Source: Ctena decussata
Lineage: Eukaryota; Mollusca; Bivalvia; Lucinida; Lucinidae
Assembly (NCBI GenBank): GCA_963989385.1
Contig: OZ022501.1
Span: forward strand, 94,038,979 to 94,102,978
Reading direction: 5' to 3'
DNA: 64,000 nt
In this document: positions 1 through 64,000 of the stretch, piece after piece
How the letters are laid out: each line of letters starts with the position of its first letter
Position numbering within the stretch: the stretch's first letter is position 1
Notes under the pieces: generated by a model
The model's input: the letters and a program-made list of their open reading frames with translations, nothing else
The model's database searches: none
Told to the model about the DNA's origin: nothing
Made by a program: the position numbers and the translations under genes

Positions 1-608
1 TCAGAAGAAGTTTGCATCACATGACTTCTGGCTAATGCAATCAGTCATCATATTTCATATGTGTAAAAGTCATATGAGTAGCAGTTAAATACCTGATTGA
101 TTTATATGATTAACAGTCTTATGTTTCAGTATTATAAATCTGAAAAAAAAAACTGATCTTTGGTCCCATCCGTCTTGGTAGATCCAGGGTTATAAAGGGT
201 AAAAGCATATTTCAGGATGATTTCCCATACGGTTTGTTATGAGCCAATACCGCTACTCAGTCAAGAACATTTTCCTACCTAGACAGGAGTTCTGTCCTAA
301 ATTTGTTACAGACTTAAGTGTGTGAGTGACAGAAACCATAAAGCATAACAGAGACATTCCTTTCTTGTATACCTCCTGAAAATAAGTTGATTTTGCAATA
401 TATAAAATATAATGGAAAATATATGGTGATGTAAAACTTCTTTTCAGTAGTATATATTGTTTCCTGTGTCTTTAACTATAATGGTCTCAGCAAGGTGTTC
501 AAAGATGTTTTACACAGCCATTTACTAGTAAAATCAGTTCATGAAAATTTAAGGTGAATGGATACACTCTCAGAGGGAAACAATTACACCATTTTCATGT
601 TGTCTCCT
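1..608. other. Upstream intron sequence, no exon seen
   Basis: AT-rich sequence. I looked for the PSMB2 block preceding GYELSP on both strands and did not find it. Presumably part of the PSMB2 intron. Confidence 0.5.
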
Positions 609-799
609 GGAGCCCCGGTAGCTCAGTGGGTTAAGCGCTGGCCTACTGATCTAGCAGACTGGGTTCGAGCCCCACTTCAGGCGAGAATCTTTCCTACTGT
701 AAAAGGAGTTCCGTTGCACACAGCCTTTCCATATCATCGTCCCATGGTCCTGATATAACTGAAAAACTGTTGAACAGGACGTAAAATCACAAGTCATCC
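609..799 (+). mobile_element. tRNA-derived SINE, family S1
   Basis: The head carries a tRNA-like A box (GTAGCTCAGTGGGTTAAGC) and B box (GGGTTCGAGCC), followed by a body shared with copies at 29778 and 49947. It is flanked by an 18-bp duplication (591-608 and 800-817, two mismatches) that fixes both ends. The CCA end and a proper anticodon stem are lacking, so it is not a functional tRNA. Confidence 0.85.
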
Positions 800-835
800 A
801 TTATCATGTTGCCTCCTTATCATTATGGTTTGACT

Positions 836-886
836 GTTAAAAGAAAAATTTGCTCCCGGTTGAGCAAATACTTCCCTTTAAGAGAG
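836..886. repeat. Short fold-back, family FB1
   Basis: Inverted repeat around TTTGCTCC...GAGCAAA with outer arms of the type TTAAAAGAAA/TTCCCTTTAA. Other copies are at 10037, 26810 and 31922; half-copies lie near 9345 and 11420. Confidence 0.6.
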
Positions 887-1040
887 ACGTCATTTTGGTT
901 AGAAAGCAAAGAGGAAGTAGCAAAAGTTGTTTGCCCTTTCTAAAATGGCTGAAAAACTTTGAGGTGCACCCATATTCCTTAAGCATTAAAGCGGACGGTT
1001 AGAGTCTCCCAATATATACAGGAATTGTTGAATAAATATT

Positions 1041-1242
1041 CAGTGACACGACAAAACCAACAAAGTGTCATATGCCCAGTCTGATCAGAGTCTTTGCTGT
1101 GTCCTTAAAGGGTAGCTAAAGGTCTAACGCTAGCTTCATGGGGACAGTAAAGACTCTGATCAGACAAGGCGATGCCCAGGCTGATCTGAGTCTTTGCTGA
1201 GCACACATGCCACATTTTGGTTTTGTGGTGTCGCGGCTCATA
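1041..1242. mobile_element. MITE family B, copy 1
   Basis: Terminal inverted repeats of the type TGAGCCGCGACAYGA/GTGTCGCGGCTCA enclose a second layer of inverted GATCAGACTGGGC words. Same family as 9405, 57282, 59930 and 61501. The left end is degraded. It ends 35 bp before a PSMB2 exon. Confidence 0.8.
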
Positions 1243-1277
1243 TAAACAATCAGTCTCTGTTTGATATTATGTTGTAG

Positions 1278-1348
1278 GTTATGAGCTTTCACCCAATGCT
1301 GCAGCAAACTTCACAAGAAAGAATTTAGCAGATTATCTTAGAAGTCAG
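1278..1348 (+). CDS. PSMB2: PSMB2 exon: GYELSP block
   Basis: Acceptor TTGTAG ends at 1277 and donor GTAAGT starts at 1349. The exon is entered in phase 1 and left in phase 0, and encodes about 24 residues ([19 protein letters not shown]...). A MITE copy ends 35 bp upstream of it. Confidence 0.93.
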
Positions 1349-4300
1349 GTAAGTGGTCTTTAATCATGTTGATACATATATATTGGACCTCACTGGCCCA
1401 GGTCTAAGGTTATAAAACTTGAGAATAATCTCAAACTCAAAATAAACCACACTGATTTGCTGCTTCCAAGCATGTGCTCAGAAGCAGCCAATCAGTGTGC
1501 TTTATTTTGAGTTTGAGAATGTACTCAAGTTTTATAACCTCTGGGTCTGGTGGTTTATGCTCTTGGTTAGTAGTTAGGTCTCTCACTGTTGTGGGTTCAA
1601 GCCCAGGCTGGCACACATGTGAGAAAGCCAAGTTCTGAAAAGGGAAGGTCAGGTGCTTTTTGCCAGGGAGCTCCACTTCTGCTTAACGACCCGCTCGACA
1701 TAAGTGAAATATTCTTGAAAGGGCTGATCAAAACACATAATAAAAAAGAAATACATGCATATCTTGTCACTGTACCCATAAGAGTTTCAATAGTGTGGAA
1801 AAAAGGTAATATACACAGCTTGCCAGGTACAAACATACTCTTTTGCATAAATTACCAGGCTTTGGTGAAGTTTACAAGTGAATTTTCAGTGCTGTTGGTG
1901 AAGTTTAAAAGTGTATTTTCAGTGCATTTGGTGAAGTGGATAAGCGAATTTTCAGTGCTGTTGGTCTTGAAAGCATGGATTTCCTGATATCCAATGTCCT
2001 AGAACATACCCAATATAACAGTCACTAGTGTATGTTTGTACTGTCCAAACAGAGTAATCAAACCAAAAAATGATTTTGTTTTACAAATTCTAAATGTTTT
2101 CTAATAGAGAAAGAACTAAAGAAATCCCGAGTTCCACTCTTTCTAAATATTTCGGCTTTAAGCCTTTGTCAGTAAAATGGAACTTGAGAGAGAATCACAG
2201 TTTAGCTGTCATTACATTAGACATACGATATACAATACTTAAAGCCGAACTATTTAGAAAGCAGCTTTTGTCTTATGTTTCAGACTCCCTACATGGTAAA
2301 CCTTCTGTTAGCTGGTTATGATAAGGAAGAGGGGCCATCCCTTTATTTCATGGACTATCTGGCATCCGTAAACAAGGTCCCATTTGGAGCTCACGGTTAC
2401 GGGTCTTTCTTTACAGTCAGTATACTAGACAGACATTACAGAGAAGGTGGGTATGATAGAATTCCCTTTTGTAACAGATAAGACGGAGCTAGTAGTAAAC
2501 AGTACTCGATAATTAAAAAAGTATCACAATCCACCATAAAAAACTGGCCGTTACAGAGGTAATTCTAAGTGTTTTTCATCAGAAATTGCGACCGCTGACC
2601 GGAAAAAAGAGATGACTGCTGGTCATAGGTGAAAACTATAGGAAATCAAATGGGGGTGGGGGGGGGGGGGGGAATTGACAGTGATTGTTGTTAAGAGGTG
2701 ACGGCCGGTGGGAGGTGACAGTTAGGGGAGGTTGGACTGTAGATTGAATGAGTAATTTGTCATTTAAGGGGTGTCGGGTTTAGTTAATTTTTAGAATTTT
2801 TGTTTTATTTTGAGGAGAAATGCTCATTTGTATACTGCAAAAACTGGAGACCTTGATCAGATGCTTCATTTTGTGGCATCTGATCTTGGTCAGCACTGTT
2901 TGCCTATGTCCCATTTTTTGGTCACTGGGCACAAATGGGTTAAAATGAGAGTAAACTGTTTTATGACGAAAAGGTAAGAGGCCACCTTCAGTTGGGGAGG
3001 GTCCTTAGTGTAGAAAATACAGTAGAAGCTGTAAAAATAATTTTGTTTTCTGTTTCAGATATAACAGTAGAAGAGGCTTCAGCATTGATGACCAAATGTG
3101 TAAATGAGGTTAGTATCATGCTGAACTGCAGATAAGCTAAATTTTAGGGTTGACAATATTGATACATCTATAATCTTTTTCCACTTACAGTAGAGCTTCA
3201 ATGGCTCATTAAGCCTGCCTGACTAGAACTCGTTCCTGGGTCCCTAGATGTCACTTTATGTAGAATTTAATCCTAGATGGCTAGAACTATCTTTGTCACT
3301 TTATGTCACTTTATATAGATGTCACTTTATAGATGTCACTAGATGTCACTTTATGTAGAATTTAATCCTAGATGGCTAGAACTATCTTTAGCTGGAACAA
3401 ATTTTCATGGGCCCAAGCCTGTTAGAGCCATTGAAGTTCTGTATATGTAAGACTCTAAATGAATTTGCACAGACTGATCAGTTACTGTTTGCATGCATAT
3501 CACATGAATATTTTAGAAAGTAAAGAGGAACAGTAGTAGTTAATATCAGACTGCATGTGTGCCTAGAAAGTTCTTCCCTCGTCGTAGCACAGATGAGCTT
3601 GATGAATATCTGTTCAGTCTCTTTAAAAGCATATATTGTGGCGATTTTACTGCATGGTCAAGAAGGCATTTTTAGCTCACCTGTGAAGGTGAGCTTATAG
3701 TATAGCCTTGGTCCGTCGTCCGTTGTTGGCGTCGGCGTCGTCCACACTTTTAAACATCTTCTTCTCAGAAACCACTTGGTGGATTGAAGCCAAATTTCAT
3801 ATGGAGCCTTAACAGGATGGGGGAACGAAAGTTTATATATTTGGTCCAGGTCACATGACCAAGATGGCCGCCACGCCCATATATGGTAAAAACCCTTCAA
3901 AAATCTTCTTCTCCAGAACCAAAAGGCCTATGACCTTGAAACTTGGTATGTAGCATCGGGCATGCGGGCCCATCATAATTTATATAAATCATGACCTTGT
4001 GATGACCTTGACCTAATTTATGGCATGGTCAACTTTGGTACGTTAGGCTTTTATATGGGAAAACGCTTAAACGGTGGATTTCTCAGAAACTGTTTAAGTC
4101 TAAGGTACAATACTTGGTATACATGGTTGACTAAATGACCAGATGAAGATATTATGTCACTGAAGGTCAAGGTCATTCCGTCGTCGTCGTCGTCAAGATT
4201 TTCAAACATCTTCTCCTCTGAAACCACTGGGCCAATTGAAGCCAAATTTCATATGGAGTCTCAGTGGGATGGGGGAACGAAAGTTTATATATTTGGTCCA

Positions 4301-6742
4301 GGTCACATGACCAAGATGGCCGCCACGCCCATATATGGTAAAAACCCTTCAAAAATCTTCTTCTCCAGAACCAAAAGGCCTATGACCTTGAAACTTGGTA
4401 TGTAGCATTGGGCATGCGGGCCCATCATAATTTAAATAAATCATGACCTTGTGATGACCTTGACCTAATTTATGACATGGTCAACTTTGGTACGTTAGGC
4501 TTTTACATGGGAAAACGCTTATACAGTGGATTTCTCAGAAACTGTTTAAGTCTAAGGTACAATACTTGGTATACATGGTTGACTAAATGACCAAATGAAG
4601 ATATTATGTCACTAAAGGTCAAGGTCATTCCGTCGGACCATCCGTCGTCAAGATTTTCAAACATCTTCTCCTCTGAAACCGCTGGGCTGATTGAAGCCAA
4701 ATTTCATATGGAGTCTCAGTGGGATGGGGGAACGAAAGATTGTATATTTGGTCCAGGTCACATGACCAAGATGGCCGCCATGCCCATATTTGGTAAAAAC
4801 CCTTCAAAAATTTTCTTCTCCAGAACCAAAAGGCCTATGACCTTGAAACTTGGTGTGTAGCATCAGGCATGCGGGCTCATCATAGTTTATACAAATCATG
4901 ACCTTGCATTGACCTTGACCTAATTTACGGGATGGTCAACTTTGGTATGTTAGGCTTTTATATGGGAAAACGCTTAAACAGTGGATTTCTCAGAAATTAT
5001 TTAAGTCTAAGGTACAATACTTGGTATACATGATTGACTAAATGACCAGATGAAGATATTATGTCACTAAAGGTCAAGGTCATTCCTTCAGACCATCCGT
5101 CGTCAAGATTTTCTAACATCTTCTCCTCTGAAACCACTGGGCCGATTTAAGCCAAATTTCATATGGAGTCTCAGTGGGATATGGAAACAAAATTTTATAC
5201 CCGGGGTCTGGGTCACATGACCAAGATGGCGGCCATGCCCATATATGGTAAAAACCCTTCAAAAAACTTCTTCTCCAGAACCAAAAGGCCTATGACCTTG
5301 AAACTTGGTATGTAGCATTGGGCATGCGGGCCCATCATATTTTATACAAATCATGACCTTGCGTTGACCTTGACCTAATTTACGGCATGGTCAACTTTGG
5401 TATGTTAGGCTTTTATATGGGAAAACGCTTGAACAGTGGATTTCTCAGAAACTATTTAAGTATTAGGTACAATACTTGGTATACATGGTCTTCTGACCAG
5501 ATGAAGGCATTATGTCACTAAAGGTCAAGGTCATTCCGTCGGACCATCCGTCGTCAAGATTTTCAAACATCTTCTCCTCTGAAACCACTGGGCCGATTGA
5601 AGCGAAATTTCATATGGAGTCTCAGTGGGATGGGAAAACGAAAGTTTATACCCGGGGTCTGGGTCACATGACCAAGATGGCCACCATGCCCATATATGGT
5701 AAAAACCCTTCGAAAATCTTCTTCTCTAGAACCAAAAGGCCTATAACCTTGAAACTTGGTATGTAGCATCGGGCAGGCTGGCCCATCATAGTTTATACAA
5801 ATGATGACCATGTGTTGACCTTGAATTAATTTACAACATGGTCAACTTTGGTATGTTAGGCTTTTATATGGGAAAACGCTTATACAGTGGATTTCTCAGA
5901 AACTATTTAAGTCTTAGGTACAATACATGGTATATATGGTCAACTAAATGACCAGATAAAGATATTATTTCACTGAAAGGTCAAGGTCATTTTGTGGGTC
6001 TGTCCGTCATCAAGATTTTCAAAACATCTACTCCTCTGAAACCACTGGTCTGATTGAAGCGAAATTTCATATGGAGTCTAAGTGTGATCAGGGAATAAAA
6101 GTTTGTTCTCAGGGTCTTGACCAAGATGGCCGCCATGCCCGTATATGGTAAAAACCCTTCAAAATCTTCTTCTCCAGAACCAAAAGGTGTATGACCTTGA
6201 AACTTGGTATGTAGCTTTGGGCACTCAAGCCCATCATAGTTTATACAAATGATCGTGCATTGACCTTGACCTAATTTATGACACTGTCAACTTTGGTACA
6301 TTATGTAGGCTTTTATATGGGAAAATGCTTAAACAGTGGATTTTTCAGAAACTATTTAAGTCTATGGTGCTATATTTGGTATATATGGTTGACTAAATGA
6401 CCAGATGAAGATATTTTGTCGTTAAAGGTCAAGGTCATTCTTTGACTTTTGTACAAGGTCATTGAGATTCTGTCACCCGTCAACATTTTCAAACATCTTC
6501 TCAGAGGCCACTAGGGTCAATTGAAGCCATATTTCATATGGAGCTTCACCGGCTTAAAGGAACCATAGTTTGTTCAGATGGTCTTGGTCACTTGTTAAAG
6601 GACTTCTCCTCTGAAACTACTGGGCCAATTTTAATTAAATTTCATAAACAGCCTTCAGGCAAAGCGGGAAAGAAACTTTATATATTTGGTCAAGGTCACA
6701 TGACCAAGATAGCCACCATGCCCATATATGGCAAAACCCTTA

Positions 6743-6773
<31 letters not shown>

Positions 6774-7197
6774 TTTGCCTTGAAACTTGGTATGTAGCAT
6801 CTGGAACTCTAGTACTACTAAGTTTATATAAATGATGAACTTGGATTGACCTTGACCTGTTTTGCCACAAGGTCAAATTTGGGCTCTAATGCTTTTGAGT
6901 GGGAAAAGCTAAAAAAAAGTGCATTTTTGTGTTGCTATTGTGCTCTGTGATGTGGAAATGCAGACAATTTGAACCCCTAGGAATTCTAGGGGTCAAGATT
7001 GTTCAGTGACCTTGGCTTAAGGTAATTTGTCTGTAATTTGTCAACATTTTTAAAGGACTTTTCCTCTGAAACTACAGAACCAATTTCAATTAAATTTCAT
7101 ATGCAGCCTTCAGGCAAAGTGGGAAAAAAAATTCATATATTCGGTCCAGGTCATATGACCAAGATGGCCACCATGGCCATATATGGCAAAAACATTG

Positions 7198-7228
<31 letters not shown>

Positions 7229-9835
7229 TTTGCCTTGAAACTTGGTATGTAGCATCTGGGACTGTGGTACTACCAATTTTATATAAATTGAGCATATACT
7301 GACAGGTGAACGATCGTTGCCCTTGGGCGACTTGTTTTAGCTCACCTGAGCACGAAGTGCTCAAGGTGAGGTATTGTGATCGGTCTTTGTCCGGCGTCAA
7401 CTTTTGCTTTAAACGACTTCTTCTCCAAAACTGCTAGCCGGATTTCGAAATAATTTCACAGAAATGTTCCTTGGGGGACTCTCTACCAAAATTGCTCAAA
7501 TGGTTCCGCTCAGTTGAAAAATATGGCCGCCAGAGCTAAAAAATAGAAAAACCTTTAAACGACTTCTCCTCCAAAACTGCTGGGCCGATTTTGAAATAAT
7601 TTCACAGAAATGTTCCTTAGGAGACCCTCTACCAAAATTGCTCAAATGGTTCTGCTCCGCTGAACAGTATGGCCGCCAGAGCTAAAAATAGAAAAACCTT
7701 TAAACGACTTCTCCAAAAAAACTGCGGGGCAGATTTTGAAATAATTTCACAAAAATGTTCCTTAGGTGACCCTCTACCAAAATTGCTCAAACGGTTCCAC
7801 TCCGCTGAACAATATGGCTGCCAGAGCTAAAAATAGAAAACCTTTAAATGACTTCTCCTCCAAAACTGGGGGGCCGATTTTAAAATAATTTCACAGAAAT
7901 GTTCCTTGGGAGATCCTCTACCAAAATTGCTCAAACGGTTCCGCTCCGCTGAACAATATGGCCGCCAGAGCTAAAAATAGAAAAACCTTTAAACGACTTC
8001 TCCTCCAAAACTGCTGGGCCGATTTTGAAATAATTTCACAGAAATGTTCCTTAGGAGACCCTCTACCAAAATTGCTCAAACGGTTCTGCCCTGCTGAACA
8101 ATATGGCCACCAGAGGTAAAAATAGAAAAAAGCTTTAAACATCATCGTTTCTAAAGCCAATGACTCAATTTCAAAAAAATTTCACAGAAATGTTTTACTC
8201 ATGGCTCTGAACAAAAAATTGCTCAAACGGTTCCGCTCCGCTGAACAAAATGGCCGCCAGAGCTAAAAATAGAAATAAATCTTAGAATGACACAGAGGGC
8301 ACAGTTATGATCCAATCTTCATGAAACTTTGTCAGAATGTTTATCTTAATGAAATCTAGACCATCTTTGAAACTGGGTCATGTGGGGTCAAAAACTAGGT
8401 CACTGGGTCAAATCTTAGAAAAACCTTGTGCACACTCTAGAGGGCACAGTTATAATCCAATCTTCATGAAACTTTGTCAAAATGTTTATTTACATAAAAT
8501 CTAAATCTAGGCCAAATTTGAATCTGAGTCTTGTGGGGTCAAAAACTAGGTCACTAGGTCAAATATTAGAAAAACCTCATGTACACTCTAGAGGGCACAG
8601 TTATGATCCTATCTATGTGAAACATTGTCAGAATGTTTACTTTCATGAAATTTATACCAGATTTGAAACTGGGCCATGTCAGGTCAAAAACTAGGTCACT
8701 AGGTCAGTTCTTAGAAAAACAGTGTGAACGCTTTTGAGGACACAGTTTTGTTCTAATCTTCATGAGACTTTGTCAGAATGTTTGTCTCCAACGAATCTGG
8801 ACCAAGGGTGCAACTTGGTCATGTTGGGTCAAAAAGTAGGTCACTAGGTTAAACCTTAGAAAAACATTGTGTACACTCTAGAGGGCACAGTTTTGATAAC
8901 TTTGTCAGAATGTTCATATCCAAGAAATCTAGACCAGGTTTGGAACTGGGTCATGTAGAGTCAAAATCTAGGTCATTAGGTTAAATCTTATAAAAACCTT
9001 AGGTACACAATAAAGGGTTCATTTTCCATTTAATTTTTGTGAAACTCTGTCAGTCATATGGATGTCTCTGAGGTTAAGTTCACAGGATACTCAGGTGAGC
9101 GATCCAGGGCCATCATGTCCCTCTTGTTCTTTTTATTGAAAACACATGCTACAATTGTCATGGAAACCCAACTTTTTCTGAAGCTCTGTAATGAAATTCT
9201 CTTGCTTAGAAACTAGTTTTTCCTCTTAAAGGTCAGTACATCATCATAGTTCTCTGACAGTTTTAGAAATGGAAACAGTTGTGTGACTACCTGCTTGCTT
9301 CCCTGGGTGAAGAGAGTAAAGAATATTTCTAAGGGGTTCAGATTCTTTCCTGTAAGAGTTGACCCTCATTAAGAAGGGAGGCAAGAATGCAAACTAATGT
9401 GTAGATGAGCCGTGACATGAGAAAACCAACAAAGTAGTTGTGCGCCCAGCGCAGATTCAGATCAGCCTGGGCACCCGCCCATTCTGACCAGACTCTTCGC
9501 TTAGCGCTGAAAGGGTGGCTTAGGGTCTAAGCTACCGCCATGCGGACAGTGAAGACTCAGATCAGTCTGGGCAGATGCCCATGCTGATCTGAGTCTGCTC
9601 TGGGGGCACAACCAGTTTGTTGGTTTTCTGGTGTCGTGGCTCATATGCATTCATCATAAAGTCAAAGCAAATCACCACATGTACACATGTAATTATGTTG
9701 GTTTTCATGTTTTGCATACTGTCATATTTCCTGTTTCAGATCAAACAGAGATTTATAGTGAATATGCCAACGTTTAAAGTTCGAGTTGTGGACAAAGATG
9801 GAATTAAAGATCTACCAGACATTGTAGCTACATAG
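1278..9835 (+). CDS. PSMB2: Proteasome subunit beta type-2, 3' part (four exons)
   Basis: Non-catalytic beta-2 type subunit of the 20S proteasome core, part of the beta ring of the barrel in cytosol and nucleus. Exons 1278-1348, 2284-2446, 3059-3108 and 9740-9835 have GT/AG borders and join in frame (phases 1, 0, 1, 0). The reading shows the family blocks [20 protein letters not shown], then [30 protein letters not shown], and a C-terminal [20 protein letters not shown] ending at TAG. This follows the animal PSMB2 C-terminal half in order; about 125 residues are present. The N-terminal exons must lie left of the window. The last intron is 6.6 kb and is filled with repeats. A polyadenylation hexamer lies 51 bp past the stop. 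No frame break is seen, so the gene looks intact here. Confidence 0.95.
1407..1540. mobile_element. Palindromic MITE PAL1, copy 1
   Basis: An almost perfect 134-bp palindrome whose arms begin AGGTTATAAAACTTGAG and meet at a CATGTGCTC centre. Copies at 19428 and 31284 share ends and length, so this is a family of fold-back elements. It starts 58 bp after a PSMB2 exon. Confidence 0.85.
1553..1700 (+). mobile_element. tRNA-derived SINE, family S2-like
   Basis: Has a B-box-like GTGGGTTCAAGCCC, then a body with AGCCAAGTTCT and GGTCAGGTGCTTTT that resembles the element at 53305. Ends are approximate and no target duplication was identified. Confidence 0.55.
2139..2261. repeat. Fold-back with 23-bp arms
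   Basis: Arms CTTTCTAAATATTTCGGCTT and its near-complement end at 2261, enclosing about 76 bp. It sits 22 bp upstream of a PSMB2 exon, inside the region that normally holds branch point and pyrimidine tract. Confidence 0.7.
2284..2446 (+). CDS. PSMB2: PSMB2 exon: LLLAGYD to SILDRHY block
   Basis: Acceptor TTTCAG ends at 2283 and donor GTGGGT starts at 2447. It encodes about 54 residues including NLLLAGYD and GAHGYGSF, the most conserved part visible here. A 123-bp fold-back ends 22 bp upstream. Confidence 0.95.
2735..2942. mobile_element. MITE family C, decayed copy
   Basis: Shares with 25973-26208 the order GTCATTTAAG..., a central GATCAGATGC/GCATCTGATC hairpin, CACTGTTTGCCTATG, and the right end AATGGGTTAA. 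The left end is decayed. Confidence 0.65.
3059..3108 (+). CDS. PSMB2: PSMB2 short exon
   Basis: A 50-bp exon with acceptor TTTCAG and donor GTTAGT, encoding [17 protein letters not shown]. It keeps frame between its neighbours and matches the E-A-L-KC-E pattern of the penultimate helix of PSMB2. Confidence 0.9.
3192..3440. mobile_element. MITE with internal 95-bp duplication
   Basis: Ends AGAGCTTCAATGGCTC (3192) and GAGCCATTGAAGTTCT (3425-3440) are inverted repeats. Inside, a 49-bp block starting at 3246 recurs at 3341. Confidence 0.65.
3671..7336 (+). mobile_element. Helentron-like non-autonomous element E1 with 452-bp array
   Basis: The 5' end has AGCTCACC; the 3' end has a subterminal inverted GACAGGTGA followed by a GTTGCCC/GGGCGAC hairpin and CTTGTT. 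Between them run six copies of a ~452-bp unit, with AAGGTCAAGGTCATT recurring near 4163, 4615, 5070, 5520, 5977 and 6425, then diverged partial units to 7300. Sub-terminal inverted repeats plus a 3' hairpin and no target duplication are features of Helentron-type rolling-circle elements, and bivalve arrays of this sort are known. No transposase is encoded; open frames inside are array artefacts. Confidence 0.75.
7337..9128 (+). mobile_element. Helentron-like non-autonomous element E2 with two arrays
   Basis: Starts TTAGCTCACCTGAGC and ends with subterminal CTCAGGTGAGC, a hairpin-like AGGGCCATCATGTCCCT and CTTGTT. It carries two unrelated tandem arrays: about six ~145-bp units at 7400-8280 (word AAACGACTTCTCCTCCAAAA) and about six ~145-bp units at 8281-9050 (word AGAGGGCACAGTT). 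It directly abuts E1. Both lie in the last PSMB2 intron. Confidence 0.78.
9405..9645. mobile_element. MITE family B, copy 2
   Basis: Ends ATGAGCCGTGACATGAG and GTGTCGTGGCTCAT are inverted repeats, with inner inverted words (CAGCCTGGGC/GCCCATGCTG). It ends 94 bp before the last PSMB2 exon. Confidence 0.85.
9740..9835 (+). CDS. PSMB2: PSMB2 terminal coding exon
   Basis: Acceptor GTTTCAG ends at 9739. It encodes [20 protein letters not shown] and a short tail, ending at TAG 9833-9835. Confidence 0.94.
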   Translation: MKQRFIVNMPTFKVRVVDKDGIKDLPDIVAT

Positions 9836-9885
9836 TGCCTGTCTTCACCTTCATTGTTCTGTATTTAAAGTGCTACATCACATTG

Positions 9886-9891
9886 AATAAA
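9886..9891 (+). terminator. PSMB2 polyadenylation signal
   Basis: Canonical AATAAA 51 bp after the PSMB2 stop codon; it is the first such hexamer after the stop. Confidence 0.7.
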
Positions 9892-10036
9892 AACATTATG
9901 TGAATTGATTAGAGTTGACAATAATGAGAGCTTCTGACTTGACCAGAGACTTAGGTGTATCGATACATCTCCTTGTTTTTCCGCCAATTTTACAAAGGGG
10001 AACAACTTTTATGACTAATATTCTTGTTTCGGTCTA

Positions 10037-10087
10037 CTCTGAAAGGAAAGCATTTGCTTCTTGTGGAGCAAATTCTTTCCTTTAAAG
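10037..10087. repeat. Short fold-back, family FB1
   Basis: GAAAGGAAAGCATTTGCTTC pairs with GGAGCAAATTCTTTCCTTT. Same family as 836, 26810 and 31922. Confidence 0.65.
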
Positions 10088-10379
10088 ACACAATTTTTAT
10101 TGCATAATACCCTAATGACTGTTTATTGAAACATGCTGCTCAGAGATAAGACCTTCTCGTAGACTTGTGACTGAAGTACAGATAGGGGCCAGATAAAGGG
10201 AAATCAGCTGTCACAGAAAATATGGTTATAAACAAATTATTATGCATCAGACTGTGTTGTTGAAAACCCACATAAAACTGTGTAAAAATACCATTATTTG
10301 CTCAAAGACATCTTTTTTATAGGAAGAGATAATATAAATAGGGCAAAGTAAATAGGTACTCGTACATTGTAACATTGGT

Positions 10380-10930
10380 GCACATAGAAGACTTTGATCA
10401 GCCTGTGCAGTCTTATCTGAGTCTTCCCTGTTTGCATGAACAGTATGAGATTCCTGTAAATTTTAAACAGCGAAACTGATAATCCAGATCAGTCTACACA
10501 TGTGACGGCTGATTTGAATATCTACTGCTCAGAAAATGAAAATCCGGATCAGCCTACACAGATATGACGGCCTTTTTGAATATTTACTGTTCACATGAAC
10601 AGCCTGTCGTTCCTTGAAATTTAAAAGACCGAAATGAAGACCCTGGTCAGTCTTCACAGCTGTCACGACTGATCTGAATATCAATTCTTCTCATACAAGT
10701 TTTGTCAGCAGTGAATATTTATATCAGCCTGCACAGCTAAACAGCTAAAAAGACCCTGATAAGTCTATGCATATGTGATTTGAATATTTACTGTTTGTAT
10801 TCAAATCAATCTGCATAGCTGAACAGCAAAAGTGAAGACCTTGATCATCTGCATAGCTGAACAGCAAAAGTGAAGACCTTGATCAGCCTACACAGATGTA
10901 ACAACTGATTTTGAAAAATAAACTGGTCAA
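10380..10930. repeat. Degenerate ~100-bp repeat cluster
   Basis: Words such as GATCAGCCTACACAG, TGACGGCTGATTTGAATAT and AAGTGAAGACC recur about six times with loose spacing. No gene is seen. Confidence 0.55.
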
Positions 10931-12254
10931 ATTGAAAAAGTGTCATCAAAGTGTATTCGAAACAGCATGCTCATCTGCACTGACTAATTAATCTTCATTT
11001 TTGCTTTTCACAGAAAAGCATCTTACTGTTTTTAAATGCCAAAACTTTTAAAATGTTAAAGTTCAAGACAATTAAACATTTTTGTTTGCATTAACTTTAA
11101 CAAATAATAAACTTAATAAATAAAAAATTGTTCATCCACATGTTTATATCAGATCAGAAAAATATAATTACTATTTAAAATAGAGGTTTCATTTATCATG
11201 AACTAATAATTTATTTTTATCTTATCTACTTAATTTTTCTCAAAGTAGATGCATAAATAGGATAATAGCAGTTTCCCCATATTTGGCCCCCTCATACAGT
11301 TTTATCACTGGCTTAATCCCCTCATAATCACCTAGATAAGATAAGCCTTGATGTGAGCTATGGCCCTAAGTACTGTTTATTGTGGATGATCAAATTGTGC
11401 CACCTCATTTTGTTAAAGAAAAAAATGTGTCTTTAAGAGTTGACTCCCATTGAGAAGGGAGACAAAAATGAAATGGCAGAGTTGCTATTCCTGAAAGTGC
11501 ACACATTCATCTCGAAAAGAAAATGAAAGTTGTTCAAACCCAAAAATAAGGAAATAAAAGAAAAAGAGGTTTTAAACGAATTTTTTGTTCAAAGAAAAAG
11601 TTTGCTTACAAACTCCAGATGGGCGAGTAATTGGATAATTTGATTGTTGTTCTGGGGGCAGTTTTAACTGTCGGTAAGAGATGTAGTAAAAACCTTTACA
11701 AATGATTGTGTCAAGATGACTGCACCGAGGGTCCACAGAACTGGTGCTTTCATGGACAAATAGCAAACTCATAGTTATCATTAAGTCATGACTTTCAGCT
11801 TAAGTCCTACATTTAAGCCTGACAGTTCTTGGATAGTGGACCTATTTTCCCAGTATGAGCTACAGAAAGCCAAACTTTTTGGGATTGAAAACTGATTTTT
11901 TTTTTCTTATCAATTACCTCACTCAGGACCACTCCATAGGAAGTCTAGTAAGATCCACCTGAAATAAGTTACGGAGATAAATAACAACACCCTCTTCTTA
12001 TCAGTCAGGGCTCCAGATAAGGTGGATTTTTAAGGATAATTTTGAGATTTTTTTCCTTATTTCTCAATGAAAACATGTTTTGACCTCTTAAAACCATCTC
12101 AGCTCAACAACATGATATTCTCCAGAGAAATATGGACAAATATCCATGTCTAATGATAGGAGAATTTATGTCTGCCTGTTTATAAAAAAAAATATGAATA
12201 AAGTCAAATGAAAGACAGCATGATTATTTGTTTTTGCCACATTACCAGTAAGTG
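10931..12254. other. AT-rich gap, no gene recognised
   Basis: No exon, tRNA or well-formed mobile element seen. A half FB1 fold-back lies near 11420. Confidence 0.5.
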
Positions 12255-14210
12255 ACAGAATGTATATTGCACAAAATTACTATATGGCTTGCCTTCAGAC
12301 TGTCAGTTTGAATTGTGTCCAGAATGTATATTGCACAAAATTGCTACAGTCTGTCTTGTCTCCAGAATATTGAACAAAATTGCTACAGTCTGTCTTGTCT
12401 CCAGAATGTATATTGCATAAATTTGCTACTATCACGCTTGTCTCCAGAACGTATATTGCACAAAATTGCTACAGTCTAGCTTGTCTCCAGAATGTACATT
12501 GCACAATTTGCTATAGTCTGTCTTGTCTCCAGAATATTGCACAAAATTGCTACAGTCTAGCTTGTCTCCAGAATGTACATTGCACAAAATTGCTACAGTC
12601 TGGCTTGTCTCCAGAATGTATATTGCACAAAATTGCTACAGTCTAGCTTGTCTCCAGAAGGTACATTGCACAAAATTGCTACAGTCTGTCTTGTCTCCAG
12701 AATATTGCACAAAATTGCTACAGTTTGTCTTGTCTCCAGAATGTATAGTGCACAAATTTGCTACTGTCTAGCTTGTCTCCAGAATGTATATTGCACAAAA
12801 TTGCTAGAGTCTGGCTTGTCTCCAGAATGTTTATTGCACAATTTGCTATAGTCTGGCTTGTCTCCAAAATGTATATTGCACAAAATTGCTACAGTCTGAC
12901 TTGTCTCCAGAAAGTATATTGCACAAAATTGCTACAGTCTGGCTTGTCTCCAGAATGTATATTGCACAATTTGCTATAGTCAGGCTTGTCTCCAAAATGT
13001 ATATTGCACAAAATTGCTACAGTCTGACTTGTCTCCAGAAAGTATATTGCACAAAATTGCTACAGTCTGGCTTGTCTCCAGAATGTATATTGCCGATTTG
13101 CTACAGTCTGGCTTGTCTCCAGAATGTATATTGCACAAAATTGCTACAGTCTGGCTTGTCTCCAGAATGTATATTGCAAAAAATTGCTACAGTCTGACTT
13201 GTCTCCAGAATGTATATTGCATAAATTTGCTACTATCTAGCTTGTCTCCAGAACGTATATTGCACAAAATTGCTACAGTCAGGCTTGTCTCCAGAATGTA
13301 TATTGCACAAAATTGCTACAGTCTGACTTGTCTCTAGAAAGTATATTGCACAAAATTGCTACAGTCTGGCTTGTCTCCAGAATGTATATTGCCGATTTGC
13401 TACAGTCTGGCTTGTCTCCAGAATGTATATTGCACAAAATTGCTACAGTCTGGCTTGTCCCCAGAATGTATATTGCAAAAAATTGCTACAGTCTGACTTG
13501 TCTCCAGAATGTATATTGCACAAAATTGCTACAGTCTGGCTTGTCTCCAGAATGTATATTGCCGATTTGCTACAGTCTGGCTTGTCTCCAGAATGTATAT
13601 TGCACAAAATTGCTACAGTCTGGCTTGTCTCCAGAATGTATATTGCAAAAAATTGCTACAGTCTGACTTGTCTCCAGAATGTATATTGCACAATATTTGC
13701 TACAGTCTGGCTATTCTCCAGAATGTAGATGCACAAAATTGCTACAGTCTGATTTGTCCTCAGAATGTATATTGCACAAACTTGCTACAGTCTGGCTTGT
13801 CTCCAGTATGTATTTTGCACAAAAGTGCTACAGTCTGACTTGTCTCCAGAAAGTATATTGCACAATTTGCTACAGTCTGGCGTGTCTCCAGAATGTATAT
13901 TGCACAAAATTGCTACAGTCTGGCTTGTCTCCAGAATGCATATTGCACAAAATTGCTACAGTCAGGCTTGTCTCCAGAATGTATAATGAATAAAATTGCT
14001 ACCGTCTGACTTGTCTCCAGAATGTATATTGCACAAAATTGCTACAGTCTGGCTTGTCTCCAGAATGTATATTGCAAAAAATTGCTACAGTCTGGTTTGT
14101 CTCCAGAATGTATATTGAATAAAAGTGCTACAGTCTGACTTGTCTCCAGAATGTATTTTGCACAAAATTGCTACAGTCTGGCTTGTCTCCAGAATGTATA
14201 TTGCAGAAAA
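12255..14210. repeat. 43-bp satellite array
   Basis: About 45 head-to-tail monomers of consensus 43 bp, recognisable by CTTGTCTCCAGAATGTATAT followed by TGCACAAAATTGCTACAGTC. Variant monomers (GCCGATTTGC at 13091, 13391 and 13561; TGCAAAAAATT; TGCATAAATTTG) recur in the same order, giving a higher-order repeat of about four monomers (170 bp). Because 43 is not a multiple of 3, every frame stays partly open and long repetitive reading frames arise by chance; they are not genes. Confidence 0.95.
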
Positions 14211-15255
14211 TAACTTGAATGTGGTATTTCTGTAAAATGTTTACTGCACAAAAGTGCTATAATTTAGCTTGCCTCCAGAAATCATGTACATGTATATACT
14301 TTAATATTGCTTGTGTCCAAAATGTGTATTGCACACAGTAACTTTATTATGGCTTTTCTCCAGAATTTAAAGCACACAAAATAACAACAGTATGGCTTGT
14401 GTCTTACGTGTAGACCACACAAAATTACAATAATATTGCTTTTCTCCAGGATGCAAAGTACACAAAATTACTAGAATATGGCTTTTGTCCAAAATGCAGT
14501 TCACACAAAATTTCTGCTATATGGCATGTCTCCAGAATGCACATTGCCCAGCTCTACTTAACTATGGCATGCTTCAAGAATGAAAATTGCAGAAAGGTTC
14601 TACATATGGCTTGTCAAACAAAATTACTATAGTATAGCTTGTGTTCAGAATGTATATTGCTAAAACTGCAACAATATGGCTTGTTTGCAGAATGAATATT
14701 TAGCAAAATTACTACAGTAATGCATGTCTCCAGAATGTATATTACACAAAATCAATACAATTTGGTTTGCCTCCATAATATGTCACAGAAAATTACAATA
14801 TGGCTTGTCTCCAGAATGTATATTGCCCAAAAATACAACATGGCTGGTCTACAGAATGTAAATCACTCAAAATTACTATAATATTGGTTGTTTCCAGAAT
14901 GTTATTCACACCAAATTTGGCTTGTCTTCAGAAACAAATCACGCAAAGTTACTTCAAGGTGGCATGTCTCCAGAATGTAAATTACTATAAATTTCAACAA
15001 TATTGCTCATCTGCAGAAAGCAAATTACACAGTTACTACACTATGACTTGTTTCCAGCATTTCAATCACATAAAATCACTACATGTATAATTCTGCTTGT
15101 CTCCATGATGTAAATTTCACAAAATTACTATGATACGGCTAGTGTCGAGAATGGATACTGCGCAAAAGTATAAAACATGGCTGGTATAAAGAATGTAAAC
15201 CATACAAAATTACAGTGACAGCTTGCCTACAGAATGCAAATTACACGAAGAAGTT
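14211..15255. repeat. Decayed flank of the 43-bp satellite
   Basis: The words GGCTTGTCTCCAGAATG and CACAAAATTACTA continue at irregular spacing with rising divergence. This is the expected older edge of an array whose centre is homogenised. Confidence 0.8.
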
Positions 15256-16692
15256 TTGCCCCACAGCAATTTTATCTCACCTGAGCCGAAGGCTCACTGG
15301 TTAGCTTTAAGTATACCAATACCTCAGTCGTCCGTCATCCCTCATTCACCATTTTCAAAGATCTCCAAAACTGCTAGGCCAGTCAAAGCCAAGTTTCATA
15401 TGGTGCCTCAATGGGATAGGGGAATGAAAGTTTGTTTGCAGAGTCTGGGTCACATGACCAGGATGGCCGCCACGCCCATATATGGTAAAAATCCTCATTC
15501 ACCATTTTCAAAGGTCTTCTCCAAAACTGCTAGGCCAGTCAAAGCCAAATTTCATATGGTGCCTCACTGGTATAGGGGAATTGAAATTTGTTTGCAGAGT
15601 CTGGGTCACATGACCAAGATGGCCGCCACACCCATATATGGTATAAACCCTTCAAAAATCTTCTCAGAACAGAAAGGCCAATGGCCTTGAAACTTAGTAT
15701 GTAGCATAGGGACTCTAGCCCATCTTAGTTTGTTCAAATAATGACTGTAGATTGACCTTGACCTAATATGACTAGGTCAACTTTGATTGGTTATGCTTTT
15801 ATATGGGAAAATGCTTAAACAGTGGATTTCTAGGTAACTATTAAAGTCTTAAGTTACAATGTTTGGTAAATATGGTTAACTAAATGACCAGATGAAGCTG
15901 TTATGTTGCTAAAGGTCAAGGTTGGTGTTTGACCTTTGTTCAAGGTCACTGAGCTTTTGTTGCCTATCATCATTTTCAAACATCTTCTCTGAAGCCACTG
16001 GGCTGATTGAAACCATATTTCATATGGAGCTTCACTGGGTCAAAGGATGGTTTTGGTCACATGACCAAGATGGCCGCCACACCTATATATTTCAAAACCC
16101 TTCAAAAATCTTCTGCTTCAGAAGCAAAGCCCCAATGATCTTGTGGCTTGGTATGTAGTATTGGGGACTCAGGCCGATCATAAGTTGTACAAATCATGTT
16201 TGTGCGCTGACCTTGACCTAATTTATGACATGGTCAACTTTAGGTTATGGTTTCATATGGGAAAATGCTTAAACAGTGGATTTCTCAGAAACTATTTTAA
16301 AAGTCTAAGGTTTAATATTTGGTATTTATGATTGACTAAATAAGCAAATGGACATTATGTTGCTAAAGGTCAAGGTCACTGAGATTCTGTTGCAGTCAAC
16401 ATTTTCAAACATCTTATCCTCTGAAGCCACGGGCCTGATTTAATCCATATTTCATATGGAGCTTCACTGGGTCAAAGTACCCAAAGTGTGTTCAGATGGT
16501 TTTGGTCACATGACCAAGATGGCAGTGAGGCCCATATATGGTTAAAACCCTTCAAAAATCTTCTCCAGAACCAAAGGCCCAATGACCTTGTGTCTTGTAA
16601 TGTAGCAATGGGGACTCGGACCCATCATAGTTTATACAAATCATGGCCATACATTGACTGTGACCTAATTTATGGCAAGGTCAACTTTTGTA

Positions 16693-17740
16693 GGTCCGCG
16701 TAGTGCAGTCGGTAGGGCATCTGACTTATAAGCCAGAGGTCCTGGGTTCGATACCCGATCCGGCCACTTTTATTTCTCCTTCCGCTGATTCAAGAAGGGC
16801 AGTTGTCAGTTTCTGATGAAAGTAAGACTACTTAGTACTGATTAGCAGCTTAGGAGGTCTAAAAGTAAAAAGTATGCAAAGACCAGGAACTGAAACAATC
16901 AAAATCCAAATCCAGCCCTCAAACCATAGTTGGAAACAACTAAGATTACAAATAATCAAGATACAGAGAACATATGGCCAACCGAGTGAGCAGCTTGTTC
17001 CCAAAAGGTGGCCACTCAGCAACCCAAACCGAACCAAAAATAATAAGAACATACATAAGGTAAAACATCACAGAAACTCTGACACCAAAAACAGGCAACA
17101 GAGAACCACAACAGAACTACCGCCTTGGAACGGTCAGTAATGAATTACTGGGGGGCTTAAATCGATTTTACAGGCCCAACCTCACCCTCAGTTTCTGAAG
17201 TGGTACAAAACATTTAGTCGGTTGTTCGGTTCGCATGATAACCCTCTAACTCGTCAATGAATCATCACGGTAAACACATAAATCAAATTTCAACACCAAG
17301 AAGAAGCAAAGATGAGGACTCAACAGATACAACGGGCCGTCTGACAGGTGGAGATCCCTGTCCTGCCAAACAACCCCACTGGAAATCTGAAGCAAAAGAA
17401 GGTCACCAGTTGAGCCCGGTGGACCAAGCAACAGACAAAAAGGCTCCGGTCCCAACCAACTAAAATATATAGCTTTAGGTCGGGGCCATCATAGAGTCTG
17501 ACGACCGATCCCCCGGTGTGCAATTAAAGAGTGCAGCAAAGTTATCAACCGTGATTGGGTTAATCACTAAGCATGCAGACTGTCGCATAACATTTAAATT
17601 ATAGCCAATACGTTTGTGACGTATTATTATTTTTCGGAATTGATCAGAAAAATCAGTCCTACCCTTAATCTTTTTGAAGCCTGCCCAGGAATAGTGTGGT
17701 TAGGTTAACTGACCGTCCCGACATGACCTTAGTTGTTTAC
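16693..17740 (+). mobile_element. tRNA-derived SINE family S4, split by an insert
   Basis: The head (16693-16766) has an A box (TAGTGCAGTCGGTAGGGC) and B box (GGGTTCGATACCC) and looks like a tRNA with loop CTTATAA. Acceptor ends do not pair and the anticodon stem has a mismatch, so it is a SINE head. The body runs to GGTCTAA at 16862 and resumes at GCCTGCCCAGG (17679) to 17740. The other copy, at 25157-25766 on the - strand, shows these two parts joined directly. Confidence 0.8.
16863..17676. mobile_element. Insert inside S4, unclassified repeat family X
   Basis: About 814 bp between two SINE halves that are contiguous in the second copy. It shares AAGATTACAA, a GAGTCAGCAGCT-like word and GACCGATCCC with 60420-60840. 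No coding potential or terminal repeat was recognised; both ends are inferred from the SINE break. Confidence 0.6.
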
Positions 17741-18594
17741 TGTAGCATTGGGGACTCTGGGCCCATTATAGTTTTTACAAATCATGACCCTGTGTTGACC
17801 TTGACCTTATTTATGGCACGGTCAACTTTGGTAGGTTATGCTTTTATATGGGAAAATGCTTAAACAGTTAATTTCTCAGAAACAAATTTAAGTCTACGGT
17901 TTAAAGTTTGGAATATATGGTTAACTAAATGAGTAAAAGAAGACATTATGTTGCTAAATGTCATGGTCTTTCTTTCTGATTGAAGCCATATTTAATATGG
18001 AGCTTCACTAGGTCAAAAACAAAGTTTGTTCAAATGGTGTTGGTCAAATAACCAAGATGGCCGCCAAACCCATATATGGTAAAAACCCTTCAAAATCGTC
18101 AACTTCAGAATCAAAGGCTCAATGACCTTGTGGCTTGGTATGTAGCATTGGGGACTCGGGCCCCTTTATATTTATACAAATGATGACCTAGCATTAATCT
18201 TGGCCTAATTTATGGACAGGTCATCTTTGGTATGTTATGCTTTTATGTGGAAAAATGCTTAAATAGTGGATTTCTCAGAAAGTGTTTAAGGTATGATATT
18301 TGGTATATGTGGTTAACTAAATGCAAGGAAGAAGATATGTTGCTAAAGGTCAAACTCATTCTTTGACCTTTGCTCAATGTCATTGAGATTATGTTGCCTG
18401 TAAACATTTTCCAGCATCTTCCACTCTAAAGCTACTGGGCTGATAGGGGGACAAAGTCTGTTCAGATAGACTTGGTGACACCAAGATGGCTGCCGTGCTT
18501 ATATATGGCAGCATTTACACCTACCTTGTTTAAATGCTCAAGACATACTCTCTTCTCACTGAAAATAAGCTTTTATATGAGCGGCAACACAAGA

Positions 18595-18737
18595 AAAGCA
18601 ACAAATATTGTGCGCCCATCTTTAACACGTTTGCTTTAGTTTAGCTTGTCTCTCGAATGTATACTAAAGCAACAAATATTGTGCGCCCATCTTTAACACA
18701 TTTGCTTTAGTTTAGCTTGTCTCTCGAATGTATACTA
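18595..18737. repeat. Two 71-bp tandem units with satellite-like core
   Basis: A 71-bp unit is repeated nearly exactly. Each unit contains TTTAGCTTGTCTCTCGAATG, close to the 43-bp satellite word CTTGTCTCCAGAATG found 4 kb to the left. Confidence 0.8.
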
Positions 18738-18739
18738 AC

Positions 18740-19139
18740 CATTAAAAATAGGAGTGTGTTGCTCAAGAATTCACGTAAAACGATTCTGAGAGTGGATAAT
18801 TTAAAGTCATTTAAAGATTTTTTTAGCTATTCGTATGCTAGCTCTGGCTAAATTACTCAGTGTGGAAAGTCGTAGATAAAGAGACGTTCTTGTATTAGCA
18901 AGAGAATTTAAAGACAATGAGCCTGAATATTTTTTTTTCTTAGCAGGAAGTTTTTGAAGAGTCACAGCAATTAAAACTTGCGACAATTTTTAAGAGGCCT
19001 CTTATGTACACTGACCGATCATATTTTCATTTATAAATGTACTTTAAAATGGTATTTAGCTTATCATGCGAACATTGCAGACTCAGATCAGTTTTTGCAT
19101 TCCTGATATATGGCTACAACCGTCCCTGTTCGCAAACCT
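18740..19139. other. Gap, nothing recognised
   Basis: AT-rich sequence between repeat blocks. No gene or element identified. Confidence 0.4.
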
Positions 19140-19245
19140 GGGGGCCCCGGTAGCTCAGTAGGCTAAGCGCTGGCCTGCTGAGATAGCGGTTCCGGGTGCG
19201 ACGTCTGAGACATACAGACTGTTGAATACACTACCTATTAAAATC
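19140..19245 (+). mobile_element. SINE S1 head, truncated
   Basis: GGCCCCGGTAGCTCAGTAGG matches the S1 A-box region, but the body after the B-box area departs from other copies. Probably a 3'-truncated or rearranged copy. Confidence 0.6.
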
Positions 19246-19427
19246 TTGAAAAAATACATATGTTTTTAAATAAAGATAAAAGTCATTTGTTCAGTCTTCA
19301 AATAAAAAATAAAGAAATAACATTTTAAGCTCACCTGGTCAAAGGCCAGAGCGAGCTAATGTCATGCGTCCGGCGTGTGCCCCATCGGCAATCGAAAAAT
19401 AACGTTCAAATGATTTCTGCAGGCCCG

Positions 19428-19563
19428 GAGGTTATAAAACTTGAGTACATTCTCAAACTCAAAATAAAACACACTGATTGGATGCTTCCGAGCACATGCT
19501 CGGAAGCAGCCAATCAGTGTGCTTTATTTTGAGTTTGAGATTATACTCAAGTTTTATAACCTC
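19428..19563. mobile_element. Palindromic MITE PAL1, copy 2
   Basis: A 136-bp near-perfect palindrome with GAGGTTATAAAACTTGAG ends and centre CCGAGCACATGCTCGG. The best preserved of three copies. Confidence 0.9.
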
Positions 19564-19920
19564 GACCCCTGGTATAAAAATCACTGCCCCTGTGGTTCTC
19601 TAATTTCATTTGGAGCATGAGCAGTCTGCAGGGTTTCAGAATTGTTAAATTCAGCCCGATCGAGCATTCAAGATGTCCGCCATTACTAAATGTAGCAACA
19701 ACAACAAAATCAACTTCTCCAGAGCTTCCAAGTACATTTACAGGAAATTTTGTACAGAGCAACCGTGAGATCTTGGTTATCAGCATAATTCTATAACGTA
19801 ACAAGTCACACAGTGGCATACTTTACGTCTGATTTTGCTCAGATGATTATCTTAAGAAACGCAGAAGAGATTTTATCAAATTTGGTCAAAGTGATTCTTG
19901 CAGAAAACCCCTTTCATTTT

Positions 19921-21160
19921 TATACCCCGCCACACTTTAGTGGCGGGGTATTCCGATCGATAACTTGAGTATTTATTCACGGAATTTTTTCAAATTTTGC
20001 ATACATATTGTTATCGGCGATGAGTGGTATGGGATTGTTAATGGGCAAAATCCGTCCATTTTTAACGGAGTTACTGCCCTTTTTCGTATTGGAAAAATTG
20101 TTTCTGGCCTGTTATTCCTTTACTGTTCATGATATCTGAATGAAACTTCACAGATATGTTGCACATCAAAGGTTACATATTGTGACTAAGGACCGTCACT
20201 CTGACCTTCCCAGTTTGTGAGTTATCCGCCCTTGATAGGTCTGAAAAAAGGTTTTTGACCTGTAGTTCCTTTACTATATGGAATATCTGAATATAACTTC
20301 ACAGATATGTTTCACATCAAAGGTAACATATTGTGACTAAGAACCGTCACTCTTACTTTTCCCGTTTGTGAGTTATCTGCCCTTGATTGAATTAAAAAAT
20401 GTTTTTTACCCGTAGTTCCTTTACTATGTGGAACATTTAAATGAAACTTTACAGATATGTTTCACATCAAAGGTTACATACTGTGACAAAGAACCATCAC
20501 TCTTACCTTTCCAGTTCATGAGTTATCTGCCCTTGATAGGTCTGAAAAATGGTTTTTGACCTGTAGTTCCCTTTCTATATGGAATATCTGAACAAAACTT
20601 CACAGATATGTTTCACATCAAAGGCTTCATATAGTGACTAGGAACTGTCACTCTGATCTTTCCGGTTTGTGAGTTATCCGCCCTTGATTGATCTGAAAAA
20701 CGTTTTTTTTATCTGTAGTTCCTTTACTATATGGAATATCTGAACGAAACTTCATAGGTATGTTTCACATCAAAGGTTACATATTGTGACAAAGAACCAT
20801 CACTCTTACCTTTCCAGTTAATGAGTATTCCCCCTTGATAGATCTGAAAAATGTTTTTTGACTTGTAGTTCCTATACTATATGGAATATCTGAATGAAAC
20901 TTCACTGATATGTTTAACACCATAGAATAGGAAACAGAGTCTCTCAGCTCAAAGAAAAGCTTTACAGCCTGATCTAAATCTACACTGGTCAGAATGCTCC
21001 ACTTTGTTGGGTGGTTTATATTAATATTTATTTACAGTAAGGACATCATATCTCTGTCTATCTCAGTTCTGTGGCTCTTTAGCTATTATATATCTCAAAA
21101 AATAAGTTAGGATGCACAGCAGTGGCGGGGTATCATGCAGTGCCTGCGGTGCTTTTATTT
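19921..21160 (+). mobile_element. Hairpin-ended element with 151-bp array
   Basis: Begins with a TACCCCGCCAC...GTGGCGGGGTA hairpin. Near the right end GTGGCGGGGTATCATGCAG recurs at about 21124, followed by CTGCGGTGCTTTTATTTTT. Inside are five to six ~151-bp units (GTAGTTCCTTTACTATATGG near 20262, 20412, 20563, 20714 and 20866). The same terminal words occur at 41300 and 53230. No coding sequence. Confidence 0.75.
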
Positions 21161-21189
21161 TTGAAAAGTGACCATCCAAGATGGCCACC

Positions 21190-21245
21190 TTCCAAAAAAA
21201 AAAAAAAAATAAAAAAAAAAAAAAAAAAAAAAAAAAAACAGAATA
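21190..21245. repeat. A-rich tract
   Basis: About 50 bp of near-pure A on the + strand. It could be the tail of a retroposon but no head was found directly upstream. Confidence 0.6.
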
Positions 21246-21392
21246 AGAGAAAAAGAAAAGAAGAAAACATGAAACAATTTCTCAAGAATCGCTAGATGGC
21301 TTGTTTCCAAGGGCTTGTCAGAAAGATCCTTGCATTGTCTTGTCTAGTCTATCCCATAACATTGTGAGGTCGTTGGGGCACCACAGATGACT

Positions 21393-21775
21393 CTACATTA
21401 ATCCCTTCCACCTAGTCTTGTCTTCAGCTGCCCTAGTTGAGCTAGCAAAATCCATCCCTGTCCATTCCTTAAAGTTGTCTTCCCACCTCTTCTTCTGTCT
21501 ACCTCTCTCTTTCCTTTCACTGCGTCCTGCAGAATTGTCTTTGCTAAACCAGAAGATCTTGAGACGTGGCCAAACCACCTCGGTTTTCGTTTCTTGACCA
21601 AGGTCAGGAGTTTGTCATAATTTCCACTGGCTGCTTGGATCTTCCTGTGAACCTCCTCATTGGTTACATGGTCCTTGTACGAAATGTTCAGTAACCTTTG
21701 GTAGCATCTCATCTCAAAAGCCTGAGTTCTTTTCTCTAACTCTGCTGTCAAGGTCCATGACTCACAGGTATACAG
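21393..21775 (-). pseudogene. LINE ORF2 C-terminal fragment
   Basis: The minus strand reads LYTCESWTLTAELEKRTQAF, RRLLNISYKDHVTNEEV-like and LVKKRKPRWFGHVSRS blocks, then a frameshifted KTILQ...RRGRQKKRWED region. These are the conserved C-terminal blocks following the reverse transcriptase in one large invertebrate LINE group. The frame shifts make it non-functional. Its upstream continuation is at 22902-22986, with element E4 between. Confidence 0.85.
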
Positions 21776-22901
21776 AACTAGAAGGTTGTCCAGGGACAAC
21801 TGGTCGAGCCCGCTGTTCGCTTTAGTGACCTATAAGTATGTCAAGACTAAGTAACTGCTTCACTCTAGAAAGAAGCCAAAAATCATCATGCTTAGCCAGC
21901 ATTTTCTTCTTCTTTTTTTTCAAATTTTCACAAAGGAAAATAAGTAGAAGTGATGACCCAGACAAGCTCAATTTATGACAGTTACAATATCTGACCTTCA
22001 AGTGTGACCTTGACCTTGGACCTACCCAAACACATATGTCACTTGACACTTCCACTCATCAAGAAGAACAATTGAGACAAATTATTTTGAAATCCATCCG
22101 TAAATGTAGAAGTAATGGCTCAGACAAGCTCAATTTATGACCATTTTATCATTTGACCTTCAAGTGTGACCTTGACTTTGGATCTACCTGAACAAATGTT
22201 CCAAATGGCACTTCTACTCATCAAGGAGAACAATTGTGTTAAATTATTTTGAAATCCATTGGTAAATATTGAAGTTATGGCTCAGACAAGCTCAAATTAT
22301 GGCCATTTTATCATTTGACCTTCAAGTGTGACCTTGACCTTGGACCTACCTAAATAAATTTTCCAAATGGCACTTTTAAACATCAAGGAGAACAATTGTG
22401 CCAAATTATTTTGAAATCCATTCATAAATGTAGAAGTAATGGCTCGGACAAGCTCAATTTATGGCCATTTTATCATTTGACCTTCACGTGTGACCTTGAC
22501 CTTGGACCTACCTGAACAAATGTTTCAAATGGCACTTCTATTCATCAAGGAGAACAATTGTGCCAAATTATTTTGAAATCCATCCATAAATGTAGAAGTT
22601 ATGGCTCGGACAAGCTCAAATTATGGCCATTTTGGACAAGCTCAAATTATGGCCATTTTATCATTTGACCTTCAAGTGTGACCTTGACCTTGCACCTACC
22701 TGAACAAATGTTTCAAATGGCACTTCTACTCATCAAGGAGAACAATTATGCCAAATTATTTTGAAATTCATCCATAAATGTAGAAGTTATGGCCCGGACA
22801 AATCCGGACGGACGCACGCACGCACGCACTAACGCACGCACGGACATACACCGAACTGACATTGTAACAACTATGTCTCGCTCACCGCAAGCGGGCTCGA
22901 C
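21776..22901 (-). mobile_element. Helentron-like element E4 with 162-bp array
   Basis: On the minus strand it starts GTCGAGCCCGCTTGCGG, runs through about five ~162-bp units (CATTTGACCTTCAAGTGTGACC-type word near 22150, 22311, 22473 and 22671), and ends with subterminal AGCGGGCTCGAC, the hairpin GTTGTCCCTGGACAAC and CTTCTAGTT. It splits a LINE frame without duplicating target bases, so both ends are exact to a base or two. A ~36-bp local duplication lies near 22620-22660. Relatives: the array at 45110-45790 and the 3' end at 48470-48605. Confidence 0.82.
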
Positions 22902-22986
22902 AAAAATGGATATGACTAGGGAGCGCATCAGTTTCACCTTTGATCCAAAAGATATGTTGCTTCAGACTTCTGCTGAAAAGAAAAGT
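22902..22986 (-). pseudogene. LINE fragment continuing 21393-21775
   Basis: The minus strand reads FGSKVKLMRSLVISIF-like sequence up to the codon TTT. Across element E4 the frame resumes with CTG TAT at 21775 (LYTCESW), matching the order in the related LINE at 37930-39110. Confidence 0.85.
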
Positions 22987-23242
22987 GATACATGAAAATT
23001 TGTGATCAAATATGGTCAGAATGATTCTTGCATAAAGTTATTTCTATTTTTCCCCTCTTTTTTGTCCTTTTTATTTATTTATTTCTTTTTTTCTTTTTTT
23101 GGCGAACTGACCATCTAAGATGGCCGCCGCCAACCGTTACTTAAATATAACGAAAAATGTGAAAATGAAAATATCAATGTTTTTTTTACCAAATCTATGT
23201 CGTAGAATTCTTTCGGATTTCGGGTAGAAATGGCGCTCACAT
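22987..23242. other. Gap, nothing recognised
   Basis: T-rich sequence followed by an isolated AAGATGGCCGCC word shared with the array elements. No gene. Confidence 0.4.
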
Positions 23243-24465
23243 ATGAAGGTGTATCTGTCAGAGAGTAGCTTTCCCCCCTAGTAGTTCCCCCCCCCCCCCC
23301 CCCCCCCCCGGAAAAATGACTGTGATTTTTCCATAGTAGAATTTCCCACCGGAAAAATGGCTATATAGTAGAATTCCCCCCCGGAAATATGACTATATAG
23401 CCAATATATCCCGGGGAAAACCTACTATACGTGGTTTTGCATAGCCGTTTTCCCCTCTATAGTGGATTTTCCCCCTGGTAATATGATCGCAGGAAAACAC
23501 GCTACATAATGGAATTTGCTCCTTTTCCACTTATATAAGTGAGGTTCATAACTGAAACAGAAATATGAGTATCTGTCCGTAAAATATCGATGGATAACAG
23601 ATTTTAGAACCGCATGCATATGTCCATCAGTCTGTCATTTTTTTTTTTTTTTTTTTTTTTTTTGGTGGGGGGGGGGGACAGGTAGGCATTTTGCTCTTCC
23701 ATGTTAGCCACAAACGGATATGAGTGTGCGTGGTTGTGTGCATATATTTGTATAATTTTGTGTTTATACAAGCGTTCGTCTGTGCATGAGCGCAGCGGAG
23801 TGCCTGGATTAGTGATCGCCTTTCATGCAGTAGTCGTGGGCTCGACTCCCCTCGGGACACACGTCCGAGACAAAGCAACCGTTCGCACATCTTCCTGTAA
23901 GCTTGCATGCGTATGTGTTCAGTTCAGTTCAATTCTCTTATCGACGTTACCCAAGTGGCTCAATGGTACGTAACCATAGTTGCACACACTTGGCGCAGTG
24001 TGTCCGTCCAAATGCGTATGTGTCTGTTCTGTTCTGTTCAATTCTCGTATCGACGTTACCCAAGTGGCTCAACGGTACGTAACCATAGTTGCACACACTT
24101 GGCGCCGTGTGCGTATGTGTCACTCCATTCATTAAATTAGTAATTATTATTATAAAGATATGGTTGCTAAATTTGCATATTGATTTTTTTTAATTAATCA
24201 CGCTTGTTACCTCCCTTGAAGTACTGATACATTTCTTATGCCATTAATTCCGTAAAATGTCCCTTTCCCATTCCGTTACGTTTCGTACCGTTCCGCAAAA
24301 TACCTATAGCCATGCCAAATTCACTGATAGCCAATTTCCCGGTGGGGGAAAAAAGGGCTCTATGAGGTCCGGACAATCCACTATATAGCCGCCCTTCCTA
24401 TAGCTATTTTTCCGGAGAGAAAGGGGGAAAAACACACTCTGACAGTATCCATTCACCTTAACATT
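23243..24465. mobile_element. TIR element built of CCGGAAAAATG words
   Basis: Left GAAGGTGTATCTGTCAGAGAG and right CTCTGACAGTATCCATTCACC are inverted ends. The inner sequence repeats short words such as CCCCCGGAAAAATG and CTATATAGTAGAATT in both orientations. A poly-C tract (about 23288-23310), a T/G tract (23637-23680) and a SINE lie inside. Confidence 0.6.
23795..24125 (+). mobile_element. SINE family S3 with duplicated body
   Basis: A tRNA-like head (GGATTAGTGATCGCC, GTGGGCTCGACTCCC) is followed by a body word CGACGTTACCCAAGTGGCTC that occurs twice, 109 bp apart (23942 and 24051). A single-body relative is at 28185. Confidence 0.65.
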
Positions 24466-24632
24466 TAATGGACAAGCTTATTTTCTGGATGAAATGTCAG
24501 CACCTGCTGTTTGCCAAAATGCTCAAATATCAAACAAAATATGAACAGCATCTTTACTTGATGAGTATTATAGTTAAAAATAAATCAGACGACACTTAAA
24601 TAAAACTGCTTAATGTCAACGGAGAAATAAAC

Positions 24633-24699
24633 ATGGAAAATATGCGTCTTGTTGTCGTTCTCGTGATTTTGAGACTCACAGTGACGAATTCTCTTCGAG
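24633..24699 (+). CDS. CCP/MAM gene exon 1: signal peptide
   Basis: Encodes MENMRLVVVLVILRLTVTNS and two or three more residues, a clear signal peptide. Donor GTATTT at 24700; leaves phase 1. No TATA box was recognised upstream. Confidence 0.75.
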
Positions 24700-27600
24700 G
24701 TATTTCTTCTTTTTTCCCCAAAATATACTTAAAAATTCTAAATATTGGAGCAAACAGTACAGGCCTAGATCAGACTGCTCCTGAAGGATCAGTTTGATTA
24801 CGGTCTGTACATTTTAGGAATTTTTTGTCCAGTTCTCATAATGATGTTCTCAAGAGGCTCAGCGGAACGAAACAATGCCGGGAAGCATAATCTCAACAGT
24901 GCGTATATAAAACATGATTTTGTATATTTAAAATGTCCACGTCTGCTACCCTGTTTAAGACTGGTCCTTATCTGTTTATGTCAACTGGTGAAGTTTTCCG
25001 TGCTGTTTTAAAAAATAAATTAAAATGAAAATAAATTTCAGTTACTGACTGCAAGATTCTGGGTATCATTTCTGTTTCGTGAATTGTATACAGGGCATTT
25101 GTCTCAAAATATCTACAGCTTGTTCGGCGCGACTTACTGCGCATATTGCCCTTAGGGTGGTTGGTTGGTTGGTTGGTTGATTTGATGCTTAACGTCCTCG
25201 GTAAACAACTAAGGTCATGTCAGGACGGTCAGTTAACCTAACCACACTATTCCTGGGCAGGCTTAGACCTCCTAAGCGGTTAACCAGTACCAAGTGCACA
25301 TGTAACGTGGGCCGACCTGCAAACAAACCCCGTCAGTGGAAAAGCATGCTCACCCACCAAGGGCGGTTTATTTGCTTATATACCCCAACATTTACTCGAT
25401 CACAAACTACCGAGTTTGTAATTTGCATATCTATTTATATCCGTGACCTTATACCGCCACATTACTTCCCCCTCCGAGAAGTCTCGTCCCGAGACTTGGC
25501 CTTGGAATTACATGGGTAAGGCAACTCCGGTCTGGCAGTTGTCATTATCCCACTTCTGCCACCAAATGTAACGTGGGCCGACCTGCAAACAAACCCCGTC
25601 AGTGGAAAAGCATGCTCACCCACCAAGGGCGGTTTATTTGCTTATATACCCCAACATTTACTCGATCACAAACTACCGAGTTTGTAATTTGCATATCTAT
25701 TTATATCCGTGACCTTATACCGCCACACACATACTTTCGCCAGTAACTGACAACTGCCCTTCTTGAGTTCGGCGCGACGTACTGCGCATATTGCCCTTAG
25801 GAGGAAGAAAATTGCAGCGCATAAACCGCTATTTGATGATCATCCGTACACTATGTAATGATGAGTTATCTAAGAAGAAGATGCTTGTATGCAAGAAACA
25901 ACCCTAAACTGCAGAGTCACATTGCTGGCGGAAAAAATTCTTTCTACACAGTATGCAGTTCTTGTTTAGGAATTAACCCATTGATGCCCCAGTGGATTTT
26001 TCTATCTGTATATATTGGATGAGTCCATTTGTCATTTAAGTGGTATCTGGTTCAGTTTATTTCATTATTTTCATTTTAAGTAAAATACCCAATTGTCTTA
26101 TGCAAATAGTGTAGACCCTGATCAGACGCCGCGAATTGCGGCGTCTGATCTGGGTCTGCACTGTTTGCCTATGCCCCATTTTTGGCACGCTAGGCATTAA
26201 TGGGTTAATGTACCGCAGCTCTTGAGTAGTTCTTCTTGAATTGTAAGATGGGATGAGTATTCCATAACCCTTTCGGTTTTCTCTTGTAAAGAATTTTTGA
26301 CTACAAAATAAGTGAAGTTTGTAAACTGTATTAGAATCCGCCCCCAGAAGGTACATGTAAACACTGACGCTTTACTTCGACTATTTGGACTTTTCCTGCA
26401 CGAGAGTGATTTTAAATATAAAAAAAAAATGCAAATATTTGACCATGCTGTTATTTTCAGGAATTATGGGGTGTCATAATCCCTGAACAACTGTTTATGG
26501 CTGTTTCAGGAAAACGTGCTAGCCTTTGCCCTTCGCATAGTCTTGATATAGAACATGGTTCGCACCAATTGGAAACGACCAATTCTGTCAAGTACAACTG
26601 TATGGAAGGGTATAGTTTATATGGAGCTGAGACATTGTACTGTGTTGAAGGATCTTGGAATAACATACCACCAAAATGCATTAGTAAGTTATTAGATCAT
26701 TTTATTTCAACGTTGATGAAACAGCGCCATGTTCTTTCAGTCTTGATTGCAAAGGAAAGCAGCTTCTAGTGACTTACTGTTTACTCGCCGCCTGGACGAC
26801 GTAGCCGGCCAACTCTTAAAGGACATTATTTGCTCCTATAGGAGCAAATTCTTTCCTTTAAGAGTTGACCCTTATCGGGAAGGGCAGAGAAACTGAGAAT
26901 GGCAGAGTTATCCTTCTGAATATGTATCTGTACATCTTACGACATGGTAGAACAACGTATCCTCAATCTAGCCTTCGCATATTCGAAGTCTGGCCACAGT
27001 ATCAAGAAGCTGTCCTAGGCTCTTTGGCTCTTTATATTTCAAAACGACGACTAGTCTGGGCTTGCATAAAACATATTTTCTGCCGATGGGGTTCAATTAC
27101 AGACTGTGTTCACATAATCAGCGAGAAAAGCTTCTCGACAAAAAAAAAAAACAAAAAAAACAAAAAATAATCAAAAGACCGCTTTTCATCTTGTTTGAAA
27201 GGGAAAGTTATTGCTAAAATGAGAATTAACCCAGCAGACACATGGCGTCAAAATGACGTTGCACTGACGTCATTTTGATGTCATGTGCCCGCTGGAAAAG
27301 TTTCCTTCCTGAAAATAAAACTCAAACACTTCGGTAGAGTTTGGATTTAAATTTGTCATGAGTAGTAAAACTCTCTTCTGCTCATTCGTTAAAACATAAT
27401 TGTTTTGTAATATGGAGTATCCGTTTTGCAAAGTATAAATACAAACACAAACATTTTCAGATTCCAGATAAGGAAGTCTGAACGAGTGATTTCAAAGAAC
27501 TTCCTGATTAGGTTAGTAGAAATGTCTACACCAGGAAGTGAAGTTATTAGAGTTTGTATTTGTTCAGAAAGATGGAAGACAAGCATTTTTTTCTTCAAAA

Positions 27601-29140
27601 TACTGGGCTAAAACTTTGTGATTACAATTACTAAAAGTCTGTTTCTTTTTGTCACAGTTAACACATGCCAAAATATGGCAGTGCGAGAACCGCTCCGAGT
27701 CCAGGAAGAGTACAACGGCGCCGTACTGAGGTTTTCTTGTGCCGTGATGACAGTTTTAGAAGGATCTGAGGTCATAACATGTAATGGAAAGACATGGAGT
27801 GATTCAACGCCGATATGCAAACGTGAGTGTAAGCATACAGTGCCGGCGCACTCGTGAACCCAAACTATCCTTTCACTCACACTGCAAGCACAAACACACC
27901 TGGAACCCACACCACGCCCACAAATACTTGGAATTCTATTACAAGGTCCTCATATCGAAATGTTGCATGTTCAATCTTGATATCATTTTGGTAGTGCCTC
28001 TGAGTAACTTCTGGGCAAATTTGGTAAATTATGACTGAAAAATGTACTTTTTAAACTTTCATTTTGCATACAGCGAGCTAAAATTTGGTTTATTATAAGT
28101 ATTCATCATAAAGAGACTTACACGTTCTCTAATACTGGCTTTTGTGGCAGTCACATAAATTATCAGAATTTGAGTTACTGCTCTGTTCTGTTTCAATTCT
28201 CGTAACGACGTTCCCCAAGTGGCTCAGCTGTACGTAACTATAGTTGCACACACCTGGCGCCGAGTGTCCTTACACATTTGAGTTTCACAGCCTGTGACCT
28301 TTTATATATGAGCCATATCATATGATTTCCAAGATTGTGGCAGTTTTGTCATGTGATATGAATTCGTCTACATCGAGTCAATAGAGGCCTCACTGTTTGG
28401 CTAATGCGATAGATGGCTGGTGAGACAAGTGAAGGCTCTGATCAGACTGCACTGAAGTGCAGTCTGATCAGAAGCTTTTCTTGTCACCAACGCCACAATG
28501 TTTGAAATCACATGATGTGGACTGCTCCTATATTTTAGCCGCTGCTCCAGCTACTTCTTGTGCATTTGAAAATGGTCTCTGTGGTTGGGACCACCACGAT
28601 GCCTCTGATGTAAGATGGACCTGGCATATGGGCAGCACAAAGTCGAGAGGAACAGGGCCAAAGCACGACCATACATACGGTGTCTCCGGCCAAGGTTTGC
28701 ATGTTTATGTTTCAATAAGTATTCATATACGTTGCATGCTCAAAGTGAAAGTCAAAATTAGAAAGTTTCATGATAAAATTTCTGCCTGACATCTTAGCTG
28801 GTATTGAAAGGACAGAGAACGCTGCAAAAATAAACGGTAGATTTTATGTCGTTTTGGTTAGATAGCCCCTCAACAATACAAAGTTATTTTCGAGTGCGCC
28901 AAGTTAACATAAAACTCCCAATTTGTGATTTCCAACAATGTCTTACAGGCAAAAGCCCGTAAAAATAACGGGAAAAGGACTGGCAGCTGGTTTCCAGTTA
29001 TTCTACCGTAAAATCTGTAGTATTTTTTTTTACAGTGCAGAACAAACAACTTAGCTCCATTAAGTTTTACCGTAGACTTGGTGGTCGTAGAAGTACCTGC
29101 AACAGCATCGTGGTATTTGTTCATCACTTCTTTTATCATT

Positions 29141-29181
<41 letters not shown>

Positions 29182-29300
29182 TTGATGTAGAAAAGCGAAA
29201 AAGTAAAAATTGAGTCTTATGTAATAATGTTTAATATGGAAGAACTCAGTCTCTGCATGTATATAAATTATAAATGATGCTATAAACATGGATTGTTTGG

Positions 29301-29348
<48 letters not shown>

Positions 29349-32300
29349 TTATTATTTTTGTCATTAAAAGTTAACTTTTTTCTACTTTTTTTAAACATTT
29401 CAGGACATTACATGTATTTTGAGACTACCAGTCCAGCAAGGCAAGGTCATAGCGCCATACTGATGTCACCTTTATACCCAGCGAACTATTCTAGAAGTTG
29501 CTTTACATTTTGGTACCATATACTAGCCAGAGGCGGTAAGATTTTGTAAACACGAAAACGTCAGATGTTGGTGACAATAAGCGTAACGTCAGAAAGCGTC
29601 AGATTTTGAGATCTGTTGCCAGTTCACTGCAACGGCCTCATCGAATTTCTTCAAAATTTCCTAACAAATACTCATTAAATGTGAATTTAATTGCCAACAG
29701 TTACTGCAGCTGCTAGCAGGATATATACCAAGATATTAATTTTCGGGACAACTTAGGATTTTGCTCGATTTCAATAAGGAGCCCTGATAGCTCAGTAATT
29801 TAAGCGCTGGTCTGCTGACCTAGCAGTCCCAGGTTCGATCCCCGATTGAGACGAGAATCTTTTCAAATGCAAACGGGGTTCCATTACACACAACCTTTCA
29901 TTATCAACCTCTCATTGTCCTGATATGACTGAAATACTTTTGAAAAGGACATAGAATCGCAAGTCATCCCTCTTTCCATTGATTTCAATAAAACGTAACT
30001 AACGTCAAATACAGTTGCGGACAAAACCGCTAGATTTGCTTATTCGTAAATTGCATCGGCGATCCGAAATAAATTCCAAAAACATTTATGGTAAAGAATT
30101 ATTCGGAATAGGTATTTCATGTCCGCCTGATTTAAATTTGCTTTATATTAAAGTTGGATATGATTTTTATACTCAGAAAATGCCACCCAGTATGCAAAAC
30201 AAAGAAATCTGGCATTGCGGACAAAACCGCTAGATTTGGAAAATTTGATATTACTTTAAATCGGATAATACTTTCCGAAGTCTGATTTCAAAGCTCAAAA
30301 ATTCCAAACAGGTATTGTATGCTAGTAAATTTTCTACTCTTCTTCTGCTGCGTATTGTTCTTTAGTCGTTCCTTGATCTTCGTCGGGTGCCGCTTCTTAG
30401 TGCCGAAAATCTGAAGTTTACGTTTTTCTTGAATCGCTAAATCTTAAGTTTTCTTCTAGTTGGAAAGTCTTAACTTGTTGGCGTTCCGATGTTAGTTCAC
30501 ATTACTTCATTCGCATCGACGGTGAAAATTGTGTTGGTTTTTGAGCTGTGGTTTGCAACTTAAACTGAAATAACTAATTTGCATTGCGAGTGCGTTGCAA
30601 CGTCTTACAGCGTAAAAACGGACGTTGTTTGGTATTTCAAGACGATGTATTTATTTTTATGTCTCATAAATGAAGATTTTCTTTTTATCTTCCAAATACT
30701 CAATAAATAACCTTTTAAATGGTATAAAACTTATTATGTTTGCTCGTCCGTTAGATATACTGTATCAGGGGAAACTATAAAGATGGCTTGAAAATGAAAT
30801 TGTCACCAACACCTGACGTTACGTCAATACTGTCAGTCAATCTTACACTGGCGAATAGAATCGACAGAGGTTATGCTAAGGGTCCCGTATTGTTTACGTT
30901 CAGGCGGTAGTAGCTGCTATACAAAATTATTTGCAAAATCGGTTGTCTCCAATTCTCACAACAATGTTTTCCCAGGAGGCTGAAGGGGGAGTGGGGGAAG
31001 GGGGGCGGGGTGATTTCCGAGATTAGGAATATCTCTCTTTTCCTACCTGAGCAACTTTCATTTTTAAAAAAAACTTTTTCGGAATATTGTACTTTGTTCC
31101 ACATTATAATTAATAAAATTTCCTGTATCTCGCAATTCGGTTAGCATACTTTGCTAATTTGCAAGGATAAATTCCGTCACCAGCTTTGTTAGGAGCAGTC
31201 TGGTCAAGGTATACACTGTTGACTATTCCATCTGCATCTTTTGAATGCATCACTGCATTGTAAAACCATGTCGTTCTGAGTCCGAGGTTAACAAAACTTG
31301 AGTATAATCTCAAACTCAAAATAAAGCACACGGATTGGCTGCTTCCGAGCGCATGCTCGGAAGCAGCCAGTCAGTGTGCTTTATTTTGAGTTTTAGAATG
31401 TACTCAAGTTTTATAACCTCTGGGCCATGTCGTTCCAGTTTCAGTACAATAATTATAGTAATTATTTCGAGTGTCCCAGTTGTTTTTGTTGTTTTTTAGA
31501 ATTTTCTTTTTTGCATTTCTAAATATCCATTTCAGATGTGGCTCAGCTGCAGGTATTTGTCAAACCAGAAAGAGCTAATATAAAAGATCTGAGTGCTAAA
31601 TTCTCCGTGAAAGAAAATAAAGGAGACAAGTGGTTGAATCATACTTTACAAGTTCCACAACTCGCAGAGCCTTTCCAGGTAATGTAGACAAGGAAATAGA
31701 CGATGCCTCAAAGGTATAGTGTGCCAGCGGTTGCTGTGTTTTGCTACTGCAAGCAGTAATACTGTTCTCAGATGGAGCGGCAGACGTTGGGGGAGGGCAA
31801 GAAGGCGGAGGGGAGGGGGTGGGGGTGAGTAGGTGTTAAGAAGAGAAGTACGTCTTATGGTGTACAGGCACTCCTCCGTGATTTTGCTTCAGTAGAGGAT
31901 GAAACCCTTCAAATATAAGGAATCAACTTTTAAAGAAAAGAATTTGCTCCTAGGAGAGCAAACTCTTCCCTTTAAAAGTTGATTCCCATTAAGGAAGGCA
32001 GCCAAATTGAAACTGGAAGAGTTACTGTCATTGAAAGTTTACCAATATAGCTAAAATGATTCGTGTTACATATCTGTGTCTTGACGACAGCGAGGTAATC
32101 TTATTTTTCAGATTGTGTTTGTTGCAACCAAAGGTTCCAGCAGAATAAGTGACATTGCAATTGATGATGTTCGACTGTATAACTGTCCAGGTATTGTAGC
32201 TAACATAACCTTTTTTTCAGGTATAAGATGGGATTTTCCATTCCAAAACAATCTCAAAGATCTCTAGATCTTTCGGATTGTTTTGGAAGAGAAAAACCCA

Positions 32301-34035
32301 GTTTATATCTGAATTACACAAGACTATTTACATATTTGAAAAAAAACAAAAACAGAAAACTTCGAGCTTACATCCGAATAAATACTGTATTTTACCCTCC
32401 GCTTTTATAAGATTTGAGCACACCGGATTTTCAACTTCTTGACATTTAGAAGACTTATATTGATATATCTGTTTGGAATTTATGGCAAATCAAATTTATA
32501 CCAGTATCTACTTAAGAAATAGATCAGCTCTAGCAGTGAATTGTTGAGTAATAATTCACTGTTTGGAGGTCAGTTGTAAAGTAGATTATATTACGAGCGC
32601 GGAGCGCGAGTGATATATCTACTAACAACTGACCTCCAAACAATGAAATATTACTCAACAATTCAATGCTAGAGCTGAACTATTTCGATTCTAACACTCA
32701 AAAACGCTGAAAAAGTATTCTTTTCATTCAAACTCTCCCAACCTTCCTGCCAGCGCGTTCATGCTCCCGCCAATATTCTCAACCGTATCTAAGGTAAATG
32801 TACGTTTTTATGGCGATTTTAGAAAGAAAAAGAGACGTTACACCGTCTAGCGTATCAAAACGTCACAAAATTACGTCAGTAATGCAAGTGACGTCATCAA
32901 TTAGACTCACGCGCTCTGAGACAGTGAATTGTTGCAGAATAAAACACGGAAACTTTTCATTGCTTCTATAGGCGCACTGTGTTAGAATAAATAATTGAAA
33001 AAGGGCGAATTCTTCTGATACATAAGCCCTGTATTTTAGATTTACATTTTTATGTGAAATTTATACTAAACCGGATAACTAATTACATTTTCGTTCTTGG
33101 ATGATATTACGGGTGCAAGCATCATACTGTGTATATATTTCTCAGTTTGTGCGTTTTGCATGAGTATGGAGCCACATTGGTGACTCTGATATTCTGTTGC
33201 AGACAAACAGACTGACTGATGAATGGACGAGATAGAAAAAACAGACGGACGGGGGTGACCCCATAATCTCCTCCGCTTCTTCAGAATTTTCATAGCTTAT
33301 AAAGACTGCTGATATAATGTCTTTTTTATATGATCCATTTCAGAGTATTTTACCACAACAAAAAGTACAAGTTCAACAACTATATTGAACCCGCCAACAT
33401 CAACTTCAGTCAGTAAATCAGTAGTGTCAAGAACAGTCCCTGTTGTTGATACTACTGCTTCACTGACTAAGGTATCATCAGAGCCAGGTTTATCTTCAGC
33501 TTCACCCCATTCGACTTCAGCGCAGTTACCAGTCTCGCCAATTACAGAAGTCCGTTCATCTGCTGTAACAACAGTGTCAACCGCCACTGCAACAATAAAA
33601 GCAACCGGTCAGCTAGTGAAATCATCAGTAACAACAAAACAAAGAACCAGTCAGAGAATTCCTTTAACATCAACATTAAGATCATTTACAAACACATTAC
33701 CGGCACCACTACAGAAAAACATTAGTCTGTCGACTATAACTAAATCTTCTGTATACCTTACTGAGTCAACAAGGAAAACGGACAGACTGCTTACAAGTCC
33801 AAGCAATAATGCAAAACATTTTATAGAGCCAGCAAAGAAAAGATCTCCAGAGTTGATTTATATTGTTGTTGGCATTGGTGTAGTGATTTTGGCAGTGATT
33901 GTAGTAGGTGTTTGGGTATATTTTCGCAGGAGGCGGAAAATAGGTAGGAGTATGGACTCGATTGAGGCCGTCAACCCACTATACATGGCTGTTAATAATG
34001 ATGGTGAAGACACGGTTAATATTTGGCATCGGTGA
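24633..34035 (+). CDS. CCP-CCP-MAM single-pass membrane protein (535 aa)
   Basis: Predicted cell-surface receptor or adhesion protein. Eight exons (24633-24699, 26510-26683, 27658-27822, 28539-28694, 29404-29535, 31536-31678, 32112-32190, 33344-34035), all with GT/AG borders and matching phases. Order: signal peptide (1-20); CCP1 (23-80, Cys 29, 53, 67, 79, Trp72); CCP2 (81-135, Cys 84, 108, 122, 134, Trp127); MAM (about 143-304, Cys 143, 150, 220, 304 with CAFENGLCGW start); Ser/Thr/Pro-rich stalk (306-470), probably O-glycosylated; membrane helix 476-499; 36-residue tail starting RRRRK and holding NPLY at 516-519. CCP and MAM modules serve extracellular recognition; ligand unknown. All introns but one are phase 1, typical of shuffled extracellular modules. 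The start is chosen because the Met opens a good signal peptide. I cannot name an orthologue. Confidence 0.88.
25157..25766 (-). mobile_element. SINE S4, copy 2, with 35-bp target duplication
   Basis: On the minus strand it reads CTCAAGAAGGGCAGTTGTCA..., then GCTTAGGAGGTCTAAGCCTG, GGTTAGGTTAACTGACCGTC and a (CAAC)n tail. It lacks the tRNA head seen at 16693. Flanks 25122-25156 and 25767-25801 are the same 35 bp with one mismatch. It is interrupted by the miniature LTR element. Confidence 0.8.
25301..25727 (-). mobile_element. Miniature LTR retroelement (TRIM-like)
   Basis: Two 161-bp LTRs (25301-25461 and 25567-25727) are identical by eye and run TG...CA. Between them lie 105 bp. Read on the minus strand, the first LTR is followed by TTTGGTGGCAGAAGTGGGAT, which looks like a Ty3/Gypsy-type tRNA primer-binding site; the second is preceded by the purine tract GGAGGGGGAAG. 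The LTR holds TATATAAG and AATAAA. Flanking CACA (25297-25300, 25728-25731) is a likely 4-bp target duplication. It has no genes, so it would depend on a partner element. It lies inside the SINE in intron 1 of the CCP/MAM gene. Confidence 0.88.
25973..26208. mobile_element. MITE family C, intact copy
   Basis: Inverted ends TTAACCCATTGATGCC and GGCATTAATGGGTTAA. The centre is a GATCAGACGCCGC/GCGGCGTCTGATC hairpin. Confidence 0.85.
26510..26683 (+). CDS. CCP/MAM gene exon 2: sushi domain 1
   Basis: A single exon encodes one complete CCP module with four cysteines and the late WNNIPPKC motif. Acceptor TTTCAG, donor GTAAGT, phase 1 at both ends. Confidence 0.9.
26810..26871. repeat. Short fold-back, family FB1
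   Basis: AACTCTTAAAGGA...TTTGCTCC/GGAGCAAA...TCCTTTAAGAGTT. The clearest copy of the family. Confidence 0.75.
27231..27295. repeat. 65-bp palindrome
   Basis: CCAGCAGACACATGGCGTCA pairs with TGATGTCATGTGCCCGCTGG around a short centre. It resembles a minimal MITE. Confidence 0.7.
27658..27822 (+). CDS. CCP/MAM gene exon 3: sushi domain 2
   Basis: A second complete CCP module ending TWSDSTPICK. Acceptor GTCACAG, donor GTGAGT, phase 1 at both ends. Confidence 0.9.
28185..28275 (+). mobile_element. SINE S3 body fragment
   Basis: Shares CCCCAAGTGGCTCAGC, GTACGTAACTATAGTTGCAC and ACCTGGCGCC-type words with 23920-24113. Confidence 0.6.
28418..28489. repeat. Strong hairpin upstream of the MAM exon
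   Basis: CTCTGATCAGACTGCACTG pairs with AAGTGCAGTCTGATCAGAAG, extended by outer TGGTGAGACAAG/CTTGTCACCA arms. It ends 49 bp upstream of exon 4. Confidence 0.8.
28539..28694 (+). CDS. CCP/MAM gene exon 4: MAM start
   Basis: Encodes CAFENGLCGWDHHDASDVRW and KSRGTGPKHDHT-type sequence, the hallmark start of a MAM domain. A fold-back ends 49 bp upstream. Confidence 0.92.
28822..29037. mobile_element. MITE family E, decayed copy
   Basis: Shares CGAGTGCG, ACAGGCAAAAGCCCGTAAAA, GACTGGCAGCTGG and the end TTTTTACAGTG with 63397-63713. The left end is degraded. Confidence 0.6.
29142..29178. repeat. (AG)n microsatellite
   Basis: Pure AG dinucleotide run. Confidence 0.95.
29303..29347. repeat. (AC)n microsatellite
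   Basis: Pure AC run ending about 57 bp upstream of exon 5 of the CCP/MAM gene. Confidence 0.95.
29404..29535 (+). CDS. CCP/MAM gene exon 5: MAM middle
   Basis: Encodes YMYFETTSPARQGHSAILMS and SCFTFWYH, which hold the third MAM cysteine. Preceded by an (AC)n tract ending about 58 bp upstream. Confidence 0.9.
29778..29980 (+). mobile_element. SINE S1, copy with exact target duplication
   Basis: tRNA-like head with TAGCTCAGTAATTTAAGCGC and GGTTCGATCCC, body as in 609-799. The 11-bp GATTTCAATAA flanks it on both sides (29767-29777, 29981-29991). It lies in an intron of the CCP/MAM gene. Confidence 0.9.
30015..30238. repeat. 24-bp perfect direct repeats 200 bp apart
   Basis: The same 24 bp (TTGCGGACAAAACCGCTAG...) stands at 30015-30038 and 30215-30238. 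The 176 bp between them show no terminal inverted repeat that I can see. Confidence 0.75.
30239..31283. other. Intron sequence, nothing recognised
   Basis: Within intron 5 of the CCP/MAM gene. No exon or structured repeat identified apart from a G-rich run near 30985-31010. Confidence 0.4.
31284..31420. mobile_element. Palindromic MITE PAL1, copy 3
   Basis: A 137-bp palindrome with centre CCGAGCGCATGCTCGG. It ends 115 bp upstream of exon 6. Confidence 0.9.
31536..31678 (+). CDS. CCP/MAM gene exon 6: MAM
   Basis: Encodes AQLQVFVKPE... to QVPQLAEPFQ, a typical MAM strand region; leaves phase 0 with donor GTAATG. Confidence 0.85.
31922..31983. repeat. Short fold-back, family FB1
   Basis: ATCAACTTTTAAAG...TTTGCTCC pairs with AGCAAACTC...TTTAAAAGTTGAT. 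It ends 128 bp upstream of exon 7. Confidence 0.75.
32112..32190 (+). CDS. CCP/MAM gene exon 7: MAM end
   Basis: Encodes IVFVATKGSSRISDIAIDDV and RLYNCPG, the end of a MAM domain with its fourth cysteine. Confidence 0.92.
32515..32687. mobile_element. Fold-back element
   Basis: Long arms: GAAATAGATCAGCTCTAGCA and CAACTGACCTCCAAACA pair with their complements around the palindromic centre GAGCGCGGAGCGCGAG. Confidence 0.8.
33344..34035 (+). CDS. CCP/MAM gene exon 8: stalk, membrane helix, tail
   Basis: Starts EYFTTTKSTSSTT, continues Ser/Thr-rich for about 165 residues, then the helix LIYIVVGIGVVILAVIVVGV, the basic stop-transfer RRRRK and a short tail. Stop TGA at 34033-34035. No canonical AATAAA was found close downstream. 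Confidence 0.85.
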
Positions 34036-34558
34036 ATGTCGTTTTAAGGGCCATAAAGAGTCGTAACGTTATAAATGAAAGGTTCATCTGTGGTAGCAAA
34101 TGTGATAGATAATGTAAATACTGTTTAAATATAATACTTGTGCATAGGTATACAAAGTGCTTCTCTGAAAATACTTTCGACCTGTAGAATTGTGTGCTTG
34201 TTTGTAATCCAGAGGCTCTGTGTTCAAGCCTCGGTCAGTGCGCTGGAAGCTATTTTCTTTCCAGATTTTTCGTATCCTACACACTTCACATGACCTATTC
34301 AAAGAAAAATGTTTAGGAACATAAAAGTCTTAAAAAGAGTCGTAGCAGGACAACGCTTAGACTACTGAGCTACCGGAGCTGCAAAATAAGATATTCGCTG
34401 TCTGTAGAATATATTTATGCATGTTGCATTTTCAGGAAAATAGATACAAAAAGAATCTGATCATTTGTCCCTTTTGCTGTGTGAATACGCTCTGTCCCGG
34501 ATTGTACATTCATCACTTTGTAATGTTTGAATAACGAAACAATTTGATAAAAGTTATA

Positions 34559-34597
<39 letters not shown>

Positions 34598-34960
34598 GCC
34601 ACAATATGGAAGGATTCATTTTAATGGTTAGCAGTTTTCACCTATAACAATTTGTTGGCCAAATATGCTGGATAGTATACTTAAATCATCGCTAAGGAAA
34701 CAGAATTCCTTTCTCGCCTATTTTTTTTCCAATTTTCATTTTGGAAAGATGATGTATCAAAGAGCATAGCATACTCTGCATCTGCCTATTTTGCACAATC
34801 CTTCACTGACAGCAAAGAGATTGCCAAATTTACGGATTTTCAAAGATAGAAAAAGCTAAAAATGGCCGAAATTTCAAACTGCTGTTGCCATCACTTTGTA
34901 ACCATTTTCTTGAAAGGATGTTAATAGCAGGTGCAAATGTTAAGTAGCATTCCGTGTAAG
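34036..34960. other. 3' flank of the CCP/MAM gene, with SINE head and (AG)n
   Basis: Probable 3' UTR followed by repeat debris. A minus-strand S1 SINE head (GCTCCGGTAGCTCAGTAG in reverse) lies at 34335-34383, and an (AG)n run at about 34566-34595. A second tRNA-like B box (GTGTTCAAGCCTC) lies near 34223. Confidence 0.5.
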
Positions 34961-34984
34961 GCTCAGGCAGCTGTAGTGAAAACC

Positions 34985-36217
34985 GTGGAAAGTGACATCT
35001 CTCAGATTTGACTCATATTCCATGTATGGTTGCCTTTTGATGAAAAAGTAACTCAAGCAAAATATTTCCGGTTTCTTTCGAACCGTTGCCATGGTAACCA
35101 AGATAACACATTTTTCACAAAAATCTGGGTTATGTTGCTCGAACAATCGTTTTTTGGACATATTTAAGCAACTGTCTACTCCTTAACGTACCATACTTAA
35201 AAATAATGATTTGTCTCATGTAAATATTTGATGTATGGAGTGAAAATTAAAATTAAGATAAAGGTTAGCCATCATTCTCTTTGAGTGTACTAAGAGTTTG
35301 GAATGTGGTGGGGTCAGCACTTTTTCAAAAATCACAAAAAGTAATGTTTTTAAACGAAATTATCTTCCGTCAGCAACACAACACAGCAAAATGGCAACTG
35401 TACGCATAATGTCAGTTGTCAGCACAAATAAGGACCATATTCAGATATCTGTGTTTTGGGTCAATGTTCAAAGATAAATCCCCTTGCATTTTACTACCAT
35501 AACAAATAAATGAAAACCTCCTTATTTTATTAACCTTAGGTGATTCCTAGGTATTTTATATTATGAATGTGTAAAAATGCATATAAACATTTATTAATAC
35601 ATGTTTAAGAATAATTACTCTTTGGGAACTTCAGAGATACATGAAAAGGACCTGAAACGGGGTCTGATTACCCCACCCACTTTGTTACACTGGAATATAA
35701 TTGCAAAGCCTTCTTCATAAAAATGATATGTTTTCATTTCTGATGAAATTTTATGCATGAAACACTTTAACGTGGAGGTGGGTTTAAACATTAGGACACA
35801 TTTTGTACAGTGCAAATGCCGTTACCATGGTAACCATGGTATACACATGCATTATACCTCTTAAGCATGATACAATGATCCTTTAACCTATCAATTTTGA
35901 TACAAACTAGAAGTCAGTTTCATCATTTGGTAGTCCAACTTTAGACACTTTACAAGCAATAATTTACTTAAATGGGAACTTATAAAAATCGGGGCTGTAT
36001 AGCCTCAGAGAATTAAGTTTAATTCAAAGAGATTATGGGTATCTGTTTAAGAGGCATTGGCAGTTATATCTGTGCAAATTAAAACATATAATATGACGCA
36101 TTTATTCATTTCCTAAAGTTTTAATAAGTAAAAACATATCTGGAGAATATGCATACCTGTGTTTAATCAAAGTTTAAGACATGTACATATGCAACGGGGT
36201 CTAAATACCCCACCCAC
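34985..36217 (+). repeat. 1.2-kb dispersed module M, copy 1
   Basis: Ordered landmarks: GCCATGGTAAC (35086), CCCCACCCAC (35671), ACCATGGTAACCATGG (35824), CCCCACCCAC (36208). The same landmarks with nearly the same spacing occur at 41945-43195 and, inverted, at 53736-55945; a shorter inverted copy is at 52395-53120. No coding frame is conserved. Confidence 0.75.
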
Positions 36218-36749
36218 TTACTCAAATACTTTAAAATTGAAATATGAATATTTAGATTAACATACAAAGAACTATCATTAATTATTAGTCACTTCTTTAC
36301 CATTTTATGTAAATATGACATTTACTTTTGTTTAACACACCCGAACATTTTATACGCATAGGCGAATTTTGGTTAAGCATTTTGCTTGTTGTCCGGCCAT
36401 AACCATTCATAAAACATCTTCTTGTGGGAAATTTTCTGTCTGGCCAAATTAAGTGGCTACAACGTAAACGGTATATTTTGTGGAGGACCACTAAATAAAC
36501 ATGTTTGTGCCGTTTGCAAAAACGGGACGTATTATGCTATGGCGCTGGCGTCTGTTCGCCCTCGACTTTTCGTTTATGGATAACTCCTTTTACAGTTTCA
36601 TCCGACTGAGCTGAAACTTTGTATATGGTAAGACTATGTAATGGAGCAGCGCATATTGGTTCAGGGTTATGCTCCAATGATTTACAGCAGAGTTATATAC
36701 TGCTGGGAAAGCGCAGGTGGGTACATCTGTTTTTGTCAAAAACATTTCT

Positions 36750-37920
36750 AGTACCTAATACCGACGCTTTGACTGCGCTCTTGGCGATCATGGCCCTTCT
36801 TCAAAATTTTCGAAATCGTCGCAGAAGCATAGGTATTTGCCAAAACTTGGAACTTGTGCGCTTCCAGTACGCTGCCAGTAAGCTTCTAATACGATCTCGC
36901 CACGCTAGTCACGATGCTGCTGCGATTTAGCTGCGCTTCTGCCACGCTTAACGGACTTCGAGGGCGCTTCTAATACGCTGCCACTCCGGCAAAGGATTTC
37001 AAGCTACGCTTGATCTACGCTTGTAACGATGCATTTGCGATCGTGCTACGACCGAAGTGCCGGAGCTGCATTCATGCTTCGCTTGTGTTGCGCTTTGTAA
37101 CCGCTTCTATGTAAATCAGCGGAGAATCGAGTTCAGCAGAAGTTAGCCACCAGCCTTCAAACAATATTGATAATATAACAATTCCAGTAGCTATGATCCA
37201 GCTGGCAATCATGAACTAGTGACTTCGAACAACTCGTCTTGCTCTTCTTGCTGTTCAGGCTCAACTGGGGCCTCTGTTCGGCGTTCTGAAGGTCGCCTAT
37301 CTGGCTCAGTTTAGAGAACAAGAGCCTGGCACCCCTGTCAAAAGTAGAAGGCGAAATCCACACCCAGGCCTGGTCAGGAGACTATTTTCACGCAGCCTGT
37401 ACCACAGGAGAGGGTATTCCAACTCCTGAATGAAACGTGAAAATCGAGTTATGAAACGTCGTGGAAACGCAGCGTTTTCATGCCCAGATCGCAGATAAAG
37501 CGCCAAGAGCGCAGTGGAAGCGTCATGGTTGCGCTATTCATAAATAATAGAGTCGCAGCAGAAGCGGCAAGAGCGAAACGGAAGCGCAAAGAGCTTAGCA
37601 GAAGCGTAGCTGGGTCGCAGCCGAATCTCACGGTGCTGTCGGCACGATCCCACTGCGCTGGTGCTGCGATGCTCCCGCTGCTGCTGCGTTCATGAATTTT
37701 GAGCTACGTTCTTACTACGCTTTCGTTGCGTTTTGAGTCCACGGCGCTTCCGCTACGTAAATTTTGGGCAGATTCAAAACAAGCGCCGTGACTTGGCGAT
37801 CATGCCGCTTCTGATACGCTTTCACTGCGACTTGGAAGCTTCTCCTGCGCTGCTGCCGCTTCTGCTTTGATTCATGGCGCTTTGTCCAAAATTTCGGAGC
37901 GCAGCGGAAGCGCCGTCCAG
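36750..37920. repeat. Cluster of GCAGAAGCG/CGCTTCTGC words in both orientations
   Basis: GC-richer than its surroundings. Words such as CGCTTCTAATACGCTGCCA, TAGCAGAAGCG and GCGGAAGCGCC recur many times on both strands with no fixed period. No protein domain seen in any frame. Confidence 0.7.
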
Positions 37921-37929
37921 TGGAATGGG

Positions 37930-39110
37930 GGTATAGGCAGTGATCAAGTCAGTGACATGCTGGAAGGAAATAAGATGTTCTCAGCTACACGAGATCCCAA
38001 CCATAGGGGTCAGTTAGAAGAAGTCAACAGTAAATGCGGAAGAAATCTTAAGTCAACGGCCATAAACTCGTGAACAAAGCGAACCATATAACGATGGAAT
38101 TCGGCTGTGGTCAACATAAACAGGCTGGAGAGGGATAGGCTCCGTCAGGATGAATTTTGCCCAAGATACACCACGGGTTGACTTTACTTCGAACTATTCT
38201 TCATCCTATAGTACGTAGATTTGCAAATGAACACCAGCAGTACGGACTAAAGTAATATCACGTGACCATGCTAAAGTAACCATGCATCGAGCCGTGAAAA
38301 CTGAAGCTGTAGCTGGTTTCAAGCTTTTCCTTAAAGCGTGTAATGGCCGACAACCAGAACTGAATCTGATTGGTCAGTTCTTTATACGGGGTGGGAACAA
38401 CTACCATATAAGCTAAAGTTCCAAGTGAAGGTCTCCATGATGGTAATGACAAACAGCGCCAATGACATCCAGAGAGAGATTAAGGTAAAAGGACAGAAAC
38501 TGGGAATGGTAAAACGCTTCTAATGCCTGGGAGCAATGTCCAAGATGATCGCTCGAAACCGGAGGTTTCCTCAGGAATTGCCCAAGCCACCGCAGCTCTG
38601 ACAAAGCTGAAGCCAATATGGGAGAGAACAGCGTATCTCTGGGATCAAAAGTAAAACTTATGTGCGCCCTTGTTTTATACTTTGCTTTTGAAGTCATGGA
38701 CCTTGACAGCAGAGTTAGTGAAAACAATGCGGGCCTTTGGGATAAGAAGCTACCGAAGGTTACTGAGCATCACATATAAGGACCAAGCAACCAATGAGTA
38801 AATGCTAAGAAAAATCCAAGCATCCATTTAAGAATATGATGAACTCCTGACTATTTTCAAGAAACGGAAACTGAGGTGGTATTGCCACATCAGAATGTCT
38901 TCTGGCTTAGCAAAGACAATTCTACAGGGCACAGTGGAAGGAAATAGAAGAAGAGGTATACTGAGAAAGGGATGGGAAGACAATATTAAGGAGTGTTCAG
39001 AGATGGACTTTGCTAGCGCAACTAGGGCAGCTGAAGTTAGGACTAGGTGGAAGGGTATTGTTGTAAAGTCATTTGTGGTGCCCCCCCCCAACGACCAATC
39101 CGCGGCTTAA
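37930..39110 (+). pseudogene. Degenerate LINE ORF2 fragment
   Basis: Across shifting frames it reads IQREIKVKGQKLG, a GSKVKLM-like block and, at 38895-39060, SSGLAKTILQGTVEGN... GWEDNIKE and TRAAEVRTRWKGI. These are the same blocks as the LINE at 21393-22986. Many stops and frameshifts; dead copy. Confidence 0.8.
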
Positions 39111-39419
39111 AAGCATTGCCGTTCGTTTCATTTCATAAAAATACTGAGATTTTTTTATAACTAGGGAAATGTCTCAAAGGATATCTCATTCATCTTTGAT
39201 TTGATTGTCACCATTCTTTTAGATGAACAGAATATGCACTAAGCCTACAACAATTTACATTCCGCCAACGCAGAGTTATTGACCTTGATAGCCAAAAATG
39301 TCATATTTGACTTTGTCAAAAGCTTAAACCGTTTAGCCAAATGATACTAAACTTTTTGTGTGTTTTTTCTCAGAATCACAGAAATCTGAATAAGCAATTT
39401 TTCTGATGACTGACCTTTT

Positions 39420-41035
39420 GCGGAACCCTTGCAAAAATAAAACGCAGCTGTGCATTAAAGCTTCGTAAAAGCCGGCTTTTTACAGCTTTTCTGCGTATAT
39501 CTCAGAAAGCTGTGGAAAAGCCGGCTGCGGAAAAGCTGAAGATTTTTCAAGAGAGCTGTAGAAAAGTTGTACTTTTTTGTGTGAGGCACGTAAAAGCTTC
39601 GTTTTTTCTCAAAAAGCTGCGTCTTTTTAACTATTAGCTGTAGAAAAGCTCGATACATTCTATTCTTTTAAAAGATGAATTATTTAAGTTAAATACGCAG
39701 CTTTTGCAGCTGCAGAAAACCCGTGTAATAATTCAACTAGCCACAGACCTGGCCATGTCATCCACAAAAATGCAAAAATAAAGAAACGCAGCTTTTGCAC
39801 AGCTCTGCAGAGCCGCGTAAATTCATCAACATTCATCTGGTATTATGTAATAATAAGCAATATTACCTTGTTGCTATGGCAATTTTCCCTGAGCGGGCCA
39901 TGTGGCATAAAAATCTGTCCAAAAAACTTTTAAGTCATCATTTTTATAGAGAGTCAAGTAAAGAGAAAACAGTGACTTTAAAGCTAAACATGTGGAGATA
40001 ATGTTTGTAACTTGTTCATTTTTACTGGATTTGGATTCTGGTAAGATTTATGTTTTCTAGAATTTCATTTTGTTCTTATCTTATAAATTTTGCATTATTT
40101 AAGGCCACAGACAGACAGATAAACTGGCACAGAAACAGACAGACAGACAGGCAAGCATGCATGCAGCCCCCCCCCCCCCCACGCACACACACACAAACAC
40201 ACACACACATAATGGGAAAGACTTTAATTTGAAGTCCTTTTGATTGTTTCCCCCTTAAATTCATCATCATCTGTGAGTAAAAGTCAAGGGAATGGGACAA
40301 GCACTAAAATTTAATAGTTTTATGCTCAGTTTGTATTTTTGTCACTGCATGATTTCTAGTCAGCTGTCTGATAATACCATATCACTGTTGTTACCTTTGA
40401 AAAGTTTTTTTTGTATAGCACTGTTCTATCATATTAAATTGTATTTGTTTTTATTTTTGACCTTTCTGTTTTTCTGTCCTCATCTAGAACGTTTAAAGAC
40501 ACAGGCTTCTGACAGATACGCAGCTTTTACGCAGGTTTGCTTTTCAAGCAGTAGAAACGCATCTTTGATGCAGCTTTGACCTAAAGCTGCGTTGAAGCTG
40601 CAGAAACGCAGCTTTGACGCGGCTAAAAAGCAGCTTTGACATTAAGCTGCATTTTAGCTACAAAACGCAGCTTTAAGGCAAGTCTGAATCAGAGCTGTAG
40701 AAAAACTTCGTTAAAGCTGTGGAAAAACCGGTGGTATTGGCACCTGCAAAAATCTGCATTTCTGTACCTTAAACGCAGCTTTTGAGTTTGATGCAGCTTT
40801 TATGTGACTCTGCGTCAAAGCTGCGTTAGAGCTTCGCTAAAGCTGCGTTAAAGCCGGCTTTTCTGCAGGTTTGCATAAAGCTGCATTGGCTTTTTGGCAG
40901 CTCTGCGGAAAAGCTAGCTTTTCTACAGCTTAAATACGCAGGTGCCAATACCGCCGGCTTTTATGAAGCTTCTGCACAGCTTTCATAGCTGCGCTAAAGC
41001 TGTAGAAAAGCTGGGTTTTTTCGCAAGGGAAAGTT
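39420..41035. mobile_element. TIR element built of AAGCTGCG/CGCAGCTTT words
   Basis: Inverted ends CCCTTGCAAAAATAAAACGC and GTTTTTTCGCAAGGG. Both flanks (to about 39810 and from about 40490) consist of GCAGCTTTT and AAAAGCCGGC-type words on both strands. The middle has a (CA)-rich tract with poly-C at 40166-40210. No gene. Confidence 0.65.
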
Positions 41036-41284
41036 ACACTCTTGCTATTGTATTGCCTGACAGATGTAAAATGCAGTAAAAATGCTAAAATCATTTTAAA
41101 GAATATTTGACAAAAATATCAAACCAACCATGTTTGATACAGTATTGCACGAATCGAACACATGGATTGACATAGGTTAAAATTTGAATACATGTATTAT
41201 GTTGATGCATCAGATATTTACAGAGTACTAGTAATTCATCTGAGTATGATTGTTCTTGACTAGACCATTGCTTTAAATGGTGAA

Positions 41285-41345
41285 TAAGTCTGGACAAGAC
41301 CATTGCTTAATAAAAGCATCGCAAACGACTGCGTGATACCCCGCC
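41285..41345 (-). mobile_element. Terminal fragment of a CCCCGCCAC hairpin element
   Basis: Read on the minus strand, GCAGTGGCGGGGTATCACGCAG followed by GCTTTTATT matches the right end of the element at 19921-21160. Confidence 0.6.
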
Positions 41346-41390
41346 ACTGCAAACCTGTTTCACACACCAATTTTTCCAGATTTATTTTTC

Positions 41391-41942
41391 CTCTGATAAA
41401 ATTTCTGTGCTCATACAAAGCTTTTGTTATTTCGATCATGTTTGTCAAGTTTCATCATGAAACTCCAAGTAGTAAAGGAACTAGAGGCCAGAAACCATTT
41501 TTTGTACATTGACAAGTGCCATAACTCTGTCAGAAATTATCAAAATTTGCCCATTAACAATCCGAAGCGAGACATTCTTAATACAAATGCATTTGCAAAA
41601 TTTGAAGGAAATCCGTTGATAAATACTTAAGTTATCAAACGGAAACGAAGTGCGGACGGATGGACGGAAGGACGGACAGACATACATATTACAGATGGAC
41701 GGACAGACGGACTGATAAAATTTCTGTGCTCATAGAAAGATTTTGTTATTTCGATCATGTTTGTGAGTTTCATCATGATACTCCATGTAGTAAAGGAACT
41801 AGAGGCCAGAAACCATTTTTTGTACATTGACAAGTACCATAACTCTGTCAGAAATCATCGAAATTTGCCCATTAACAATCCCAAGCCAGACATTCTTGAT
41901 ACAAATGCATATGCAAAATTTGAAGGAAATCCGTTGATAAAT
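41391..41942 (+). repeat. Two copies of a ~320-bp unit
   Basis: CTGATAAAATTTCTGTGCTC starts at about 41391 and again at 41711; both copies run through GGAACTAGAGGCCAGAAACC to GTTGATAAATACTTAAG. A (GGAC)n-like tract separates them. Confidence 0.8.
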
Positions 41943-41944
41943 AC

Positions 41945-43195
41945 TTAAGAGTCATTCTCTGTAAGCACCAAAAAATTGCAATAGGGGGTGAAAATGACAT
42001 ATCTCAGATTTTCATGAAACTTAGTGTCTTTCTTGCTTATGTCAAGTGATGAACAAAAATACAATTTTTTCTCCAGTCAAACTGGCCGTTTCCATGGCAA
42101 CGAGGATTTTCTGTTTTTTTGCCTAATTTGGTGATTTTTCATATAAAAAATGCCAGATTTGACGCCAGTTGTATTGATAGTATTTCTCAACATATGTTAT
42201 TGACACTCATGTTTTTTAAGAGACCCATGTAAGTGCTGTGCACGCATAGAAAAAAATCTTTATATTGCTATGGTCAGGGAGTTGGTGACCTTGACTTCTA
42301 TCTAGTAAAGCATCTCTTTAAAAATATAAAAAATTGGCCAATTTTGAAAGCACTTTGTTAGAAAATGCGGCTATAGATTTTTTTCATTTTCTTGGTACAG
42401 AGAGTTTAACACCTACCTCTTAATATATCAAAAAATTGGAGATGGTATATTTTTTAAATTGAAAATAATTTTCTTTGAATTTAGTCACCCTCAGGGAAAT
42501 CAGAAGAAACTGTTATTGCAGAAAATCTGTTATAAGGGATAAAATCTGGAGAATAATAAGCAAATATGAGCAGAAATACAAATAAATACATTGAATACAG
42601 TGGAGGGAAGTTACATAAATACTTTTCTCATTCAGAAGTTTACAGTTTGGGGTTCAATTACCCCACCCACATCCACTGAATATGAAATGAATGCAAAAGT
42701 TACATGCCATGGATAATATATCTCAAGTTTCCATAATTGTGAGTAAACTGAAACATTTTTAAAAGATCACCACATGTTTGCTGTCATTGTTTTTACATTG
42801 TTTATCATTTGGTAACCATGGTAACCGTTATTCTATTATAGGTCAGTGTTCATTTACATGGATATTTACAGGAAATCGTTTCAATGTTGATGAAACATAT
42901 TGTTTGTTATTTACTTTTTACATATGCATACGCATTCTAAGTGTTGATTTTGTTAAATAATAAACGATAAATCAGTATTTTTATAGTTGCTATGACAAAA
43001 GCACTCATTCCTTCCACAAAGAAATTAGGCAATCTGAGTGTATGTAGTACAGTGTAGTGAAAGAACAGTAACTGAGCATAAATAGAGATAGATACATGGA
43101 GAAGAAATAAACCACACATACAATGTTTATATTTTTTCATTCATTAATATGTTTAATCTGTATATCCAGGGGGTGAGTTACCCCACCCACCTCAT
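41945..43195 (+). repeat. 1.2-kb dispersed module M, copy 2
   Basis: Starts GAGTCATTCTCTGTAAGCAC. Landmarks CCATGGCAACGAG (42092), CCCCACCCAC (42661), ACCATGGTAACCG (42814) and CCCCACCCAC (43181). Its first 740 bp are matched by the complement of 52395-53120. Confidence 0.8.
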
Positions 43196-43377
43196 TTAGT
43201 TATACAATGAATTCATTAGTTACATACTATGAGTTTTGATGATAGAATAGCACCTGGGACACTTGTTTTAAAGTTGCTCATCACATGTCTGGTCTGCACA
43301 GCTTTCTTCCCTACTGTCCTTTGTCTTTGTAAAAGTTCTGAATGGAGGCACGCATGCATATATACCAAACTGAAGTT

Positions 43378-43425
43378 TTGTCGACTGCCTCGCTTACGGC
43401 AAGCGGGTTCGACAAAATACTCCTG
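43378..43425 (-). mobile_element. Terminal hairpin related to E4
   Basis: On the minus strand TTTTGTCGAACCCGCTTGCC matches the start of E4. The opposite side has TTTTGTCGACTGCC, making a hairpin. It is an isolated end; no E4-type array adjoins it. Confidence 0.55.
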
Positions 43426-43760
43426 TGACCTTGAAAATGGCATCAAGGTCGCCAAATTCAAAGTCTTTGTCTTGCCTAAAAGGTTGATCTTTGCCAGTTT
43501 GGTAAAAATGAATCTACTGTTCAAGATACATCTTCATTTTCAGGTCAAATCAACAAATGACCCTTAAAAATCGGATCAAAGTCACCAAAACCTAACTAGA
43601 AACATGGTAACTTATACGGCCCCGCCTTTATGAGACTGTTGGTGGAATTTTAGTCATATGTCCCCGACCAGAAAATACAATTACAGCTTTCTGTTACCAT
43701 GTTGTTTCATGTTGTTTGGAATTAAGTCTCAGGTATAATAATTAAGATATGGGCAAAAAA
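43426..43760. repeat. Diverged fragment of a GGTCA-type array
   Basis: Contains GTGACCTTGAAAATGGC and CAAAGTCACCAAAACCTAA, words of the array at 48630-49170. No gene. Confidence 0.4.
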
Positions 43761-43775
43761 CAAAATTATGACTGA

Positions 43776-44900
43776 TTGAAACAAAGGCAACAACTCTGTA
43801 AAGCAGGAAACTGGAGTTACCATTCTTGCACTCTGAACACCTTCGATATTCTGATGATGCTTTATATTTGTACCAAGTTTTGTGAAAATATCTTCAAAGG
43901 CTTAAAAGTTATAGATTGGACAAGGTCTCAATACCCAAAATTACAAAGGGATATAATTCTCTTTAACATAAATGAAGTTGCAGTTATGGATCTTTTTCTC
44001 TACAAATTGTTTGATGATGCTTTATATTTGTATCAATTTATAAGAAAATATCTTCTACAGTTTTAAAGTTAGAGAGAGGAATGATTTGTATACTGAAAAT
44101 TACAAAAGGGCATAATTCTGTAGAAAATGTAGATGAAGTTACAGTTTTAATTCTCTTCACATCGTCTGAATTACTTTATATTTGTACAAAATTCCAAGAA
44201 AATATCTTTGATGGATTAAAAGCTGAATAGCAGACAAAATTTCTATACTTTAAATTACAAAGGGGAAATAATTCAGTACAAAGTAGGTAGATGGAGGTTC
44301 TTATTCTCTGCACATTGTCTAACAACGTTTTGTATTTGTACATAGTTCCGTGAAAATATCTTTGAGAGTTTTAAAGTTATAGAGCGGACAAGATTTCCGT
44401 TCTTAAAATTACAAAGGGGCATAATTCAGTAAAAAACATAGGTAGAGTTATGTTTTTTATTGTCGGCAAATGGTCTGATGATGTTTTACTTTCATACCAA
44501 GTTTTGTGAAAATATCTAGAACGGCTTAAGAGTTACGGAGCAGACACATTTCCGTACTGAAATTACAAAGGGGCATAATTCAGTGAAAAATGTAGAAAGA
44601 GTTACACTTCTTGTTCTCTGCTCATCGTCTGATAATGCTTTACATTTGTACCACGTTTCGAGAAAATATCTCAAACAGTTTCAAAGTTATGGAGCGGACA
44701 TGATTTCCGTACCAAAAAATTACAAAGGGGCATATTTCAGTAAACAATGTAGGTGGAGTTGTGGTTCTTTCTCTCCGCATACATGTATTGTCTGATGCTG
44801 TTTTACATTTGTACCCAGTTTCATGAAAATATCAGAAAGAGTTTTAGAGTTATGGAGCGGACACGATTACCGTACCCAAAAATTACAAAATTACAAATTA
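43776..44900 (+). repeat. ~155-bp tandem array
   Basis: AAATTACAAAGGGGCATAAT recurs near 43938, 44096, 44252, 44405, 44559 and 44717. About seven diverged units. Reading frames inside are chance products. Confidence 0.85.
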
Positions 44901-45109
44901 CTTCGTCTGGTGGGGCCCTAATAACCAGTTATGAATCTTCTCCAAATGATGATTTAGGGCCAGTTTAGCATAATTCCAACAACTGCTTCGTAATATAGGG
45001 TATAGGTAAGCCATTCTTTAAACATTTTAAGACCACCTCTGACCTCCAAAACAGAATGAAGGTCAAACATCCATCTAGCAGCTTTCTATGACTTCCTGGG
45101 ACCTTTAAA

Positions 45110-45790
45110 ACTTCTATATGTATGGATAGATTTCAAAATAATTGTGCACAGTTGTTCTCCTTGATGAGCAGAAGTGCCGTTTGAAACATTCGTTCAGGTA
45201 GGTCCAAGGTCAAGGTCACACTTAAAGGTCAAATGGTAAAATGGTCATATATTGAGCTTGTCCGAGCCATTACTTCTACATTTATAGATGGATTTCAAAA
45301 TAATTTGGCACGATTGTTCTCCTTAATGAGTAAAAGTGCCATTTGGAACATTTGGCCAGGTAGGGCCAATGTCAAGGTCACATTCGATGGTCAAATGATA
45401 AAAATTGACATAAATTGAGCTTGTCCGGGCCATAACAGCTACATTTATGCATGGATTAAAAAACGGCACAGTTGTTCTCCTTGATGAGTTAAAGTACCAT
45501 TTGAAACATCTGCAGGTATATCCAATGTCAAGGTTACACTTGAAGGTCAAATGATAAAAATACAAGTAGTCATAAATAGGGCTTGTCCTGGCCATTACTT
45601 CTACATTTATGGATGAATTTCAAGACAGTTTGGCACAATTGTTCTCCTTGATGAGTAGAAGTGGTATGTGGAATTTATTAAGGTAGGTCCAAGGTCAAGG
45701 TCACACTTGAAGGTCAAACGATAAAAAATGTCATAAACTGAGCTTGTCCAGGCCATATAATTTATACAGTTATGCATGAATTTCAAAATA
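45110..45790 (-). repeat. E4-type 162-bp array, left part
   Basis: In inverse orientation it repeats TTGTTCTCCTTGATGAG and GGTCCAAGGTCAAGGTCACA about four times. It is cut at 45791 by a 2.5-kb element and continues at 48307-48430. Confidence 0.82.
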
Positions 45791-48306
45791 GGACGGAGTG
45801 TGTGTAGCTGGTAGATCCAGTAGAGTTCTCTGTTTTTTCTAGTAACAGCTTTTTTGGTGTTCCGGATCTGTGGACAGGATTTCAATAATTTGAAACCCCA
45901 TGTGTTCTGTAGAATGGTTGGGTAAGTTAAATGTGCTGCTACCAGAGTGTCCCGTTTATTGCGGGTGTCACGCTGGTGTTCTGTCATTCTAACTTGGTTA
46001 CTATTCTCACAGTGAACATTTGTGGTTCGGGGTAAAGCCGTGGTGGGTAATTGTTAGCAATGATCATAATTGTATTATTGCTTTCTTGAAATGACATATG
46101 TCACGATCATGGGTTAGTACAAATGGGTTCGGCTGTTTTGCTGAACAGGCTTGTTTCCCCGCCGTAGCAGGGTGTCCCCATTTGCTTTTCGAGCTTTTTC
46201 GAGGCTCTGTAGCAGTGTGTTCTGCGGATACCCTCTTCTAATGTAATAGCCCGTAAAGATTTCGGCATGTTTGTCATAATCATACAGCTGGACGGACGTA
46301 GTCTGACTGAGAGACCGGCGGGAGGTAGGTCCTTGCCAATGCATTCCCAAAGTCAGGAAGGAGACTTAGTTCTCTCATGTTCACCATTCTGGATAGAACT
46401 CGTCTTGCCTCTTTGTAGAACAGCATGACCTCAGCTGGTAAATCTAGAGTCTTCATTTTCTTGGACGGCTCTTCCTCCGCCATTGCATCCCTTGTCCTTT
46501 TCTTCAGGTCTCTGCTGGGATGATGGTCACTTGCGACGAAGAGCCTGACGTAGATGTCAGGGTCAGTGAGCTAATGATTGGGCTGACTGACATGTCACTG
46601 GTGGTCTGTCTTGGATTCATCAGAGTGAACGCCGACCTCGGAGCATCCTAGTCCTAGCGAGGGGTAGTAGCATAAACGCTGGAGGATTGTGACTGACGAC
46701 ATGGGCCAGGCGCTCCTCGGTCTTGCTCATGCTGGTTCATGGCTTTCTTTCGCAATTTTCCTAACTAGTTTCTTCCAATAATATGGATTTCTTCAGAGTA
46801 TTGTCACGATTCTGGCGAGCTGTGTTTTTGCGCTGTTTATATACCATATCGGGGGGCCGGTGAACCGGCCCTTTTGGCGCCATTGCGCCTGCGTGGACGG
46901 CCATTGTTGTACCGGCCCCCGGGGGCCGGTGGGCGTGTTTTGCGCCTCTCGCCGGCCCTCGGGGGCCGGTGGCGTTGCTATCCACCATTGTAGGCGTGTA
47001 TGGCGACGTCGACCGGCCCCCGGGGGCGGTGACGTTGCTATCAGCCATTTTCTTACTGTTGAGCGTGACGCTTGGTTCAGTGTGTTTATTTCCTGTTTTT
47101 AGGAGATTAAAAATGGCGGATCGTTGTGTGGAGTCTGGCAAATGCTTTGAGCTATCCGCTTGGTTGCATGTTCATGAATTACCTACCTCCCGCCGGTCTC
47201 TCAGTCAGACTACGTCCGTCCAGCTGTATGATTATGACAAACATGCCGAAATCTTTACGGGCTATTACATTAGAAGAGGGTATCCGCAGAACACACTGCT
47301 ACAGAGCCTCGAAAAAGCTTGAAAAGCAAATGTGGACACCCTGCTACGGCGGGAAAACAAGCCTGTTCAGCAAAACAGCCGAACCCATTTGTACTAACCC
47401 ATGATCGTGACATATGTCATTTCAAGAAAGCAATAATACAATTATGATCATTGCTAACAATTACCCACCACGGCTTTACCCCGAACCACAAATGTTCACT
47501 GTGAGAATAGTAACCAAGTTAGAATGACAGAACACCAGCGTGACACCCGCAATAAACGGGACACTCTGGTAGCAGCACATTTTAACTTACCCAACCATTC
47601 TACAGAACACATGGGGTTTCAAATTATTGAAATCCTGTCCACAGATCCGGAACACCAAAAAAGCTGTTACTAGAAAAACAGAGAACTCTACTGGATCTAC
47701 CAGCTACACACACTCCGTCCGGTCGGGATCAATGTTCATGAATAAGACTGGAGCTTGTCAGCCACTCACTTTTACATTTATGTCTCCTCCCGTTCCAGTA
47801 CTTATTCATGAACATGCAACCAAGCGGATAGCTCAAAGCATTTGCATGTAACGGCCAGACTCCACACAACGATCCGCCATTTTTAATCTCCTAAAAACAG
47901 GAAATAAACACACTGAACCAAGCGTCACGCTCAACAGTAAGAAAATGGCTGATAGCAACGTCACCGGCCCCCGGGGGCCGGTCGACGTCGCCATTCACGC
48001 CTACAATGGTGGATAGCAACGCCACCGGCCAGAGGCGCAAAACACGCCCACCGGCCCCCGGGGGCCGGTACAACAATGGCCGTCCACGCAGGCGCAATGG
48101 TGCCAAAAGGGCCGGTTCACCGGCCCCCCGATATGGTATATAAACAGCGCAAAAACACAGCTCGCCAGAATCGTGACAATCCTCTGAAGAAATCCATATT
48201 ATTGGAAGAAACTAGTTAGGAAAATTGCGAAAGAAAGCCATGAACCAGCATGAGCAAGACCGAGGAGCGCCTGGCCCATGTCGTCAGTCACAATCCTCCA
48301 GCGTTT
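45791..48306 (-). mobile_element. 2.5-kb element with two interleaved inverted repeats
   Basis: Inserted into an E4-type repeat unit and flanked by a 15-bp duplication ATGAATTTCAAAATA (45776-45790, 48307-48321). Order: A' 45791-46330, unique U 46331-46670, B' 46671-47179, A 47181-47720, spacer 47721-47803, B 47804-48306. A'/A (540 bp each, roughly 99% by eye) and B'/B (about 500 bp) are inverted pairs. The minus strand B'-U-A' reads promoter-like TATATAAACAGC, an ATG at about 46743, then frames containing MAEEEPSKKMKTLDLP and RRGYPQNTLLQSLEKA, the latter resembling the region after the polymerase core of some retroelement reverse transcriptases. The catalytic core is absent. Class uncertain; Penelope-like or another retroelement is possible. 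Confidence 0.8.
46114..46483 (-). pseudogene. Retroelement protein remnant in the 2.5-kb element
   Basis: Two overlapping minus frames (46483 to about 46325, then 46350 to 46114) join at the U/A' boundary by a frameshift. The first begins MAEEEPSKKMKTLDLPAEVM. The second contains YDKHAEIFTGYYIRRGYPQN and stops at 46114; a following VLTHD...KKAI-like stretch lies in another frame. The order RGYP-block then VLTHD-like block resembles reverse-transcriptase thumb and linker regions, but no YxDD core is present. Low certainty on family. Confidence 0.4.
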
Positions 48307-48430
48307 ATGAATTTCAAAATATTTTGGCACAATTGTTCTCCTTGACGAGTAGAAATGTTTGTTCAGGTTGGTCCAAGGTCAAGGTCACACTTCAAGGTCA
48401 AATAATAAAATGGTCATAATGGGTGCTTGT
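48307..48430 (-). repeat. E4-type array, right part
   Basis: Resumes the unit broken at 45790 (TTGGCACAATTGTTCTCCTT, GGTCCAAGGTCAAGGTCACA). Confidence 0.8.
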
Positions 48431-48469
48431 CATGGCCAAAGTTCCACTTGTTTTCCTTCATAAGAAAAA

Positions 48470-48605
48470 AAAAGAAGAAATATGCTATATCATGATATAT
48501 GATTGTTTGGCTTCTTTCTAATAAGTAAATGAAGCAGTTAGTCTTGACAAACTTATAGGTCACTAAAGCAAACAGTGGGCTCGCCAAGTTGTCCCTGGAC
48601 AACCA
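48470..48605 (+). mobile_element. 3' end of an E4-family element
   Basis: Reads GGTCACTAAAGCAAACAG, AGCGGGCTC-like CAGTGGGCTCGCC, the hairpin GTTGTCCCTGGACAAC and CATCTAATT. It matches the complement of 21776-21910 closely, so this is the opposite-strand counterpart of the E4 terminus. Confidence 0.75.
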
Positions 48606-48629
48606 TCTAATTAATTATTTCCTATGTTC

Positions 48630-49175
48630 CAATGGTGTGTCTGTGCAAGTTTGGTCACACTCAATCTGTTGATTCCGGAGATATGGTGCAAGCAAGCCAT
48701 TTTTAACACTGTAAGTCCTCATGTGACCTTGAATATAAGGTCAATGTCACCAAAGTCTAACAGTGTTTCCCCACCTCCTTATAATATACCTGTGCAAGTT
48801 TGATCAAAAGTCATAAATCCCTTCAGAAGATATGTCGAATACAAACCATTTTCACTGTTTTTGACCTCCTGTGACCTGAAAATATGGTCAAAGTCACCAA
48901 CTTTTTTCAGTTCTTTTCCACTTCCCTGTCATATATTTGTGCAAGTTTGATCTAAATCTGTCCACCCCTTCAATACATATGGCGCCAACAAGCCACTGAG
49001 ATACCTCCTATGACCTTGAAATGGGGTCAACGTCACCAAAATCTATTCAGCTCTTTTTCCCCACCCAAAGATGTATCTTTGCAAGTTTGGTGAAAATACA
49101 TTTAACCCTTCAGGAGATAGAGTGCAGACATGAAGCACCAAAACAACATACCTGCCTTCCCTTCCCCCCCCCCCC
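48630..49175 (+). repeat. ~153-bp tandem array, part 1
   Basis: Words TGTGCAAGTTTGGTC, GGAGATATGGTGCA and CCTGTGACCTTGAAAAT recur about every 150 bp. Ends in a poly-C tract at about 49165-49178. Confidence 0.75.
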
Positions 49176-49227
49176 CCCCACAATGGTGTGGGACATAAAT
49201 ATGTTTATCAATATGATAAATAATTTA

Positions 49228-49690
49228 GGGATGTAACGATAGTCCATAAATGACTATTGCGATAGTATTGACATTGCAAGAAGTACCATTGCAATACTAT
49301 TACTATTGCAGGTTGCTATTGCAATGCATTGCGATAACTATTGGGGACAGATTTTTTATCCAGAGACTGAGCTTTTCTGTATAAAAATCTGGTATGTTCA
49401 CAAATTTACGGCTGAAAAGCATTGTTTAATGACTGTTGTTTCACAACATGCACACCTTGGCTACAAAATACAAGAAAATATTATTTTTCATTCTTTGGAA
49501 TCCACATGCATTTCTATGATTCTTTTAGCTAAAGGCTTGTTTCAAGAAATAGATGCATGTCTAGAAACTATTGAAACTATTGCGATATTGGATACACTAT
49601 TGCCAATAGTATTGACATTGCAGCTTTCCCTATCAATAGTGACTATTGCCAATGTTACTATTGCGATATATTGATAGTCAGATGTATTGT
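49228..49690. mobile_element. Element built of ACTATTGCGATAG words
   Basis: Begins GGGATGTAACGATAGTCC. Its flanks repeat ACTATTGCGATAGTATTGAC and TATTGCAATGCATTGCGATA on both strands. The start resembles hAT-type termini, but no matched right terminal repeat is clear. The long open frame inside is a by-product. Confidence 0.5.
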
Positions 49691-49946
49691 ATATATACGC
49701 AAATTTTCTTCTCCATTATGAAATATTTTAATGTATTTCTGCTAATTTTATGTCCTTTATTTGCTTGCTGCCAGATGCACTCAGATTGTCAATTGCTGTT
49801 CTGATGGAACGTCGGATTGTATCCATAGCAACTAAAATATACCGAATTATTGTCCAAGATGAGACTTATTTGGCCAATAGAAAGTGTATACATAGAAAAT
49901 CACAATCAACACTTTTCAACTAAATTTGAATGTTTCTAAATATCCA

Positions 49947-50152
49947 GGAGCCCCGGTAGCTCAGTGGGTTAAGCGCTGGCCAACTGAAGTAGCGGACCTG
50001 GTTCGAAACCCGCTTGAGGCGAGAATTTTTCCTACCGTAAACGGGGATCCATTGCACACAGCCTTTCATTATCACCGTCCCATCGTTCTGATATGACTGA
50101 AATACTGTTGAAAAGGACGTAAAATTGCAAGTCACCCATCCATCCATTTTAA
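49947..50152 (+). mobile_element. SINE S1, copy
   Basis: GGAGCCCCGGTAGCTCAGTG head, GGTTCGAAACCC B box and the S1 body to CAAGTCACCCATCC. Target duplication not clear. Confidence 0.85.
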
Positions 50153-50289
50153 ATTTTCGTTTCCAACAAAAACAGACTAGTGATAGAGTATTGGTTGCCA
50201 TGGTTACTACGTGATAAATAAAATAAACTAGAAATGTTTCTTTTACAAAAACAGATGAACCCCCTCCTATCCTTTCTCAGCTGTATCAT

Positions 50290-50908
50290 TTTCCCTAAAT
50301 ATTGCAAAGTAAGGATCTCTTGTAAATCTTGAAATTTGGGTCCAGGTCCCCACCGTCTAATCAGTACTTTTCCACCTCCCGATTATAAACATATCTATAT
50401 TTTGTCATAATCCATCAATCCCGTTAAGAGTTATCATGCAGACAAGCCATATTTCAACATGCTACAACCTCCTGTGACCTCGAAAATGAGGTCAAAGTAA
50501 CCAAAATCTTATCAGTTTCTTTTCCATCTCCCAGTGATATGGTTATGCAAGTTTGGTTAAAATCAATCCATCCATTCAGGAGATATGGTTCAGACAAGCC
50601 ATTTTTCAACATTTCTGACCTCCTGTGACCTTGAAAGTAGGGTCAAGGTCACCAAAATCTAATCAGTTCTTTTTCATTTCAGAGTGATATATATGTGCAG
50701 GTTTGCTTTAAATCCATCAATCCATTCAAAAGATATTGTGCTGACAGGCCATTTTTTCCAGCACTCAATGACCTGTCGTGACCTTGAAAATAAGGTCAAG
50801 GTCAGCAAAATCTAGCCAGTTCTTTACCATTTCACAATGATGTATTTGTGCGAGTCTGGTAAAAATCAATTTATCCATTTAGGAGATACGGTGCAGAAAA
50901 GCCATATT
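50290..50908 (+). repeat. ~153-bp tandem array, part 2
   Basis: Same words as 48630-49175 (CCTGTGACCTTGAAA, GGTCAAGGTCACCAAAATCT). Cut at 50908 by element E5; it continues at 52053-52200. Confidence 0.8.
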
Positions 50909-52052
50909 TAGCTCGCCTGAACGAAAGTTCAGGAAGAGCTATTGTTGTCACCTTGGCGTCAGCGTCAGTGTCGGCGTCGGCGTCCGGATTGGATGTTTTG
51001 GTTAAAGTTTTTTAAAAACCTATATCTCCTTAACCCATGGATAGATTCTTTTGATACTTGCACTGAAGTTAGATATTGGTCCAAAGTTTAACAGGGTACC
51101 ACCCCCACCCCGCTCCATGACCTTGATGTCAAGGTCATGGACTTAGAAAATTGGGAGGTTTTTGGGACTGGATGTTTTGGTTAAAGTTTTATAAAGCCCA
51201 ATATCTCCTTAACCCATGGATGGATTCCTTTGATACTTGCACTGTAGTTAGATATTGGTCCAAAGTTTTACAAGGTACTACCCCCAACCCCCTCAGTGAC
51301 CTTGATGTCAAGGTCATGGACTTAGAAAATTGTCTTTTTGTTGATTGGCTGTTATGGTTAAAGTTTTTTAAAGACACATATCTCCTGAACCCATAGATGA
51401 ATTCTTTTTATATTTGCACTGTACTTAGATCAGAGTACTACCCCAACCCAGCTCAGCGACCTTGATGTCAAGGTCTGAGACTTAGGAAATTTGGTCTTTA
51501 TTAAAGTTTTTCTAATAGCATACTTATTCATAATGCTTGGCAGAGATTTAGTTTGCACTTGAACTGATGTTGGACACTTTTTTGAGTTTTTACAAAACAC
51601 CATATACTTACCTCACTGGATGACCTTGAAGTCAGGGGTCATCGACTTTGAATTTTGTCTTAAAGATTTGGGTTAAAGTTTTATATTTATGAAGACATAA
51701 TTTCACAGTGCCACAATGGACTCAGTTGATACTACTACTTGGACTGGTGTTAGATAATGATTCAAGGTTTTGATACATCTTAGCTTCCCCCCCCCCCCGC
51801 CACCTCCCCCCAACCCCAGCCCTTAGTTCTTTGACCTCAAGCTCATGGACTTTGAAATGTCGTGTGTGTTTTTTTTATTTTTTTATTTTATTTTAAGACT
51901 TATTTCTGAGATAGCTTTTGTTTATAAATGTGTTGTTATTATGGACATGCTTGCCTGAAGTTTTATGCATAGCAGTCCACACCATCATAGCGACTGTAGG
52001 ATGGGCAAGCACATATTCAGGCGAGCTATGCTGTCAGGCGACAGCTCTTGTT
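50909..52052 (+). mobile_element. Helentron-like element E5 with ~175-bp array
   Basis: Starts TAGCTCGCCTGAACG with an internal TTCAGG complement. It carries units with GGATGTTTTGGTTAAAGTTT near 50990, 51167 and 51347 plus decayed units, and ends CAGGCGAGCTATGCTG, hairpin GCTGTCAGGCGACAGC, then TCTTGTT. It is nested in the 153-bp array with no target duplication. Confidence 0.78.
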
Positions 52053-52200
52053 CATCATTCTTTGACCTTCTGTGACCTTGAAAATAGGGTCAAGGTCAAC
52101 AAAATCTAATCAGTTCTTTACCCCTACCCAATTATGTATGCATGCAAGTATGGTCATAATTCATTTATTCCTACAGGACATATAGTGCAGGCAAGGGCTA
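52053..52200 (+). repeat. ~153-bp tandem array, part 3
   Basis: Continues the unit broken by E5: TTTGACCTTCTGTGACCTTG, GGTCAAGGTCAACAAAATCT. Confidence 0.75.
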
Positions 52201-52394
52201 TGCAGACGCTGATGGGATCCGCAACCAAAAAAAAATATGTCCCCCATCCAGCCCCCCACCCACCAACCACTGTGGGAACATTATGAAAAAAATAAAGACG
52301 ACAGAAATAATGAGCTTGTAGAAGCCCCCTAGACCATTCAAAATCAGTGAAGACTGAGATATATTCATTGTAGCATGCAACTTTTAATTTGGTT

Positions 52395-53120
52395 TTGCAT
52401 TGAAAGAAAGTGGGTGGGGTAATTTAACCCCAAATTGTAAGGTACTGACGTATTTTTGAGGGTGATAACTCTCTATGTAGTTTTCTTCAGTTGTTAATCA
52501 TGCATCAACTTGTATTTTGGCTCATATTTCTTGAAAATGTTCAAGATGTTGTATTTTATCTCAGAATTTCAATTATGGAAGTTGCTTCTGATTTCTCTGA
52601 CGGTGACTAAATTCAAAGAAAAATATTTTCAATTTAAAAAATATACCATCTCCAATTTTTTGATATATCAACAACTAGGCTTTGTACTCTCTGCACCAAG
52701 AGAAAGAAAAAAATCTATAGCCGCATTTTTTAGTAAAACGTCTTAAAAATTTGCTGATTTTTGATGTTTTGAAATAGACGCCTTACAAGGTGGAAGTCAA
52801 GGTCATTGACTGCTTGACCATAGCAATATGAAGAAACTTTTCTGTATTTGTAAGCAGCACTTACATGGTCTTCTTGTAAAATGTAAGTATCAATACCATT
52901 TGTTGTGAATTACTACCAGAGCAATTGGAGTCAAATCTTGCATTTTTCATTTGAAAAATCACCAGATTAGGCTGAAAAACAGAAAATCCTGGTTGCCATG
53001 GCAACGGATAGTTTGATCGAAGAAAAACTTTTATTTTTGTTCATCACTTGACATAGGCAAAAAAGACACTGAGTTTTGTGAAAATCTGAGACATGTCATT
53101 TTCACCAGATTTTGGTGCTT
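52395..53120 (-). repeat. Module M, copy 3 (inverted, partial)
   Basis: The complement of 41945-42690: GTGGGTGGGGTAATTTAACC at 52410, GTTGCCATGGCAACGG at about 52989, TTTGGTGCTTACAGAGAATG at 53111. Confidence 0.82.
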
Positions 53121-53132
53121 ACAGAGAATGAC

Positions 53133-53268
53133 TCTTAAGTTATCGAACGGAAACGAAGTGCGGACGGACGGACAGACGGACGTACATACTACGGACGGAC
53201 GGACAGACACACAGACGGCCAATGTGAAAACATAATACCCCGCCACTAACGTGTGGCGGGGTATAAAA
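53133..53268. mobile_element. Terminal segment of a CCCCGCCAC hairpin element
   Basis: GAACGGAAACGAAGTGCGGA, a GGAC/AGAC-rich tract, then TACCCCGCCACTAACGTGTGGCGGGGTA, the same hairpin that opens the element at 19921. Confidence 0.65.
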
Positions 53269-53304
53269 ATGTGAAGAAGTTACAATTTATTTCATTTTTC
53301 AATC

Positions 53305-53560
53305 TACCTTGGGGGCCATCCTGTCTGTGTGGTTAAGGCCGCTTTAGCACTTTAAATCACTTGTATTCTCCCCGCTGGGGATTCGAGCCAAACTCTGGTC
53401 ATATACGAGACAAGTCAAGTTCTTCTTGCAAGTAGTCAGGTGGCTTTTCTCGGGATCTCCCGTTTCCAAGTCAAGTTCTTCTTGCAAGTAGTCAGGTGGC
53501 TTTTCTCGGGATCTCCCGTTTCCTCACCATCTAATAACAGACTCGGATCAAAATGAGTGA
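53305..53560 (+). mobile_element. tRNA-derived SINE S2 with 56-bp duplication
   Basis: The tRNA-Leu-like head includes GTGTGGTTAAGGCCGC and GGGGATTCGAGCC. In the body a 56-bp unit (CAAGTCAAGTTCTTCTTGCA...) is present twice (53411 and 53467). Confidence 0.75.
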
Positions 53561-53735
53561 AATAATTCTGACTGGTCATGAAAGCCCATATGAAAAGTTA
53601 TTCTATATTCAATAACCAGTTACACTTTGCAAATGGTTTGTCAAGTGCAGACATACTTGAAATATAAGCTATAGCTGAAACATGTTGAGTTACACTGACT
53701 GACTGAGGATCACATTCACTGGTGTAGTACTTATA

Positions 53736-55945
53736 GTGGGTGGGATAGTTAGACCCCAAAGAATATTCATTCTTTTCTGAGGGCTATCAGCAGTCATAGT
53801 TCTACTGGAATTATTTATGACTATTTAAATGCAACTGTTAAACATTAACATGCACTATACTTGTCAAGTTCTTAAATTTTGAGAAATTTTCAAGTTTTCA
53901 AACTTTTTGAATATAATAAATATCACGGCCATTTATTCAGTAAACATTACTCAGATACAAAGACATCTAAGGACTTCTATGATTAAGGCGAGGATTTTCC
54001 CCATTAGACCGGCGCGACATGTCCGAATTTTCAAAAGTGTAAAGTGTGCAAATTTTTTCTTGTCAGAGCTTCCACAAATACGTAAACCGTATGAAATCAG
54101 ATCATTTGTGATTGAGTCCCAAGGACATGGGGAGATAATCCAGGCTGACCCTACCTACCCTAAATTCAAGGTTTTTGCATACCTCACTTTTTGAGGTAAT
54201 AAAAATATTGAAATTAGTAATTCATTCCATAAATTTTTCTCATAAATGCATGCTAAATACACGCATATCACAATACAAAGCAATGGTTTTCTTCTTGTTA
54301 CGCCTGATTGGCATTTAAACATGCAAAACCGTAGTTCTACTTCCGGTCAAAACGGCCAAAAGAGAACGCTTCACTATAACTAAAATACAAGTACTTTCCC
54401 CCGCCCCCCCCCCCCCCCCCCCCCGTGACCCAGCATTTCCTTCATGCAGCAGACTTATGCGATGCAAGTGCGCAATATATATGAGTGGGAAGCTGGGTCA
54501 CGGGGGGGAATGATACTCAGTAAGCCAAAGAAGAAGAATGGTCAACAGTAGCACTGTGATTTTCAAGGATTATATTGTGTACTGTGACCTTGAAATGAGG
54601 TCAAGGTCACATAGATATAGTCAAAACTACCCAGTGTTGTTTGTTATGTAAGTAATATAAGTAAAAAAAGGGTGAAATGTATATAATAAATCATTATTTC
54701 AACGGTCAGTTTGAGGATAATATACAATTTATCTCAAGAATGACGTCAACGTCAACGTATGTTTAACGTATTTTACATTGACACAAACACTTGAAAATTT
54801 ATTTGTCATGCAAGTTACATGTTATAGTCATAAATGCAAAGCAGAAGTCAGTGATCCGTATAACTTTTTAATCATGGGGAAAATTCATGCCTTAATCATA
54901 GAAGTCCTTTTATATCTAGATTGTGACGAAATTGATTTCAGATGTACATTTATAAGGTTAAGGTATAAACAATCTTTAGAGTAAGTCATATATTTTGTAT
55001 AAGTAGACACTGGCTTGAAAATATGCCAAAAAGTAGATTTTTATCAAAGAATAACATGTTTTTTTGTTCAAAATTTGTTATCTCAGTTACCATGGCAACG
55101 GTTTTAAAAGACACTATAATACTTTGTTTCAGTTACATTTTTGATTAAAATAAGTTCTTACACATTTTACTAGCCATATCTTAGCCATGCTAGTTTTGAC
55201 TAACCATTTAAGTTTCACATTGATTTTACAGTGCTTTATAAGTGGGTGGGGTACTTAGACCCCTTAGAATATGCATTACATTCATTTCTGAAGGTAACCA
55301 GATTTCCTGGTTCTTTCATATGTATTTATGAATGTTTATATGCACTTTTACACACTATATATGCAAGCTACCAGTACATTCTACAAGGTTTGTGAAATCA
55401 GAAAGTTTTTCACTTTTGTAAAAGTGGTGAAATTCAAAGCAAATTATTTTAAAAGATACCCACAAAACACAGACATCTGAATCTACATTTTGTTTGTGGT
55501 GACAACTGACTTTACTCAGGTAACAGCCGCTTTGCTATATAGTGTTGCTGACAGAAGATAAATGCATTCAAAAATGCTAAAAAATCTCATTTTTGAGGAT
55601 TTGGCGAAAAACGCTGACCCTACCATGTTTCTTTCAGTGATAAGGCCAACCCACACTGTGAAAAAGTATAAGTTTCAATTTGAATAATTGCGGGATACCT
55701 CAAATATTTATAGTGTATAAACTGTATGTTTGAACATGAAATCTATATGAGTAGACATTGGCTTAAAATTGTGCCAAAAACATGAATTATTTTATCAAAT
55801 TGTGTGATTTTCGCTCAAAATGTGTTATACTGGTTACCATGGCAACGGTTTGAAAGAAACAGGAAATATTTTGCATGGGTTATTTTTTCATCAATACTCA
55901 ACTATACAATAAGTTTCAGCGATATCTGAGACATGTCACTTTCCA
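53736..55945 (-). repeat. Module M, copy 4 (inverted, expanded)
   Basis: Landmarks in reverse: GTGGGTGGGA (53736), GTTACCATGGCAACGG (55086), GTGGGTGGGG (55242), GTTACCATGGCAACGG (55834). Spacing matches copy 1 except for about 0.95 kb of extra sequence between the first two. Confidence 0.75.
54421..54507. repeat. Hairpin with poly-C flank
   Basis: CCCCGTGACCCAGC (54421) pairs with GCTGGGTCACGGGG (54492). A poly-C run precedes it. Confidence 0.8.
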
Positions 55946-56010
55946 CCATCTGCCTGATCCTTACATGGAACGGTACTTAAATGTTTTTAATATGAATTAT
56001 CATGGCTTGC

Positions 56011-56600
56011 CTAGTTCTCAGCAAGCAAATACTTTTTATAGTTTGAGGGCAAAGACCGATCATCTTTTTTATGGATACATGTTACATTTGCATCTTTCCA
56101 CTGGGACGGAAACTCTCCCAGTTGTAAAGATGAGCAAAACAATATAGAATATGGTGTTGCAAGTAAAGAAGACCCTTCTTTTAGCAAACGTGGACTCATC
56201 AGATCATCAGATCAAGTAAAGAAGACCCTTCTTTTAGCAAACGTGGACTCATCAGATCTGGTCAAGGTTATCGAGAACATCTTTTGTGCTTTGGGGAGTG
56301 ATACCGAACAAATCTAAAGGGTCGTGAAAGACAGTTGTAGGTTGGGGAAGGACTTTATTGTTTTCATTAACGTACGATTGTGAAGCGAAATATTTGTTTA
56401 GCATTTCAGCTTTTTTGAAGGTCAGTTTCAGCAAATTCATCGTTGAGTGTAAGTGTGGGCACATTCTGCGAGGTTTTACCGATTTTAAGAAATTGTTTTG
56501 AAGTTTTCCAGAATAACTTTGGATTTGGATCATTTTTTGTTTTTATTCCTTTCACCTGATTTACTTGTTTTCTTTCCACCATTCACGTATGTTGCTATAT
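56011..56600 (-). pseudogene. LINE reverse-transcriptase N-terminal fragment
   Basis: The minus strand reads FKKAEMLNKYFASQSYVNEN and ITPQSTKDVLDNLDQI, then PRLLKEGSSLLATPYSILF, SLQLGEFPSQWKDANVTCIH and KKDDRSLPSNY. This is the junction of endonuclease and reverse transcriptase in CR1/jockey-like LINEs. A 53-bp tandem duplication (56161 and 56214) shifts the frame, so it is dead. Confidence 0.85.
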
Positions 56601-57281
56601 TCATATTGTTTCAGAGGACTGATTTAAATAAGCTTCAGCTTTGTATCAGATCCTGTACCATATAATATTATGTACAATTGTATAGCAACTTATTTGAATA
56701 AAATATTGTTTAAACCAAATACTTTTTAAAGCTTTCTTGTCGTATCGGATAGAGTCTTTTCATATATTATTCATTCCTTTAAAAACGAAGTAAGTGCAGG
56801 CTTAAAAAGTTGAAAACAAAGCCTTCTGGCGATGTGAAAATTTGACAGTAAATGAGGCTGGCTGTCACAGTTCAGAATAAAACCTCACAGCAGTTATACT
56901 GACACTGTGACATTCTGTCAGAAGTCCTAACGTCAATGGCTAAGCTTAAATCCCAGGAAAGAGAAACACAAGAAGGCCAGGTCGTCTAATTAAAAATATA
57001 AAGTGAATTTCCTGCTGAAATGTGCGGAATTCAGAATCAGAACACGTCCAAATAATCCAGTTCTTACCACATGTGTAACCTGAGTATGATCTCACGATCA
57101 TGTTCAAGACGAGCCGCGATGTTATTGCTAATAAACTTTTCCACCCTTGCAAAAATGAAGACCAAATAAATACAGTTTAATTACGTTTTGGAGTGTTTGA
57201 TTCTGATATCATATCTCAGAGAAAGATGTTTTATGAGGCTGGAACAAAGACAATTAGACTAACAAAACAACTTCTGATTAA
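56600..57281. other. Gap, no gene recognised
   Basis: AT-rich; nothing structured seen. Confidence 0.4.
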
Positions 57282-57528
57282 ATGAGCCGCGACATGACAA
57301 AACAAACAAAGTGGCATGTGCGCTCAGCGCCGGAAGACTCCGATCAGCGTTGGCATCCGCCCAGTCTGATCAGATTATTCGCTGCCCCCACGGAGGTAGC
57401 TTATACCCTTACCTACCCTTTAAGCGCATAGCGAAGACTCTAATCAGACTGGGTGGATGCCCAGACTGCTCTGAGTCGGCGGCTTGGCGCACATGCCATT
57501 TTGTTTGTTTTGTCGTATCGCGGCTCAA
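57282..57528. mobile_element. MITE family B, copy 3
   Basis: Ends ATGAGCCGCGACATGACAAA and TGTCGTATCGCGGCTCA, inner GGCATCCGCCCAGTCTGATC/GGGTGGATGCC. Confidence 0.88.
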
Positions 57529-57709
57529 ATGTGGCAATATCAGACACAAAGTCTGTCAGAATCTAGTATTTTATTTCCCGCATCCACAAGTTTGCGGCCC
57601 TTCCCGTATACAGAATACATTAAAATTCACGGTCACTGTTATATGGCAAAGACATTCCCACAATAACAAATACACCGTCATATAGTTATATTTTCGAAAT
57701 ACATATCTG

Positions 57710-57712
<3 letters not shown>

Positions 57713-57747
<35 letters not shown>
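57713..57747. repeat. (AG)n microsatellite
   Basis: Pure AG run. Confidence 0.95.
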
Positions 57748-57750
<3 letters not shown>

Positions 57751-57971
57751 TGGTATTACATTCCCATGGAGCAGACTTGGTAAACAAGGCATGCCTAGAC
57801 CAGCCTGAGCACAAGGCTCACTGGGCTTCACGAGCTGTGTCTCAGTACAGTGATCAGGCAGCACGTATGCTCAGCGTTTGTCTTAGTTTTTCCTACAACG
57901 CGGCGAACTTGATTTTCAAATCTATGTCATGAAATCTCCTTAAAAACTGAAATAAGTGCCTACGCAAACAG

Positions 57972-58096
57972 CCTAGACCCAGATCAGACTGCTTCGAAAA
58001 GGTATAGTCTGATCAGGTTCTATCCAAACAGCTGAACCTACAGTTGCAGTTATACATGTGATCCGTCCTACAGTTGCAGTTATACATGTGATCGTG
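57972..58096. repeat. Hairpin and 30-bp tandem duplication
   Basis: CAGATCAGACTGCTTCG and TATAGTCTGATCAGG form a hairpin to 58021; then CCTACAGTTGCAGTTATACA... occurs twice with a 30-bp period (58037, 58067). Confidence 0.75.
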
Positions 58097-59929
58097 TATG
58101 AGAGAGTTATCTGAAACAGTCACGGTGTCACAGCCTGTCAAGTTTCAGTATCATATCTGAAACTTAGCTACCTGTCGGAGCTATATTGCGCATCATGATA
58201 AAATGTGCCGTTCAGCATTTGTGAACAGTGAAGGCTCAAACAAGCCACTGCCATAGTTCTCTTCGTACCGCCAGAGTCTGTTAACGAAGTAAGCAGGTAA
58301 TATTACCACAGCAATATCTATGATCACAATGGAAAGCGACGTGTGATCAGACTGCGCCTCCGATCCGAGTTTTTGTTGCTGTTCGTTCATTCCGAGAGGC
58401 AGAGGCACATTTTCTCATGACCCGTCCTGGTCATTGACGCACCTTCACCGTGGCCTAGAAATGAAAATTACTACCTTAGGCTTAGCCTCCTTCGACCAGC
58501 ACAGTAGTGACTCGAGGCTCGGAGCCTAGATCTACTCTGCAATGTAACACTGAAAAGTGATATACCTTTCATCAGTCTGAGCAGAAGAAACAATGACCTG
58601 TATAAAGGTCAGTGTTTCTTCTGTTAGCCTTGACAAACCCAACAAATTGTCAAAGACAAACACAGACAAACAACAAACAGACTCTTTCCCGTTTGGTATT
58701 CCGGGCAGGATGTGGAATTCGTTTGAAACCGTTCCTGATCATTGTCTTTTTCCACTCAATTCTGATTTCTGAAAGAGGGAAAGAAGGAGTGAGCCTGTAG
58801 AACAACTAGTATGTCTGTCTCGCTAGCTAGTTTAGCATGAGTAAAGTCTGATTCCCATCATTTTTCTCTTCTTTGCTTTTCACTCATCGCAGTTTTTAAT
58901 GGTTAGCTTTAGAAAAAGTTTACCCATACTAGGAATGGATACACGGCTATAATTTAAAGATACTATTTTCTTACGTGTGTGGCATCTCAAAAAATATACC
59001 TAAGTAATTCATATATATTTGTTCAAGTTTTCACTTTTCTTGCCTTTAAGTTTGTCAGGTTTGTATGTTGCATTCTGCTCATGCAGATCTGCTGATATGG
59101 ACCCGTATGCCTACGGTCTGCTAATAAATGACTTGTGGGTTAACGTTCGATTTGTCTGTATTTCAGTGTTTTAATGAATGTTGTAAATGTGATAATATCA
59201 CTTCATGAGTTTATGATTGAAAAGATTGAAGAGCACAACAGAAGCTATATTGATCCTTCTAGAGAGAGGAAGGAACAAAGCAGGGGAAAAAAAGAAGATG
59301 AAAAAAAGAGTGTGACAAATCACAGGCGCTTGAAGTTTAGCCCGTGTAAAAAATTCAAGCCCGTGAAACACTTCAAAATGTCAAAAATCGGAAAGATCAT
59401 ATGTCATTAAAAATAACCAGGCCCCGTGATTATAAAACTTTCTTCATAAGCTGAGTTGAGCATGAGAGCATGAAATTTTATCTGCTAATAAATAGCAAAT
59501 TACTGATAAGTACAGTTGTTTTCTTGCTCAGTTTGGCTGAGTATGCTTCGGGGCCAGTATTATTGTACCGTGTTGTACTGGGCACTTTGGATTTGAAGAT
59601 TTATTAGTTAATAAACGTCTCACCAATTCTACATACATATAATCAACATTTTCTATATCTATTATAAAAGTAAGATTGCCTTTCAAATATGAACTATGAG
59701 AGACGATTAAGATAATAAGTAAAAACTATCTATGTCTAATATTTACAAACAAGCTCAGATCAAAACGATATGAGCGTGCTCTGTGCCAGTTGTATCCCTT
59801 ACCAGGTCACAAGACTGAATCCGGCTTGCGGGAAAGACCATGTGCCGGAACCAAGGTTTCCCGCCGGCCGGATCCGTCATGTCAACACACAAGGCACAGC
59901 CGGCTCCGAGAAATACTAAAACACATCAT
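58097..59929. other. Gene-free stretch
   Basis: No exon I can support. A minus-strand frame at 58193-58408 would encode a hydrophobic helix (see findings). Confidence 0.4.
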
Positions 59930-60148
59930 ATATATATATGAGCCGCGACGTGAGAAAACCAACAATGTGTTCGTGCGCCCTGCCCAGACTCCGATCAGCC
60001 TGGGCATCCACCAAGTCTGGTCAGACTCATTCTTAAGTGCTCAAAGGATAGCTACGTGTCTAAGCTACCTTCATGCGGACAGCTAAGACTCTGATCAGAC
60101 TGGGCGCACAACCACATTGTTGGTTTTGTCGTGTCGCGGCTCATATAT
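59930..60148. mobile_element. MITE family B, copy 4
   Basis: ATATATATGAGCCGCGACG and GTGTCGCGGCTCATATATA ends; inserted in a TA-rich stretch. Confidence 0.88.
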
Positions 60149-60419
60149 ACAATACACTCGAGGTGTGAACATACTATGTGCCAGCCACAATCGAATAAGG
60201 AAGGGCAAAAAAACATGTGGCGGAACAAATGTCCAGTCAGCACGTATTTTGCCCCCGGAACCACCATGACAAACAAGCCACATCAGACCCAGAGCAAATC
60301 TAAACATAAGTCTTCATTATGTTTAGGATCAAAATAAATAAATAAATAAATGACCAACATTTTAACAGGAAATTTCACCTTAACAAGGAAGTAGTCCTAC
60401 CAATATCATTTAAAGTACA

Positions 60420-60840
60420 TACACCAAACGCACAAGTGGACCAGAAGACCGATCCCGTGAGTTATCATGTACTGACTCATCGTGGAACTGGTACTGGAGT
60501 GTCATATATGCCTACAACTCCACGTACCAAACCCATATCTCAAAGAATCATGTACCAAGAGCATACTCAGGCCCACATGTGCCAGGCGGATGTATAACAC
60601 CCACCTCCTTACAAGTTGAATACTGAGCAAAATTAAATAGAAATATTGATACAAATTTAAAATAAATGTAAATTTAAAGAGTAACTACACCTCAGGAACT
60701 GACTGAATCAGATCCCAAACCCTATCCCCAACATCAAAGGGAAAGATTGACAAAGACATCCCAACAAACAATAGATTACAAGTGATAAGCCGAGTCAGCA
60801 GCTCTTTCCCAAATAGATGGCAACTCAGCTATCTTTATTG
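60420..60840. repeat. Second copy of repeat family X
   Basis: Shares GACCGATCCC, AGATTACAA, a CCGAGTCAGCAGCTCTTTCC-type word and GATGGCAACTCAGC with the insert at 16863-17676. Diverged; class unknown. Confidence 0.5.
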
Positions 60841-61500
60841 AACTAAATAATTTAGACCAACAGACGGGTTACAACGGACTAAGCAAATTATATGAAAAAC
60901 ATTTAACAATTATTTTTACCTATTTTCTATTTTTTATGATAGAAGGATTAAACTGTGATTAAAATATGTGTAAAACAACTTAAGAAATGGAATTATTAAA
61001 CATCGTTTCGACGACAATAAGACAGTATTTGCATGTTAAAAGTTGCCTTCTTTGAAGTATTGCAGCGCAGGTTTTGGCACAAACACGGACCAACTCAGGA
61101 TTGGAAACTAAAAGACAAACTTATTATCATCTGACATTGAATTAAAGTGGGGTGCGCAATATTGAGCCTTTATAAAAAGTGTCTCTCTAAGATCTCTTGG
61201 ATGACTAGGTTTAGAAATGTTTTTAAGCTTGAACTTCAAGCTCCTTTGGACAAATCAACCCGGCACCGCTACTACTACAGCAGAGCTCGGTCAGCATCTG
61301 CTGGCATGAAGTTAGAATGGCATGACTCTGCCCCAATTTGGCTTCCATATGATAAGTGTTTAGACAAGAGGGAGTATTTGGTGATATTTGAGGATAATCT
61401 ATATTAAATCTGCATATAAACGTAATACATGTATGTGACCCCCCTCAGTGACAAATAAAAAAACTATCAGTTATCCCCTCATCTGAAGCTGTGTAATATA

Positions 61501-61853
61501 TTGAGCCGCGACACGAGAAAATCAACAAAGTGGTAGTTTAGTTTAAACATATTTAATTGCGATATTGTTATGCAATGGGGTTGGGCCACAAGTTCTACCA
61601 ACATTAGTTACGGCCTTTCCCCCACAATACAAATAAAAGGTGAACAAAGGCGATACAAATATAAACAAATATAACAAAGTGGTTGTGGCCCTACCTGAAC
61701 AGACTCTTAGCTAAGCGCTGTAAAGGTAGCTAAGGGTCTACGCTACCTCTGTAAGGGCAGCTAAAACTGATCAGACTTGGCGGATGCCGAGGCTGCTCTG
61801 AGTCTGCGCTGGGCGCACAACCACTTTGTTTGTTTTCTTGTGTCGCGGCTCAA
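61501..61853. mobile_element. MITE family B, copy 5, with nested insert
   Basis: TTGAGCCGCGACACGAGAAA and TTGTGTCGCGGCTCAA ends. A 149-bp insert (61535-61683) is flanked by AACAAAGTGGT on both sides (61524-61534, 61673-61683). The element ends 161 bp before the STN1 start codon. Confidence 0.88.
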
Positions 61854-61965
61854 TTATGTTGATGGAAAATTATACTAGCTACTCATCCTTTCTTTTCTTA
61901 TTGTAGACTTCAGGGCCATGCCAACTCAGCTGTCTCAATATATGGCTGTTCGGTTTTCCATCTCG

Positions 61966-61973
61966 TGACGTCA
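61966..61973 (+). promoter_or_regulatory. Possible CRE/ATF site upstream of STN1
   Basis: Perfect palindrome TGACGTCA 42 bp before the STN1 ATG, followed by a CCAAT word at 61991-61995. Position fits a promoter or 5' UTR; functional only by inference. Confidence 0.45.
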
Positions 61974-62014
61974 TAACTTACATTTATAGACCAATATGAT
62001 TAAGGAGAATAAAG

Positions 62015-62168
62015 ATGGCAGAAGAGAGTGAAGAGAATGTTCAACAAGAGAACGACAGTATTCAGTTTCATCCACCAGAGCTATGGGGGCTTGACTACCA
62101 TTTCAGTGTCTACAACAAAATGTACATCAAAGATATTTTACAGATGAAAGAATACCCAATGTTTCCAG
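62015..62168 (+). CDS. STN1: STN1 exon 1
   Basis: Starts MAEESEENVQQENDSIQFHP, ends at FPG split by donor GTAACC. Phase 1 exit. Confidence 0.9.
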
Positions 62169-63970
62169 GTAACCCTTCTACTCTGTCCTTAGTCCAGCTC
62201 CGGACCGAAATTATTTCAGAAACAAAGTTTCTAATTTAGGTCCAGCACCTGTAAGTCTTCCTCAGTGTGGGTATTTCAGATGCTGATAAAATCATTTTGG
62301 CACATTAGAAACTGTGCATTAATCAAAATATTATGTTTTCTTTTTGATAAATAACAGCCTTTTTCTTCTTCTGACCTTCCCAAAGTCCGTTGAAACGCAA
62401 TTTCTTTTCACCCCTCTAGAGGAAAATGCTTCAATGCCAGCCCACTGTCTCTTAGAAAAGGTAAAATTGGTGGCAGTCATGATCCGAAATGGCCAGAGAA
62501 CACAACCGCTTATGTTTTTTCCTAAGTGTTTCAAAAATAATGATTTTATCAGTGTATAGAAATTCCCCGGTAGCATTTACCGGCAAAAACCCAGCAGTAG
62601 CGGAATAGGTGAGGCCTGGGCCGTGAAAATTGAAACTTGTTTCTGGGCATTTTCCGGCCCAGAGCTGGGCTACTCTGTCCTATTTTGGCGTGCAGGAAGA
62701 GTGGTTAAATTACTTCCGATGTCGACGACCGGACTGGTATCCGCATAGACAATTGTAAAAATTATGTTATGGAGAAGTTCAGGCTAGCTGTCCTGTCCAG
62801 CTATATTCTATACTATAAACTGCAACAATTTGACATTATTCTTGGTCTTCCACCTATGTTATTGAACCCCAGATGAAATGAAAAAACAACAACAACAACA
62901 AAAAAACAGTAGGATGTTGGCATGATACTTCTGAGATAATTTCTAGGCATTCTGCAGGGAAAAAAAACATTTTGTAAATAAAACAGTCGTTGTTTGTAGA
63001 TTGGAATTAAAAGTGTTGTTAGACAGACGCAAGGTTTTCAGTTTGTATAGAACATCCGTCCCTTGGAGGCACCTTGGGCCGTATTCATAAAACGACTTAA
63101 GTCGTTGCTATGCTGTTGCTAAGGCTAAATTTCTTTGAAGGAGATTCCCTACAACTATGAAATTTGCTCTGGAGGAACAGTCTTACAAAGACTGTTCCTC
63201 CAGAGCATATTTCATAGTTGTAGGGAATCTCCTTTATAGATATTTAGCCTTAGCAACAGCATAGCAACCACTTAAGCGGCTTTATGAATACGGCCCCAGT
63301 TCGGAAGGTAACATAGACAAACACCATCCACCCTGGAACAGATGCCCTTAGCAATGAGTTATGCAGCTGCACCATCAAACGTATCTTTTAATATACACTG
63401 TAAAAAGACGTAAATTTTACGGTAGAATAACCGGCAACCAGCTGCCAGTTAATTTCTCGTTATTTTTACGGGCACCTGTAAAACTTTGCAGGAATTACCA
63501 AGCAGAGTAGAATGGAATGGAACAGGTGTTGTTGTGGCCATATTGCCCTTCAACACTATATGGGTATTTTCGAGTGCGGCCATTAAATATAATACAACCA
63601 TATCATAATTTCAGACAATGTTTAACAGGCAGACGCCCGTAAAAATAACGGGAAATGGACTGGCAGCTGGTTGCCAGTTATTTTACTGTAAAATCTACAT
63701 ATATTTTTACAGTCTAGAAATATTAAAGCATCGAGTCCTTCTAAAATTTATTGACTGGACCTCATCCGCTTTTTGGTACCAGTAATGAATGCGAGTAGTA
63801 TTGACATTGTAGGCGCATCATGAAATAATCTCGAACTTAAAACTTGGGCATTTTGCTATCTTCTGTACTTTCAGGGGCGTTTTCATACCAGAATCACCCT
63901 ATCTACAAAGTGGACGTGCTTGGTGTGGTTGTACGAGTAAACGAAAATTCTAAATGTTTTATATATGCAG
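62015..63970 (+). CDS. STN1: CST complex subunit STN1, first two coding exons
   Basis: STN1 (OBFC1) pairs with CTC1 and TEN1 in the CST complex, which binds single-stranded telomeric DNA and supports fill-in by DNA polymerase alpha. Exon 1 62015-62168 and exon 2 63875-63970 have GT/AG borders and join in phase 1. The reading has an acidic N-terminus, then LWGLDYHFSVYNKMYIKDIL, FPGAFSYQNHPIYKVDVLGV and VVRVNENSKCFIYAG. This is the start of the OB fold and follows vertebrate STN1 in order. The Met at 62015 is chosen because it sets the right distance to the LWGLD block and fits the family length. About 83 residues are present; the rest lies right of the window. Two MITEs sit in the intron. Confidence 0.92.
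63076..63296. mobile_element. Palindromic MITE D
   Basis: A 221-bp near-perfect palindrome starting GGGCCGTATTCATAAA and ending TTTATGAATACGGCCC, with centre CTTACAAAG. In STN1 intron 1. Confidence 0.88.
63397..63713. mobile_element. MITE family E, intact copy
   Basis: Inverted ends ACTGTAAAAAGACGTAAATT and ATTTTTACAGT; inner GGCAACCAGCTGCCAGTTA pairs with TGGCAGCTGGTTGCCAGTTA-type sequence. It ends 161 bp before STN1 exon 2. Confidence 0.85.
63875..63970 (+). CDS. STN1: STN1 exon 2
   Basis: Acceptor CTTTCAG, donor GTATAC; 32 codons with IYKVDVLGVVVRVNE, the first OB-fold strands. Confidence 0.92.
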
Positions 63971-64000
63971 GTATACCGAACTATTATCATATAGGTGAAA

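What the first reader, a model, noticed from the sequence alone, without database searches (positions are those of the whole stretch)
45776..48321. Element with interleaved inverted repeats and a tail-to-head junction
The order A'-U-B'-A-spacer-B has two inverted pairs that interleave instead of nesting. Reading orientation, the left half is one minus-strand copy B-U-A. The right half is A-spacer-B, where the 3' end (A) runs into the 5' promoter region (B). That join needs a tandem or circular intermediate, followed by inversion or template switch during insertion. A 15-bp target duplication shows it landed as one unit. Penelope-like elements are known for odd partial tandem and inverted copies, but the core domains are missing here, so the class is open.
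Basis: partly seen in the sequence, partly recalled or inferred. Interest (0 to 1): 0.82.

Follow-up and report, generated by a model that had tools for sequence, protein, structure and literature searches.

The report
Two-ended Penelope-like retrotransposon insertion
This is a crippled copy-and-paste jumping element of the Penelope type whose copies appear to be written into the chromosome from both sides of a cut at once, starting at two fixed places in its RNA, which would explain its puzzling back-to-back layout.

Summary
In detail: A'-U-B'-A-spacer-B, 2.5 kb, with a perfect 15-bp target duplication. It is a non-autonomous Penelope-like element (PLE). A encodes the end of a PLE protein (post-core thumb region plus C-terminal half of the GIY-YIG nuclease; 71% identity over the last 75 residues); the RT core and nuclease centre are deleted. 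The "tail-to-head" join is the normal PLE arrangement: in the same 1.66-Gb genome the 1486-bp unit B-U-A-spacer occurs in tandem arrays. I mapped 24 insertion loci. In all 17 two-sided ones the arms point outwards, 14-18-bp duplications flank them, and one outer end lies in a 5' cluster (16 of 17 at unit 511-525) and the other in a 3' cluster (15 of 17 at 1458-1468); none has the same site at both ends. Inner ends are scattered. Both sites follow one of the unit's only two GTCAGYCAC motifs. Units within an insertion are nearly identical. Best reading: both 3' ends of a staggered cut prime reverse transcription internally, at different sites of a multimeric or circular RNA, and the two cDNAs are end-joined. 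A second PLE family here shows the same outward arrays. Architecture is shown; RNA form and enzyme steps are inferred.

The parts
45776..45790 (.). left target-site duplication, 15 bp
45791..46330 (-). A' : 3' part of PLE coding region (thumb remnant and C-terminal half of GIY-YIG nuclease, broken); left outer end = unit 1403, an AC-rich stretch about 60 nt upstream of S2
46331..46670 (-). U: N-terminal part of the coding region (resembles N-terminus of P0045, weakly)
46671..47179 (-). B' : leader/promoter (pLTR-like) copy
46689..46697 (-). GTCAGTCAC motif before S1, internal copy (not an insertion end here)
   Evidence: sequence; motif
47180..47180 (.). inner head-to-head joint with 1-nt filler
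47181..47720 (+). A: second copy of the 3' coding part
47721..47803 (+). spacer: last codons, stop and 3' UTR; forms a strong hairpin with the following bases (47732-47815), loop holds S2
47757..47765 (+). GTCAGCCAC motif before S2, internal copy
   Evidence: sequence; motif
47804..48309 (+). B: leader/promoter (pLTR-like) copy; right outer end = S1 (unit 522)
48137..48144 (+). TATA-like box TATATAAA (by eye)
48283..48291 (+). GTCAGTCAC motif before the S1 end used here
   Evidence: motif
48307..48321 (.). right target-site duplication, 15 bp (ATG shared with element)

Best explanation
One insertion of a non-autonomous, internally deleted Penelope-like retrotransposon with a 1486-bp unit (B-U-A-spacer) that is multiplied head to tail. 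A PLE protein acting in trans cuts the target with a 14-18-nt stagger. Both exposed 3' ends prime antisense cDNA inside the element RNA, one at S1 (unit about 511-525) and the other at S2 (about 1458-1468), each just downstream of a GTCAGYCAC motif. Both cDNAs grow towards the 5' side and pass unit borders because the template is multimeric or circular. They are then joined head to head by end joining and gaps are filled, giving outward-facing arms inside a target duplication. In the window the right arm began at S1 and the left arm at unit 1403, about 60 nt upstream of S2. Shown: protein homology, tandem unit, outward arms, paired end sites, duplications, unit homogeneity. Inferred: trans-acting protein, priming from both strands, form of the RNA, joining step.
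For: PLE homology of A. Tandem 1486-bp unit. 17 of 17 two-sided loci outward-facing with one end in the 5' cluster and one in the 3' cluster, 0 same-site pairs (P 7.6e-6 under free even choice). Outer ends in the two windows 31 of 34, inner ends 0 of 34. Duplications 14-18 bp in 17 of 17, control. Motif twice in the unit, twice in 0 of 3000 shuffles (motif chosen after seeing the sites). Inner joints: 8 of 16 with 1-28 shared nt, 8 of 16 with 1-26 nt filler. PAc protein cuts and extends both strands and starts internally in vitro (PMC11167929).
Against: No transcript, protein or reads examined. 3 of 17 loci, the window among them, use one substitute start (403, 1382, 1403). 5 of 24 loci are one-sided and one (L029) has convergent arms. 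In PAc no difference of start site between strands was seen. S1 has no strong hairpin in the window copy (z -0.06). No match to the direct autonomous parent was found. Four of 17 inner joints have nearly equal coordinates (0.5 expected), as fold-back priming would give.
Confidence: 0.75

Rival explanations
1. Self-priming: a single cDNA folds back and is copied, giving head-to-head repeats (hypothesis of PMC3846280 for rotifer Penelope elements, on an antisense template).
For: Inner coordinates within 20 nt in 4 of 17 loci against 0.5 expected; one joint is a GC palindrome (L039). Head-to-head order is as they describe.
Against: Copying back one cDNA should leave the same start site at both ends; 0 of 17 do. 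13 of 17 inner joints are 65-634 nt out of register.
Confidence: 0.1
2. Same two-ended insertion but the template is a linear transcript of a young, uniform tandem array, not a circle.
For: Tandem arrays exist and, for PAc, RNA-seq was taken to confirm tandem organisation and a multi-copy mRNA is proposed (PMC11167929). No ribozyme found that would make a circle.
Against: Units inside an insertion are nearly identical (mixed at 11 of 278 shared-site cells, 128 expected for random units), which needs a uniform source each time; inner ends show no pile-up (KS P 0.13).
Confidence: 0.5
3. Later inversion or recombination between copies, or an assembly error, made the order.
For: Inverted, GC-rich repeats are hard to assemble; B and B' differ by 10- and 14-nt gaps. 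Raw reads were not available.
Against: Same design and paired end sites at 17 loci with different target duplications.
Confidence: 0.04
4. A DNA transposon with terminal inverted repeats.
For: Inverted repeats and a target duplication.
Against: The outer ends are different sequences, arm lengths run from under 0.1 to over 4 units, and the coding remnant is RT/GIY-YIG.
Confidence: 0.01

Closest known systems
Poseidon of Anolis carolinensis (PAc), PMC11167929 (parts 1-2 of 4 read)
   Same: PLE; tandem organisation with pLTRs; both target strands cut and extended; internal start of reverse transcription at two adjacent sites in an AC-rich stem-loop; AT-rich targets.
   Different: There the two start sites are adjacent (bounding the 'tail') and not strand-specific; here about 540 nt apart in the tandem and one per insertion end. 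PAc has a hammerhead ribozyme; none found here.
Penelope families of Adineta vaga, PMC3846280 (parts 1-4 of 5 read)
   Same: Direct and inverted pLTRs, partial tandems, head-to-head inverted copies, target duplications, internal deletions, palindromes near the pLTR start; two Pen3 contigs with permuted, inverted overlapping halves.
   Different: Few copies, no rule for which site lies at which end; self-priming was proposed.
Neptune group of PLEs
   Same: Relatives P0001/P0002 have a cysteine-rich linker between RT and GIY-YIG, the feature PMC3846280 gives for Neptune.
   Different: Linker is deleted in this element; no tree with named references was made.
LINE-1 twin priming (recalled; only search listings seen)
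   Same: Two cDNAs from the two sides of the cut on one RNA, joined in inverted order.
   Different: There one start is at the poly(A) end and inversions are occasional; here both starts are internal and pairing is regular.
Retrozymes (search listings and abstracts' starts only)
   Same: Non-autonomous, tandem units, possible circular RNA.
   Different: Retrozymes carry hammerhead ribozymes; none was found here.

Membership tests
Penelope-like elements (as a non-autonomous derivative) | Telomerase-like RT domain | tested here: not met
   RT core absent from this copy and its 1486-bp unit; present in homologues P0001, P0002. Hence filed as a deletion derivative, not as an autonomous PLE.
Penelope-like elements (as a non-autonomous derivative) | C-terminal GIY-YIG nuclease | tested here: inconclusive
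   C-terminal half aligns to P0001 418-492 at 71%; the GIY-YIG centre is deleted; no Pfam hit of the fragment itself.
Penelope-like elements (as a non-autonomous derivative) | Tandem or partial-tandem copies with pLTR, often inverted | tested here: met
   1486-bp arrays and outward arms.
Penelope-like elements (as a non-autonomous derivative) | Short target duplication, AT-rich target | tested here: met
   14-18 bp in 17 of 17, 74% AT against 65% in flanks; control.
Penelope-like elements (as a non-autonomous derivative) | Hammerhead ribozyme in the pLTR (common, not defining) | tested here: not met
   No ribozyme among Rfam matches to E 5 over 45000-49000.
Neptune clade | Cysteine-rich linker between RT and GIY-YIG | tested here: inconclusive
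   Seen by eye in P0001/P0002; deleted in the element; no tree.
TIR DNA transposons | Same sequence inverted at both ends | tested here: not met
   Ends are two different unit positions in 17 of 17.

The most novel reading that the evidence does not exclude
Penelope-type integration is a two-ended reaction with obligatory site pairing: an RT/nuclease dimer holds one circular element RNA at two different start motifs, each target strand primes at one of them, and both polymerases roll round the circle, so that an insertion is born as two outward-facing arrays of identical units with S1 at one end and S2 at the other.
Probability: 0.33. Interest if true: 0.85.

Novelty: new variant of a known kind. 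Interest (0 to 1): 0.6.

Why it matters
How PLEs integrate is poorly understood, and their inverted copies have been put down to self-priming. A family with many insertions and two distinguishable end sites makes this testable: two-ended priming predicts different sites at the two ends, self-priming the same one. Here the former holds in 17 of 17. If general, it would mean a retrotransposition route in which both target strands are extended on the RNA at defined, different internal sites, and it names short candidate cis signals to test.

Tried and rejected
Pfam on translated fragments: nothing but one irrelevant weak hit. Rfam: ten chance-level matches up to E 5, no ribozyme; a pattern search gave CTGANGA...GAAA strings, judged by eye not to fit a hammerhead. 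PDB by sequence with P0002: 0 matches. U against the protein database: 109 candidates, none at E up to 0.01; among the 120 proteins in hand P0045 alone resembles it clearly (E 2.4e-6; next E 0.8). A target motif orientated with respect to S1/S2 looked possible from column counts; a flip test gave P 0.29 and 0.90, so dropped. L046 as direct parent: only 74% DNA identity in two 3' pieces of 258 and 55 columns and nothing in the leader, so a relative. The 3475-bp family lacks the motif in the roughly 110 nt of its 3' UTR that I could read. My first reading that S1 lies inside the ORF was weakened: the longest frame starts at unit 573, downstream of S1.

Limits. Genome searches scored the best 40 of 278, 319 and 98 first-look candidates, so counts are lower bounds and high-identity copies are favoured. 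By hand I grouped the hits into 41 clusters (list counted) and fetched 23 of the 40 besides the window. Outer ends are BLAST limits read and typed by hand into; bases shared with the duplication make each uncertain by up to 8 nt. Of 24 loci, 17 entered the two-sided counts; left out were 5 one-sided (L027, L032, L033, L035, L044), 1 convergent (L029), 1 cut off by the fetch (L043). Of the one-sided, L027 has a 16-bp and L033 a 10-bp duplication, L035 about 10 bp, L032 and L044 none convincing. The complex L038 joint was left out. Searches counted a 500-base overlap of L039/L040 twice; one search repeats the work without it. In one search, 12 of 87 matches were dropped before counting (identity or length unlike the 40%-identical family). 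The motif was chosen after seeing the sites, so its shuffle test overstates.

Full report
What is there. The region is one inserted block of about 2.52 kb inside a 162-bp satellite array, flanked by the perfect duplication ATGAATTTCAAAATA. Left to right it holds A'(-), U(-), B'(-), A(+), spacer(+), B(+). The A copies match in 536 of 543 columns; the B copies in 492 of 521, with 25 gap columns. Joining the flanks with one duplication copy restores a satellite monomer in phase. A blastn of the element against the 64-kb window (E up to 0.01) found only itself.

What it is. The right-hand A reads, with stops and frameshifts, as the end of a PLE protein. Searched within a whole-frame reading, so that full-length proteins were admitted, it found 2 proteins among 151 candidates: P0001 (E 6.7e-32, 71% over 40% of the 187-residue region) and P0002. 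Both contain RVT_1 and GIY-YIG. The aligned pieces are P0001 residues about 216-311 (after the RT core) and 418-492 (second half of the nuclease), so the RT core and nuclease centre are missing. U found nothing in the database, but the 90-residue frame in the array unit resembles the N-terminus of P0045, an 808-residue relative (30%, E 2.4e-6 among 120 proteins). Unit 1-900 gave no tblastn match at E up to 1e-3; B holds a TATA-like box and GC palindromes. So the unit is a deletion derivative: leader, probable N-terminus, C-terminus, 3' UTR.

Why A-spacer-B is not strange. PLEs are arranged as pLTR-ORF-pLTR in tandem or partial tandem (PMC3846280, parts 1-4 of 5 read; PMC11167929, parts 1-2 of 4 read). 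The window lies in a 1.66-Gb genome of 245 contigs. There spacer+B has 42 listed matches, A 40 and U 40, all lower bounds. Same-strand neighbours are 1480-1491 bp apart in the 11 and 17 pairs of the first two lists. The unit, taken from one array on contig C5, is 1486 bp.

The rule. I fetched 25 regions covering 23 loci besides the window and mapped them on that unit. Seventeen loci, the window included, have two arms with both outer ends visible. All 17 have the minus arm left and the plus arm right. All 17 have a duplication of 14-18 bp with no or one mismatch; their match scores are 11-18, against at most 9 in 272 left/right flank pairs taken from different loci. In each, one outer end is in a 5' cluster (16 at unit 511-525, one at 403) and the other in a 3' cluster (15 at 1458-1468, one at 1382, and the window at 1403). 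So 14 are strict S1/S2, 3 have one substitute site, none has the same site twice; under free even choice that has probability 7.6e-6. Outer ends fall in the two windows 31 times in 34 (0.6 expected), inner ends 0 in 34. Of the other seven loci five are one-sided (three S2 ends, two S1 ends), L029 has convergent arms and L043 was cut by the fetch.

The sites. GTCAGYCAC occurs twice in the unit, at 496 and 1440, both sense, none antisense; 0 of 3000 dinucleotide shuffles have two, but the motif was picked after seeing the sites. The clustered outer ends lie 15-29 and 18-28 nt after the motif start. S2 sits in the loop of a strong hairpin just after the stop codon (z -4.64); S1 shows no such hairpin in the window copy (z -0.06). 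By eye, substitute starts follow related AC-rich strings: GTGACAATCCTC at 403 and CTACACACACTCC at 1403. In a relative with an open 778-residue frame on contig C11 (L046) the place after the stop reads CAGTCACTC where the unit has CAGCCACTC.

How it works. Antisense cDNA attached to the 3' end of each flank reads exactly as seen: both arms have their 3'-side end outwards and run to the 5' side at the centre. A stagger leaving 3' overhangs makes the duplication. That a PLE protein cuts and extends both target strands, and starts inside the RNA at an AC-rich stem-loop, was shown in vitro for PAc; there, however, no difference of start site between strands was seen. Inner joints look like end joining: of 16 inspected, 8 share bases (1-9 nt, and 28 nt at a GC palindrome in C10) and 8 have filler (1-4 nt, and 26 nt in C5). 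Fold-back priming, proposed in PMC3846280, should leave one site at both ends and so does not fit, although 4 of 17 joints with nearly equal coordinates (0.5 expected) may come from it.

Template form. Units of one insertion are more alike than units of different insertions: 0.24% pooled, 0.71% as mean over 18 insertions, 0.18% across opposite arms, against 1.94% between. The C5 locus shows 0 differences in 17,849 compared sites over 19 pairs. At 19 polymorphic sites shared among insertions, 11 of 278 cells are mixed against 128 expected for random units. So each insertion seems to come from one unit type. A circular monomer explains this simply; a young uniform array would too. No ribozyme that would make the circle was found.

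Generality. A search of the same genome with P0001 listed 87 matches; 75 belong to a second PLE family, 39-40% identical to P0001, often with 930-residue open frames and copies about 3475 bp apart. In their 40 clusters neighbour orientations are -+ 17, +- 1, -- 10, ++ 7, the same outward design.

Literature. Nine searches listed no paper that, from its listing, describes paired start sites at the two ends of PLE insertions; apart from the two papers named, only listings were seen, and the library is open-licence papers only, so this is weak evidence of novelty. The host is perhaps a bivalve: this rests on recall of such satellites and on a 66%-identical protein filed under Candidatus Thiodiazotropha (a clam symbiont by recall), not on a test.

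Verdict. Observation confirmed; class settled as a PLE deletion derivative; the odd order is what two-ended priming on a tandem or circular RNA would give. Family membership is ordinary; the end-pairing rule is not one I could find described and is worth following.

Noticed in passing
G000:C8:75776691-75799869 and 20 other multi-copy clusters; L047: A second PLE family, about 40% identical to P0001, with many long open frames (often 930 residues) in tandem about 3475 bp apart and outward-facing arrays; looks recently active.
   Followed up: partly
L029 4171-5451 (G000:C13:3982870-3984150): The one locus with convergent arms: a plus arm ending at unit 528, 44 bp, then a minus arm starting at 528; no shared duplication. 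Perhaps two insertions side by side.
   Followed up: no
G000:C5:56951162-56952640: Best match to P0001 in the genome (86%, 678-residue open frame) lies only about 20 kb from the uniform C5 array of the short unit.
   Followed up: no
window 45110-45790 and 21944-22801: The same 162-bp satellite in two arrays, on opposite strands (84-89% complementary).
   Followed up: no
window 12313-14541: 43-bp tandem repeat, about 45 copies.
   Followed up: no
window 63073-63299: Near-perfect palindrome: 112-nt arms, 92% complementary, 3 nt apart.
   Followed up: no
window 41987-42637 and 52454-53106: Diverged inverted repeat pair (76-83%) about 10 kb apart.
   Followed up: no
protein P0003: A 66%-identical PLE protein is filed as bacterial (Candidatus Thiodiazotropha taylori bin); probably host-animal DNA in a symbiont assembly.
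   Followed up: no
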